From Auricularia sp. M13 (lineage: Eukaryota > Basidiomycota > Agaricomycetes > Auriculariales > Auriculariaceae): 64,000 nt of DNA. A program made the position numbers and the translations under genes. The stretch's first letter is position 1, and every line of letters starts with the position of its first letter. The notes under the pieces were generated by a model. The model did no database searches and was not told the origin of the DNA. It worked only from the letters and a program-made list of their open reading frames with translations. Below are positions 1 to 64,000 of this stretch, in pieces. Location of the stretch: contig CM073195.1 of the NCBI GenBank assembly GCA_037042915.1, forward strand, positions 4,216,001 through 4,280,000, read 5' to 3'.

Positions 1-106
1 GTCTCACAATGTGGCAGGATGGAGTATAAATGCCCTTACTGTACATGCAGCAAACATTCCAACATCGTCGCCCCTTAGCATCATCTCTGCCCTCAACTTC
101 GTCCTC

Positions 107-370
107 ATGCAGTTACTTCGCCTCACAGTCGTAACCATTGCTGCGGCACTGGCATCGGCTGCAACACTGCCTGTTCCCTTTGTGCCCCAGGCGCGTGGGA
201 ACCAGACTATGGTCTGCAAGTGCGAGTGCTGTATGTGCTCTCATTCCTTCATCGATTACCTTCAAGTGCTCACGCCCAGTACCAGAGGAGTGGCCCATAA
301 ATTGAGAACGGAGTCTGCATTGATATCTGTGGCTGTCTTATTCAATGTCATCCCTTCCGACCCGAGCTGA
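107..370 (+). CDS. Small secreted protein, unknown function
   Basis: A TATA box (TATAAA, 25-30) lies about 80 bp before this ATG. The first 20 or so residues form a clean signal peptide (MQLLRLTVVTIAAALASAA) followed by a proline-containing stretch and a dense cysteine cluster (CKCECCMC) near residues 37-44. Read straight through, the product is 87 residues. The TATA spacing and the MQL-R-rich-alanine signal peptide resemble the secreted genes at 9.7-12.5 kb, but the mature part has no PVEH repeat. A short intron starting near 212 could remove the cysteine cluster, so the 3' end is uncertain. No family is recognised. An in-frame ATG further upstream (11) was not used because the TATA box would then lie inside the coding region. 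Confidence 0.5.
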   Translation: MQLLRLTVVTIAAALASAATLPVPFVPQARGNQTMVCKCECCMCSHSFIDYLQVLTPSTRGVAHKLRTESALISVAVLFNVIPSDPS

Positions 371-580
371 GTGTTATGTCCAATTAACGTCGGAAGGGTG
401 ATCTGAATTCGAGAGACGCGCGGCAAAGTTCTCACGCTGCAGTCTCTCATTGCGAACAGCTGCGGTTGCAAAACGATTAGTGCCAAGCTCCAGCGTAAAC
501 CCTTTCGTATTGAAGCCCGTCAAGTTCCGGATAGTATGCACATGCTATCTAGACCGCCGTATGCGCGGGTTCGGGCACTC

Positions 581-1964
581 TCACAGCCACGGGCGCCGCG
601 TCCAAAGCACGCATATCTCCAGAACCCAGCTGCTGCTGCATCTGTGCCATTCTGTACAGTCGACTGTAAGCCACGACGTCCGCCGCGTCAGCGAGACGGC
701 GTACCGTGCGCGCCGGCGTTCCAGCATGACCTGCGGCTTGACAAGCTTGAGTTGGCGGTGGAGGTACCACCCCGCGACGATGGTGATCAGCACCATGACC
801 ACAGCGAGGACGTCGGATATGATGTTTTCCGCATTTCTGGAATCTGTAGCTCCCGTTTAGCATTTCAGTTGTGCAAGACTGCTCGATATGCACGTACTGC
901 CTGCGCCCCGGATTACGAGAACTATAGCGAAGTGAGCATCAGGCGCTGAGGAAGAGGGAATAGATGATGGCCCACCGCCTAGGTATACGGAGACGAACTC
1001 CTTCGGGCGGGAGAAAATCGCGGAGAAGATGAACGGCAGGAGGGGCATGCCGCACGCAGCGAACACGGCGGTGACAACTAGCGCAGGTATATATCAGCCT
1101 GTATTCAGCCCCTGAAGCAAGCGACGGTCGTACAGTGTGAAGGCAGCGCGCTGTACCGCGCGATGAGCGCGATCTTGAAGCTGCCGTCGCGCACGACGCG
1201 CGCGAGACATGCGTAGTACGGCCGGTTCTTCTCCAGCTTCTCCGCGCGCGCGCGACAGCAGTACTTGAACATGCTATCATATGTAGTAGTCAGGCAGAGA
1301 GCAACCGCTGATAAGGAAGGGGACGGCACTGACTAGTAGTTGCCGATCTCACCGAGCGTCGTCCCAGCGCACATGATGCCAAAGCCGGGCCAAAGGCCCC
1401 AGATGAGGCCGCAGACTATCGCGAGAATGTTTTGGCCGAAGAGCTATTTGGTGAAGCAGTAGCTCAGCGGGAGAATGCTGAGGCGGACGCGGAGGCGGAC
1501 GTACGGGTGGGAACGAGAGGACGAAGAAAATTGCAACGGGTATGAGCCAGCTCACTGATTCTGCATGGCTGGGGGGCGGATGGCCTCAGCGACCTGGAGA
1601 ATGAATGCTGCACCGGCGGCAGACTCACGTATGAAGCCAAAATGCGGCGGGCGCGATGAGCCCGATGATGGCGGAGCTGAATATACTGAGCAGCACGGCG
1701 ATGGAAACGGCGAGGAAGACTGTGATGTAAATAGCTAGAGGCGTCGCAAAGTCAGCATACGGAATGGTAGCCAGACGGTTTGTGAGACGTACGAACGACC
1801 TTCCACTGCAGCCACTGTTCCTTGCGTTTCCACGCCTTGAAATTGTACAGCGGCTCGTTCATCTCCTCGAGCTCGCTGGGCGTCGGGGTGCCCATGGCCG
1901 AGCGGTCATATGGAGGGGGCCGGTCCGAAGAAACGTTGGTACGGTTCGTTGTCTCCCAGGACAT
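581..1964 (-). CDS. VTT/SNARE-associated domain membrane protein (TVP38/TMEM64-like)
   Basis: Eight exons splice cleanly with GT-AG introns of 45-80 bp. The N-terminal 60 residues are hydrophilic and end just before a transmembrane helix (YITVFLAVSIAVLLSIF). The middle carries the VTT (SNARE-associated Golgi protein) core: LFGQNILAIVCGLIWGLWPG, then CAGTTLGEIGNYY, a basic loop ending in FKYCCRARAEKLEKN, then ARVVRDGSFKIALIARYSALPSHF and FAACGMPLLPF. A further hydrophobic helix (VVMVLITIVAGWYL) and a basic tail close the protein. These are the conserved blocks of fungal TVP38-like proteins. Relatives work in Golgi or endosomal membranes, and some VTT proteins are lipid scramblases; that role here is inferred from the family. 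No stop or frameshift is needed, so the gene looks functional. The exact C-terminus after the last helix is the least certain part. Confidence 0.85.
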
Positions 1965-3571
1965 GGCGGCTTCAGCTGAGAGGAGCAGAAAATGAAGGAG
2001 GCAGAGCTGCGCAGTGGCGGAGATTCATATCCTGCGATATAATAGGTTGTGAGCGACCCGTACGGTGACAGTCGGCAACTTGCAAAAATTCACGGAGCGC
2101 GGGTTCAATTCCAGAGGCGGTGGGCCGCACTCTTTCGCGATTGTCGAGGGCGGTGCGATATGCTGGTATCAGTCAGCAGTCGTTGTGTTGTGCTCGCTCT
2201 CCGAGGTCGCTGTTAGAAGCGGTGTATAATACGTTAAGGCGCCAGAACGATGCAACCTGGCCAATACGAGCAGTTCTGGAGCGAGGAGATTCTTATCGTA
2301 TCGTGTGCCTGTAGTTCGTCACGCGTCCCCGCTGCCTCCACCATGGAAAAGGATACGAAACGCAACCCTGTCATCTGAGCCACCTAGACATTGGACTTGT
2401 ACATAATGATGACCGTGCCGACGGCTGTGTCGCGAGCAACAGAATTGCGGTGAAGACCGTAGGCATTCTCGGCAAATACAGCGGCCAGGACTGCTTGCAA
2501 GCGCTGAAAAATTGCAACCGACCTGCATACACGCCTCGGCTGACAGAAGGATGCGTGCCTAGTACTGGCGAGTCGTGAGAGCTGAACCATGACAAGCAAT
2601 TGAGTATGCGCGAGCAATGTCGTCAACAGCCCCGAGCCACGGTCAGGAAGCAATTCATGAACAACAGGATGAGAATCGTTCCGCGGTTAGAAAGAGCAGG
2701 GCGATGCTATCGTGTAATAAGGAGCGCGTGAGCACGAGCGCTGGCCACATTCGAAGGATCGGGGATCCGCAAGCAGTTCGGCGGGTCCCCTGATCCACAA
2801 GAAGAGTTGTTCAAACATGCTGCAGCACTGTGCGCAGTTATGCTATTGGGCTGTGTTCGACTGTGCAAGGAGCGCTGAGATAAGATATATAGACTCTAGG
2901 CCGAGCGAGCGAGAGCGCGGAAGCCAACCGTGGTAATAGGATGCATGACGAGCCAGTAGAACAAGCACACAGAGCTGTTCGGTTTCGTAGCTGCAAGCGA
3001 CGTAAGAAAGAAGAAGCTATCGCGGGGGTTGTGAACGATGCGCCGGTGCTGCTCAGAGAACTGCGGCCACATGATAGGGACAAACGTCAATACGATGCGC
3101 GGGGTCCGCATCCACGCCGCTATGAGATAAAAGACGCAGATGACCCCGGGATGCCTTGCGTCCGTTACTGCTGCAAACCTGGATATATGGGGTCCAAAGG
3201 ATGAAAAAAAATCGCGCAACCGACTGGTTCAACTCCGTAATCAAGCGCGCGACGCGCTCTTGTGGCAGCATTTTCTGGTCGAGCACAGCCCAATGAGTAG
3301 CGGACCGCATTTTCCAAATTTACGCACGATGATTGAAGTTCGAGCAAGGAACGGCGACGAAAACGCACCTATTGTACAGTGACGTTCATCCACGCGCGTT
3401 CAGCGGCGTGCCTCCTGCGCACGCGGTAAGCCGCTGAATTGAATGCCCTATTTCCGCACTTGAAGCGCGTTCGGCGGGTTTCTGTGTGTCAGAGTGCGTG
3501 GACAGCGAGCGGTCCGAAGCCAAGGATAGCCGCGCGGATCTGCGCGCCGTTCCGTGCCGTTGACCATCATC
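1965..3571. other. Intergenic stretch without a supportable gene
   Basis: About 1.6 kb between the VTT gene and the TAP-like hydrolase. Hydrophobic open frames occur on the minus strand near 2896-3310 (for example GVICVFYLIAAWM and SVCLFYWLVMHP). They could be eroded membrane-protein exons, but they do not splice into a recognisable family. Part of this stretch probably contains the divergent promoters of the two flanking genes. No tRNA or other RNA gene was identified. Confidence 0.4.
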
Positions 3572-4327
3572 ATGAAGTACCAGCTCGTCGACGCACCCGA
3601 CAGTGACCGGCAGGTCGTCCAGATAGAAGACCCGCGCGTCGAACGGCGGCATAGGCAGCTGCTCATTGCCATGCTGGGTCTGGTTGCCTGCATGGTCTTC
3701 CGCGAGTCGGCGACTCCGTCACACAGCTGAAGCCCCTCCGCGGCGAGCGCTGACGAAAGGTTCGACTGGAATAGGGTCCGTTTAATCCTCTGAACGCAAT
3801 ATGAAGTCAGCGCTCATATTCTTTTGGCTTAAGATACTCCCCAGCGAACTTTGAACTGCCGTTCCAGTGCATGCGTCCCGAGGCACGTTATGGTCATTAT
3901 ATACCCAAAACGTGACATCTGAACGCTATTTTGTAGGTCTCGCTGGACTACGCGCAGCCGCACGGGCAGAAAGCTGCCATAGCGTTCAGCAAGTACCCGT
4001 CGAAACACACTCTGGGCCACGATATGTACCGGGGACCCTTTCTCTACGGCCCTGTACTAAATCTACGCCCGTTTCCCTCACGATCAGTGACTGAATATTG
4101 TGGCAGGGCGGCCCCGACGGTTCAGGCACTCTGACCTGTTCTTTATTGTGCTTCGCAAAGCGGGTGGAAGGTCCGCGACTCAGCGCTGTCGAGCGATTCA
4201 ACGCGTGCGGTGCGTCTTCCATCCCCCAGCGCGCTTTGTTGCATTTTGGATGCTGATGCTGACGACTTCTTTCTCTCTTACTCTTATATTCTTTCAAGGG
4301 TAACAACAGCCATCCGATATTTCTGAT

Positions 4328-6901
4328 CACTGGGCCCGATGACAAGGATATCTCAAGAATTGTTTGAGGATATCGCGCTGTCATTCGGACACTACGCACC
4401 AGGATTGCTCAAGAATCACATGCTGTAATCCTGGTGTGATCCTCAAGCCAATAGTTTGGATAACAGTCCAGGATAGCACAAGGAATTCTTGCTGAAAACC
4501 AGGTCAAAACCTGGTGAGAATTTGTAGATCATATTCAAGATAGTGTTCCAGGATTTCTCGAAATTTCAGTCTTGCTTTTCCTTGTGCGATCCTTGAGCAC
4601 CAGGTACAACTTTATTCGAGGAATGTTCGCTGAAAACCTTGTGTAAACCTTGTGAGATACTGTGGTAAATACTTACTGAAATAGACAAGGTTTTCTCAAG
4701 GTTTTCTCAGTGGGATCCTCGTGGGTTCCTCAAGACTAAATGACAAGATTCGCAAGAAATTCGCTCAAGTCACACATGAAGGGGTCCTTGTGTGATTCTT
4801 GAGGGGTTGTATTGGTTAGTGGTTGAGGATGGCATGGGGAGATACTGAAGAAAACCTCGTGGTCATATTTCAGTTTAGTCGCGAGAATGACATGTGGTTC
4901 GCAGGATGTGAATCTGGAGAAATCCTGAAATGAGAATAAAGAGAGTTGTTTGTTTGCAATTGGAATCCAAGAACAGAAAGAGTGAGACATCAGGGATGGT
5001 GATTGAGGAATCCAGGTCATGCGCAAAATGCCTGCCCCAAAATGGAAAAAGAAAGATTTCAGAAAGATTGCAAGCACCCAAAGGGGGAAAATGGTTGATG
5101 GCACAGCAAGTTGGAACCCAAATAGGGATTGTCTCAGCCAGGGGTACGACTGGGGCCTGAATGGTGTTTTTAAGGGAGAGGAGAGACACAGTGGTGGTTG
5201 ACACATTGCGGGTGGCGGTTTCTGTGACAAGCAGTGTCAAACATGTCGAACAGTGTGGCCAACCACCGCGGACGATCGGAGCGTGAGAAACCGCGATTCA
5301 GGGTTCAATTGCACCCCAGGAAGATTCTTCTGTGTTCCGGAATGCGATTTGATATTGGGAAAGAGGATAGATTCTGCGGAAGAGTGCTCAACACTGCGCG
5401 TCACAGCAACCACCACCCATGCTGTGTCGCCGACCACCGCGGAAGTTGGGACTGTGAGAAACCCACCGTGGGTGGTGGTTGCTGTGACGTGCAGTGTCGA
5501 GCACTCTCCTGCACAATCTGTCCTGTTTCCCAATATCAAATCGCATTGCGGAACGCGAAAGAATGTTCCTGGGGTGCGATTGGACCATGAATAGTGGTTT
5601 CTCGCAGTCCAAACGTCCGCAGTGGTCGACGACACAGTGTGGGTGGTGGTTGCTGTGACGCGCAGTGTCGAGCACTCTCCTGCACAATCTGTCCTCGTTC
5701 CCAATATCAAATCGCATTGCGGAACGCGAAGGAATGTTCCTGGGGTGCGATTGGACCCTGAATCGCGGTTTCTCACAGTCCAAACCTCCGCAGTGGTCGA
5801 CGACACAGCATGGGTGGTGGTTGCTGTGACGCGCAGTGTTGAGCACTCTTCCGCAGAATCTATCCTCTTTCCCAATATCAAATCGCATTCCGGAACACAG
5901 AAGAATCTTCCTGGGGTGCAATTGAACCCTGAATCGCGGTTTCTCACGCTCCGATCGTCCGCGGTGGTTGGCCACACTGTTCGACATGTTTGACACTGCT
6001 TGTCACAGAAACCGCCACCCGCAATGTGTCAACCACCACTGTGTCTCTCCTCTCCCTTAAAAACACCATTCAGGCCCCAGTCGTACCCCTGGCTGAGACA
6101 ATCCCTATTTGGGTTCCAACTTGCTGTGCCATCAACCATTTTCCCCCTTTGGGTGCTTGCAATCTTTCTGAAATCTTTCTTTTTCCATTTTGGGGCAGGC
6201 ATTTTGCGCATGACCTGGATTCCTCAATCACCATCCCTGATGTCTCACTCTTTCTGTTCTTGGATTCCAATTGCAAACAAACAACTCTCTTTATTCTCAT
6301 TTCAGGATTTCTCCAGATTCACATCCTGCGAACCACATGTCATTCTCGCGACTAAACTGAAATATGACCACGAGGTTTTCTTCAGTATCTCCCCATGCCA
6401 TCCTCAACCACTAACCAATACAACCCCTCAAGAATCACACAAGGACCCCTTCATGTGTGACTGAGCGAATTTCTTGCGAATCTTGTCATTTAGTCTTGAG
6501 GAACCCACGAGGATCCCACTGAGAAAACCTTGAGAAAACCTTGTCTATTTCAGTAAGTATTTACCACAGTATCTCACAAGGTTTACACAAGGTTTTCAGC
6601 GAACATTCCTCGAATAAAGTTGTACCTGGTGCTCAAGGATCGCACAAGGAAAAGCAAGACTGAAATTTCGAGAAATCCTGGAACACTATCTTGAATATGA
6701 TCTACAAATTCTCACCAGGTTTTGACCTGGTTTTCAGCAAGAATTCCTTGTGCTATCCTGGACTGTTATCCAAACTATTGGCTTGAGGATCACACCAGGA
6801 TTACAGCATGTGATTCTTGAGCAATCCTGGTGCGTAGTGTCCGAATGACAGCGCGATATCCTCAAACAATTCTTGAGATATCCTTGTCATCGGGCCCAGT
6901 G
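4328..6901. mobile_element. Palindromic CACTA-like (EnSpm) non-autonomous DNA transposon
   Basis: The element starts CACTGGGCCCGATGAC and ends with the exact reverse complement. It is bounded by GAT at 4325-4327 and GAT at 6902-6904. A CACTG terminus with a 3-bp target duplication is the hallmark of the CACTA/EnSpm superfamily. Nearly the whole element is one palindrome: left arm 4328-5462 (1,135 bp) and right arm 5768-6901 (1,134 bp), differing by a few bases such as one single-base indel near 4770/6463. The terminal few hundred bases are full of short motifs related to AATCCTGG, CTCAAG and AAGGTTTT, like the subterminal repeats of CACTA elements. The centre holds 171-bp repeats. The long matching open frames on both arms are mirror images and encode no recognisable transposase, so movement would need an enzyme supplied elsewhere. 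Removing element plus one GAT restores a hydrolase exon. Confidence 0.85.
5468..5980. repeat. 171-bp tandem repeats at the palindrome centre
   Basis: The string TGGGTGGTGGTTGCTGTGAC begins near 5469, 5640 and 5811, which is 171 bp apart each time. Each unit continues through CAGTGT, GAGCACTCT, CCCAATATCAAATCGCATT and a CCTGGGGTGC block. The third unit lies in the right arm, and its mirror copy is at about 5260-5430 in the left arm. So the element has a loop of about 305 bp (5463-5767) made of two more direct copies of sequence also present in the arms. Confidence 0.8.
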
Positions 6902-7719
6902 GATCGGGAACATAGCAGGTGCGCTCGGATTGCCAGCCCAGAAGCTCACGCAATCACTGTGCTCACTGTATCACTGGAAGACCCCGTCACACCTCTATGG
7001 ACGTGCGTACTTTATCTTGGTATCTTTCTCAGCGTCTCTGTCTAACTGAACTGACCATGGCTACAGTGGCAAGCCGAAGGGCTTCAAAGACGCGGTAATG
7101 ATAACGCAAAACAGGGTCGGCGTACGTCCCGCCTACTTCTTCCCGTCCTCATTCCTCACTAAGCGCTGACGCTCTCGTCCGTGTAGCACTGCTCGCTCGC
7201 GGCGCCGTCGCTCTGCACGGCCCAGTATGTCCGCATGTATTTCCGCAACGGCACGCTGCCCGCGCCGGGCGCCGTGTGCGAGGTCGACAAGGGCCTTTTC
7301 CTGCCGGACGTCGACGAGGGTTCGTTCACGCCCGACATCTGGAAGGTACAGGTCCTACAGCAGGAGGAGCTTGCGCTCATTGATGCGGCTAGGGACTTGG
7401 CTACGCGGTTTTTATGGTTTGGATTCTATGGTGTCGTGGGGCTGTTTGTTGTGATTTGTAAACAGGACGATGGTGCTGTACAGGTAGAAACGTTATAATA
7501 ATTACAATTCGCTCTGGATGCTCTGACTTCTCCCTGCTGATATTTAATCTTCTGTGAGGCCTGAGTCTTTATGCTTTTCAGCGCATCTAAAACTCATCAT
7601 CAGGGGAAAGATGACAGCTCCTGCCCGAGTTGTCTGATCGGAGTTTTCGGATTCCGCGGCAAGGCGGCAAGATCCGAGAGCCCAGAGCTCTTGAACGGCA
7701 ACACTCTACAAGCAACACT

Positions 7720-9387
7720 ATGTCCCCCGCACCCCCATCCACTGGCACCGCTGATGCGCACGAACATGCCCCAGCTGTGTCGCGCACGCGCGCTGCGTCG
7801 ATCTCCAGAGAAAACGGGTGCGCAGCTGTACCTAGGGTGCTGTCTGCTTCCTGCACTTACGTTCGCACTTAATTTAGATTCCAGTCATCACTCGAACTCG
7901 CAGACGCTCAGACAGAGGCCGACAAACGCGACGTTTCTCTCGGCAGGCGCCAGTGGAACGCGGTTAACGATCCTGTCTGCAGGCTTCCTATCGAGCTTCG
8001 CGTGCTCTGCTTCTCGTTCTTAAAGCTGCCCGGAATTCTTCGCGCCTCAGTCGTCTGCTCTTCTTGGGCTCACCTTATTGAGAACACTCCTGCGCTCTGG
8101 TCCTATATCGACCTCAGCACATCGCCGATGCTCTCGGCAAACGACTTTCGGCGAGCCCTGCAGTTATCGCAAGGTCTCCCTCTGCGAGTGGACGTCCAAT
8201 TGACGGACAGAAACGAAATGGCGGGATTCGATGAAGGCCTCCTTCCGCACATGCACCGCTTGCGCACTCTGCGAATGGAGCACGCCAGGCATGTCTACGG
8301 CTACGACTACAAGACGCTGGCCGTTCCTGCGCCAGAGCTCAAGGTTTTCACCTATCTCGGCTCATCGAGACTTTGCTATCAGAGTCCTGAGTTGTTCCAG
8401 GGCATCGCACCCATGCTGCACACCGTCACCATGTGCGTGCCGCCGTTCTTCAACCTGGGGCCCTTCCGGATTGCGGCGCTTCAGAATGTCACGACGCTCT
8501 CGTTCATTCGCCCCAAGGAAAGCAGCAGAATACTCGTGCCTGCGATCATCCGCTCCTTGCCGAATTTGTGCACGCTGCACCTTGAGTCGGATGACGAGCT
8601 ACGGGCGTCCCTCCCGCCGCTCCCCGAGGCGCACCCACTTAAACGCCTTTTTCTGAAGACTACACTCGCTATGGGCGTCGGGAAGACCTTGTACGACTTT
8701 GGCTACTTGCGCGTGGAGCGCGTGGAGGTGGAAGGCTGCTCTGCGGACGTGATCGCGTATCCGCTCCGCGAGGGCGACCCGGCGCGGTCGCTGGCGATGG
8801 GTATCAGCGTCGCCGGAGGTACAGTCACGGTTAGCGTCACGCCTTCTGGCGGCGTTTCTTCTACCAGCGGAGGTGCCGTGCTCCTGTTGTGCGCACTAGC
8901 CCAAGCCGCCCAGCTCGAGGAGATCTTCCGGCCGCCCGCGACGTCGACGGCCCTCCACTTCGGTGCGATTACGGCCCTGAGCTTTTCCCGCGATCTTCCC
9001 TCGCATCTGCACCGTCTTCTTTGGCCGGGCGCGCCGCTGCCGCGCCTCGACACGCTCACCATCGTCTGCGGCGCGTCCGCCGGCAGCTCCATCCTGGACC
9101 CGCAGACTTTCCAGCATTGTAGTATTCTGCAGGCGCCGGTGCTGCGGCGCCTTGCGCTCGTGCGCGATGGGCGTGCACGCCACGTCGCCCCTGTTTACCT
9201 GCGCGACCTCAGGCGTTTCGTTACTCAGAACTTGGAAATGAATCAGCAGCAGCTGCCGGAGTTGTCTATCGATGGCGATGTGGAGATCGTAGAATGCGAC
9301 GATGATGGTTCTGCTCTGCAGACGCTGAGCAGCTGCGTAGGCTCCTTAATAGTTGGTGGCGTTGTTCACAGATTTGAGGTACGCTAG
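7720..9387 (+). CDS. F-box protein
   Basis: Two exons, 7720-7817 and 7878-9387, join in frame across a 60-bp GT-AG intron and give 535 residues. An F-box begins near residue 68 (CRLPIELRVLCFSFLKLPGI) and runs through ASVVCSSWAHLIENTPALW, the standard pattern of basidiomycete F-box proteins. The remaining 420 residues contain leucine-rich, irregular segments (for example LPNLCTLHLES and LPRLDTLTIVCG), consistent with an LRR-like substrate-binding region. By family, it would bind Skp1 in an SCF ubiquitin ligase; the target is unknown. The ATG was chosen because it precedes the only phase-compatible donor and leaves a short polar N-terminus. The gene starts 220 bp after the broken hydrolase and looks intact. 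Confidence 0.88.
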
Positions 9388-9726
9388 AAAACGCAGTGGA
9401 TGCCGTAAATCAGACATTGTTTCTTCTTTCCGCATTTTCAGTCTCAATGACGAACGGAAGAATTCAGAGCTTTCTACTAACTGAGATTCAGACTTGAACT
9501 CGCGATGCTCTACAGTGCTCGAACGATTGCATTACAACTCTGAACGCAGGCGCCATTTATTCAAGAAATGCAAATGACACGGCTCCCATGCTGATCCCTA
9601 TTGCCAGACAAGCCTAAAAACTACAGTACTTCCCACTAGAAAGAGCGCATTGATCACCACAATTGCAAAGCCATCTGGGAGTGGAACTCACCGACGCGAG
9701 CGGCCTCAACTTCAAGGACAGAGCGC
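9388..9726. other. Intergenic, no gene seen
   Basis: Shared 3' flank of the convergent F-box gene and the first small secreted gene. It has lower GC than its surroundings and no coding-like frame. Confidence 0.5.
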
Positions 9727-9843
9727 CTAGTTACTCTTTGGCACCGGCGGCAACTTGACCCCGAGCTGCAGCGGCGAGCGCAGGGGCGCGGCGGCGGCGA
9801 GGGACGCGGCGGCGAGAGCGAGGGCGATGCGGACCAGCTGCAT
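9727..9843 (-). CDS. Short secreted peptide gene, paralogue of the PVEH-repeat genes
   Basis: The 38-residue product is almost all signal peptide (MQLVRIALALAAASLAAAAP) followed by LRSPLQLGVKLPPVPKSN. The internal ATG at 9843 was preferred to the longer frame because a TATA-like box (CATAAAAG, about 9933-9940) lies 90 bp upstream and the signal peptide starts directly at this Met. The mature start APLRSP matches the APLRTPVEH start of the two larger genes downstream on the same strand, so it looks like a repeat-less member of that family. No intron is needed. Function is unknown. Confidence 0.55.
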   Translation of the reverse strand: MQLVRIALALAAASLAAAAPLRSPLQLGVKLPPVPKSN

Positions 9844-10648
9844 GACTCGGAGGGCGTGTGTAACGACGGGAGTGGTGTGAGTGCGGGGGGACGGAATGAG
9901 TTGGTTGTTGGGCAGAGGCAGAGCAGGGGCGGCTTTTATGCCTGCGGGCCTTTGTTGACGTTTGCAGCCCGTGTTTGAATGAGCAATCTTCAATCTGCAA
10001 TCTGCACCCTTGACGGTCGTTTGAATCTGCGTCGGTGTCGGTGGCGTCGGGCGAGCCTCGGCGATCCTCCAGACAAGTGAGGCAGCGAGCGACGGTGGCT
10101 CAGCGCGCTCGTAGCACGTGAGAGCAAGCTATCGCACATTCAAATCCCAAGATGTCTCACGTGGAGGAGATCGAGCAGCAGAGATTCGTCTTCCTGAGGA
10201 TCGTGCCCACGTGAACTGAGTCAATCCTGTGAACTGAGCTAATCCTGACAGTGAGACCGAGTCTCCAGTGCAGTACTGAATGTCCGCGTCCACGGTTGGC
10301 GTCGCCGTTGCAGTGTGCACGGCATCGCGGGTTTCGGGCTCCTGACCAGCCTAATAGAAGCGATAAACAACGTTCCAACGTGATTGACACACACAGGTTA
10401 CAACAAACACCTCCTCCGGCCAAACAATCCTGATATACGTAGGTATAATAATGTCCAACGCCGGGCCGTCCCACCAGGAGACGCACAACGACGACGGTAC
10501 ACTACCAGCCCCCCAAAATGCGTGCGTATGCGTATATATAGATATCCTGCACGTGAGTGAGATGTCAGCGCTTGAATGGATGGATAGATAGGACGCACAG
10601 ATAGACAGATGATATAAGCAGCCAGTAGGACTGACGTGATATAGGTGC

Positions 10649-11248
10649 TCATGCGTCCGTCACGTCGATCGGATCGTGCTCGACGGGCGTGCGGAGGCGC
10701 GGGAGGATCTCGATAGGCGAGTGCTCGACAGGCGTGCGCAGAGGCTCGCGCGTGACGACGTCGATCGGAGAGTGCTCAACGGGCGTGCGGAGAGGCTCGC
10801 GAGGAACGACATCGATGGGAGAGTGCTCAACCGGCGTGCGCAGGGGCTCGCGGGGGAGCACGTCAATGGGCGTGTGCTCGACAGGCGTCCGGAGGCGCGG
10901 GACGACGTCGACCGGGCCATGCTCGACCGGGGTGCGGAGAGGCTCGCGAGGGAGAACATCGATCGGAGAGTGCTCGACCGGAGTGCGGAGAGGCTCGCGA
11001 GGCACAACATCAACAGGCGAGTGTTCAACCGGGGTGCGGAGAGGCGCGCGCGGAACGACGTCGACCGGGCTGTGCTCCACGGGCGTGCGCAGCGGCTCGC
11101 GGGGTAGCACGTCAGCAGGCCCGTGCTCAACAGGGGTGCGGAGACGCGGGAGTACATCGACGGGCCCGTGCTCGACAGGCGTGCGGAGCGGCGCCGCGGC
11201 GACTGCGAGCGCCAGCGACAGGAAGGCGGCGAGAAGGCGGAACTGCAT
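10649..11248 (-). CDS. Secreted repeat protein with eleven RTPVEH units
   Basis: An uninterrupted 199-residue frame. Residues 1-18 are a signal peptide (MQFRLLAAFLSLALAVAA), and the mature protein begins APLRTPVEH. It then consists entirely of eleven copies of a 15-17 residue unit with consensus EPLRTPVEHSPIDVVPR. Some units lack the EP pair. RTPVEH never varies, while position 9 (G, S, T, D) and the hydrophobic positions do. There are no cysteines and no lysine-arginine Kex2 sites; a lone Arg ends each unit. Extended acidic-hydrophobic repeats without cysteine suggest a non-globular wall or secreted protein, or a peptide precursor; neither role is proven. The ATG lies just before a canonical signal peptide. 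The gene is flanked by two relatives on the same strand. Confidence 0.8.
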   Translation of the reverse strand: MQFRLLAAFLSLALAVAAAPLRTPVEHGPVDVLPRLRTPVEHGPADVLPREPLRTPVEHSPVDVVPRAPLRTPVEHSPVDVVPREPLRTPVEHSPIDVLPREPLRTPVEHGPVDVVPRLRTPVEHTPIDVLPREPLRTPVEHSPIDVVPREPLRTPVEHSPIDVVTREPLRTPVEHSPIEILPRLRTPVEHDPIDVTDA

Positions 11249-12218
11249 GTTTGGTCTCGGTCGCGAGCGGGCTGAAAGGCGAGGATTAAACGGCGGGCGG
11301 TGAGTGTATAACGAGTGTGGGCTTTACGCGGCGGGGGACGGTCAGGCTATGCTGAGGTCGCGGGCTTGGACGAAGGGGAACAGACAGGTGGCAGGACGGG
11401 GCCAGAGCGATGCAGCGTGCGCTTTTGTAGATCGTTGCCTGCATGAGGACGGTTGGGCGTGGGTGCGCGTTGCTGACGGGATCATGGCAACCCACGCGCA
11501 ACGGTGGGATGATCCGATATTTATGCACGCACCGCCCAGATTGCCCTGTGCACCCGGATTCTCGCGCCTAACATTCGCGGCCAGGGATGTCGAAAACCGC
11601 GCCTCTGGCACGTCGGAAAGCGTCTGAGACAGCCTGCTGGCACGGTCGTACAACGAGCGGCGGTAGACCAGCGCGGGCGTCGCTATCTCACGGGACTGCG
11701 TCATGCGCATGCAGATGCTGATTTGCCAAGCCCTGTCCGGACACCGGGGTTACACAGCTCCCTGCGATAGCAATAGTGTTGCTATCTTGGGAACACCCTG
11801 ATGCGGGCGGGATGGCGAAGGAAAATACAGCGCGAGCGAGCGTTGCATTTAGACTTTCGCTAGCCCCACTTGCACGCGCTCGCGTACCTGGCAGCCATTC
11901 CCTCTTCGAACGAGGAAGCGTGTGGAAGCCAGGTGGAAGAAGCCCTGATACGGACTACGGATCATCACACCACGAAGTTGCCATGGGCGCCTGGAAGAAG
12001 CGCAAAGCACGACACTGTGGCCGGGGTCTGGACAGGAACCAGGACAGGGAGACGTGGATATGATGAGGTATACAGATTGGGTTTGGTGCGACACGGGTGA
12101 ATTACAGAAAGTCAAGACAAGGTATCGCGGGATCCAATCCCTGCGCCGACGATTGAGTTCAGCACCGCCAAAGCCGGAGAGGACAATGGCCCGTACCATC
12201 AGATGCGGGCGCACTCAG
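11249..12218. other. Intergenic between the two PVEH-repeat genes
   Basis: About 970 bp holding the presumed promoter of the 199-residue gene and the 3' region of the 84-residue gene. Open frames here lack signal peptides, domains or paired splice sites and are read as chance. Confidence 0.45.
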
Positions 12219-12473
12219 TCAATCGAGACGGTGCTCGACGGGCGTGATGAGGTGCTCTACGGGCGTGATGAGGTGCTCGACGGGCGTGATAAGGTGCTCG
12301 ACGGGCGTGATGAGGTCCTCGACGGGCGGGATGAGGTCCTCGACGGGCGCGATGAGGTCCTCGACGGGCGCGATGAGGTGCTCAACCGGCGTCCGCAGCG
12401 GCGCGGCATGCACAGTGGCGGCGACCAGCACCAGCGCGAGTTGAGCCAGAACAAAGCGGATCTGCATCTGCAT
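12219..12473 (-). CDS. Secreted repeat protein with heptad PVEH/PVED units
   Basis: About 84 residues. A signal peptide (QIRFVLAQLALVLVAATVHA) is followed by APLRTPVEH and then seven heptads of consensus LITPVEH or LIAPVED, ending RLD. The first mature residues are identical to those of the neighbouring 199-residue protein, but the repeat has contracted to seven residues. ATG codons at 12473 and 12467 both precede the signal peptide; the first is used here. A TATA-like ATATTTAAAA lies about 105 bp upstream (near 12580-12590). The nearly identical 21-bp DNA units suggest recent slippage expansion. No cysteines or dibasic sites are present. Function is unknown. Confidence 0.7.
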   Translation of the reverse strand: MQMQIRFVLAQLALVLVAATVHAAPLRTPVEHLIAPVEDLIAPVEDLIPPVEDLITPVEHLITPVEHLITPVEHLITPVEHRLD

Positions 12474-13566
12474 TGAAGTGGCGCGGAGCGGCGGAATAGG
12501 AAGGGGAGAACGAGAACGAGCGGAGGGTTGCAAATTAAGAAGACTGGGGGCCTATGAGACGGGGTCCGTGCTGTAGTGTTTTAAATATCAGGGTCGCTTG
12601 CGGCAGTGCAGGTGGCCATGACGACTGGGCGAGCCAGCGTGCAGCATGCGCGACGACGTCTAGCGCCAGATAGGAAGTCTCGATTCAGCGGAATGACAAC
12701 GAGTAATGCTATAGAGCAACCGTCGTCAATGTGCCGATGAAAACGAATGGCAGTTGGGATAGCAGCAGTGGTGTAGACTACGATGCGGTACTCCCAGCGC
12801 GTTTAGTAGGCAGTACACAACGTGCTAGGTTCCGATAAGCCGAAGCTGAAGCGGAAGACCGTACGCAAGTGCAGGAACCCGCAGGATACAGAGATATAGA
12901 TCGATGCAAAAAAGCCGGCCGTGGAGAAAAAGGCTGGCAGTCACGCTATACGCGGAGTGTGCGTTCCCGCAGAAGCCAAGGAAGACACTACGGTGTGATG
13001 ATGCGGCGCCGGCGAGAGGACAGAGACCGCCAGCCGCGGAGCATGGCAATGCCAAGCAGCCCAGAAACATCGTTTCCAAAACATTCAGAGCGTGCTGTAG
13101 GGTTGCCAGTTCAGAGAAATAAATAGGCCGAGCGAAGTCATGTCCCGCAATAACATCGCGAGGGTTAAATGTTGCTCAGAGCGCCCAGCCCACGAGTCCG
13201 AAAAAGCGTCCAGTGCGCGTACTCACGTCATTGGAGAAGGCATCGTGTCAGCGCAGCCGCAAGGGTGGTCCTAGACCTTGTCCTAGACACGAATGGGCCT
13301 CAGCCGACTATGTGGATCTATGCGCAATAAATGCGTGTTCAAGGCACCTGGTGAAGACGGAGCGAAAAGATTCGACTGATTGAAACTCCGAAAGACGATC
13401 TCTCCGCCACATTTTTCTCAACAAATTTCTTTCGACCTGCAATAGAGCCTGAAACTCTTTCAGGCCATGCAGCTGCTGGATTCAACTGAATGAACCGCAG
13501 ACGCGGACCGATTCGGCTGGAGTTGTGTTTGTCTCTCTGTTTCTATCCGACGTTGCCTTTACATTA
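12474..13566. other. Intergenic, no gene seen
   Basis: The first 120 bp contain the TATA-like promoter of the minus-strand repeat gene. The rest is unremarkable up to the MITE at 13567. Confidence 0.45.
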
Positions 13567-14242
13567 GGGGGTTTCACGGTAGGCTTTTCAGGCCGTTTCT
13601 GGGCCGTTTTGATGCCGTTTCTGGAGTCATTTTACGGCCATTTCGAGCTGAGAAAAGGCATCAAAAACGGCCTGAACTGTGAAACCCCCCTCCAGAAATC
13701 CATTTTACGGTCAGTTTTGATGTCTTTTTCCCCATCCCGAGAACGAGTCCCTACTCCCCTCCAGGCCCCTATCTATGTCAATGAACTTGTTCCGAAGGCT
13801 TGAATAGTTATATAGACATATCCCGAGTTCTTCTATGATTTGTACAGATAGTATTTAGCAGGGCAAAGACGAATAGAGTGAGAAAACTATAGCATAGGGT
13901 GCTTTAGAGCTTATTACCAATATATTCACCAGAGGGGACCTTCAGCCTGGTTCTTTGCTGCGTCACGAGGAGCGGAACAGCTTTACGGCGGGTCTACAGT
14001 GTGGGAACTCTGAGGCTTTGCCGCTGGGGCACCAGTAACCGCGGACCGCACGCAAGGGAAAAATGGAAATGTACAAAAAACGACCGCAGAAACAACTTGA
14101 AGCCGTTTCTGCAAAAGCCGTTTCTAGGCCGTTTCCGGTACTGTTTCGTGTGTTCCGGGGTCCCGTTTTTGCAGAAATGGACAAACAAAACGCCGTTAGA
14201 AATGGCGTAGAAACGGCCCAGAAACGCTACCGTGAAACCCCC
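13567..14242. mobile_element. TA-flanked MITE with GGGGGTTTCACGGTA ends
   Basis: The left end reads GGGGGTTTCACGGTAG and the right end CTACCGTGAAACCCCC. TA dinucleotides sit directly outside both (13565-13566 and 14243-14244). Inside are many copies of a CCGTTTCTGG-like motif in both orientations. A third, inverted end (CTGTGAAACCCCCC, 13677-13690) lies 125 bp from the left end. It could mark a smaller complete copy, or one copy inserted in another. The TA duplication and short terminal repeats fit a Tc1/mariner-like non-autonomous element. No transposase is encoded. Confidence 0.7.
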
Positions 14243-14291
14243 TATTGGAACGATTATCTTCCATCGTAAAGTCTGCAAAGGAGACTAGACG

Positions 14292-15049
14292 TTGCCCGCC
14301 CGCACGTGGACTTCGAGCACGCTATGCGACTGGATACGCACGATTGCCATTCAGAGTTGCACATGCTTCCTTGGGACCCAGTCGCGACGTGCCTCCCGCG
14401 CCTCCGGCCTGCAGTCGCTGCGTTTGCAGATGTACTCCCACGGCTACGGACGCGCGTGCACGCTCAACGTCGCCGACGCCCGCGAACTGCTCGAGAACCT
14501 TGCGCCGCTCGACCTCGGGCATCTGCCCGAGATATTGATCCAAGGATTCCGAGCGGACGCGCTCAGAGTCAGGGTTGTGGGTTCGGATGTGCTCGGCGGA
14601 CTTCGCGTGCCCTTCAACACCGTGGGCGTCGTTGGGCCGTTACTGTTGGCTCCGGGTCGCGATAGCGAAGAGGACCACGAGTGGGCGTCTCAAGGGGACT
14701 CCGAGAGTGGCTCGGAGGCGCGCACCGCGCATGACAAGCATTATTCTCCCAGCGATGAGTCGGACTTGGATATAATCGCAGGGTTCTACTAGTTCAAGTT
14801 GTCTACGTTCAGTTCAAGCTACTTACTGTAAGTGTATGATTACTTCTAGGCACCTCTTTGACTGCCAAGCAACAGTTTGTCCGCCCCGTGCCGGACATAC
14901 GCAACGAGCGCTTCGTTGAGATTCGCTTGGACGCACCGCCACGAGCGCTGCGTAATCCCCTCAAGGTGTGCAAATGGAGCTTTCGCATTCCTTCCATAGC
15001 TGAGACTGCTGCTGCTCTAGAAGACCTACCCGGCATTCAGGGTACATAA
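14292..15049 (+). pseudogene. Unknown gene remnant, two coding-like stretches
   Basis: The frame 14292-14792 gives a sensible C-terminal half (LNVADARELLENLAPLDLGH, then ILIQGFRADALRVRVVG) ending in an acidic, serine-rich tail. A second stretch at 14851-15049 reads QQFVRPVPDIRNERFVEIRL and then ALRNPLKVCKWSFRIPS. The two do not join with a phase-compatible GT-AG intron, and the 5' end runs into the MITE at 14242. It may be a gene truncated by that insertion, or two pieces of one eroded gene. No family is recognised. Confidence 0.35.
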
Positions 15050-15235
15050 CAGGGATCAGGATCGCCACGTATTGAGGATCCCGGCCACGTGTGCTGACGC
15101 GAACTGTGATCATGATCCACCGCCGTTCCACGGCACAGCACGCTTATAACGAGATCGCCCCATTTCAGGCTTCGCGTTCCCCCTTCTCCTTCATTCCCAC
15201 ACCCTACACTTTCTTTTTCCTTTTTTCAACACAAG

Positions 15236-17143
15236 ATGCGTTTACAATTCGCCTTCGGCCTCAGCGCCATCTTCTTCGGCGCTGTCGCGCACGGTGCGAA
15301 CCCGGACCCGATCGCGGGGACTGGTGCGTTGAGCGCTGTACTGTATTGGTGGACGGCGCGCTGATGCAATGGGCAGACAATGTGAACTGTCGTGACCCGG
15401 CCGTCATATACCGCGAAGAGACCCAGGTTCGCTCGCATGGGATTGCACACGGGCTGACACTTACTATTGAGCGTTGCGCAGACGTATTACATGTTTTCGA
15501 CCGGCCAGGGCATGAAGATCTACACCGCGCCGGCGCTCGATGGGTCAGTGCGCGCCCATGCTCATCCGCTCCCCTTCTCGCCAGCTCCTCACGCTGAGTC
15601 GCCCGCCGCAGGCCGTGGGATAAGGTGGGCTACGTGATGCCGGACAACTGCTCGATCGTCGACATCAAGGGTCGCTGCGACCTCTGGGCGGGCGACATCA
15701 GCCGCGTCGGCGACGAGTACATTCTGTACTACTCCGCGTCCGAGGTCGGCTCTGCGAACGCCGTCGTCGGCGTCGCGACGAGCAAGACCATGGACCCCGG
15801 CAGCTGGACGGACCACGGCGAGGTCGTACGGTCCACCGGGAGCAAGGGATTCATCGCCAGTGAGTCGCTCGTCACGCTAGCGTGTGCGCACCTTTTGTGG
15901 CGCTCATTGGGGTACTGCGTAGTCGACCCGAATTTGATTGTAGTCAACGGCACGCTCAAGCTGCAGTTCGGGAGCCATATGGACGGCATGTTCCAAGTCG
16001 ACATGGAGGACTTCAAGACGCGCAAGACGGTAAGTTCCTCCCTCTTCGCTCCCTGCCGTATAGATGCATTCTCATGATCGTCTAATGGGTAGGAATTACC
16101 AGGAAAGAAGCTCGCTGGTACGTCCTCGCATTAAGCATTTTATCCCTGAACTTTGCTGATGCACGACTCTGCGCCGTAAGGATACAACGGCCGCCCACAC
16201 GCCGAGGGCGGGTTCCTGTACAAATCGCCCGACCAGCCGTACTATTACTTCTTCTTCTCGGACGGCATCACGCTCTTTGGTAACGTACGTCCGCTTCTGC
16301 CATCCTCTCCCAGCCAGAGTCGATCTGCGTCTGCATCGACTCAGTGGTCAGACTGCGTCAAACCCGTCTCGCCGTTTCTGAACAGCGTCGACCCCTCCTC
16401 GCCGATGCTGACCGCGCGTACTCTCTCAGGGCATCCCGAAGGCTGGCGACGAGTACATGGTGCGCGTGGGTCGCTCGCTGTCGCCTGAAGGCCCGTTCCT
16501 CGACAAGACGGGCGACGAGCTCACGAAGAAGATGCCTGAGTCGCCTAGCGGGAGCATCGTCCTCGAGAGTCATGGGAATATCTACGCGCCCGGCGGTACG
16601 TTCTGCTTTCTGCGTTGGCGTGGGATTGGGACTCATGCGCGTCGAAATTTTTGCAGGTCAGGCGCTGTTCCGCGACCCCGTGAGCAATCGCGATGTCATT
16701 GCGTACCACTATGTAAGTCTTGACTCTAGATTGCACTTACTTCCTATCCCTCTCGTTCCCAGTCTATGTCGCACACGTTTGAAATATTCGCCGACCGTGA
16801 CCTCGTGCCTGCTGGCGCGTTCAACGCGCTGCTCAGCGCTGCCATGCTCCCTTTTATCCGATCCATTAAGGGTCGCTGAATCCACTCTCACCGCCCCCGC
16901 GTGCTCCCCGTCTCCTCTCGACAGATACTGACGCACCGCACGCAGGTCAAGAAAGACAACATCGGCCCCGCCATCTTCGGCGTCAACTACGTCGACTTCT
17001 CATCCGGCTGGCCCGAGGTCATCGAGGCCAAGGTCGTCAAGCCGTCCGACGTCCCCAAGCCCGAGCCCGCACCCGAACCTACGCCTGAGGAGCCGGCCAA
17101 GTGCAGCAAGAAGGTTAAGCGGTCGCGGTCGCATCTTGTCTGA
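15236..17143 (+). CDS. GH43 endo-1,5-alpha-L-arabinanase, secreted
   Basis: A signal peptide (MRLQFAFGLSAIFFGAVAHG) is followed by about eight further exons joined by 50-150 bp introns. The five-bladed propeller motifs come in order: NCRDPAVIYRE (catalytic base Asp), TYYMFSTGQGMKIYTAP, DLWAGDIS with YYSAS, IDPNLIVVNGTLKLQFGSH (second Asp), GRPHAEGGFLYKSPD (general acid Glu) and SHGNIYAPGG. All three GH43 carboxylates are present, so activity on pectin-side-chain arabinan outside the cell is likely. After the catalytic domain is a roughly 35-residue tail rich in Pro and Glu (PEPAPEPTPEEP) ending in a basic, Ser-containing segment. There is no carbohydrate-binding module. TATAAC at about 15145-15150 is a candidate TATA box. 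Exon edges are by eye. Confidence 0.85.
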
Positions 17144-17394
17144 GCATGAGCGGTTGCGGATGAAACCTCGCGAGCTGCTCAGTGCGACAGCTACCTCGTG
17201 TTATTTAAGTAAATGGGTATATATTCCACTGCCCTCTTCTTATCAGACGACCAGCACGCTGCCCTGCAACTCTCGAGGTCCACTGGCAATCACTCCGCCG
17301 CTGAGTATCAGGACAAGCTTCCTAGAAACGGCACTGTCGCATGAAATGTGTGGCTTTAGATACTGTACAGTAAATCGCTGAAGAGCTGAAAGCA

Positions 17395-19669
17395 CTAATA
17401 CACGGGCGCCTCACGCTTCCGGAAGACGACTCGCGCATTCATATCGGGCGAGACACCCGTCCCGAGCCATGCTTCATCCGGAACGACACCGTCCCGCTCC
17501 ATCGTCATGTCGTAGTGCGTGACCATGTACGCCAGCATTGCTTTCATCTCATTCGCCGCCCAGAACCGGCCCGGGCTAAAAGCAGCGTAGCGTCAGCAAT
17601 TGGCATCCAGCATTCAACATTAGATGCTGCTGCAATCGGCTCATAGCCCGTTGCACTCCCCGATGCTCGCTGAGGGCACAGCGCGTGAGTCTTGCAAACG
17701 GCCTGCCATACGGCGCACTGGGGATGCGCGGAAACGAGCTGCTCGTACGCACCACGCATGCCGTCCCGTTCCAAACGGCAGATATTCAAAGCTGGTCGCC
17801 ACCAGCCCGTTCTGCGGCGAAGCATCGTCCTCATTTTCATGTTCCTTGTAGAATCGGAAGCCGTCAAACGTCTCAGCGTCGTCATAGATCGCGCCGTCGC
17901 GGTGCGTCGCGCGCGACGCGACGGAGACTATCTCGCCCTTCTTGATGTGTGTGCCGTCCGAGAATGTGAATTCCTGCATCGCCTTGCGCGACATGGTGAC
18001 TGTCGACTCAGCAGCGGCTACGGGGGTACATAAGAAAAGCATGCTTACTGGCCCCGAGCCCATGGAAGCGCAACGCCTCGCGCAGCAGGCTGTCGACTCT
18101 GTGCAGTTTATCCATGGCCGTTTTCGTCCAGCCGTGCTGGGAGAGCGCGTCGTTCACCTCCTGTCGAATCGGCGCTTGATACTTCTCAGGCTCCGCGGCG
18201 ACGTGGAAGAGCGCGAATGCGAAGCTCTAATTGTAGATCGCATTCAATTTGTCAGCGACTCCAGGGCCAATGGTCCGACGCACGCTAGCAGTGGTATGTA
18301 TGGCCGCGAAGTTGAGACGCAGGATGCGCTTCATGAGCGAGTTGACCACCTTCTCGCGCTCCTCTGCGGCGTCGAGGACCCACTGCAGGAAATCGTCCTA
18401 CCATTCAGTTAGCGCAGCGCAGCGCCTCTAACATTGACAGGCACACCGGTTTATCCTCGCCATCCCACCCCTTGCCGTGCTTCTCGCTTTCCCGCCTGCG
18501 GTCCTCCAAAAAGGAAGTCATCACGCGCTCTGCGCGCGCATACGTCTGCGGGATGGGCGTCAGGAAGCGGCCGACGAAGCTAGATGCCAAACGTCAGGAA
18601 CATTCCAGTTCTGGCAATGACACAGCGGCCGGCGCACTTACGGTTTGAGGAAGTCGGGAAACTGTTTGAGGGTGTTGGAACTGGTGACGATGGCGACGCT
18701 GTACTCGACGTTCAGGTTGATGTACTCGGCGTTGCGGCCTGGCAAAACGGTCGCTGGTCAGAGTTGTTCGCAGAACATGAAGACGGAGACGCACATAACG
18801 GAAGCCCGACGAAGACGCGGTTGCTCGCCCTGCACACGACGCGCATGAGCGGCTCCATAATCGGCAGCGTCGTCCATTCTGCGTTCGCCCGCTCAACATC
18901 AGCAAATTGCATCAGGCGCATCTGTGCGCACCGTTCCCGTTGAGGTTAGCGGTGATTTCGTCCGAGTATGCGGCGTCGATCTCGTCTATGACCTCCGGGA
19001 AGAGACTCGCGAGGCTGCGCGTGAGCTTCCCCTTGATGAGCCCGATGTGCAGCTGGCTCTCCGTACGCCAGTCGCCGAGCGTGTAGTCCCATTGCAGGCC
19101 CTGCGGTGATCATTAGACTTGCAGCGTCTAATGGTGCGAGTATGCGCGGGGGCTTACGTCGGAGGCGGCCTCGCGGAAGGAGAGCATGTCGTCCGGCGCG
19201 CGGCGCAGTTCATCAATCAGTTGCGGCTAAGTTATGTGCATTCAGGTGACAGAACTCTCGGGACGAATGGCGCATAGACGCACCCCGGAGATAAGGATCA
19301 TCCACTCTTGGAACGCGCGCACTTTGAACACGCCCGATTTGTACTGATACACAAGAATAATTCAGCGAGGATGCTCGCCCGGTCAACTGGTGCAGGGACG
19401 GACTGACCTTGTGATACCCTTCGGAAATCCACGCGCGCGCATGCTCCAAGGAGCGTCTGCTGGCGATCTGCGCGGCGAGCGGGCCTGAGCCGACGCCAAC
19501 TGCGGGAATCTGCTGTATCCGATGCGACGCTGAACGAGAGCAGAATTTGAGTTCAGTCGCAAATAAAGCGCACCTTGTCGTCTGCGCTGCGAGCGACGAA
19601 TCCGTGGATGGCGAAGGCAAGAACGAGTGCAAGGATGCAGGCGCCGGTCACGAGTGTTGTCTGCTCCAT
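17395..19669 (-). CDS. Cytochrome P450 A
   Basis: About twelve exons. The protein starts with a membrane anchor (TLVTGACILALVLAFAIHGF), then IPAVGVGSGPLAAQIASRRS and the helix pair YKSGVFKVRAFQEWMILISG. Later blocks are WTTLPIMEPLMRVVCRASNR, the I-helix region LRLNFAAIHTTA, the K-helix ExxR (DSLLREALRFHG), the PERF-like ETFDGFRFYKE and the haem loop FGTGRHACPGRFWAANE, whose Cys codon is split by an intron. P450s of this type are ER-bound monooxygenases needing a reductase; the substrate cannot be told from sequence. It shares exon positions with P450 B and C, so all three descend from one duplicated gene. No stop or frameshift is needed. A CGATATATA element near 19763 is a possible TATA box. 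Confidence 0.88.
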
Positions 19670-20898
19670 CACGACGCTCCAGCTGACTCCCATCTGGAGT
19701 ATGCTTTGTGGGATATGGGGACGATGAGGGTGAAGATGTCAATGGCGAAGAAATCTAGGCTCGATATATATCTACGGGCGGCAGCTGTATACAGCTGGTG
19801 ACCTGGTTGCCCCAACGCCGGGATGACAGCGCTTCCATAGACTCGCGCTTCACGCGCTCGTCGTGGAGCCGACCATTATGACTATTCTACGGAAGCGGTG
19901 GTCAATGGGGAAGGCCAGAATCGTGGTTCTGATTTCAAAGCGCCCGCAGGCTGAGAGGCTGTGGGGCAGAGAGTCACTAGGAGTCGGGCCCGCAGTGCTA
20001 CCGTCAGGAACGTAGTCACAAGCGCATCCAAAAAGTGCGGTACTGAGCAAAGAAGAACGTCTACAGTCACCACTACCGAGTTCAAACTGACGAGCAATCC
20101 AGACAGGTACTATTTGGATGCATCTGGAGATGCGGTGAGGCCCAACAATACTGTAGATCTGCAGAAATGCGAAGGACTCTGGTATCGGTAGTCGGTATTG
20201 AAATGAAAAAGCACATCCCGGTATTCGCTAGATGTACGACAGCAGCGTCGCTCGCGAGAAGGGACAGCATGCGCAAATTATGTCGCCTCAGCTAGTTGGG
20301 CGTGCTGGATGTACGATGACTCCGAGACTAGCGCGCAAGAAAACCACAGGTCGTATCATCAAGCTCTGTCCAACGGGTTAAGGAATCGGGAAGACAGAAT
20401 AGCAGAAGCTGCAGCAGGGCAAGCAGAGGGCATCGGCAAATCCGGCAGAACAACATTGTAGGACGCTTGACGGTTTCGTGGGCACGAGCAATGTCGGAAT
20501 CTAAGCTGTCAAAAGCTCCGAGTAGCGCGGATGGCCAAGAAACGGATGTTGTGTTCAACGCAGAGCGAAGACTGGGAGGAAGACGCGGTTCAAGCGGTGT
20601 TTCAATTCATACTCTCGCTTCCGCTCATGCTCTCGGTCGCGGATTTCGATCCCGCGACTACTCAGTATTTGACTTCCAGGATAGAACCGGAAAGGTATTA
20701 CTATTAGCGGCTGTCCCAGGATTGCGACAATCTCGTCGCATGGCGGATGTGCCCGCTGTCATGTCAAGATCGGGCGACACTAGGTTGGGCGTGCCAACGT
20801 CAGGGCATCGGGCGCCGGCGTCTACAGCTACCGAACCGATATATACCGCGCACAGAGCTGCAGTGGGGCTCCTTCCTATATCCCGCTGCGCAACTGAC
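19670..20898. other. Divergent promoter region between P450 A and B
   Basis: About 1.2 kb between the head-to-head P450 genes. TATA-like boxes sit near both starts (CGATATATA near 19763 for A; CCGATATATACC near 20837-20848 for B). Open frames at 19.9-20.6 kb show no domain and no signal peptide. Confidence 0.4.
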
Positions 20899-23105
20899 AT
20901 GGGTGCCACCTGTAGCAGCGAGCTGACGGCTATGTTACTCGGCGCGGGCATCCTAGCGCTAGGTCTCGCTGTGCACGCATTCGGCCAGAATGCGGACCAT
21001 GACGAGGTGCGCTTGCACCCTCCCGCTCAGCTCTGATGATGTCGACGCTGCAAGATCCCCATTGTGGGCCTGGGCGCTGGCCCGCTTGCCGTCCAGATCG
21101 CCAGCCTACGCTCACTCACGCACAGCCGCGCATGGATCGCCGAGGGGTATCACAAGGTCTGTTCCCCCAATCTCCCTGAGTACCGCCCAAGTATGCTGAT
21201 CGAGTAATTCGCGCTCGCCACGGTTAGTACCGCTCGGGCGTGTTCAAAGTGCGCGCATTCCGAGAGTGGATACTTATTATCTCTGGCGTGCGTCGTTGGC
21301 CTCAGCTTGTTCAGGATTCAGTGTGCTAATCTCTGGGCTTCAGCCGGAACTCATCGACGAGCTGCGCCGCGCCCCGGACGACGTGCTCTCCTTCTACGAG
21401 GCCACCGCAGACGTATGCAGTGCGTGATCTTTCAGGATTTGAGGTACTCAATGAATTTGCAGACCCTGCAATGTGACTACACATTTGGCGACTGGCGCTC
21501 CGAGAGCCTGCTTCACGTCGGCCTCATCAAGACGAAGCTCACGCGCAGTCTTGCGCATCTGTTCCCTTCCGTCATGGACGAAATGAACGCTGCGTACTCG
21601 GACGAGATTACTTCCAAGCTCAACGGGAACGGTGCGCGCCTCCGGACACCGTAGGCTCTGCTAATCGTGATGCATGGTGGGAAGAATGGACGACAATGCC
21701 AATTATGGAGCCCATCATGCGTGTTGTGTGCAGGACGAGTAACCGCGTATTCGTCGGACTGCCGCTATGTGCGTCTCCCTTCTCCCTTCTCCCTTCGCCA
21801 TTCCACCGCGCGCTGAACGTCCGACGTGCCAATGCCAGGCCGCAACCCAGAGTATATCGACCTGAACGTGAAGTACACGGTCGCAGTGGTCGTCAGCGCC
21901 AATATCATTAAGCAGTTCCCTCTGTTCCTGAAACCGTGCGTTGGCTCCGTCAACTTACCTGTCGGGATGTGCTCGACGTCTGACCTGTCACCAGCTTTGC
22001 CGGGCGGTTCCTCACTCCCATCCCTGGGACGTATGCGCGCGCTGAGCGCGTGATGACTTCCTTTTTGGAGCAGCGAAGGAAGCAGACGGAGGAGCGGGGT
22101 AAAGGGTGGAATGGGGATGATAAGCCAGTACGTGAGATAGGAGCTGGAACAAAATCGTACTAAAGGTGCTGATGGTTTGCGGCGGGTGCATAGGATGATT
22201 TCTTGCAGTGGATCCTCGATGCGGGCGAAGAGCGTGAGAAAGAGGCATACCCGCTGATGACGCGCATCCTCCGCCTCAACTTTGCCGCCATCCACACCAC
22301 TGCGCTCGTACGTCCAGATTCAATGTTTGATCCCGGTTGACTTGACGGGCAATAGAGCTTCGCATCTGCACTGTTTCGCGTCGCCGCGGAGCCGGAGAAA
22401 TACCAGGAGCCCATTCGGCAGGAAGTGCATGAGGTGCTCTCCAGGCACGGGTGGACAAAAACGGCCATGGAAAAGCTGCGCAAAGTTGACAGCCTGTTGC
22501 GCGAGACGCAGCGGTACCACGGGCTCGGCGCCGGTACATCTCCGTCTACGCCCTCTCTATCATCCGTTTTCTAATTCCCGTCACCCGTGACCCCGCTGAC
22601 CGTACGCTTTAGTCTCGATGACGCGCAAGGCCATGCAGGACTTCACCTTCTCAGATGGCACACAGGTCAGGAAGGGCCAGACGGTCTCCGTGGCATCTCG
22701 TCCGACGCACTTCGACGCTGCGATCTACAGCAACCCTGACACGTTCGACGGCTTCCGGTTCCATGACGAGCAACGAGGGGACGACGAGGTCGAACTGCCG
22801 AATGGGCTCGTGTCGACCGGCTTTGACTTTTTGACATTTGGGACGGGGCGGCATGCATGGTGCGTCCCTTCTGCTGTACTGAGCGCAATTCTTGCGCCGC
22901 ATGTGCTGAACGGATCCGTCGCAGTCCGGGACGGTTCTGGGCGGCGAACGAGATGAAGGCGATGATGGCGTACATGGTCACGCACTACGATATGAAGATG
23001 GAGCATGACGGCGTCGTGCCGCCAGAGACGTGGATTGGCAACGCCGTCATGCCCGATAGCAATGTGCGCATGGTTTTGCGGAAGCGTGAGGCGCTCGTGT
23101 ATTAG
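20899..23105 (+). CDS. Cytochrome P450 B
   Basis: Divergently transcribed from P450 A and built on the same exon plan. The anchor is LLGAGILALGLAVHAFG, followed by IPIVGLGAGPLAVQIASLRS and YRSGVFKVRAFREWILIISG. Later blocks are WTTMPIMEPIMRVVCRTSNR, FLTPIPGTYARAERVMTSFL, LRLNFAAIHTTA, SLLRETQRYHGLG (ExxR), DTFDGFRFHDE and FGTGRHACPGRFWAANEMKA. The C-terminus LRKREALVY is almost the same as in A. All introns examined have GT-AG ends and keep phase, so the gene looks intact. ATG at 20899 or 20932 could be the start; the second leaves a more typical short luminal end. Confidence 0.88.
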
Positions 23106-23329
23106 TTGTTTGCATAATGATCCTGGCTTCATCTCACGAATATACAGAGAGTCCTAGCCCGGTCGCTGTACACTTCAGATGCAACTGCTTCTCGCACATT
23201 GACTTTCGGAAATGAAGGCATTATTATTGACTCACCCCAGCTATACTGTATAGTAAAGCTTCAAAATCACAGCATCGTGAGCATCTGGTGAATGGATGCG
23301 GCGTTTGGCTTGAGCAATCCGAATCCGTC

Positions 23330-23480
23330 ATGCGTACATACTTACCAAGGTAAGGAAATATTGCGGCATGAGGAGCATACGGTTTGATGAGCGAGAAAAA
23401 CCAGCTTATGATGGTGGCACTTGTGACCACGTTCATGCGAGTGCTGGCTGAGGGTCTCAGGTTGGTCACAGCTCGAGAAA
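23330..23480 (-). pseudogene. Relic P450 exon
   Basis: The minus-strand frame reads RMNVVTSATIISWFFSLIKP, which lines up with the P450 C exon reading ARDVVTSAAILGLFPSFLKP. Flanking exons are not evident. It is probably what remains of a fourth paralogue next to the Mutator-like element. The match covers about 20 residues only. Confidence 0.45.
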
Positions 23481-23775
23481 ATGATGAAACACCAGTTTTA
23501 CTTATACCCCGTCGCTTTCGTGACGAATGATAAGCCAAGGAACCGAATCGGCCCGCAAGATGGAATGCGCGCCTGTAGAAACGCGGTAGACTATATAAGG
23601 CCCAGGTATGCGCGTTCAGAGCACACCCCCGCACACTGATCCCATCAGCTGCTAGTCTCCGTTCGTCGGTTCTCGATTTGAACTTTCAACGGCTGAAGTT
23701 AAACAAGATGCTTCGGGCGCGCACTCGCCGTGCTCGGAACAGACATCATTTGGTAAGCTGCTGAATATCTTGTGC

Positions 23776-24485
23776 AAGATAGGTTTGTGCACGTTCATCT
23801 TCCCTTCCCACACGCTGGCCGATTACCCATCTTACACGTCTCCAGTCACCCTTCCTGCACGATCTTTATCCCTTCCCGCACGATCTTTATCCCTTCCTAC
23901 ACGTGCAGTATGCCTTCCTACACGCTCCAATAACCCTTCTAACACGTCCTTATAACCCTTCCTACACGCTGGTATTACCCTTCTTACACGTCCTTATAAC
24001 CCTTCCTGCACGTTCTAGTATCCCTTCCTGCACGCTCCCAGGGAGAACTCTAGTACACATCAAAGGAGTGCTCAGAAAATTCTGGAAACTGGATGACAAA
24101 TACCCATAATCCAAAAGAAAAATATTGGGATACTTACCGTAACCCTGGATGCTGTGCTTGATTTGATATTGAGCATTCTTTCCTTTTTGGACGCACATGT
24201 CAGACGTCAAACTGTACAGCACCAGAACCAGACCCCCATAAATCTTGGTGAGCTTTTCATAAATCATAAGAATGCTAACAAAAAATATTTACAAAGTTTC
24301 GGAGTCCAAATGCTATTTCCCAATTTGGTATGATGTCGCTTATCCGCTCACAGTGCGGCACACACAGTGCCACGGTGGATCGGTGATAAATTGAGTTTGG
24401 GGTCTTGAAAATCTCGATCATCATTACTAAACATTATGATGCAGAAAGGTACAATTATTTCATTGAAAACGAGCTTCAAATCACA
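23776..24485. repeat. Left terminal inverted repeat of the MULE
   Basis: Outer half (about 23800-24050): a dozen units of CCCTTCCTACACG or CCCTTCCTGCACG spaced by about 20 bp. Inner half (about 24060-24485): unique sequence matching the reverse complement of 31146-31570 almost exactly. The outer tip reads CAAGATAGG. Confidence 0.75.
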
Positions 24486-24791
24486 ATTTTATTGCAGTTT
24501 TCCTATAATCTGTGCAAGCGAACACGATGTGAGGCTTCACAGTACATTCACATCATTTTCTGAGCCACAGATATTCTGATGAGTACAAGAACAGAGAGTA
24601 TTACAGGTCATCAGCTTTCAACGATACGAAACACCTTCACGGCGTGCTCGTTTGGGCTGCTGTGCGGTGTGTGGAGTTGGTGGTGTGTGCGGCATCTGCG
24701 CCTGAGATTGATGGATTTGTGGAGGTGTTGAGGGTGGTGGAGACCTATGTTTAGATTTTTTAGTGCCTAATTCTGTTCTTAATCCAACAAC

Positions 24792-27511
24792 TCACTCTAC
24801 TTGCATAACATTTTTGTTTTTGATGTGGAATGCGACCAATTGCTCTGCAATGGTGTGCCGGTATTCAACTGGATTGATCTCAAATTGCTTCCAAGACGAA
24901 GGCCGTGTCTGGGTAGACAGCTTTTCAAGGAAAAAGCAGGTGAATGGGCCACAACTATGGCCATCATTCTGCTGCTGCACTGCCTGTTGGGAAGTATTTA
25001 GCAAATAGGCAAACAGGTTAACCCTGTATGTTCAGCTTACTGGTAGGTGCACAATCCATTGGGAACGCTTGAAGGGGAAATCAGCAGCACGCTGTGGAAA
25101 CTCCATGCGTTTATATATCGCATATTCTTCGAGGTAGTCCAGGAGGTGCTATAAGAATTTCAGCTTCATATATGAGGGGCAGCAGGTAAGCATGACGCAC
25201 CAGCATAACTGTGTCGCGAGAGTGTGTTTTTTTGACATCACCTCTATCCTTGGAATGGGTAGAGAGAGAGTCCATATAAGAAATGGTGTGCTTCTGAAAA
25301 TCGATGACTGCCAACGCCCAGTGATTATTGTTGATGTTGATTGGAATGTTCAGGTGAGACAAGGCAAACAGAGTGTCGCACTGATCAAATCAATTTAAAA
25401 TTCTGGTGCTCCTAAAGAATACACTCACCTTTTTGAACCACTTGTGCAGTTGAGTAGTCTGAGCAGAAACAAAACTTGACGTCTCTGTCTCTCCTGTGCT
25501 GGTAAAGCGGCAAAAGTCTCTACACCATCGTCTCTGATCTTGATGTATTCCATCAGCTTTGCAAAAAGAAGGAAGACACATTGTGCCAGCTTCCTTTGTC
25601 AAAACTGCCACCGTGTAGGACTGCCCAAGCATTGATGATCTCATCATTGAACCAGGCATCATCACGGCGAAGAATGGAGACTTCTCGCCCAGTGATGAAC
25701 TGGCGCCCAATTGTAAGAAGTCGAGTTGACTGGTCTCCTGTCCAGGCAAGGAGCTTATATCAAGTTAGTGCCTGATAAGCGTTGGATGCGAGTACAAACC
25801 TCATGAACAGTGTGAATGTCAGTCTGTGTAGCAGTGACTGGCACAACCGGATTGGTGACGACGTCCTTCTGAAGGAAGGTTAATTGGTGTAGATAGTATA
25901 GAGACGTATTTGTACCATTTCCACATGGATGATCGCTTTTGCAGCGGATTCATCAATTTCCTAGAAGACATGAGTACATATGATAGACCGATTTTGCAAC
26001 GTACCATATCCAGAGCCTCGTAGTCTCCCATCACAAAAAAGTACCTGCTCTGTGGGCGCAAGAGGTCGGGGAAAGCCTCTGGAAGCTGGAGTCCAAGTGG
26101 TGCAATCCAGGTAGTCATTTCGGATTTTGAGATTGGCGAAGCAGGGAAAGCAGTAAGAAGTTGCTGGAAAGCTGAGATGATTGTTTGAGGTGCGATGTCA
26201 CCGAAGACATTGGCTGTCGATCCATAAGGACGCTTGTTGAAGAGAATAAAGAACGCCAGCCCAGCCATTAGAAGTGCACTTTCACAATCTTCCTGTCCAG
26301 ATGCAGGGAGTGCGAATTGTTTGTACATCGGCTACGACCTTGATGAGAATGTGTGTTGCATGAAGACGTGCTAAAACAAACCTGGGCTGGATCATCGACT
26401 GGCATCCAGTGGCGCATAATGGTGAGCTGTGTTGCACGATCTCCATCTTGCACGTTGTGCTGATGTTGAACACCATAGACGAAGGGAACCACAGGCGACT
26501 TGGGCCTCCATTCGCAGAGGTACCAGTGCTGCGAAGCCACACTGAAATGGAAGAAAATAATTCGCTTGATGGCCTGCTTGTGAAAGGCGAGATGAAGAGT
26601 TTCCCACAACCCTACGAGGTTCTACATTATCATCAGACACTGATGCCCGCATCAAATCAATGAATTTATACCTGTGGTGCGCCTGGATCCTGTCGAAGCT
26701 TGGCAAACTCGGCAGCCTGCTTTTCAGCATTGTACTCGCCAGGCACAAATAGTATCCCAAGTTCCAGCTCTTCGCTGAGGCAGCTGAGGAAGGCCGAGAG
26801 AATGCGAACAATCTGGAAGCTGTCCATTGGAGTTTCGAATGAGGAGTTGTCCGTCTGTTACCAAGAAATGTTAAGAATACATATCCAACTGCACTGAGTT
26901 CACACACCATGTCCAGCTGCTTTCCTTTTCCTTTGTCAACAGGTTTTCCCTGACCCTCCTTCGTCATAAATATATTAGACGAATATATCAATTGGAGACA
27001 CTATGGAATAAAGCATACCTGTGATTGCTCTGCAATCGTCTTGGCAGGAAGCAGGCTGTTTTGTGGGCCTGCTGGACGCCCAGGACGCTCTGAAAATCGA
27101 AGATGAGAAGAGCTCTGCTTCCCAGATTCACTTCGCCAGGACTGCATTGGCTTGATTTTCCCTGGATGGCCAGGAGTAGATCCTCCTCAAATAGCATTAG
27201 TTTTTGTGCATGTGATCGTTATTAGAAATGTGCATACCAAATTGAGCTCGAGGATGAAGCTCAGGCTGTTGAGCGTCAAAGTGTAGGGGAGCATTAGCCA
27301 TAGATGTATCTGAATCGGAGTCCTGCTCTTCCATCTTGTGAAGCAGGCGACGTGCGAGCGAATCAAAAGTGGTGTTCTTGGCTGCGTCTTCAACCACAAG
27401 GTCAAGAGTCTCTGCAATCTTGCTATCTCGCAAAGGACGAGGGGGCGCCTTGCTTCCGGGAGGTGGCTTTGGAGCAGACGCTTTGAAGCCCTGCTTTGTG
27501 GCCCCTTGCAT
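24792..27511 (-). CDS. Ulp1-type cysteine protease module of the MULE
   Basis: A disordered, proline-rich start (APKPPPGSKAPPRPLRDSK) is followed by helical segments and, at the C-terminal end, a complete Ulp1 (C48) fold. The substrate-entry motif is DDAWFNDEIINAWAVL. The His box is IPININNNHWALAVIDF, the Asp box ISYMDSL, and the Gln/Cys box QQQNDGHSCGPF. Ulp1 enzymes cleave SUMO-like proteins; in transposons their role is not settled. An upstream segment (SVASQHWYLCEWRP and, later, LPASGQEDCESALLMAG) looks like a second, divergent copy of the His and Cys boxes. The frame's first Met is 22 bp from the transposase stop, and an in-frame GT-AG intron bridges the two, so one fused product is more likely than two genes. 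Confidence 0.72.
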
Positions 27512-27533
27512 CTCGCGCAGACAGACTCATTCG

Positions 27534-30437
27534 CTACCATTTTATTAGATATAGCTGTGCATCATGACTATCTGGAGTATACGTACCAACCCAGCTCTTG
27601 GCATCGCCATTCCCCAACAGCAGGCGGATTGCCCAGATATGGCAGCATGATCTGCCCGTCTGGTCAAATGCCTTGCAGCTACAACGTAGAGTGCTGCTTT
27701 GGGACTTGGTCACCATAAACCGCTCCTCAGATCTGGAATAAAATATTAGCCTGATGACCATTGATTCACTCAAACCCATTTACTTAAACTCTGAGACCCT
27801 CCAAGCGTCACCATCAAGTTTCCGTAGCATATGGGGCTCGCTCCAAATATAGTGACCTTCTTGGATCTCGCCTAGCAATTCGGTGTTGCGAACAGGTCCC
27901 TTCGGCTCCCACTGCTGGAAGAAAGGGAAGAACTCGTTGGCCAGGATGATTACAAGACGATCAAGCCTAGAATGATGTTCAGAAATCCTGTCCATAGTTA
28001 AAATTTAGACCCCTACCTTTTGTTTGCACGACAGTGCAGGAACAACTGATCAAACGTCTTGAAAGAACGCTCAATCCAATTGTTTGTATTGAGCATTCCA
28101 TCGCGGTTGTGCCCTGCAGGCAAGCCAATGTCTGTCCACATATCTGCAGGATTTTAGTGACATTGTGTTATGGAAAATAATTCATACCTCGCCAGAACGA
28201 AACAAACCAATTCTTCTCAAAGTATCTCCAGGTTTTCAGGCGTAGTTGCGCATCTAGAACAATGGACTCGAGCTGCTTTTTGAAGGTTCCAATAGCTGCC
28301 TGCCATTTATCCATTGAATCGCAACGCTGCAAGGAGCGAAAAGCAACACAAAGAAGTCGCTTTTGTGGCACAGACAGCGAAGGTCGCTCGCCTGGGGATC
28401 CTTCGCCGTCAAACCTTAGAATGGCCTGGATAACGTGGAACTGGCACAGGCGGATTATCATATCTGGCCAAACTAGACTTCAGTTAGTGTGATGACCTTC
28501 TGCAAGATTTGAATAATCGTGCCTGCACGAATGGCATTTGCTTCAGCTCGGCTTTTGTCAATCATGACCCAGGCAGGTTTCCACCCATGCGCCACAATGT
28601 ACAGCGCAGATGCTTGCAGCTTCTTGATGTCTGCAGCATCCTTGTGCTGAACTTCGACATTTCCTAATAAAACTGTTAGTATCGAGCTCAGCAAAGGAGC
28701 ATCCCTCTGACCAGATGAGATTTTCAAAGCATAATCCTCAATGCGAGCCTTCGTTTCCCTCAGGAATTCCTCCAAGGTTTCTGCTTGAACATCCTCAGAG
28801 AGCATTGCTGCGCCTTAATTTTTTATAAGCATTAGAGCGCACCTGATCAAATAGAACTCACCAGGCAGACAATGCGTCTCCTTATTGACAGTAACCAGGA
28901 AAGTAAGAGGCGCTCGATTTTCATTCTTGTTTCTCCAGGACGAATCAAGAGCGCAGCCAAGCTCTGGAGCATTGATGATCAGGTTCTCCATGGCGAAAGC
29001 ATCAGAAATGGCGACAGAGAATTTGGTGGGAGGCGTCGCATCAGGATCGTGATTCTTGAACCTGTAATATAGATTAAAACCCACACATGTGGGCTATTCA
29101 CTACTCACATGTAGATGGACTGAGGCTTGTTCTCTGCCAGAGTGCCAATAGCACGTATGGGATCATGGTCGGCACGCCCATGCCTACGCCATCCTTGAAC
29201 AATATCAGCAACTTGTCTTGCAGTATGCTGGCGGCGTGGCAAAATCTTGTAAGTCTGGTAGGTTGTCATGAGGCCTAAGCCAACATTTAGCATCATTGAT
29301 CATACATGGTATTTTCCGGTACTTACGCTGCTTGATGATGCCTGCAGTAAGTCCCAAAGATGCACAGTCCATGATCTGCTGGCGAACATAGTGGGATTTT
29401 ACACTGTGCTTCTCAGCAGGATGATGGTGGTCCTCAAGCGCTTGGGTCCAAATTGAAGCCAACTCGAGATTTCCAGCCAGAATCTCCACCTATATGATCT
29501 ATGAGTAAAAATATTCTGCACATAGACATTTACAAACCTGGAGGCGTCCTTTGCACGGGCATAAAATGCGAGCACGCCGACGCCGCGTGGGGGTCCAGAT
29601 TCATCTACAGGTGTAGTGCCTGAGGGAGCATCCTCTGGAGCAGCTTCCTCGTCATGAAGCTCTGCATCTGCTTCCTCGGCAGTGTCTTCGGGCCAAGCGC
29701 AACTGCCTAGGCAATTGTAGGAAACACGAAAGACAGGTTCGTCTGGCTTCACAAATGCTGGACGCTCGTTCTTCCACGAAACCATGAAGTCACGTGCACG
29801 GATATCTTGTGGTCGATCAAGAGGATGACCGACAAAGTGCACATCAAGCTCCGGATGATGCGCATATTCTGGATTAACGTAGTCGTGTGGCTGGTAACAT
29901 GATAAATAATGATTAGAAAGAACGAAAACATGGATTACACACCAAAGCTTCAATCTGATGCCAGAGTCGAGCAAGAGGAAACTTTCCAACACAGGTCCAC
30001 GAAAGACCATCCTTTTCCTCATGGGAAATTTTGTGGAGCTTGCGACTGTTACGTGTGCGAGACGCAGAGTGCGATGAGCGTGTGCGGGAAACACTGCGCG
30101 ATGCAGGCTCAAGAGCTGCCTGGGTGGTGGGAAGGAGCGCCCTACGGCCAGAGCGGTGAAAATCCAACAGGCTGAGAGTAGCAGGTGTTTCGTCGGGAAT
30201 GGGAGTTGCAGGAGGCAAATCAGAGCCAAGAGAGCCACGATCGGTCGAAGGAGCACGAGATGGATTTACAGACGAAGCGGTAGAAGCATTGGCGGAGGTA
30301 GTAGCGAAGCACGCCCACGGGGAGCAGACGAAGGCAGTTGAGCACGTGGGCGAGGAGGTCGTCCCCTCGTCCACCGGTTTTGTCAGACATTCTTGTAAGG
30401 AAGCGTAGAAAAGAAACAACACAAAAGGATTCTGCAA
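27534..30437 (-). CDS. MULE transposase with SWIM zinc finger (N-terminal module)
   Basis: Multi-exon. A Ser/Arg-rich N-terminal region is followed by a domain with SYNCLGSC and an acidic linker. The catalytic core then shows ALDSSWRNKNENRAPLTFLV (first Asp), PAWVMIDKSRAEANAI (second Asp), MIIRLCQFHVIQAILRF, and TNNWIERSFKTFDQLF (candidate catalytic Glu). A SWIM zinc finger of CxCx(n)CxH type follows (RCSCKAFDQTGRSCCHIWAI). Order and motifs fit Mutator-superfamily transposases. The last exon ends in an in-frame stop at 27534 only if the GTACGT donor in SWV|GTACGT is not used. If it is used, the protein continues into the protease module. The start at 30437 is tentative; Met codons further in are possible. 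Confidence 0.72.
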
Positions 30438-31145
30438 AAATGATATTAGCGTGTTTGAATATAAATTGAATAATTGATTTGAAGACGAATTAAAAGAAAT
30501 AATTATAATTATTTTATTGCAATTAAAAGAAATAATTATAATTATTTTATTGCAATTAATTTAATATTAAATATCGGAATCAATAATGATATTCATCATG
30601 ATTATTAAGATGATTCCTGGGATCATCATCATAGATGATGATGATACCAAGTATCATCATTGATGATGATGATGAGTACTATTGTCGACGACAATGATCA
30701 TCACAATGATCGTCATCATGATAATCATGATACCAGGTATCATTCTGGTCATCATTCAACTGATCTACATATTTGAACGCTTTGGACGAACAAGCGACAC
30801 CACTGACTCGTCCTAGCGCCAAACTCGTGCTCTAGGCGGCAAAAGGCACACCAGAGAGTGCAGTAGACAATATATATCATGATTATTTCAATGATTCCTA
30901 GGAATCATCATAATAATCACAATGTATATAGGAATGATGACGAGAATGACCAGAAAATGATGAAGAATCAAACACAACTAGTGAAGGAAGAGAACAGAGA
31001 GAAAGGAACATAATTACCAGCACAGGCGGTGATGATGGTGGTACAGAGCCAAGATGCAAGGTTTCGGAGTCTGAAACTGTGGAACCTAAATAAACAGCAT
31101 TTTCGCGAATTTAATGCATTTTTTGCAAGTTTATTGAGTGAAACT
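30438..31145. other. AT-rich 5' region of the MULE
   Basis: Strongly AT-rich, with a 33-bp unit duplicated in tandem (30488-30520 and 30521-30553) and about 150 bp (30600-30760) of ATCATC/GATGAT tracts that can fold back on themselves. It lies just upstream of the transposase start and is probably the promoter region. Confidence 0.5.
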
Positions 31146-31915
31146 GTGATTTGAAGCTCGTTTTCAATGAAATAATTGTACCTTTCTGCATCATAATGTT
31201 TAGTAATGATGATCGAGATTTTCAAGACCCCAAACTCAATTTATCACCGATCCACCGTGGCACTGTGTGTGCCGCACTGTGAGCGGATAAGCGACATCAT
31301 ACCAAATTGGGAAATAGCATTTGGACTCCGAAACTTTGTAAATATTTTTTGTTAGCATTCTTATGATTTATGAAAAGCTCACCAAGATTTATGGGGGTCT
31401 GGTTCTGGTGCTGTACAGTTTGACGTCTGACATGTGCGTCCAAAAAGGAAAGAATGCTCAATATCAAATCAAGCACAGCATCCAGGGTTACGGTAAGTAT
31501 CCCAATATTTTTCTTTTGGATTATGGGTATTTGTCATCCAGTTTCCAGAATTTTCTGAGCACTCCTTTGATGTGTACTAGAGTTCTCCCTGGGAGCGTGC
31601 AGGAAGGGATACTAGAACGTGCAGGAAGGGTTATAAGGACGTGTAAGAAGGGTAATACCAGCGTGTAGGAAGGGTTATAAGGACGTGTTAGAAGGGTTAT
31701 TGGAGCGTGTCAGAAGGGTTATTGGACCGTGTGGGAAGGGTAATAATGGACGTGTGGGAAGGCATACTGCGCGTGCAGGAAGGCATAAAGATCGTGCAGG
31801 AAGGGTATGTAGAGACGTGTAAGAAGGGTAATTACAAAGATCGTGCAGGAAGGGAAAGTCAACGTGTGGGATGGGAAATTGAACGTGAGGAAACAGATTT
31901 TTGATATCTTGTAGC
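31146..31915. repeat. Right terminal inverted repeat of the MULE
   Basis: Mirror copy of the left repeat. Its outer minisatellite (about 31595-31900) has CGTGCAGGAAGGG or CGTGTAAGAAGGG units. It is about 60 bp longer than the left one, so the arrays have changed length independently while the inner part stayed matched. Confidence 0.75.
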
Positions 31916-32212
31916 ACATCAAGCGGTACTACTGGGGAATTGAATAACAGACCCAAGACAATGAGGTCATGGAGCTCCGCGCAGGCTGGACGGTAAACAG
32001 CACAGGCGTTACTGTCTCATCGGATGTTCCCTGGACAGTCTCAAGTCCCATGTTATACCGCAGTGTCGCTGAAGACGAAGCTGGCCGCATGCGATGACCA
32101 GGAAGCGCTGGGATCTGTCGGGCGGCGGACTCGGAGGAAGAATGATGCAACGAAAGTTGGAGAGCATACGCGAGGCGTGAGCGGCCGCCATTGGTCCAGT
32201 GTCATTTGGCTA
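31916..32212. other. Short flank between the MULE and P450 C
   Basis: Under 300 bp with no coding-like frame. It is the 3' flank of P450 C, and possibly holds one copy of a degraded target duplication. Confidence 0.4.
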
Positions 32213-34436
32213 TTAGTACACCGGCTCCGCATCGGCATCGCGCCTCCGCACGAGCACGCGCGCGCCCTCATCCGGCGTGAAGGCCAGGCCAAGCCATTTC
32301 CCGCGCGGGAGCTTGCCATCGGGTGTCATCTTCAGCTCGTAGTGCGTGAGCATGTACGACATCATGGCCTTCATCTCGTTCGCCGCCCAGAAGCGGCCGG
32401 GGCTGCGTCAGTGTCAGTACAGCAAGAACAGTGGTTACAGTGTGCAGCACGAAGCCGCATATACTATAGCTTATACAGGACGCACCATGCATGTCGCCCC
32501 AATCCAAATGCGAGGTACTCCATGCTCGTGGAAACCAGCCGATGCCGATCATCCGAGGAGGAATGCATTTCCTCGCAGAAGCGGAATCCGTCGAACGTGT
32601 CCGGGTCGCGATAGTTGGCGCCATCGTGGTGCACGTCGTGAACCGCAACACACACCAACTCACCCTTGCTGATCGTCGTCCCGTCCGAGAACTGAAAGTC
32701 GCGCAGCGCCTTGCGGGACATTGTAGCTAAGTTCCCCGTGAGTGTAGGCGTGCAGGGTCAGCATAAGCGGGAGAAACTCGTGTATCGCAGCAGGCGGACG
32801 TACTCGCGCCAAGTCCATCGTGTCTCTGCACTTCGCGCAGGAAGCTGTCCAATTTGGGCATGTGGTCCATCGCGGCCTTCGTCCAGCCGTAGCGCTCGAG
32901 CGCCTCGTGCACCTCGCGCCGGATGGGCGCCTGGTATTTCTCGGGCTCCGCGGCGATGCGGTACAGCGCGAAGACGAAGCTCTGCCATAATAATATCAGA
33001 TAATGCGGACTGGGTCAACGCGTCGGCCCATCGCACCGGTGTGGTCGTGGGGATCGCCGCAAAGTTCATGCGCAGGAGGATCATAATGAGCGGCTCTATC
33101 TCCCTGTCGCGCGGCGTGCCAGTGTCGAGAATCCACTGCAAGAAATCGTCCTGCAGATTTCATTGATTTGCACCAGTATTCCGCCTCAGTAGATCGGCAG
33201 AAAAATAACTTTGCAACGTACGGGCCTTCCCTCCCACTCATGCGCGTTTTCGTCGGTCAGGCGCCGCCGTTCGGCGAGAAAGCCGGTCAGGATGCGCCGT
33301 GCGCGCGCATGCGTGCGGGGCATGGGCGTGAAGAGGTACCTGACAATCCTTTTAAACGAGTGGAAGGGTAAGTCCGAGCCCGAGTACGAGTCGAGAGGGA
33401 CAGACGAGCTTACGGTTTGAGAAAGGACGGGAAAAGGCCGAGAATGGCGGCGCTGGTGACCACGTCCCTTGCATAACCCACGCCCAGGTCGACGAACTCC
33501 GGATCGCGGCCTGGTAGACCGCAGTTAGTTAAACAGGCACTCCTGCGCTGGAGGAGGTCGCGCACAAAGCGGGAGGCCAACAAAGAGCCGGTTGCTGGTC
33601 CTACAAACCACGCGGAGGATTGGGTCCATCATGGCCAGCGGCGTCCAGTCTGTCGGGCTGTCAGTGGACGAAGGCGACAGTAGCCTCTAGCGGACCGTTC
33701 CCGGCCAGCCTGTCGCCAATTTCATCCGCAAATGCCGCATGGAGCTCGTCCACGGCCGCGGGGAACAGATGTGCGAGGCTGCGCGTGAGCCTCGACTTGA
33801 TCAGCGCCACGTGCAGCAGGCTCGAGTCGCGCCAGTCGCCGAAGGTGTATTCGGCTTGGAGCGCCTGGCGTGCAGCGCGCAATGGATGTCAATATCAGCC
33901 TGAAGATGCGAAGTGGCCGCACGCACGTCCTCCAGGGCGCCGAGGAACGACAGTACATCTTCCGGCGCGTGGCGCACTTCGTCGATAAGTTCGGGCTGAG
34001 GGCGGCAATGCTCAATTACTGCCGGAGCGTGCTGGATTAACGCACGCTGGATACGACGTGAAACCAGTGGTGGAGATGACGGATTTTGAAGACGCTCGAT
34101 CTGTGCTGTATACGAGCATTAAATTCCAGTTAAATGTTGGTCAGACGCTCGCATCCTGACGACCGGACGGAACGACAAACCTTGCGATACCCTTCGGCGA
34201 TCCACGCCCTGAACGACGTGACTGAGCGCACGCTGGCAATCAGCACCGCGAGAGGACCTGAGCCAGCGCCAACGACGGGTATCTACGGAGTTTGGATATG
34301 TAATTGATCAGATAGCACGGGAAAATGCGCGCACCTTTTCGTCTGTGATGCTGAAACTGCGCATAGCGATCCACAGACTGAAGATGGCTGCGCCTGCAAG
34401 GAGCACAGGCGGTGTGATACTCAAGATGACACCCAT
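32213..34436 (-). CDS. Cytochrome P450 C
   Basis: Third member of the cluster, more diverged than A and B but with the same introns. The anchor is PPVLLAGAAIFSLWIAMRSF, then IPVVGAGSGPLAVLIASVRS. Core blocks follow: WTPLAMMDPILRVVCRTSNR, LFTPMPRTHARARRILTGFL, LLRMNFAAIPTTT (I-helix), KLDSFLREVQRHDGLG (ExxR), DTFDGFRFCEE and FGLGRHACPGRFWAANEMKA. The C-terminus is LVRRRDADAEPVY. A TATATATAG box lies about 65 bp upstream of the ATG (near 34495-34502). All exons are open and in phase. As a membrane-bound monooxygenase it should act in the ER; the substrate is unknown. It faces P450 B across the MULE. Confidence 0.86.
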
Positions 34437-36456
34437 TTCCGCGCGGGGATTCGGAGGGGGAAAGCGGTCACGGATCGTCGACCGGTTGAGCCGTTATATA
34501 TAGTATGTGGGCTGCGATTGAAATTGTAACGGTCGGCGGTGTTAGCTCGACGTTGACATGCAGGGCTAGTAGGTCCGTAGCATCATTTGTGGCGCACTCC
34601 ATGGATTGACATCTTCGCAATTGTGGTGCTGCAAGAGGCGCGCAAGCAGATCAGAAAGTTGGTCGAAGCATGGGCCTGAGCGCCTACCAGAAAAAACTAT
34701 CCATATCCAGCGAATATTCCGAAGATACAGTGCATACCGTCTCAGCAGATCTCATTTCTCATAGGCAAAATAAATGCAAGTGCGTAGCAGAAGTTCACCT
34801 CCGAGAGATAGCTGCAGAGCGCGCCGTCGCCAACCGCCGCAGGTGACAGTGTGGAACGCAAGGCGCGTAGCAATCAGAACGGCACTCGCAAATGTGCTCC
34901 TAGAAGCCCGGCACCATATAATCCGTCACCCAGAGGCGCAGCGCGTGGGAATGCGAGGCGGTCGCACGCGGAACGCAAAGAAACGGAGGAAAGCCGCGTC
35001 GTCGGACTTTCGGAGCCAAGTTCAACTTCAAGCGCGCGTCTGTTTTGCCTGTGCCATTGCGCCCGGTCATCTTTTCTGCGGCTCTGCTATTCTTTCTGGC
35101 TCGTTCCGCTTCCTATCGCGTTGCCATGGTCGTCGCCTGGCATCTGCCCACAGCTTGGTGCTCCCTATACCTATTCATGCCCATTTATTGGCTCGCGCCG
35201 CCCAGGAAGAGCTCAGCAGCTGTGCTGGCGGCGTGCTGCTCGCTGGGCAGCCGCGGCCGAATCTCCCTGACGCATACGTGGCCCAGCCAGCGCTCGTGGT
35301 ATCCTGCGCACTGACAAGAGCCTACACTGTACCCAAATCTCATTGCGCGCTTGCCCTTACCCGTCCTGGTCCTCAGCAGCAGAGCCACTCGCTGTCTTTG
35401 CTCCCTCGTTCCCATGCGTCGGTGCATGCGGCCTGCTCGGCCAACCGTCCGCGCTGTCTGCAGCGCTAAATCCGCCGATACGGTCCCAGCCTTGGCCTGT
35501 GCATCTGCGCACATCTGTGCGGGCCGCGGGTCGTCGGTGGCGACGCTGCACTGTCAGTCGTCGGTGCGCGCGTTCTGCTTTACCAGTTCCTCGTCTGCCT
35601 GCAACCTTGCTCGCTCAGCGCTGGCCCGGGCTCACCCTAGAGTGACTCTGTGACTACCAGCGGCGTCGATGACCAGCTGCATCGCTGCAGGTCGCGCTCA
35701 CATCGATTGTACTCGACGCTGCGCCCTCGCGCTGGTTCTGCTGCCGATCCAGGCTTGCGTTCTAATGGCACGCGCGGCGCGACTGCGCTAGCTGTTCCTG
35801 GTGCAGGTCATAGGGCCAGATCGTTTGGCCGCTGCGGCTGCACCTTGACGCGACGACGCGCGCGCGAGCGGGATAACGCGTGCGCGCTCGCGCAGTGTGG
35901 TTCTCGTTCATTCTATCGCTTAGGAGCCCGCCTTTTCACCGTGTCCGTTCGTTGAAAACCCGCTGCGCTTCGTGTTGCCCAATTGCCTACATGGCTTTCG
36001 CCCACAATCCAACCGGTTGCCCCTTGCAGCCTGTCCGCCGACGTGCAATGTGTCGAGGAGGGTTTTACGGTATCCTCTGTTATAAGGTGTTTCACCGCCG
36101 AGGCGGGCTGCCCTCGTGGTATGCCCAGCCAGATGGTCTGCTATGCCTGGACGATGAGCAGATGAAGAGAGCGGTTGGGGCGGTCAAGGTTCAATTGGCG
36201 GTGTGGCACAGCTCGGAGATTGGTTTCTTATAGGAGGCGTGAGGCTGAGAAATTCGTTCCGGCACCACGTGCAGTTGGGCTGGTGTGATATGAGCTTCTG
36301 AGCCTCGGAGACGGTATGGGTGTCACATGGACGTGGCCCGGACTGCCCGGTTGGCTCTGGGCTTCGACATTTGCCAGCTCTCACTTTCAGATTGCTGTGA
36401 GTTGGAGCGGCAGTGAGATGATACCACTACCGCCCCGCACTCCGAGATTCTCTCAG
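34437..36456. other. Gene-poor, pyrimidine-rich stretch
   Basis: About 2 kb. Long overlapping frames exist on both strands because the sequence is GC-rich with few stops, but none has a domain, signal peptide plus TATA, or intron structure. A short motif TCGTCGGACTTTCGGAGCCAAG (35003-35024) recurs in diverged form near 40110-40135 (minus) and 44378-44400, which marks dispersed-repeat debris. Confidence 0.45.
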
Positions 36457-36530
36457 TATAAAACCACATCCGGTGCGTACATTCTACGTCAAAGTCAATC
36501 CCAACCTCAACACCGCACTCATCATCTGCT
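36457..36530 (+). promoter_or_regulatory. TATA/CTCATCATCTGCT module 1
   Basis: CAGTATAAAACC (TATA 36457-36462) followed 61 bp later by CTCATCATCTGCT (36518-36530). A TATA box with a downstream conserved motif at transcription-start or 5'-leader distance suggests a core promoter. No convincing gene follows. Confidence 0.5.
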
Positions 36531-37128
36531 ATCTCTCCGTGAACAGCACTTACCTCTCACCTTCCTATGTAGATTGTGCGGGGGCCAGCTGTGTAGTACG
36601 AAGATGCATGACCCGTCCGACAGCGCGTGACCTGCTGGATAATTCGCAGTCACCTACTACTAGTAGTACGGTAGCCCCTGCTAAGCCTTAGTGGGTGGAC
36701 GGCAACGCATGTGGTAGGAGGTGTACATTATCCTGCCTGGTGTCATCCTACGGCGTCTTTGTACAGGATCTAGAGCGCGCGAATGGCTGCGGTTTCAGCA
36801 CCGGCCAGAAGTCGCATTGGTTCTGACTTTGTCGCGCCGAGAAAAGGAATACATAGGTTCTCGTTGGCCAATCTGTTCAATTTCGGGTGAATTACTACTG
36901 CATATACTCAGCTGTAGCCTCAATGAGACGACGGAAATAGGTATCCCACACAATGAAGCGTGCGCTCCGAAGGTTTCACGCACTGAGGGGGATGCACCCA
37001 TGGGACGAGACGGAGCGCCATGTCGTTCAATTCCTGACGAACATCCAGAATGAATGCGATTGAGCGGTAGTGCAAGATGATGTTCATCTCGTCCGTCTGC
37101 GCTAGAAATCTGCCAGCGCTCGTAACAG

Positions 37129-37192
37129 TATAAAGCTGCATCGACTGGCATCGGGTCTTCCAACATCACGACTCCCGCACTCATCATCTGCT
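37129..37192 (+). promoter_or_regulatory. TATA/CTCATCATCTGCT module 2
   Basis: CAGTATAAAGC with TATAAA at 37129-37134, then CTCATCATCTGCT at 37180-37192. An ATG opening a signal-peptide-like frame comes 18 bp after the motif. That is the best case for the module acting as a real promoter. Confidence 0.55.
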
Positions 37193-37209
37193 ACATCTCC
37201 GCCAACAGC

Positions 37210-37443
37210 ATGGTCTGCAGCTCGCGAGTCCTCGCGCTTTCCATCAGTTTAATCCTCTCGGCGCGACAGGCCGAAAACTCGATGCAGCTCAGTACGAAAG
37301 TGACCGTTTGTCGAAGCTCACAGCGCAAGGACGACTGCGGATACACATCTGGCATCGAATCTATCTATGGATCCGCTGCCGCCGCTCTGTCGCAGTCTGC
37401 ATTTAAATTAAATCTCTGGAGCTGGGGTAGGCAAAAGGTGTGA
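37210..37443 (+). CDS. Candidate small secreted protein downstream of module 2
   Basis: The frame gives 77 residues beginning MVCSSRVLALSISLILSARQ, a plausible signal peptide. The mature part has two cysteines (VTVCRSS and DDCGYTS) and ends SWGRQKV. The ATG is the first after a TATA box and leader motif. There is no family match or repeat. In a region full of chance frames, confidence rests mainly on promoter position. Confidence 0.35.
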   Translation: MVCSSRVLALSISLILSARQAENSMQLSTKVTVCRSSQRKDDCGYTSGIESIYGSAAAALSQSAFKLNLWSWGRQKV

Positions 37444-37821
37444 TTGAGGCTGATGGACCCGTGAGCTTCTGCACACAATCGGCGTCATAGGGAATGGGAC
37501 ACGGGTGCGGCTACGGTTGCGACGCTCAACTGATCGCAATGCTATAGTCAGAGTGCCAGATATCCGCGCATGCATCATTGCAGGCCGGCCGTGAGGGAAC
37601 GTAGCGGCGGATGCGATTATGACAGGCTCAGGGCGGGGGATAACGCAAGCCCGACGCGAGGCAAGCCCCAATCGAAGAAGACTGCCGAGCTGCAGTGAAT
37701 AGCAGGCGAGCGGGTCGGAGCGCGCATCGAGCAGTGCGCCATATGTAAATGGACTGGAGAAACAGACGGTAGAGATCAAGTAACTCCAGCAGGCTTGTCT
37801 GGCGCAGCTTCTCGTTGCCTG

Positions 37822-37875
37822 GTTATTGCAGGCGACGGGGATACATATGGACGAATCCCCGTCGCCTGCAATAAC
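37822..37875. repeat. Perfect 21-bp inverted repeat with 12-bp loop
   Basis: Arms at 37822-37842 and 37855-37875 are exact reverse complements (core TTATTGCAGGCGACGGGGAT), separated by ACATATGGACGA. No T-tract follows, and no transposon ends or target duplication were identified around it. Confidence 0.85.
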
Positions 37876-38258
37876 GGGCTATCAGGACGTGAACACGATC
37901 GCCGAGTCGGGGAAGGAGAAGGTCTGTTTGCGTGGCAACAAAACATCCCCGAGGGCGCAGGAGCGCGTCCGCGCATGCTCCAGCGGTGCATGACGCCCGC
38001 CGCGGGCAAAAATGGACGCGGGGACGCGCCGCTGTGGGCGCGGCAGACGCGCAGCTTTGGCGAAGTTATAACGAGCGGATAAGCATCCACGGAGCACGAG
38101 CGCGCGTCGCTAGCCGCGGACTCCTTCGGATTGCACGCGGCGCTGCGAGCTACATGCTGCACATCCCTGAGCGCATGGTCCCAAAGCCTCGGAGAACGAG
38201 TCATCGCGCGTATTAGAAGCGCCGCACGAGCTGCGGGCCGTGAGAGCGACGGTATGAA

Positions 38259-38609
38259 TCAGAGCCGAGGCGTCTTCGCGAGCGATTCATTGCCAAGGCG
38301 CGCGTCCCACACACAAAGATGGAGAGACGAACGAATGTGCTCAATTGATTTCGGTGAGCAGGTTGTGACGTGGGCGGACGGAGATAGAGGGCACAGATGG
38401 CAGCCGTCGGACTGGCCAGTGGCGGCGACCCAGCGCGCCATGGCGAGCTCGCAGTCAACCCGGTAATCGGCCACGACATATTCTGGATGAGCATTGAAGA
38501 AAAATATCGTGAATTCGCTTGTGGGTGCGTCCAATGCGTACGCGATGCGCTTGAAGGTGCTACTGGGTGGTGAAATCTGTTGGTTCGCGTGAAAATTTCC
38601 GTCGGTCAA
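38259..38609 (-). pseudogene. Coding-like fragment, unknown
   Basis: The minus-strand frame contains TFKRIAYALDAPTSEFTIFF, then HPEYVVADYRVDCELAMARW, with real-protein composition. It may be a downstream exon of the membrane protein gene at 38.9-40.0 kb on the same strand, or a remnant of another gene. No domain is recognised. Confidence 0.3.
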
Positions 38610-38891
38610 TTAGCAGGGACGCGCAGACAAATGAATAGCCCAGGGTATGTTTCAGAACGGCGATGTCTAGTTCGGGCGCGCTTCAGTCGCTGCGCAGGAC
38701 GGCCACATCGCGGTTGGAAGTCAAGAGGAAAGCAGCGGAGTTTCGGCCCGCGACGCGTCTTGCCTCCGGATCCGAAGACATCGTTTTTCTCGCGGGACCA
38801 CTGACTACCAACGCGCGCAGCGCAGCACCCGTTATGCCAGCCCTAGCCTGAATCACTCGGCGTGGATTAAGCAGTTCCCGCTCCAGTCTTT

Positions 38892-40006
38892 TCATGCGGA
38901 TTTCCCTGCAACTGATGTCGCCCTAGAGTAGCGTGAATAATTCCTGAGCCTAATGTATGTATAGTATAAATTTTTTCGGTCACCTCGGGCGACTCCAGCA
39001 ACATTACTTCCAGCATCTGGACCCGTTTTACGGTGTGCCACAGTGAAAAGCAAACGGGAGAGCGAGCCGCAGACTAACAGGCCGAGGGCAGCGATGACGA
39101 TGTATCCGGCGGCGCGGACGGCCTGCAACTCGTCGTACACCATCGAGATGCTGAGGAGCAGGGTCCCTGTCGTCGCAGAGGCGAATCCTACTGTAAGCGC
39201 AGCCGCGATGACTAGCTGACTGCGGTACAGGCGTCCTGGCGCATCCACAAAGTCTGCGACGAGCGCGACCTGCCAGATCAGGGTCACGACGACGCCGATG
39301 AGTATGCAGAGAACGCCCATGCAATGAACTTTGTGCCCGGCGTGCGCTTCGAGGCGTCTTGCAGGGCCGGGAAGGAAAGGTTGGCGCCGAACATGCAAAC
39401 CGCCGCCAGGACCGCCAGCACATTGCGGACGACTTTGATAGAGTCCGGAATTGCTTGTCGGGCTGCGGGTTTCGGTCCTTGCGCTGGGGCAGGCGGCCTG
39501 AGGGCGGGGAGTGCAGTGATGCGCGGCGTCCAGCCGGCGGGTATCACAGGGCGGGCTTCAGGTGAAGGGGGCGGATCTACCCTAGGTGTGAAGCTGGTCG
39601 GTAGCCGCCAAGCTGAGCCCGCGTACGGATTGCTGTTCTGTGAAGGTCCGAAGACGTCTATCTCCTCCCAGCCCGTTGACATATCACGAACCTGCATCGT
39701 TGGCTGCGCGGTAGAATCACTGCCTGGGCGACGATGGCGATGACGGACATCGTCAGTTCCAGGTGAGTGCTCAAGGTCAGTGAGTGGTGCCGGACCGATG
39801 AAGTCGTCGAACACTACCGACCATGGGGAGGGCGCTTCACGTGCTAGTGCTAGTTGTCGGTGCAACCTGGTCCTGGGTGTATCCCTTTCCAGGGAAACTT
39901 GCCGTGCGACCTGCTGCACGCTATCGTGGTCAAGGCCGCTCTGAACGGCAGCAAAGCCAGGACTGTCACTGGAGGCGGGAAGACTGTCACCGACCAAAGT
40001 TTCCAT
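38892..40006 (-). pseudogene. Proline-rich multi-span membrane protein gene, apparently frameshifted
   Basis: From the Met at 40006 the frame gives about 240 residues of Ser/Pro-rich, probably disordered sequence, then a first membrane helix (VVRNVLAVLAAVCMFGANLS). Near 39298 the open frame ends, and a second frame picks up at once with CILIGVVVTLIWQVALVADF, VIAAALTVGFASATTGTLLL and AAGYIVIAALGLLVCGSL. Four helices in total are implied. The join needs a frame change of one base and no intron fits, so this is a frameshift or a sequencing error. A donor (GTAATG) after HRKTGPDAG suggests more exons downstream. No family is recognised. Confidence 0.5.
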
Positions 40007-40973
40007 TGTCCGCAAGGAATCCAGGACCCGGAGCGAGCTCGAAGAAAAATGCGGGATGAGCAGCGTTGTCGGAGACTGATAGCGACCGGGCAGAGGCAAC
40101 CGTATGGGAGGCTGGGGCCTCCGGTCCGAAACTCCGACCACGTGTCTTGCCCTCTCGTTGAATTTGCGACGCCCAATACCCGACCACTTTCTGCTTTACG
40201 CTCTGGGCTGCTCGGAATGATAACTGTACCTGCTGGCGCCAATGCTCTGCTATCAACACTTCGTGAATGGTCTCCGGTCCCTTCTCGTCCACAGGCAGCG
40301 GACCATACTACTTATCATCAACACATCGTTAGAGCACTCTGTGCCCGCGTTCACTCATGCCGACTGCTATCTAATATTGCTGCCGACTGCGATCTGCTAT
40401 TTGCTCCGAGTCGTGCGGCTGATACACGTCGTGTAACGGGCCGCCTGTTCATTGTTATCCACTGCGCTCAAAAGCGCTACTGCGCGGCCCCCCGCGCCCC
40501 AGCACCGAGCCCTTCGTCCACGATGCTCTGTATTGGTGCAGCGGACATCTTGTTCTCGCGGCAGCCACTAGCTGTGCGAGAACTAAGGACGTCTCGCTAG
40601 ATCAGCAGACCCAGGCGTCGCGCGTCGTCTGGTGAGCATCCGGCTGCAGCGCGCGATGCCCCCGTTCTGGCTGCTGCTGTTGGGCTTCAGCGCAGCGTGC
40701 GCTTGGACTCCTGGTTCGAGATCTGCTCCTCGTCATTTCCCCGCCAATTCCGCTGCAACTCGGCTCAATGGGCGCGGCGCCTCTGCGACGCTCGAGATAA
40801 CTGTTAACCGGCGCCCCGATATCATAGGGCGTTCTGCGCTTCGCTGCCAGCAGTAAGCTCGCCGACAATGTGCACGCGTCAGCGCTCGCCGGCGCCGTCC
40901 GGGATTCTGAGTCGCCGCAAGGCGGCACCATCCTCGAGCCCGCCGATGGGCTCCCGCTCGGCGCATCGCAGGT

Positions 40974-41270
40974 GTGGTGTCCAAGGGCGAGTCCGCCAGC
41001 GCCGGCCGCGGTCCCAACGATGAAGGGCGACGTGCGCGCGAAGCATACATCGACGACGGCGCGATCAAGCAGCTCGAGGCGCTGGCGCTCGTGCCGGCGG
41101 TCGGCATGCCCGACCTGCACCCCAGCGCGCGCTTCCCAATCGGGTGCGCGCTTGCGGCGACGGGCGTGTACCCCGTGTTTGTCGGTGCATCGCGCTCTAC
41201 CTCCTCGTGTCGCCCAGCATGAGAAGCGCCACGCGCCTCTGAGGCTCAGGAATGCGCACCGTTGCAGCGC
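40974..41270 (+). pseudogene. RtcB RNA ligase fragment
   Basis: The plus-strand frame reads IDDGAIKQLEALALVPAVGM and then PDLHPSARFPIGCALAATGV and YPVFVG. This is the N-terminal signature of RtcB-type RNA ligases, whose usual form is VGMPDLHPGKGFPIGCA followed by SDIGCG. The SDIGCG metal-site segment is missing; sequence resumes out of frame as IALYLL, consistent with a short deletion of about 13 bp near 41191. Nothing of the remaining 300 or more residues follows, so this is a truncated copy. RtcB ligates 2',3'-cyclic phosphate RNA ends using manganese and GTP; this piece cannot. Confidence 0.65.
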
Positions 41271-41755
41271 CGGGATGCAGGTGCTGACGAGGCATCGAGC
41301 ACGGTAGTCGAGGCTGACGATGGACCGAGAGCTGCATCTGGCTAGGGATGGATATATATGGTTCTCGTGGTGATGCGTGAATGGCTCAGAGATTCAGAAC
41401 TGGATGGGACAGCGTGTGAGCTGATCTGGGCCCGAATTTGAGTATGCACTCTGACCTTCGGAGCCGTGGGACCATCCGGAATGTGATATATACCGTGTCT
41501 GACAAGCCTGAAGTTTGAATACGCTTCCCAAGTATCCAGTTGCCAAAGACTGGTTTCCCGACTCAGTCGTGCCATGGCCAACAGTGTGTTGATGCGGCGG
41601 GAGGCACTGTAACTCTGGTGCCAGTAATTTCTGACAATGTAGATGTGAGGTGGCAGGAAGGACGACGGAGGAACTGTGACTCGGAGGAGGCTTTGTGTTT
41701 TCGGCCCTGAATCAGGATCTGAGAGACAGCGCCCCTCGTCTCCGCTGACACAGAT

Positions 41756-41820
41756 AGCAGATGATGAGATCGAGGTGGTACGGAATGAGAGTTCACAGCC
41801 ATGCGAGGAGCGATATTTAT
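41756..41820 (-). promoter_or_regulatory. TATA/CTCATCATCTGCT module 3 (minus strand)
   Basis: On the minus strand ATAAATAT (41813-41820) is followed about 45 bp later by CTCATCATCTGCT (41756-41768). A long frame follows downstream on the same strand, but it has no recognisable domain. Confidence 0.45.
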
Positions 41821-42180
41821 GGATGGTCGGCCACTGTTGAGGTGATGTGCAACCAAAGTGGTGTGTCTGACGGCGCATGTTCCAGCGCTCCTGCTGGTGC
41901 GGTGTAGAGTACAACCGACCTGCGGACCTGAATGCGTCACATTGAGTGAATCATCATCCTGTTTACCGATGGGCCCATCCCACATGCGGTCCGTGTTCCA
42001 TTGTGCGGCTTCCGCGTCACGCCATCTTGGCCGGAGAACCGATTCACGGCCGGAGAATCGATTCATGGCTGGAGAGCGAACTTAGCACTTTGTGCAAGCC
42101 CGAGAAGATGATTTCCAGAGAATCAAGCTTCATCGACGTTAGGAAAATTCACCATGCGCTCTAACATCAAGCATGGCGCT

Positions 42181-42496
42181 CTTATCATCTGCTATGGCTC
42201 TGCAAACAGACATTGCCACCTCGTGTAACCCTGCTATCTTGTTCGCATCTTACACCTACGACTGGATAGCCAAGATATACATTTTGGACGCCTGTCATCC
42301 GTGGCCCATCAGCACATCTGAGACCGTGCTGGTTTAATTCGACACGTCTATCAACGGTATACACTGCGCCGAAGCTAACTGTTTTATGTCTCTTCTCTCC
42401 GGTGTCAAATACTGCGAACCTTCGCTCCCCATCAAAGAGTATCTACGGAGTTCGGATATCATTGAGAGCATCAAAGGCGGAGTTGTTTTCAAGTAA
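42181..42496 (+). pseudogene. CTTATCATCTGCT leader with a short coding-like frame
   Basis: A one-base variant of the leader motif (42181-42193) directly precedes an ATG at 42194. The frame runs 47 codons to a TAA at 42335-42337 and then stays open to 42496 with protein-like sequence (INGIHCAEANCFMSLLSGVK). Four cysteines follow the stop or flank it. It could be a decayed small protein gene. No TATA box was found upstream. Confidence 0.25.
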
Positions 42497-42711
42497 AGTA
42501 CAGCGATGACCGTGCAACTCGCTTTGGGCCTGGGACTGACTCCGTTGGTGGCTAGTTCATGCAGCAGAACAGCAATGAGCGTGTACCCTGGAATTTTAAT
42601 GCCACCTCGAGGGGTACGGGGCGGCGGATCAGAAGGAATATATTTGAGAGTCAGTAAATTGGCAGTAATCCTGCATACCCAATTCTGGACAAACGGATTG
42701 AAAATGAGATA

Positions 42712-43186
42712 CTGTAAAGCTAATAATTATTACCGCGTCACGCGTCACGGAGGACGCGCGGCCCGGTAATAATCGTGTTTTGTAGCATGTCACGGGCTGC
42801 TCAAGGTAATAAGATGTCACGCCGTTCGAAGGCCCAATTGCTCAGTTATTACCGTCGGGAGCAGCGCACCTTCGGCGCGCATGATATAGGATTACATGAA
42901 GAAGGGTTTTACATAGTATGTCTCAAATTAGAGCAATTAGTGCCTTATTTCTCGATGAATTACCTGGTTGAAGCGTTGGGGAACCTGGAAAGGTCCAGAA
43001 CTCAAATAATCCGGCACAACATTGTCCAATTGGGCCACTGCATCTCCTCCTGGTGAGAAATACCAGTACACCTATCAGTTATTTTTGTCAGTCATATGGC
43101 CATGGTCACGTGTCACGGGAGACCCAAGGTAATGTCTCTGACGTGTCACGGTACAGAGGCCCCAGTAATAATAATTAGCTTTACAG
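42712..43186. mobile_element. TA-flanked MITE with CTGTAAAGCTAAT ends
   Basis: The left end reads CTGTAAAGCTAATAATTATT and the right end is its near-perfect reverse complement (AATAATAATTAGCTTTACAG). TA lies outside both ends (42710-42711 and 43187-43188). Inside, TGTCACGG-type motifs repeat near both termini. The length is 475 bp with no transposase. It fits a Tc1/mariner-type MITE and is unrelated to the one at 13.6 kb. Confidence 0.75.
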
Positions 43187-44533
43187 TAGTTATGATTCTG
43201 TTTGCAGCACAGTAGAAGATGCCAGCACCGTCGCCTCTGATAACGACGTCGCAGCGCGGCTCCCGGCGGCGTCGCACACCCCGCGGCTAGGACACTGAGT
43301 CCCTTTCCAAATGTAGGCCGTTCAGCACGCGCGCTGAACACCCCTGCATTCGGCGTCCCTAGAGTCGTCATGCTAGTAAAATTCATGCCGATGCTCGGAA
43401 GGATGCTGCGGGTCTGCAAATGCAGCGATGGAATCGCGAGCTTATATGAGGTGCAGGATGGCGGGAGGTTGTGTCTGGACCAGAAAGAAGAAGCAGCTAG
43501 ACAACGGGGAGCGAGAGGCGATGGTGGGGTGTATTACGAGCCTGCGCGCGCACCGCCACGGTCAACTCTACATCAGGCGCGGGCGCAGCGTCGCGTACTA
43601 ACGGGAGCGAGCGAGTCGTCCACACCGTGTGAGCGCCAGCAGGGCAGCGAGCATGAGTCTTGGCTGTGGGAGCCCGGTTGACGGTCAGGTCGACCGCCGT
43701 GCCCATGTGCCAAGCACACAAAGTTGCAGAGGGATTGGAGGGTAGAAATTAGATGCAGTTGTCAAATCAGGGACCCGAGTGCACGCTGAGTTGCGGTCGA
43801 CGCGCAATTAGACAACAGTGACCAGAATGGTGTCGCGCCCTTGGCAGTGCGATGCAGCCGGATTACACGCGGCGTGTACACGGTACAGATGCGCGCAGTC
43901 CAGCATGCAATAAGCTGGGCCAATTCTGCGCTGGGGCGTGCGGATCTAGCGAGACGTCGTCCAGAACTTGCACACAACCTAAGCTGCCGCAAAAAAAAGA
44001 TGTCCGCAGCAACAATACAGAGCATCTCGGACGACAGGCTTGGTGCCCGAGCGCGAAGCCCGCGAAGTAGCGCTTCAGCATGAATCGTCCGCATGATTCA
44101 GACGAGATAGCAGGGGGCTTGCAGACTGCACTCCGAAACATGGCGCAAAGCAAAATCAATGCATTCAGCACGCTCCGCAGCCAGTGAAAGAGGAGAACGG
44201 GAACCAGAGATGGTGTGCAGGTTCAATGACAGACAGGACTTGTACCGCCGGCCAATGTGACATCGGCGACAGCGTCACGCATCGCACGGAAGTTCCAGTT
44301 CAAAGCAGCCCAGAGCGTCAAGCAAGCAACGGTGGGTACTGGACATCGCGAACGAAAAGCAAGGAGGGTAAGACACATCGTCGGAGTTTCGGACCGAAGT
44401 GCCCGAACACGCGTGCTCCCTCCCACAACACGTTCAGCGTCTTCCCTAGCGTAGACCCGCTTAAAGAGTCCGGAATAAATACAGATAAGTTTCTCTCACA
44501 TGTTTCCAGATAGAAGCCTGGCTGAACTGGCGG

Positions 44534-44597
44534 TATAAAAGGTGCGGCACGGCGCGACTTTCTCCTCACTCGGCCCGACTCGCCCTCATCATCTGCT
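44534..44597 (+). promoter_or_regulatory. TATA/CTCATCATCTGCT module 4
   Basis: GGTATAAAAGG (TATA 44534) and CTCATCATCTGCT (44585-44597), 51 bp apart. An ATG at 44617 follows, whose frame (KESRHVQDKVFW) resembles the start of BTB-domain proteins. The BTB gene proper starts 360 bp further on, so this may be its promoter or that of a lost copy. Confidence 0.5.
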
Positions 44598-44976
44598 TCT
44601 ACGCCATAAGACAGTAATGAAAACTAAATTCACAGAGAAAGAGTCAAGGCACGTACAGGACAAAGTGTTCTGGTCATAACGGCCGTGGGAGGATTCCAGT
44701 GGAAATAAGATGATTGTGGACACTAGTTTCGTGGTCGAATACTCAGGCGCTTCATGTCAGTGTTGCTCCGCAGCGGTGGTTAACTGCCAGAAGACATTGA
44801 CCAAGCAAACTCGAGTGACCCGCTTAGCGTGTGTCTTGTCACCGAAGAAGCCGAAGGTTTCGAGACAGACGCTCAGACGCCACTCAACACGCACTTGCCT
44901 GCAGTCCGGTCGATCGGGAGCAGAACCACCTCAGCATCGTCCCACTACCACCCAGCATCGATCAAAACTGATGTAT

Positions 44977-45949
44977 ACCGAAGCTGCCAATTCCGTCGCC
45001 AAGAGACACGACGCTCTCTGGGTTGACGATGGAAACATCGTCTTGCAGGTGCACATGCGTGTGACTTTATCATCGCAGTGCGCGGCCTCACACGCTGCAT
45101 GTCAGGCTGACAGGATGCTGTTCTGCGTCCACCGATCAATCTTGAAGCGGGAGAGCCAACTAGACAGCGACATGTTCATGGTTCCCCAACCAAACAGCGA
45201 CAATTCATCTGATCACGCCGATGGAACCGAAGCAAATCCTCTGCCAGTCCATCAAGTCAGCGCCGAGGCTATGTCCAACATTTTGACAATGCTGACGCTG
45301 TATACTACATAAGCAAACACTCATCCTCCCGTCACGTATTGTTTAACTTTTATGTATATTCAGGGCCGGCGTACACCTTGAGCTAGACAACGCCGCTTGC
45401 ATGGCGGTTTTGCGCGCTGCACACAGGCTCCTGTTTCACAACGTTCAAGACGGTTTGGCCCTGCTTCTTCCAAAACAACTCTCCGCTGAAGAAAGGCTGT
45501 ATCTTGGGCTGTCGGACTGTGGAGTGGATGACTGGGCGCCACCTGCCTTTAAAGAGCTCGTCTTCGGCTCTGATGTCCATGGCACCAGCGGCCTTGACGG
45601 GATACTGCTCCTCGGTCATGCCTCATGGAATACGATATACAGCACGTGCGTGCAGGCCCATCGTCGATGCATCCAAGCTATCTCAAGCCGAAACTCTGCT
45701 CGATACTGCGCAAAGCACCTCCATGAGTCGTGGGAGGTGATGTGCAGCAATTCTGATACTTCATCTATTCAAGAAAGGTTTCCGCGCCCAATGATCCAAG
45801 GAGTGTGGGGCGGTCTCCCGCCTACTTGCGATGCTGGAAACAGTGGTTGCCATTTCAGGGACATTGCCGTGGAGCTGAGCCCATGCCTCGTGGAGGAGAC
45901 AATGGTTGCAGCTGCATGGACAAAGCTGCAGAACGAGTATTGCCCGTGA
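44977..45949 (+). CDS. BTB/POZ domain protein
   Basis: Three exons (44977-45048, 45106-45299, 45364-45949) joined by 57-bp and 64-bp GT-AG introns give 283 residues in one frame. The BTB domain begins at once: RHDALWVDDGNIVLQADRML, then FCVHRSILKRES, DMFMVPQP and a short VHQVSAEAMSNILTMLTLAG helix. This is the layout of the large basidiomycete BTB family. The rest is helical with scattered cysteines, as in its relatives. Such proteins are thought to be Cullin-3 adaptors or transcription-linked scaffolds; that role is inferred. The frame is open upstream to an ATG at 44710, but those 89 residues look non-coding. An alternative first exon at 44617 is possible. Confidence 0.75.
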
Positions 45950-46435
45950 TATGTTTTCGAGTCTAATTCAGCGCCTCGTCGACATGTATGAATGCTGTGT
46001 CCACGGTTAGAATGGATCTTGTGCTACATATATGTATGCGGCGGGCGCCAAATCTTGGTGAGCATCATTGCTAAACATACACGAGACAGGTAGAACTGCA
46101 CGTCAGGCCAAAGATCAAACGGAACGCGGTTGAATGGGCGTGCCGCAGTATGACCAGATCGCGCGAGGCTGACAGCGTGGCCGTGAAACAGCAGATAAAC
46201 AACTCCGGGCCTGCAGCGCACTCGCACTGCCATTGAGTGGAGGTCAGAGAAGTCGCAGATAGAACGTCGCCACTGGAGCCATGGGTGCAGGAAGATGAGC
46301 TTCCGCGCGAGCGAGGCTGTTGGACTGAGATACCGGTACTAGGCTGTGATGTTGGCAGTAGCAGACAAAACAGAAACGTGCAGCGCGGTGAAACTACGAT
46401 CACTGTCAGAACTCACCCGTACTGTCATTAGTACC

Positions 46436-46509
46436 TATAAAGGACCTCCTTTCGATCACGCTGCCAGTATGAAGCACCACTGACTTGACTTGCACTCTCA
46501 TCATCTGCT
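46436..46509 (+). promoter_or_regulatory. TATA/CTCATCATCTGCT module 5
   Basis: CCTATAAAGG (TATAAA 46436-46441) and CTCATCATCTGCT (46497-46509), 61 bp apart. No supportable gene follows within 400 bp. Confidence 0.45.
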
Positions 46510-46939
46510 AAGGATTTCCCTGCTACGCCCGACAGTCCTTTGACACTGTAACACCTGAAATCAGCTCATTTGACACACGCGAAGCAGAACAGCCTGCGAC
46601 TCGCTGCCTTGATTGCTCACCCAGAACGCCGCGACTAGAGCGTGCAATAGCACGAGCGGTCAGAACGTACTGAATTGGAGATGAGGATACACAGGCGTAA
46701 CATTCACCCAGAGCGTTGCGCGTCGTACAGCGAGCCTGCACGACGGTGCCCTTGCGACGCGGGACAACGGCCACACTCACTCACTTTCGCGCTCTTGAAG
46801 TCGCTCATAAACACGCACGAATCAACTCGAGGAAAAGAAACACATAAACAAGCAACGAATTCATCAAACACAACAGTGAGATAGAGGAGAGGCGTGAGTC
46901 AAGGCGCAGCGTGATGTAGCAGCGCAGGACCGCCGGCTC

Positions 46940-47447
46940 ATGACTCATGACAAGTGTTGCGGTCTTCGTTGGTTCCCTCCTCTCCCGCTGTCTCATTTCG
47001 CCGTCCCGTGGTCCTCGCACTTCATCTGGGCGCCCCAAACTCCTTTCGCCCGGCCCCGCAGCCCCTCCGTCGGCCCGTCATATCGGTCTCCCCGCTCGGC
47101 GAGCGTTTTGGTCTCTTCCCAGGAGAAGGGTAATACGACGGGATGTTTCTGGTTTGGTTGGGCTCTATTTATCCCGGGTTTCCTGTCTCGCCGAGGACAC
47201 CCCGGCGGTCTCTCTCGGCTTGATCTGTGGCGCCCGCGTGACACCCGGTCGGTGGCGCAATTGGTCCGCGGGCCCCCTCGGCCTTGATTCCGTAGTATAT
47301 ATATCTGGGCCGGAGCCCCCTCTTGTACCTTAGGTTTGGTCTGGTCTATCATACCGCTTATCCGCTCCTCCCTCTCCTCACTCATCCCTACCCCTCGGGC
47401 GTCGTCTCGGAGAGTGATATAGCAGTCACCGTGACAACAAGGCCGGC
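46940..47447 (+). repeat. Pyrimidine-rich dispersed repeat, copy 1
   Basis: C/T-rich segment ending TGTACCTTAGGTTTGGTCTG, GTCTATCAT and, 90 bp later, CACCGTGACAA. The same closing blocks recur at 57.9-58.0 kb. No coding capacity was recognised. It could be the 3' end of a non-LTR or other dispersed element, but no terminal structure or reverse transcriptase was seen. Confidence 0.45.
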
Positions 47448-47449
47448 AA

Positions 47450-49715
47450 GCGTTGGCTCAGTTCTGTGCGTACGGCAAGCGGTAAGTTCGCGTTAATAGT
47501 CGTCGTGGGCGACGACTGCGAGTATAAGGCGAACGAAAAGAGGTTGGGCACCCGCTCGCGCATGCAAGTCCTCTGTGAGGATGCTTCTGCAGAGCACCAG
47601 CGTGCGAGTGGCGGAGACAGCATGCGCGCCGCGCGCCAGCCATGAGCTGTTGCAAACGAGGCAGTCAGCGTGGAGCAGCAGCGTGGGCACCAACATCCTG
47701 CGCGCTCGCGCTCACGAGTCGTTGACCGGTACCGACGCGGGCTCGAAGCAACAACTTGAAATGAAAATGAAATAAAGACCAAAGATCGACCGTGCGGATG
47801 TGCGAGCCTCAAGACCGGGCGTGAGTGGGCGCGAGCCTCGATGCAAAGCGCTCAGGGTGCGCCAGAAGCTCGCGGTCCAGCGTCCAGCGCGCTGGAAGTC
47901 CCGAAGCTCGAAAGCAAGTGACCGGCATAATGGGAGACGGCGAGCGAATAGGGATAGAGGGAGGTGCGCATCGCACGCGAGCAGAGCGCCACCTTTGCGC
48001 GAGGGACGCAAGCTGGATGCGCGCCGTGTGCGCATCAGCTCGCGTTCGATCGCACACGACCCGCGCGCTCGACGCGGTACGTTCGCAGACTGCCGGGCGA
48101 TGGCACACGGCGACGTCACAGGGCTGCGCTGGCCACGCAACCCACTGCGTTCTCCGGGTAGTGCAGAGTGGCGGGGCCGTCTGCCCGCAGGCAGGACAAA
48201 TGCCGCTACCGCCGCGGCGCGTAGTACAGCCTGCGCAGTTTGCGATGCACGGTGCACGGCCGCCGACGATGGCGCAAGCTCATGTAGCCGCCACGCGCAG
48301 CCATGTTCGACAGCGCAAGCTGTCGCGACTTCTGCGCAGCTCAGTGGGCCCATAACAAGGCGCGGCCATGTGCAGACAGCGCAAAGTTGAGGCCCGCGCG
48401 CTGCTTCGACGCTGGCGGCTGGCTCAACACCAACTTCGACAGCGCAAGCTGCTTCGACATTTGCGTGCGCCCATAATAAAACGCGCACGCAGCAGGAGAA
48501 CAGGGCTTCCTGCCGCGAGCATGACGGTGTACGAACGAAGCGGCGCCCGCGCCTGTCTCGCGTGCGGATCATCGCTGCGTCATCCAGCGAGCGCAACCAC
48601 TGCCAGTGGGTTGCTGATTGTGGGGAGCGTTTGCGGTGCAGTGGAGTGGGAGGGTTCAGGAGTTGTGAATGGGACAGCGGGAGAGTCAAACGGTGGCAGG
48701 TCGAGCCAAAGGAAGCGAGATAGGTGCAGAAGGGCGGGAGGCACATGCAAGGGCATGCAACGCTGAGCAGACGTGCGCGGAGCGGGACTGGGCGGGATGG
48801 CGCAACGGAGGCTCTAGGACGAGCCAGGGCGACATCAGCAGCTCGCGCAGGCCACCGCCGTGATACAGCGCGTTTGGGGATGCACCAACGCTATCGACAA
48901 AGCGCCCGCCATAGCCAGCAGTCCAGGTGACCCCGCCGAAAGCGTACGAGTACCGCCCTGCCGGCGATGCTCTTTCACCACAGAATGCAGAATGGAATTG
49001 GCGAGCAGCAAGCACGGGTGCACGCACAGAGCCGCCGTCCATAGAGCCATGCGCCAAGCATGACAGCACTGCGACGGCTGCGGGATGTCGTGCATGCGTC
49101 ATGAGGCCGCGCACCCCGTTCTGACCGTGTCATTAAAGACCTGCTGGTCAGACGAACGAGCGCACAGGGCGCAGCTACACTGGTCCTTCCAACAGCCAGA
49201 CTAGATAGCAGAGTGTGGTGTGCGTGTGCAGGCAGATGATCCCGGAGCAGATGGCGGTCGGGACTTGGAAGACAAGATGAGCGTCGGAGTTTCTTACGCG
49301 CGACGCTTCGCCTTGCCCCCGAACCGCTAATGGGCGAGCTTCCATAGCTGACGGTGACTTCATGCCGGAAATCAATGAAGCAACTCTTGGTTTACCAGCA
49401 TAAGGGATGATGGCGAATCTGTAATCATCCTCGCCCTTCTGAGTTAAATGAATTCCGATTGGTGTACTGTTGTACTGTGGGAACAGTGACACAGACGCTG
49501 CAGCTGCCTGCAACCGTGTTCATCTGGAATTTAGCAGCCGACAAACAGACTGGTGGAAAGTTTGGGAACCCAAAGGGCCCGAGCCGTGGATCCTCCGGGA
49601 ACGAGGTGGGACATTTGAAGACCACACAGTTACAGGAGATGGCAGGTCTGTGAAATGCGAGCTGCTGCAAAGGCCATCTAGTGATGTCGAAGATGTGGTG
49701 CAGAAGCTGAGGATA
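47450..49715. other. GC-rich stretch without a supportable gene
   Basis: About 2.2 kb, high in CpG, with long overlapping frames on both strands (up to 344 codons, minus). They are rich in Arg, Ala and Ser and lack domains or splice structure. An imperfect direct repeat containing TTCGACAGCGCAAGCTG occurs at about 48306 and 48437. Confidence 0.45.
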
Positions 49716-49782
49716 AGCAGATGATGAGAGCAAAGCATTGCAGTTTGAGGTTTCCCAGTGAGAACCTGTCTTCTTATATGTG
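49716..49782 (-). promoter_or_regulatory. TATA/CTCATCATCTGCT module 6 (minus strand)
   Basis: On the minus strand CACATATAAG (about 49773-49782) precedes CTCATCATCTGCT (49716-49728) by about 45 bp. A weaker head-to-head copy on the plus strand (CAGTATAAAGC near 49873, CTCAGCATCTGCC near 49927) starts only about 100 bp away. Confidence 0.45.
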
Positions 49783-50084
49783 TGGGAGACTGCGGATCAA
49801 TGCCATCTGACCTGTCCCGTCGCTACCGGCCAGTCATTACTGTCTCTGGAATTGAGCATACTGTATCCTAGACAGTATAAAGCCGCATCGGCACACAGGC
49901 TGAAGTAAAACACTGCATCCACTGTACTCAGCATCTGCCCTGTCTCTACAAACAAACACCTAGCACAGTACACTTATGCCCACATGAATGAAACAGCGCA
50001 AAGCGCAAACAGCTGGTATTGCACTGCGGCTGTTCTGAGCTGACACACTTCCTCATATCATCATTCATAGCAGCGTGACGAGGT

Positions 50085-51900
50085 GGTGAGGGCCCAGCTA
50101 CAGGCACTGCAGATACATCGTCATAGCGCACTTGAGCGTCGAGGTACCAATGTGCTGGGTTTGCTGAGATCCAGGTGATAGCAGCAGTCCACAGGTACTG
50201 CCATGAGGAATGGTCGTGAGAGTGCCGAGGGGAATTGAATTTCCTGATATTACCCCCCTTTCAAGGTGCGACGCACGACTAAATGCGCGGGCAAAGCCAA
50301 TGCGAGTTTAGGCCAGGGAAAAGTCTTTGTTAGAGTTGTCAAGACGCCGCAATGCCCATGCGTAGTGATATGCATTGAGGATACGAAAGCAAGCGCAGCT
50401 CCCTTGTGTGACAAGATACCAGCGGTGTGAGCCGCGGTTTGGGAGTCTTGGAGATCCCAATGACCGGTCAGGAAGTAAAGCATTGCATGAGATGAGCCCA
50501 GCAAGTCGCTCTAGATGTTGTGGCCGGTACTTGAACAATGCAGCACGGACGGTGGCTGGGCCCCCAGTTGAATTGACAGCAAGGTGGAGCAAGCCACCCT
50601 GGAGAGCTTGGTGGCGGCTGGTAAACTGAGACGCAAGCCGCAAGACCACGGGACAGTGCGGCGAATGCGGATGAACCGTCCAGACTAAATCCAACCCAAG
50701 CATCAGCCCGGTAGGCCTGCAATTCACATGGATATGAGAGACATACGTCACACAGACACAGAAACATCGTATAGGCAGCATAGAGAAACAGTCAGGCAGC
50801 ATCGGGCGCGCGGGATGGTGACGTTGGTAGTGGTGGTGCGAGGGCAAGGACATCCTCCGGCTTCGGCCCCCAGTGCTGAGCCGGACTGTACCCGGACTAT
50901 GCCACGCCCACGCCTATCGCGACGGAACGCCCGAACGAAACACGCCAACTACGCGAATACGGATGCCGAACTGCGACCGCGGCCGGCCCGTATATCTCTC
51001 ACATATGCCGGATAACAGTGTTACCCACAGCCGCCCCTCCATATTCCATACAGCAGTGTGCACGGAATGGATGAGGTCTGCGGTCAGCAGTCCAGACATC
51101 ATTGGCCATGCAACCTAGGACACAATCAGCAACATTATATGCCGGGAAAAGCATTGCAGACGCACCTCCGAAGGATGCGCGCCCCGACTCGTCACGGCTC
51201 CTGTAAGCTGCACCGGACGGTCCCTGGCTTACGTACAGCTGTCGGGCTGCAGTGCGCTGAGCAATAAAGCTCGACAAATCTGTCCGTGCCACACGACGTA
51301 ATGCCGGGCCGACGCTGGCCAGACCTGTACGCACAACGGGTCGCGAGCATTGGTAGCGTCGGATAGCTTCGCGTGTAGCACGCGAAGGCATCGGTCTCAG
51401 TCGTACGCGGGACCAGAGTCCGACGCACGTCCCGCTCAGCGCCGCAGTCATTCGTCTTGTCCGTATCGTCGTCACATCCCGCGGTGTCGTGCTCAAGGAC
51501 AGCATCTTGAGCGCCGGAAAGATATTCTGCGCTCCAATCGCCGCCGCGCGTGGGAGTGTGTAGTTTACGGGAGCGGCGTTGAAGGACGTCCGAGACGGTT
51601 TTGAACCGCTTGAGCTCCACGACGCAGCGGAAACCGGGCTGGAGCGAGCTCCATCCGCGGCTCCGGCTTGCTGCTCGCGCGGCAGCCTTGACGTACGATC
51701 CGAATGTAAACGCAGTTCTTGAATCGCCAACGGCGACGGCGATGCCAGCAGTGGGGGCAGAACCGACGGGCCGGCTGTTGTCGTCGCCCACAGAGACGTG
51801 AAGACGTGATAGTGAAGCAATGATAACCTCGGAGCAATACAGTCTTCGTACCGTACATACCGCGGGTCGAAGAGCGCCATCCACGAGCTCATCTAGGACA
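50085..51900. repeat. Dispersed duplicated segment, copy 1
   Basis: Direct, diverged copy of 58828-60870. Shared blocks come in the same order: GAGGTGGTGAGGGCC, GCCATGAGGAATGG, TTTCCTGATATTACCCCC, AAATGCGCGGGCAAAG, GGCCGGTACTTGAACAATGC, GACGGAACGCCCGAACG, GACCGCGGCCGGCCCGTAT and GTCGTCGCCCACAGAGACGT. Neither copy has a gene model that can be defended; coding-like minus-strand pieces occur at the far end. Confidence 0.6.
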
Positions 51901-54900
51901 GGCCAAGCACGGAGCAATAAGGGCGAGCGCGAGCCATAGCGCAGAAATGCGAGCCTCCCGCCCGCGTTGACAGAAGGTGCTGCTATCCATCGAGTCACAT
52001 ACATGCGCGCCAGCTATCGCACATGGACGATATCAATTGAGGCGGGCGATGTCGCGTTGCGAGAGCGACACATAGAGCACGCATAGCGCGGTGCGAACTG
52101 CGGCCGTACGCCAGCTACCGAGCGTGGCCTCCAGTCATGATGCGCACAATTTCGACGTGGCGCGAGCGACAGACAGAGCGCGCAGAGCTTCAAGCAACGA
52201 ACGGCAGCAGCAGCTGTAGTCCGTGCGCCAGTGACGGCGGGACTGGCCAGACACGACGAGGCAGAGTGTGGTTGACGGCGTTGGCAATGAAGTTTATGCT
52301 GCTGCGCGCAGATTGATGACGAAGAGTTCGCATGGTTGGTCACGGAGTCTACGCACGGGGTGCGTGCGATGAAGCAGTGCGATTTGCTCGTTCTGCGCCC
52401 GCTCGAGCAGCGCGAAGCGGAGACCTTTCGGTGCAACGGCGCTGCGTTGTAGAACTGCACCAAGCTGCATAGGAGCGCACGAGCTGCGCGCCACACCCCC
52501 CGGATCTCGAAGGTATGTGCCATGGTAACGGGAAGCCGTTGGTGAAGCCAGTGGCCCGCGGCCAGCGAGGGGGCACGGGACCGCGTGAGGCAGGGAGGGA
52601 TGCGTTACGAAGCAGGCAGGGCCTATGTGGATGCTTGAACCGGCCGGGGACGAAGCCAGTAGGAAAGACAGGACGCAGCGAAGAAGCAGAAGTTCACCGC
52701 AGACTGGGGAGAAGAATGCGCGCTCGATGTGGACACAGCGCCGGAGATTGCGCGCGCCGCGATGTCGTTCAACGTACGCTGTGGGAACCCGTACCTGCGC
52801 GCGCGACGAAGCGTGAGATTGAGCGACGCCGTCCACGTTACGCAATCCGCAAGCTGGCGGCAAATCACGCGAAACGGCGGCTTAGAAGAGCGGGTCGCGG
52901 CGGTGTGAAGCGACGCTGGCGCTGGAGAAACATCTGCGTCGGCGCCGACACGGGCCACGCTGAATTGCAGAGGCACGACACATGCGTAGGCAGCGCGTGG
53001 CAGCACAACATGCGGCGCAAGGAAACGTCGTTGCAGGGCGACGTTTCTGCGTGATATGGCGCAAGCAGCGCTTGTCTCTTCCTCGCCCAGGAGCGCGCAC
53101 TATAGACGGCGCGCGGTACGTGAGCGGAGAGCTCAACGCAGCTCGGACTCGGCGTGCTGAACAAGAGTAGCGGTCTGTTTGTGCGGCGGTAGCACGAGCT
53201 CTGGGCCGGCTTGACGCGTTGGCCGTGCATGCTCTATAAAACGAGTGGTCAGCGCCCAGATACTCACCAACTCGCCCTCCGCAAAGGCAAAGTTTAGACT
53301 TACGTTGTCAGGCAGTGAAAACCGAACATGAGCGGACGCGGATGTGCTATGTATTGCCGATAAAACGAGCATCTCGTACGCCCTGCGCTCCGTCACGCGT
53401 CGAGGCAAAATCTACAAGGCAAGATAGAGCGTCAGAGCAGAACGGATATGCTGAAGGCACGGCACGTACTGTCTGGCATGACTTAAGGCTACCAATACGG
53501 CGAGTGCGCCCGCGGCGTTACCTGCTCAAAATAAGTCAGGTTTGACTCAGAATATGGAATATGGAGCTCAAATAACGCGCACGGACAATAGAGTGAATAG
53601 TGTCGGCGCGGTCGACCAGGCTCATGGAGCACGGTGCAGTCCCCGCGCATCGCGGTCGAAAGCAGAAACGCGGAGCGCACAACGGAACCCACGGACGCTA
53701 GCATAAAGATACGCACTCGCGGGACAACGAGCCGGTACAGACGCTGCTCTGAGGATTGTCTAGCAGGACGCCGCGTTTCAGTCGCACGGCGCGCGCCGCG
53801 GCGTTGTCGCGAGGTCCTGCAACAAGCCAGAAAACAAGGCGTCAGATATAGCAGCCAGCATCGAGCAAAAATGCGCACCAATGCGTTCGCATAGCGAGAA
53901 CCATGCGCGGTGGCCTGGGTGAAGACGGAAAGGATGGCTGGCAACATGCGCGTTGAGCAGCGCGGATGGCGGGAAGGCAAACGGCGGAGTCGCGGCCCGA
54001 CGCGCGCTTCGCCGTTCCTTACGATGTGATATGTCGGTTTCTCACGATCAGCTCACGTTCAACGGAGAAAATACCAGACCATGCGTAACATTTGTACCGT
54101 ACAGAAGGAACCCTCTAAGCTGACCGTGTCTTGTTTGCTGTCCTTTAATTAGTTCCTTGGAATGGGACGACGCATCGCTCGCAGTCGTCGACCCTTTCAG
54201 GTGTCAGTCCCTGAGCACATGGCCCACAAAATCATTCTAGCTATAAGAGTCTGTCTACAGTGTCTCGCTATTGTGCGCAGAATTTACGCTGTGCACTCGA
54301 AATCCTTCGTACGGGCGGCTTCTGCGCCGGAATTTGCATATTGAGTTTTACCATCCGGCCCAAAGACAGTAAAGAGAATGCACGAACGATCAACTGCATT
54401 TCATTCCGTATAGATGCTGAGAAAGCACAAACAGGTTGACAGACACAGTACCGCTTCGGGTCCACTGGCCACGCATGTCCACGAGTCAGCGGCAGCCAGC
54501 ATTTTCCACACTATCAGACACAGCTGCATACACGTTACGGCGAACGATAGACGAGGCCGCGACGCCCGAGCATGTGCGCGCTGTCGAGCGCGCACACGCA
54601 CCTCGTGCAACCAGTCCATAGTCGCCGCATTGGCTAGGCTACGCGCAGACGCAGCAGACAACAGAGCGGCCCAAACGTGAACACCAGAAGCCCCACCAAC
54701 GCATGCGCAACGGGGCCCGTTCGATGCACGACGCGGCGCCGATGCACGCTTGGTGCGGACGGCCAGCGACGGCGACGCACGGATGGTGTGGACAGCGAGT
54801 AGCGGGGTCGGCGGGCGCGTCGAGCCTGGTGACCCGGCGCCGGACGCAGAGGTGCGTGCGGGGGAGGAAGAGAGCGGGTACGCACCGGCATGAAGTGCGC

Positions 54901-57599
54901 GTATGAAGAACATGGACCTCGGGAACGAGATCGCGCGCAGAAACGCGCTCGCCCCAGACCCAGCGTTGGGGACCCCTGCCGAGCATGCTGCCCCCGTCGC
55001 GCAAGAAAGCAGCGCGAAGGAGCGCGTCGAGCGTGCAATAGCTTGCAGTCAAGAAGAACGGCGGGTGGGCCAACACAGGAGGGTGGACGGCGCGCCTGCG
55101 AGCGCTGCAACGGGACGACAGAGAGTGCGCAAATATCGAGACTGAGGACGCGCGCGCGTAGATGCGCGAGCTCAATAACGCGCCCGACGCAGGCTCTCGA
55201 GCGCGACGCTCGTCATGGCGAGCGGAAAAGGGGAAGAGGGGAACAGGAACGCGCGCAGCGCAGGCGCGGATGACACGCGCGCGCTGGCGCCGGCGGCGAC
55301 GAGCGCGAAGTTCAAGCGAAACTATGTGACGGGGCGCGTGCTGGGAAGGACGAACGAGCGCGATTGAGGGAAGGATGGTGGCGCATGAGGATGGCACTGC
55401 GCGCGGAACGTGGGGCCGAGTACGAAGCCGCGCAGGCGCGAGATCCCTGCGCACGCGCGGGCGGTAGAAATGGGTCGGGCGCGACCCAAGTCACGCGCGA
55501 AGACAGGCCGCAGGGAGGCTGGCATGCTCGGGCGGGCGGGCGGTGTGCATATTCGCACAGAAGTTTTGCGACAGCAAAGGATGGACGGAAGGGAACGAAA
55601 ACATGACAGAGCTAAGGACGGTGGGATATCCGGCGCTCGCGTACCCGCAGCGAGTGTAGCATTCAGGCGGGGTTGCACGTCGCGCGCATGCTGAGCGGTT
55701 GAACGAGCTGCGCAGCGACGTGAGGGAATGGTAGGTCGTCGGGATAGAGCGCAGGCGCAACAGATGAGGGCCAGGTGCGAGGGAAGGGATGGATGGGGCG
55801 TGTATGACAGACCAGCGAAGAATTCTCGCGGCCCGACGTGCCCGGTACGTTGCGCGGGCAGATGCGTGGGTGTTGCGCTGACGGGCGTCTTGGAGAAATC
55901 TGGCCCTGGTCCAGGCGAGCACGACGCGGTGGCGTTATTGTTCAACGCGCTCTGGCACGAAGTGCTGGTAAAATCTGGTCAGCGCGCCAACGCGACGAGA
56001 CGGCGGGCTTACTGGGTACCATGCGCCAGAGCGTGCTGAAGTGGCCGCAGCTTCCCAGGCGGCCTTGCGCGCAACGACGTAGTGCCCGTCGTCGAACGAA
56101 CCGCCCGCTTTGTACCCGCGCTATTTGCCAACGCGTCAGTATCGCCCAGAACGCGTGCCCCGACGAGCAGCACGCACATCGACGTCATCCTCGTCCGCCG
56201 GCATAGACCACGGTCCGTCGTTGCGCTCGTCCTTTCCGTCCGCGCAGCCAGCATCAAAGTCCGCAGGCGCCGGCGGTGTCTGTTCAAGGGCGCGCCGAGC
56301 TCGCGAGAGTCAGAGATGTTTGCATCCGGCACGCGGTTATTATCTCCGATCCGGAACAAGGAGTTCAGCCCGAGCTAAGATATACTCGTTTCCCTCAGTC
56401 CGTCATTTCGGAAAATATTTGGGCACGTTTAGAAACTTATTATTACGCTGAATACAGAGTCTCAGGATTTCAAGACCAAAATGGCGCCCGCCCGAAGGAA
56501 ACGCGTTCGCCGTGCGCCATGTCGCACTTCCGCCACTTTCATACGGCTGCTCACTAAACCCTCTGATGCTCTATATCTCCCAGTTTTAGCTGCAATTCCT
56601 TCCCCTTTTTGGAATCTCTCCCTGCTGTCAGACTCGCTCAAAGGTTGACCTTGACCAGGATCCATCTCGCAAGCGCCGCGGCGCTTTTCGCACCTGCGAG
56701 TCTCAGGTGTCAGAAATACGGTGGTCCTCCTCTCACTTGACCAGATGATGGTGCAAGCTGGAAACTTTTGATGCATTAGGCTCTCGTGTGGGAACAACCA
56801 AGAATGTGACCAAACGCTGGTGTTTACTACAGCTGTGCGCAATGAGACGAATGAAGAGCCTCAGCCGATGCAGTGGGAGGTGTACAGGCTGTCGTGCATT
56901 ACTGTTAGCATGCGTCATTGGACCGAATCCTGACTGTTGATTCGATTCCATCATCTCACCGTGACGAAATGCAGCGAGATGTGTTACGGTGCGCGGCGAT
57001 CTTGCCCATACGCCGCTTCCGTTGGATCTCTTTCGCCGCTTCACCCGCTCTGTCGGACCGATATACCCGTTCCGCATGCCTCTCCGGACCGCTGGCACCT
57101 CGGCTACCTTCTCTCGGCGTCACCGGACCCCTGTCAGCCTCGGTCCTTGGATGCGACGCGCTATTGCCATTGTTGTCGATCACCGCTGCGTTGGTTTCCA
57201 ACCAGCGTGTAGCCGTTCGTCGGTCCGTCTCCTCGGCGCCACATTACGGCCTACACCTTCGGAGATGCCGCACACCACACCTCGGGTATTGCCCTGCATG
57301 GCCGGTGTGCACTGGGAGTACAGGTGAAGCTGCAACGATCGTGCCGACGTACATCCTTCACCCTCTGTCCCCTGGATGCTCAACTGCTCCGGCACCTCGG
57401 ACCTCGGCCGCCACACTCTCCTCGGTCCGCGCACGGCATGGTCCATGGTCCGGAGGCTGTCCGGATGGAGTGGAAGTGTTGATTGTTGGGTGGTGCGCTC
57501 GTACCTCCCTCGCTGACGCGTTGCGCTCGCTGCTGCGCTCGCCATTGCGTCGGCGCCTTTCGCCCCCAGTGTCGGTGCATGCATACATGCAAGGACACC
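51901..57599. other. Long gene-poor GC-rich stretch
   Basis: About 5.7 kb. Dozens of overlapping frames on all strands, the longest 271 codons (minus, 54639-55454). They are Arg/Ala/Pro-rich, have no recognisable domain and overlap each other, which is expected from high-GC non-coding DNA. A short lower-GC piece at 56.33-56.46 kb also shows nothing recognisable. No CpG depletion was evident by eye. Confidence 0.45.
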
Positions 57600-58010
57600 T
57601 CGGTCTGTCTCGGATACCCGCCCGATACCCTCCATAGGCACGGACATCCTTTATCCCTTTCGTCCGGAGTCGTTCTGCGCCTTTGGCGCGACGCTTCACT
57701 CTTTCTTGACCCTCCCTTGACTCCCTTTACCCCCCATTGCTTCCACTGGCTCCCGATTACCCTCGGTGACTTCCCCGATGCCTTTCCCATCGCTTCCGGG
57801 CCTCTCTTTGGTGTTGGTTGGCTTCCTTTGTTGTCCGGAGCGTTCGGATCCGGTTTGCCTCCGATCGGACTATATGTACCGGCGATTGCCCTCGGATGTA
57901 CCCTAGGTTGGATCTGGTCTATTATGTGTTCGACCTTCCCCTCCTGAGTACCCTTCCTGGTCGGCTACGCCTCCTGGTCGGTGGTGTATGCAGCACACCG
58001 TGACAAGATG
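57600..58010 (+). repeat. Pyrimidine-rich dispersed repeat, copy 2
   Basis: C/T-rich, with closing blocks TGTACCCTAGGTTGGATCTG, GTCTATTAT and CACCGTGACAA in the same order and spacing as 46.94-47.45 kb. TATA module 7 starts immediately after it. Confidence 0.45.
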
Positions 58011-58016
58011 GCAACT

Positions 58017-58113
58017 TATAAAACACGACACCAAATTGGGCTGTTCCATCTTCAATCCATTCTCCCGTTAGCAGCCATCTCAAGACTCATCTCACGCGCT
58101 CTCATCATCTGCT
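58017..58113 (+). promoter_or_regulatory. TATA/CTCATCATCTGCT module 7
   Basis: CTTATAAAACACG (TATA 58017) and CTCATCATCTGCT (58101-58113), 84 bp apart, the widest spacing of the set. No gene model follows. Confidence 0.4.
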
Positions 58114-58827
58114 ACTCGTGAAACGCAAGCATTGCATCAAAGAGCACACCATTTCCATCGCCTTGCGATACACCTTGCACTTTCTCGGAAACCCAGATAA
58201 TACTGTAGAAGCTCTTCGTTTCACTTTTGGTGACGACACATACATAAACTATGCACTTCGCAGATGCATGGAGTGTGAACTTTGACTGTAGTGCTACGAC
58301 AGACACAGACACGAACTACGGAGTGTACAGCCTGAGGGTCTCCCTGACATGACGAGGTCACAATGTCACAGTTGGCACACAGCTATTAAACGGTGTGCGC
58401 CAATCCTGAATATCCATATCCATTGTGGTGTCCGAATCACAGCCTGAGTGGCAAAGAAGCAGAACCCGCAGACCCAGCGAATCGACTCACACAAGCGGTC
58501 AGCCAGGTCAAATGGGCGCAGTGCAGTAGAATGAGAAGCGTGCGAGTTTTCTAGTGCGAGTGCTTGATGGCAGTTTAGCCGGAGGTGAGCACAGGCAAGA
58601 GTAGCTGGTGCTTGGTGCTCTTCGGGTTTCGGGTGCATGATCTGCTCCAAACGGCGCGCGCGGGCATGATAAGTAGCGGTGGGATTTGCATGGTGTATGA
58701 ACAGCTGGGCGGTGAACCGGGCGTGATGTGAGGCTCGATGCTGAGCGTGTCTTTACTGGCGGTGGAGGTGGCTTTTCACAGAATGAACAGGGCCTCCTGA
58801 GGGGCTACTCTTTGATGCTGTACCACA

Positions 58828-60870
58828 CAACAAGGTGGTGAGGGCCTGGCCAAAGGCACTAGATGTCCTGCTGGTACATTGTAGTAGCGCATGAGTGCCT
58901 CCAGGTACTGGTGTGGCGGGTTTTCCTAGATTGAGGAGATAGCAGCCATTGTCATAGGCTCTGCCATGAGGAATGGTGTTGAGAGCGCTGAGGGCCACTG
59001 AATTTCCTGATATTACCCCCGCTTTCAACATGGGAGACACAACCAAATGCGCGGGCAAAGAAAATGCGAGTTGAGGCCAGGGCAAAGCCATTGTCAGAGT
59101 TGTCAAGCCTTCGATGCGTGTGGATACCGATACAGGTCGAGCAGGCATGCACAGCACAGCTCCTGCGAGCAACAAGCAAACACAGCGGTGTGCAGCACGT
59201 TGTTGGAGTCTTGGAAGTCCCAGTGACCGGTCCGCTGGTAATCCATTGAGTGAGATGGGCCAACAAGTCGCTCTGTGATGGGTGTGAGAATACTGCAGCT
59301 GGATATGACTGGAAGTAAAGTACCTTTTGTACCGATAATGAGCGACGAGCTAGGGAGTAGATCACCATAACATTTGAACATATAGCCCATAGCGATGCAA
59401 CACAAACTCCCTGCAACACGTTGTGGCCGGTACTTGAACAATGCAGCACGGACGGTGGCAGGGCCTATGATTGAGATGCAAGCGAGGTGGTGACAACCAG
59501 CCTGGGGAGCAAGGTGGCGGCTGGGAAACTGAGATGCAAGCAACAAGACCATGTGAAAGTGCGATGGTTGCGGATGGAACGTCGGGACTAGACAAAAGCC
59601 AATCGGCGTCAGCCCGGTATGCTTGCACTTCCCATTGCCATGACGGACATACATCATGCAGAAACAGCAAAACGTGATGGGCAGCACAGAGAAACAATGA
59701 GACAACATCGGACGACAACGACGATGACGACGGCAGTGGTGATGGTATGAGGGCAAGGTCATTCACCGGCTCCGGCTCGCAGTGCTGAGCCGGAATGCCA
59801 CGCCCACGTTTAACACATTAGACGCGACGGAACGCCCGAACGGAACGCTCCAATTACACGAATGTGGATGCCGAACCGCGACCGCGGCCGGCCCGTATCA
59901 ACATCTCTCACATGCCGGATAGTAGCGCTACTGTACCCACGCTGAGCGACCCCTCCAGATTCCCTGCATAGGTGGGCACACAATGGGTTATCGCGACGAG
60001 CTCACCCCCCGAAATATGCGATAAGCTGTCCAGGGCCTGGCGGAACGACCATACAATCTAGGACAATTAGCAACATTCTATGCCGCAGGAATCACACGCA
60101 CCTCTGCATGCGCGACCCGCAGCGGAAGCCGCGTGGCACATCCGCCGCTGACGCTCACACGTGAGAATGGGCGCCAGTCTGGCTTGTTCTTGGCACAGCA
60201 AGGCCCTAACGTGCAACGGGCAGCTGCGCCGCCGCGCGGCAGCCGGCCTCTTATAGCAGCGCCGCTCTTCACAGCGGTTAAGACGCGCCCGGGAAGTGTT
60301 TTCGGGCGACGCGACGCAATGCCAGGCGGACACTCGGTGTCTGCCAGCCTTGCGCGCAGGCGGACGCGTCGGTCGCAGAAGATTGCGCGACGGGTCCCAC
60401 CCGCTCTGCGACCCGCTCGGCGCGCACTGCAGGGACAATGACGCAAAGCCCAAGCTTTTCCTCGATATCGTTGATGTATTGGCCCTTTGCACGAAGGTCG
60501 TCCTCATGGAGAGCGTCTGGTGGGCTTGGGAATACTGTCTGCGCCCCGAACATCGACGCGCGTCGGAGTGAGTCGTTTGACGGGCGGCGTCAAAGGGTGA
60601 GTGGAGCCTGCCAGTGCTACGCCGCACGACGACGTCGAAGCTTCATGCTGCGTGGGGGTCCTTGAACGCGCAGCTCAGGGACCGCAATGACGCTGTGGGA
60701 ACCGGGCAGGAGCGTGCCCTCGCCGACGTTATATCCGGACGTGGAAAGAGAGCCAACAGCTGATAAGATGCGCGCAGGCTGGTGTCGTCGCCCGCAGAGA
60801 CGTGGATACGAGCAATGATGACCTCAGGCGGGGAACGGAAGAGCGCCGCAACGTTCATCAGCGCCCGCGG
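58828..60870. repeat. Dispersed duplicated segment, copy 2
   Basis: Diverged direct copy of 50085-51900, slightly longer. It includes an extra block at about 59260-59410 (GGTGTGAGAATACTGCAGCT and onward) that is absent from copy 1. A minus-strand coding-like piece (PPDALHEDDLRAKGQYINDI, about 60450-60530) and another (EVIIARIHVSAGDDTSLRA, about 60770-60830) hint that the segment once held part of a host gene. The second piece is recognisable in copy 1 as EVIIASLSRLHVSVGDDNSR. Confidence 0.6.
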
Positions 60871-62504
60871 GGCCCATCTGCAAGGTCGAAACAGAGCGGT
60901 AGCGACGGTGATATACAGCGAGGCAGGCGGGTGGCAGCCAGGGCGATGTCAATGCAGAGCTGGGGAATCCAGCGCGCCAGGTGCGCTGAGCTGATCGGGC
61001 CGTGGAGCGTCGCAGTCGTACGCGCCTGCGCACCGTTGTGCGATGTGAGCGGGGACGACAATGCGCGCATGTCAACGAGCCTGGCGCGGCTATGATGTCG
61101 CGCGCTGGTCGCGGAAGAGCGCTGCGGCGAGCCGATCCTGTCGCCGAGGCAGCAGAAGTCGATGCACCCGTGATTGCAGCGGCAGCGACTCCTCTTCTGA
61201 CCTCAGCGAGCCCCGCATGAGGGAAGATTGCAACATTGACGCTCCCGGGGCGCTCGGACGCGTATGGCGGGTGCGGCTGGGACCGCGAGGCGACTGCGTG
61301 TCGCGCTGGCGTGTTCGGCTTGGCCACGGCCTGGCTTGCGTCGGCGCTTGCGAAGCTCGCGCAACATGGAGTCCGTCGCCGGATTTCGCAGTGCCCCAAT
61401 GCGCTTGCAGCCTGGAGTCCGTCGCCAAATTTATCCAAGGCGCTTGCTCCAGGTGCTGGCTTCAGCGCGAGCGTATCAGCGTATCGAGGTCGAGGACTCG
61501 TTCTTCAAGCACAACTGCAGGCAATGAATACACAAAGTCAGTTCCCTGCGACCTTCGAAGGTCAACCATATCGATTGCTTACTTTGACAGACTTTCAGAG
61601 CACCAGAGTGGTGTCATAGGACCACAGTTCGGGGAGAGTGGACGCCAGCAGCAAATCGGCGACGCGCGGGACCTTGCGCCCAGCTATGGGCGACCACAGA
61701 TCGAGCCCGGGTCTACGACGCAAGAAAAGCATCAGGAAGATATTTATATTCGTCAAAAAGTACAGCACGTACCTTCAAGGAGCGCAAGTGCATCAGCGGC
61801 GGCGACCGTGCAAAGACGAGGGAATGCCTGTGCTGCTAAGAAAATTCAGCCTTCGAAAGTAAGTGGAACGGCAAAATCGCACAGGGGAAGATAATCGAGT
61901 GAGGCCTGCACCGCGGAGTGCCTGGGTTTGTGGTCAACGGCGCGGTCGGCGCGGTCGTCGTGGTTTAAAGCAGAAACGCGGACGCTGATTTCTCGGCCGA
62001 ACCCCGCGTTCCGCTATTGCAACATCCGCGACAGAGCGAAACAGTGCGTCGGGCAGCCCTTGGGCAAGTAAAATTGTGCCATGGTTCTTTATTAAAGGAT
62101 GTCAAACCAAATTTCGAAAAAATTCGAAATCAACGGCCATTCTCCCATTGATCTGGTGTCGGAACCCACACACAATCTCCCAGCACCCTCTGTCCTTCGC
62201 ATAAACAGCAATACAAACTTTTGATTGTGGCTTCCTTTGCTGAGATTATAGGCGACTTATTTTATAGCTGTTCGTTTACGGTCTTTTGTCTCATCAGCAC
62301 TTCCAGCCAGGCCGCGCAGACCACAACGAGACGAAATTTAAAAGTAGACGGCGCAACGAGCAAACTTTATCTCAGCTGCGACGAAATCAGTACGGTGAAG
62401 AGCGGCGCAGGAAAAGAGGCGCGGATCGGAGAAGTCCAACCGAGCAGTCTTGACCTTCAAACCTCTTGCCTCCAGCTCCGCGACTGCTGCTGTCCGCAGC
62501 TCCA
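60871..62504. other. No supportable gene
   Basis: About 1.6 kb. Long frames near 61.06-61.89 kb (plus) lack domains. The part after 62.05 kb is less GC-rich and may be the upstream region of the zinc-cluster gene remnant. Confidence 0.4.
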
Positions 62505-63366
62505 ATGTCTTCACCTGCCCGTCCAAATATTTCCACGGTACCCGCAGGGAGGAATGTCAGACACGCCTCGAGCGCCTGCGAAAGCCGCCGGACGAAGTAC
62601 GTTCTCCGTTCGCGCCCATTATATGACTCTGACCACCGCGAACTCTGCTCTTCCAGGAAATTAAAATGCGACGAGAGGCGTCTGACCTGCGCGCAGTGTC
62701 TCAAACGGGGTATCACTGTACGCTGCACATATCACTCCCTGGTTTTGAGTCAATCTGACGCGTACGCAGTGCACCTGGAATGTCGAGAACGACCGCCGAA
62801 CCGCGCGCGGGCGCAAGTGTCAAGATTGCGGCCCGCTGCGCGCAGAGAACACCAGATTGCGAGCAGAGAACGCGGCTCTGTGGTCCTGTCATTCGCGCGG
62901 AACGCCCGAGGAGGTGCGTTCAACCTGCCCGGCGCGCCGACGCGACCATCCAAACTGAGCTCATCCATCCGCATAGCGTACTCAAGCTACATCGACAGCT
63001 GCATTCGAAGGCATGCCTTCCACGGCGCCAGAAGCACTCCTCGACGCTGCGGCACTCCTCGACCCCGTTAGCTCCAAGCCGTTCTTCACCCAGATTCCGC
63101 ACGGCAACGCCGCCAGCTTCTACTTCCATCCGCCCTCCTTCGCCCCCGACCCATGTTTTCTGCAGCTCAATGAGCACACAGAGCTTCAGGAATCTCCTGC
63201 GGAGTCAGAGGCCCCGTATATCGCGCTCACCTCGAACGACGCACCTGTGTTCATCGGAAACGGGTTCGGAGCGCAGCGCAACGAACAGCTGCGATCCATA
63301 GAAAAAAATACATGTCCGTTAGGTTCAGTATTCATTGCTCTCAATGAGCCTCGCAATCCCAAATGA
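62505..63366 (+). pseudogene. Zn2Cys6 transcription factor, degraded N-terminal part
   Basis: From the ATG at 62505, joining across a 74-bp intron (GTACGT...CCAG) gives ACESRRTKKLKCDERRLTCA followed by QCLKRGITVRCTY. This is the fungal zinc binuclear cluster, but the second cysteine of the usual ACxxCR start is missing. Downstream, in another frame, LRAENTRLRAENAALW forms the coiled coil that normally follows the cluster. Later frames (from 63013) are Ser/Pro-rich with no middle homology domain. With one zinc ligand lost and the coiled coil out of frame, it is probably a decayed regulator. Intact members bind CGG-containing sites in the nucleus. Confidence 0.5.
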
Positions 63367-64000
63367 AACGATACAGAAGTGAACTTGCAATGGGACGCGA
63401 ATTGAGAAGCAGTACAAGACGAAGCGATAGATGCCTCGACACAGCAATTTTAACAGCCCTCTTGCGCATTAACGCACGCGGCGGCGCTTTACACCTCCCG
63501 CGCGCGCCGAATACCTTCCCACCCGCAGCTGGACTCCTCGAGCCAGCCGCGACCCAGCATCGTGCACGCTCTGCGGGACCTAGGATGCCAGCCTACGGCG
63601 CGCACGCGTCCGCTACGAGCTGCGCGCGTCGTCTGAAGGACACACGACAGCGCGCAGGTCGTGCGCTGCACGCTCGCGCACACTGACCCTATCCTACCCT
63701 TCGCGCAATGAGCATCGGAATACCGACGAGTGTCCCGATCCCCGCACCTTTCACCACCTGCACAGCCTGTAGCGCCGATGATGCCGGGCAGCGCGCTCAT
63801 CTTGCAGCGCAGAGCAAACGACCAGCCAGCGCTCCAGTTCGAGAAGCCGGGCAACGCGTCCATTCCAGCACGAGGGCTTTCGCGTGCTGGTGCTCGTCGT
63901 CGCGCGCCTGTACTCGTACACCGCTTCGATGCAATGCGCATCGTGGGTCGTCGGAGCAGCGACCGCGGCTAGGTATGGAAGTCCAGCTGCCCGACTGCGC
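63367..64000. other. Window end, no supportable gene
   Basis: GC-rich with overlapping chance frames. It may contain the continuation of the zinc-cluster gene or the start of a gene beyond the window. Confidence 0.35.

What the first reader, a model, noticed from the sequence alone, without database searches (positions are those of the whole stretch)
9727..12473. A cluster of secreted proteins built from RTPVEH/PVEH repeats
Three minus-strand genes in 2.7 kb each encode a signal peptide followed by APLR(S/T)P. One is a repeat-less 38-mer, one has eleven 15-17 residue units (consensus EPLRTPVEHSPIDVVPR), and one has heptads (LITPVEH). RTPVEH is invariant in all eleven long units while neighbouring positions drift, which suggests selection on the motif. 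There are no cysteines and no Kex2 sites, so these are neither typical hydrophobins nor known repeat pheromone or KEP precursors. The contrast of a 17-residue and a 7-residue period around the same core is striking.
Basis: partly seen in the sequence, partly recalled or inferred. Interest (0 to 1): 0.78.

Follow-up and report, generated by a model that had tools for sequence, protein, structure and literature searches.

The report
Fungal repeat precursor for secreted peptides
A fungal gene appears to encode a secreted chain of eleven near-identical 15-residue peptides, laid out like the yeast alpha-factor precursor but with an unusual kind of cutting site that standard searches for such genes would miss.

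Summary
Three minus-strand ORFs (199, 84, 38 aa) each have a hydrophobic leader followed by APLR(S/T)P. The 199-aa ORF has eleven units with invariant LRTPVEH. Its two five-unit blocks differ at 55% of synonymous but 9% of nonsynonymous sites, so the protein is under purifying selection, not recent slippage.

'No Kex2 sites' is half right. There are no dibasic sites, but all ten Arg-ended unit borders read (V/I)(L/V)(P/T)R, fitting the extended Kex2 rule. Seven of ten are followed by EP or AP, the dipeptide type STE13 removes. After trimming, all units would start at LRTPVEH, which explains the 15/17 alternation.

Best explanation (inferred): an alpha-factor-like multicopy peptide precursor using Pro-Arg instead of dibasic sites. 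Two kexin genes and one DPPIV/STE13-like gene were found in the genome. It works like a KEX2-processed repeat protein (KEP) but fails the published dibasic definition, so dibasic-site screens would pass it over. The heptad protein cannot be cut into units this way and stays unexplained. No transcripts, peptides or orthologues could be examined.

The parts
10649..11248 (-). 199-aa multicopy precursor ORF (P0001), open from ATG to TGA without need of an intron
   Evidence: dN 0.10 against dS 0.98 between five-unit blocks
11195..11248 (-). predicted signal peptide of P0001, residues 1-18, cut VAA|AP (inferred by the -3/-1 rule, recalled)
   Evidence: crude hydropathy test; sole helix of the AlphaFold model is residues 2-17
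11189..11194 (-). AP dipeptide at the expected mature N-terminus of P0001 (STE13-type XP)
   Evidence: STE13 rule
10652..11188 (-). eleven LRTPVEH units; ten end in (V/I)(L/V)(P/T)R, of which seven are followed by EP (6) or AP (1)
   Evidence: tandem repeats
12219..12473 (-). 84-aa heptad-repeat secreted-type ORF (P0002)
12405..12473 (-). predicted signal peptide of P0002, residues 1-23, cut VHA|AP (inferred site)
12231..12398 (-). LRTPVEH plus seven LI(A/P/T)PVE(D/H) heptads
9727..9843 (-). 38-aa secreted-type ORF (P0003): leader, AP, then LRSPLQLGVKLPPVPKSN; single copy
   Evidence: N-terminal similarity to P0001 above all 2000 shuffles

Best explanation
The 199-aa protein is a secreted polyprotein that releases about ten or eleven copies of a linear 15-residue peptide, consensus LRTPVEHSPIDV(V/L)PR. 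Steps: signal peptidase cuts before AP (inferred); a Golgi kexin cuts after the Pro-Arg (once Thr-Arg) that ends each unit (inferred from extended Kex2 specificity); a STE13/DPPIV-type dipeptidyl peptidase removes the leading EP or AP where present, so 17- and 15-residue units mature to the same peptide (inferred); Kex1 may trim the final Arg (inferred). The invariant N-terminal LRTPVEH would be the part recognised by a receptor or target, the drifting tail a spacer plus cutting site. The 38-aa ORF would be a single-copy relative giving LRSPLQLGVKLPPVPKSN after AP removal. The 84-aa heptad protein shares leader and first LRTPVEH but has no cutting sites between heptads and probably acts uncut. 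Shown: gene structure, selection on the protein, fit of the borders to the rule, presence of the protease genes. Not shown: expression, cleavage, function.
For: P4-P1 at the ten borders: VLPR 4, VVPR 4, VVTR 1, ILPR 1; 10 of 10 fit P4 in LIVAP and P2 in KRTPEI, against 0 of 11 internal Arg and 12.7% of 2353 Arg in reading frames of 250 aa or more from the window and loci L022-L038. A review's figure legend gives Kex2 P2 alternatives Arg, Thr, Pro, Glu, Ile and P4 Leu or other aliphatic (PMC8528282, passages). The K1 toxin site PR44-E45A is a moderate to weak but working Kex2 site (PMC7021474, passages); PMC10537240 (passages) lists Pro-Arg as a Kex2 site; PMC13211469 (passages) says monobasic sites are confirmed in K1 and K28. 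XP after 7 of 10 borders plus AP at the expected N-terminus; the 15/17 difference is exactly this dipeptide. Two kexin genes: S8 domain with Kexin as best PDB match, P-domain, a hydrophobic segment downstream of it. One DPPIV-type gene with a hydrophobic segment. dN/dS about 0.10 (Fisher p about 1e-13). AlphaFold finds no structure beyond the leader (pTM 0.12). For C. cinerea KEPs expressed in P. pastoris, XA/XP removal and products apparently cut after single Arg were seen (PMC9769878, passages).
Against: No dibasic site, although the fungal KEX2 site is described as generally KR or RR, less often KK (PMC6339444, passages), and Pro-Arg is a weak Kex2 site in yeast. Specificity of this fungus's kexins is untested. 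The 10 borders share ancestry, so they are not 10 independent matches. Three of ten borders lack the XP spacer; the last unit has no terminal Arg. The heptad protein cannot be processed this way. No orthologues, transcripts or peptides could be examined. AlphaFold without an alignment is weak evidence. The antisense frame that is open for 222 aa also has a low pN/pS (0.21 against 0.17 in the sense frame), though it has no leader and its third positions coincide with those of the sense frame.
Confidence: 0.6

Rival explanations
1. Uncut secreted disordered proline-rich proteins: both arrays act whole, as a wall or surface coat or as a multivalent ligand, the spaced xPV(E/D) motif being the binding element.
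For: The same PVEH core recurs at 7- and 15/17-residue spacing, and the heptad protein has no border sites. No fold for P0001 beyond the leader; P0002 modelled as one long helix at pLDDT 82 but pTM 0.31 from a single sequence.
Against: Does not explain why the border Arg have P2 Pro/Thr and P4 aliphatic in 10 of 10, nor why unit length varies only by the XP dipeptide.
Confidence: 0.25
2. Released peptides, but cut by another monobasic protease (yapsin-like aspartyl or a secreted trypsin-like enzyme) rather than by kexin.
For: Borders are monobasic; a cited title names yapsin 2 as monobasic-specific (reference list of PMC2515848). Vogt et al. still found KEP peptides in all kex knockouts in which they could be looked for (PMC9769878 section 9).
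Against: Internal Leu-Arg would also be open to a simple tryptic cut, yet it is invariant in 11 of 11 units; the authors of the knockouts read persistence as redundancy of three KEX2 proteases.
Confidence: 0.1
3. ORFs without function: GC-rich minisatellites that happen to be open, with a chance leader.
For: The heptad array is a 21-bp tandem repeat with 92% matches, typical of recent expansion; no homologue in the collections searched, which however hold no collection of fungal genomes by their description.
Against: Protein-level constraint in P0001; three leaders followed by APLR(S/T)P within 2.7 kb, while the other 6 of 9 genome-wide AAPLR-type sites show no such leader by eye.
Confidence: 0.05

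Closest known systems
KEX2-processed repeat proteins (KEPs) of fungi, including agaricomycete KEPs with STE13 signatures
   Same: Signal peptide, short secreted protein made mostly of near-identical units (15 aa, within the 9-24 aa class most abundant in Dikarya except basidiomycete yeast-like fungi), arginine-ended borders, XP dipeptides after the border
   Different: Borders are Pro-Arg/Thr-Arg, not KR/RR/KK/RK; published screens cut at dibasic sites (PMC6339444 section 24; PMC7329392 passages; PMC9769878 section 14, which also had a visual RADAR screen that might catch it)
Ascomycete alpha-factor precursors
   Same: Multicopy; kexin, STE13 (EA/DA/XP) and Kex1 logic
   Different: Unrelated peptide; no pro-region between leader and first unit. 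According to the same paper basidiomycete mating pheromones are a-type, so a mating role would not be implied if this is a basidiomycete
K1 killer toxin delta/alpha junction PR44-E45A
   Same: Pro-Arg followed by Glu-Ala as a natural Kex2 site; here Pro-Arg followed by Glu-Pro
   Different: Single site in a large toxin precursor, no repeats; the comparison concerns the cutting site only
Ustilago Rep1 repellent
   Same: Repeat precursor of secreted peptides
   Different: No STE13 signature in Rep1; its sequence was not compared here

Membership tests
KEP (published definition) | N-terminal signal peptide | tested here: met
   Hydropathy and -3/-1 type test only, SignalP not available; leader helix in the model
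KEP (published definition) | At least 3 tandem repeats of 8 or more residues (Umemura criterion) | tested here: met
   11 units in P0001; not met by P0002, whose units have 7 residues
KEP (published definition) | Dibasic KR/RR/KK/RK sites between repeats | tested here: not met
   No [KR][KR] pair in P0001, P0002 or P0003
KEP in the wider, functional sense | Repeats separated by sites that Kex2 can cut | tested here: inconclusive
   10 of 10 Arg-ended P0001 borders fit the extended motif; cutting not tested. P0002: no Arg between heptads
KEP in the wider, functional sense | Kexin encoded in the genome | tested here: met
   Two genes on C4
Alpha-factor-type precursor | STE13 signature (XA/XP after the border) | tested here: met
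   EP 6, AP 1, none 3 of 10 borders, plus AP at the expected N-terminus; most but not all borders
Alpha-factor-type precursor | Mating pheromone function | not testable with these tools
   -
Dikaritin-type RiPP precursor | Tyr in the core for cyclisation | tested here: not met
   No Tyr in any of the three proteins
Hydrophobin | Eight spaced cysteines (recalled) | tested here: not met
   No cysteine; no Pfam match for P0001 or P0003

The most novel reading that the evidence does not exclude
A hidden class of fungal peptide-hormone precursors uses weak Pro-Arg sites plus STE13 dipeptides, invisible to dibasic-site screens; here one locus holds three ligands with a shared N-terminal LR(T/S)P key, as a multicopy 15-mer, a heptad polymer and a single-copy 18-mer.
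Probability: 0.3. Interest if true: 0.72.

Novelty: new variant of a known kind. Interest (0 to 1): 0.52.

Why it matters
Published counts of fungal KEPs rest on dibasic sites. If Pro-Arg plus XP borders are used, secreted peptide precursors have been overlooked, and the search can be repeated at once with the extended motif. In basidiomycetes, where alpha-type precursors have no known role, a repeated peptide kept by purifying selection, with a predicted mature sequence, would be a concrete ligand to test.

Tried and rejected
Family relatives outside the cluster: none found. Own-genome protein searches gave the two loci matching each other (E 3e-4 and 0.004) plus weak matches (E 0.17 to 2.2). 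I looked for frames of 100 aa or more at four of these loci; three printed one. Those at C2 and at C10:1880023 lie in other 7-residue-period arrays without PVEH in the frames shown; the third showed nothing of use. The pattern for AAPLR followed by S, T, R, C or W and then P, with CTN and CGN codons, gave 9 places (reversed control 8): 3 are this cluster, 6 have no leader by eye. A wider pattern gave 22 (control 21); its 13 further places were not read. A degenerate junction pattern (Pro-Arg, then E/A/D-Pro, then Leu-Arg and one residue and Pro, with some other residues allowed by the degeneracy) gave 8 places, 6 of them in P0001, 2 elsewhere unread (control 5).

Plasmid tblastn matches (12 records, below 60% identity, best E 6e-6) lie in autotransporter, Bap-like, hypothetical or unannotated stretches; I take them as composition matches, without further test. 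Viral and prokaryote collections: 15 and 163 pattern stretches, none confirmed; PDB none at E 1. These are not collections of fungal genomes, so absence says little. Pfam: P0002 to MINT_RAM7 at 19 bits against a cut-off of 108, dismissed. Full-text search for RTPVEH, TPVEH, PVEHSP, APLRTP: 5 papers, unrelated by title and start of abstract. PMC8999023 (passages) had Pro-Arg only in a serpin context, of no use; PMC2515848 (passages) gave only a reference title.

No blastn match (E up to 1) between 601 bases upstream or 369-401 bases downstream of the three genes, so if they are duplicates they are old. TATA-like words at -112 (84-aa gene) and -96 (38-aa gene), none within 401 bases for the 199-aa gene. 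Kex1 could not be picked out among 52 S10 matches. A peroxidase family search (15 matches), meant to help place the fungus, was not carried further; organism and phylum are not established.

Full report
The window is part of contig C3 (4,216,001-4,280,000 of 4,322,239 bases) of a 52-Mb genome in 14 contigs. Of ten ORFs of the window scanned, four had Pfam domains (F-box, GH43, P450, Zn-cluster) and six none. The Zn-cluster domain fits a fungus. I did not establish the phylum.

Observation. The three ORFs are as described. In the 199-aa ORF the eleven cores, aligned from LRTPVEH, are invariant at positions 1-7 and 9; position 14 is Pro in 9 and Thr and Asp in one each; position 15 is Arg in 10 and Ala in the last unit. 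All 15 third codon positions vary among units, against 6 first and 5 second positions of 15 each. Over all pairs of units pS is 0.58 and pN 0.13; within LRTPVEH pS is 0.50 and pN zero. Units 1-5 and 6-10 form two blocks: over 83 codons (the last two out of register) 38.5 of 70.5 synonymous and 16.5 of 178.5 nonsynonymous sites differ, dS 0.98 and dN 0.10 (Fisher p about 1e-13 on rounded counts). In the five other frames pN/pS is 0.21 to 4.2, against 0.17 in the sense frame. The lowest is, by coordinates, the antisense frame that is open for 222 aa; its third positions coincide with those of the sense frame, so a low ratio is expected there, but coding on that strand is not formally excluded. 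The units are well diverged from each other and kept at protein level. The heptad array is different: a 21-bp unit at 92% matches, with two silent changes among four LITPVEH heptads, hence recent.

Are the three a family? P0001 and P0003 align without a gap over their first 28 residues, through APLR(T/S)P, and all three pairs score above each of 2000 shuffles; shuffles do not keep the hydrophobic leader, so this overstates the case. The stronger point is location: AAPLR(S/T/other)P coding occurs at 9 places in the genome, no more than expected from the reversed control (8), but three are here within 2.7 kb, each after a leader, while the six others have none by eye. A wider pattern adds 13 unread places. 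Of 79 ORFs with a crude leader in the last 196 kb, four have AP(L/I/V/M)R after it: these three and one other, a 42-aa ORF 79 kb before the window start. Relationship of the 38-aa ORF is likely, not proven.

What the borders say. Of 21 Arg in mature P0001, ten end units and eleven are in LR of the core. The ten border Arg have P4 Val or Ile and P2 Pro (nine) or Thr (one); none of the eleven internal ones fits. Background for this fit is 12.7% of 2353 Arg in stop-to-stop frames of 250 aa or more (66 frames before those with the repeats were dropped), some of which may not be genes. The rule used is from a review figure legend: P1 Arg; P2 Lys, else Arg, Thr, Pro, Glu, Ile; P4 Leu or another aliphatic (PMC8528282, passages). 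The one exception to Pro, unit 9 with Thr, is thus also an allowed residue. A natural precedent is the K1 killer toxin site PR44-E45A, called a moderate to weak Kex2 signal; Arg44 to Ala abolished toxicity, while a lysine before the Arg gave the wild-type phenotype (PMC7021474, passages). Against this, a KEP survey calls the fungal site generally KR or RR, less often KK (PMC6339444, passages).

After the ten borders come EP (six), AP (one) or directly LRTPVEH (three); the expected mature N-terminus after signal cleavage is AP-LRTPVEH. STE13 removes XA or XP dipeptides, X often Glu or Asp (PMC6339444 and PMC9769878, passages). So the 15/17 alternation equals presence or absence of one removable dipeptide, and the conserved part is the predicted new N-terminus. 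This is the main new point of this report and it is an inference from sequence.

Machinery. Two kexin genes lie 36 kb apart on C4, each with S8 domain, Kexin as best PDB match, P-domain and a hydrophobic segment after it. Both P-domain matches have a stop inside, which I take for intron reading; full gene models were not built. One DPPIV-type gene on C8 has DPPIV_N and S9 domains and a hydrophobic segment. Such counts are lower bounds, as the tool states. C. cinerea has three KEX2 homologues (PMC9769878 section 9). Whether the enzymes here cut Pro-Arg is unknown.

Comparison. KEPs are defined by signal peptide, repeats and Kex2 sites; three surveys used KR/RR then KK, KR/KK/RK/RR and the four dibasic pairs plus a visual screen. 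P0001 fails that site criterion, so I do not file it as a KEP by definition, but it works like one of the STE13 type. Le Marquer et al. do not exclude that KEX2 of some fungi cuts unusual sites (section 24), and Vogt et al. saw products apparently cut after single Arg in P. pastoris. Pro-Arg borders are therefore an extension of known logic, not a new principle. My searches (lists of 20 of 23, 14 of 14, 20 of 148, 15 of 62, 15 of 40 and 1 of 1) showed no described KEP with Pro-Arg borders by title or start of abstract; full texts beyond the passages and sections named were not read.

Limits. P0002 does not fit: it has no Arg between heptads. AlphaFold gave one long helix (pLDDT 82, pTM 0.31, single sequence) despite a proline in each heptad; I give it little weight. 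An observation without explanation: TPVE and SPID have the form of helix N-capping boxes (recalled), twice in most P0001 units and once per heptad in most heptads. Function is open: six KEP knockouts in C. cinerea had no visible phenotype (PMC9769878 section 9).

Noticed in passing
window 4328-6901: Near-perfect palindrome: arms 4328-5463 and 5767-6901 at 99-100%, with 171-bp tandem repeats (5467-5968) at its centre; looks like a foldback-type element or an assembly fold.
   Followed up: partly
window 23822-31832: Inverted 587-bp arms (23903-24489 / 31141-31727, 99%) with arrays of 22-bp units at both ends; resembles a DNA transposon of about 8 kb. Two of its ORFs had no Pfam match.
   Followed up: partly
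G000 C1: 912781(+)/4793588(-) and 938419(+)/4768254(-): Mirror-image pairs with nearly equal coordinate sums suggest a large inverted duplication or misassembly in contig C1.
   Followed up: no
window 10635-11303, + strand: The antisense strand of the 199-aa gene is open for 222 aa stop to stop with CSTGVRR repeats; no leader; pN/pS 0.21 against 0.17 in the sense frame.
   Followed up: partly
L015 (C2:2805542) and L016 (C10:1880023): Other 7-residue-period arrays elsewhere in the genome, no PVEH in the frames shown.
   Followed up: no
C3, about 79 kb before the window start (script coordinate -78977 to -78849, + strand): A 42-aa ORF with a crude leader followed by GAPLRTVTG, the only other AP(L/I/V/M)R after a leader in the 196 kb scanned.
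   Followed up: no
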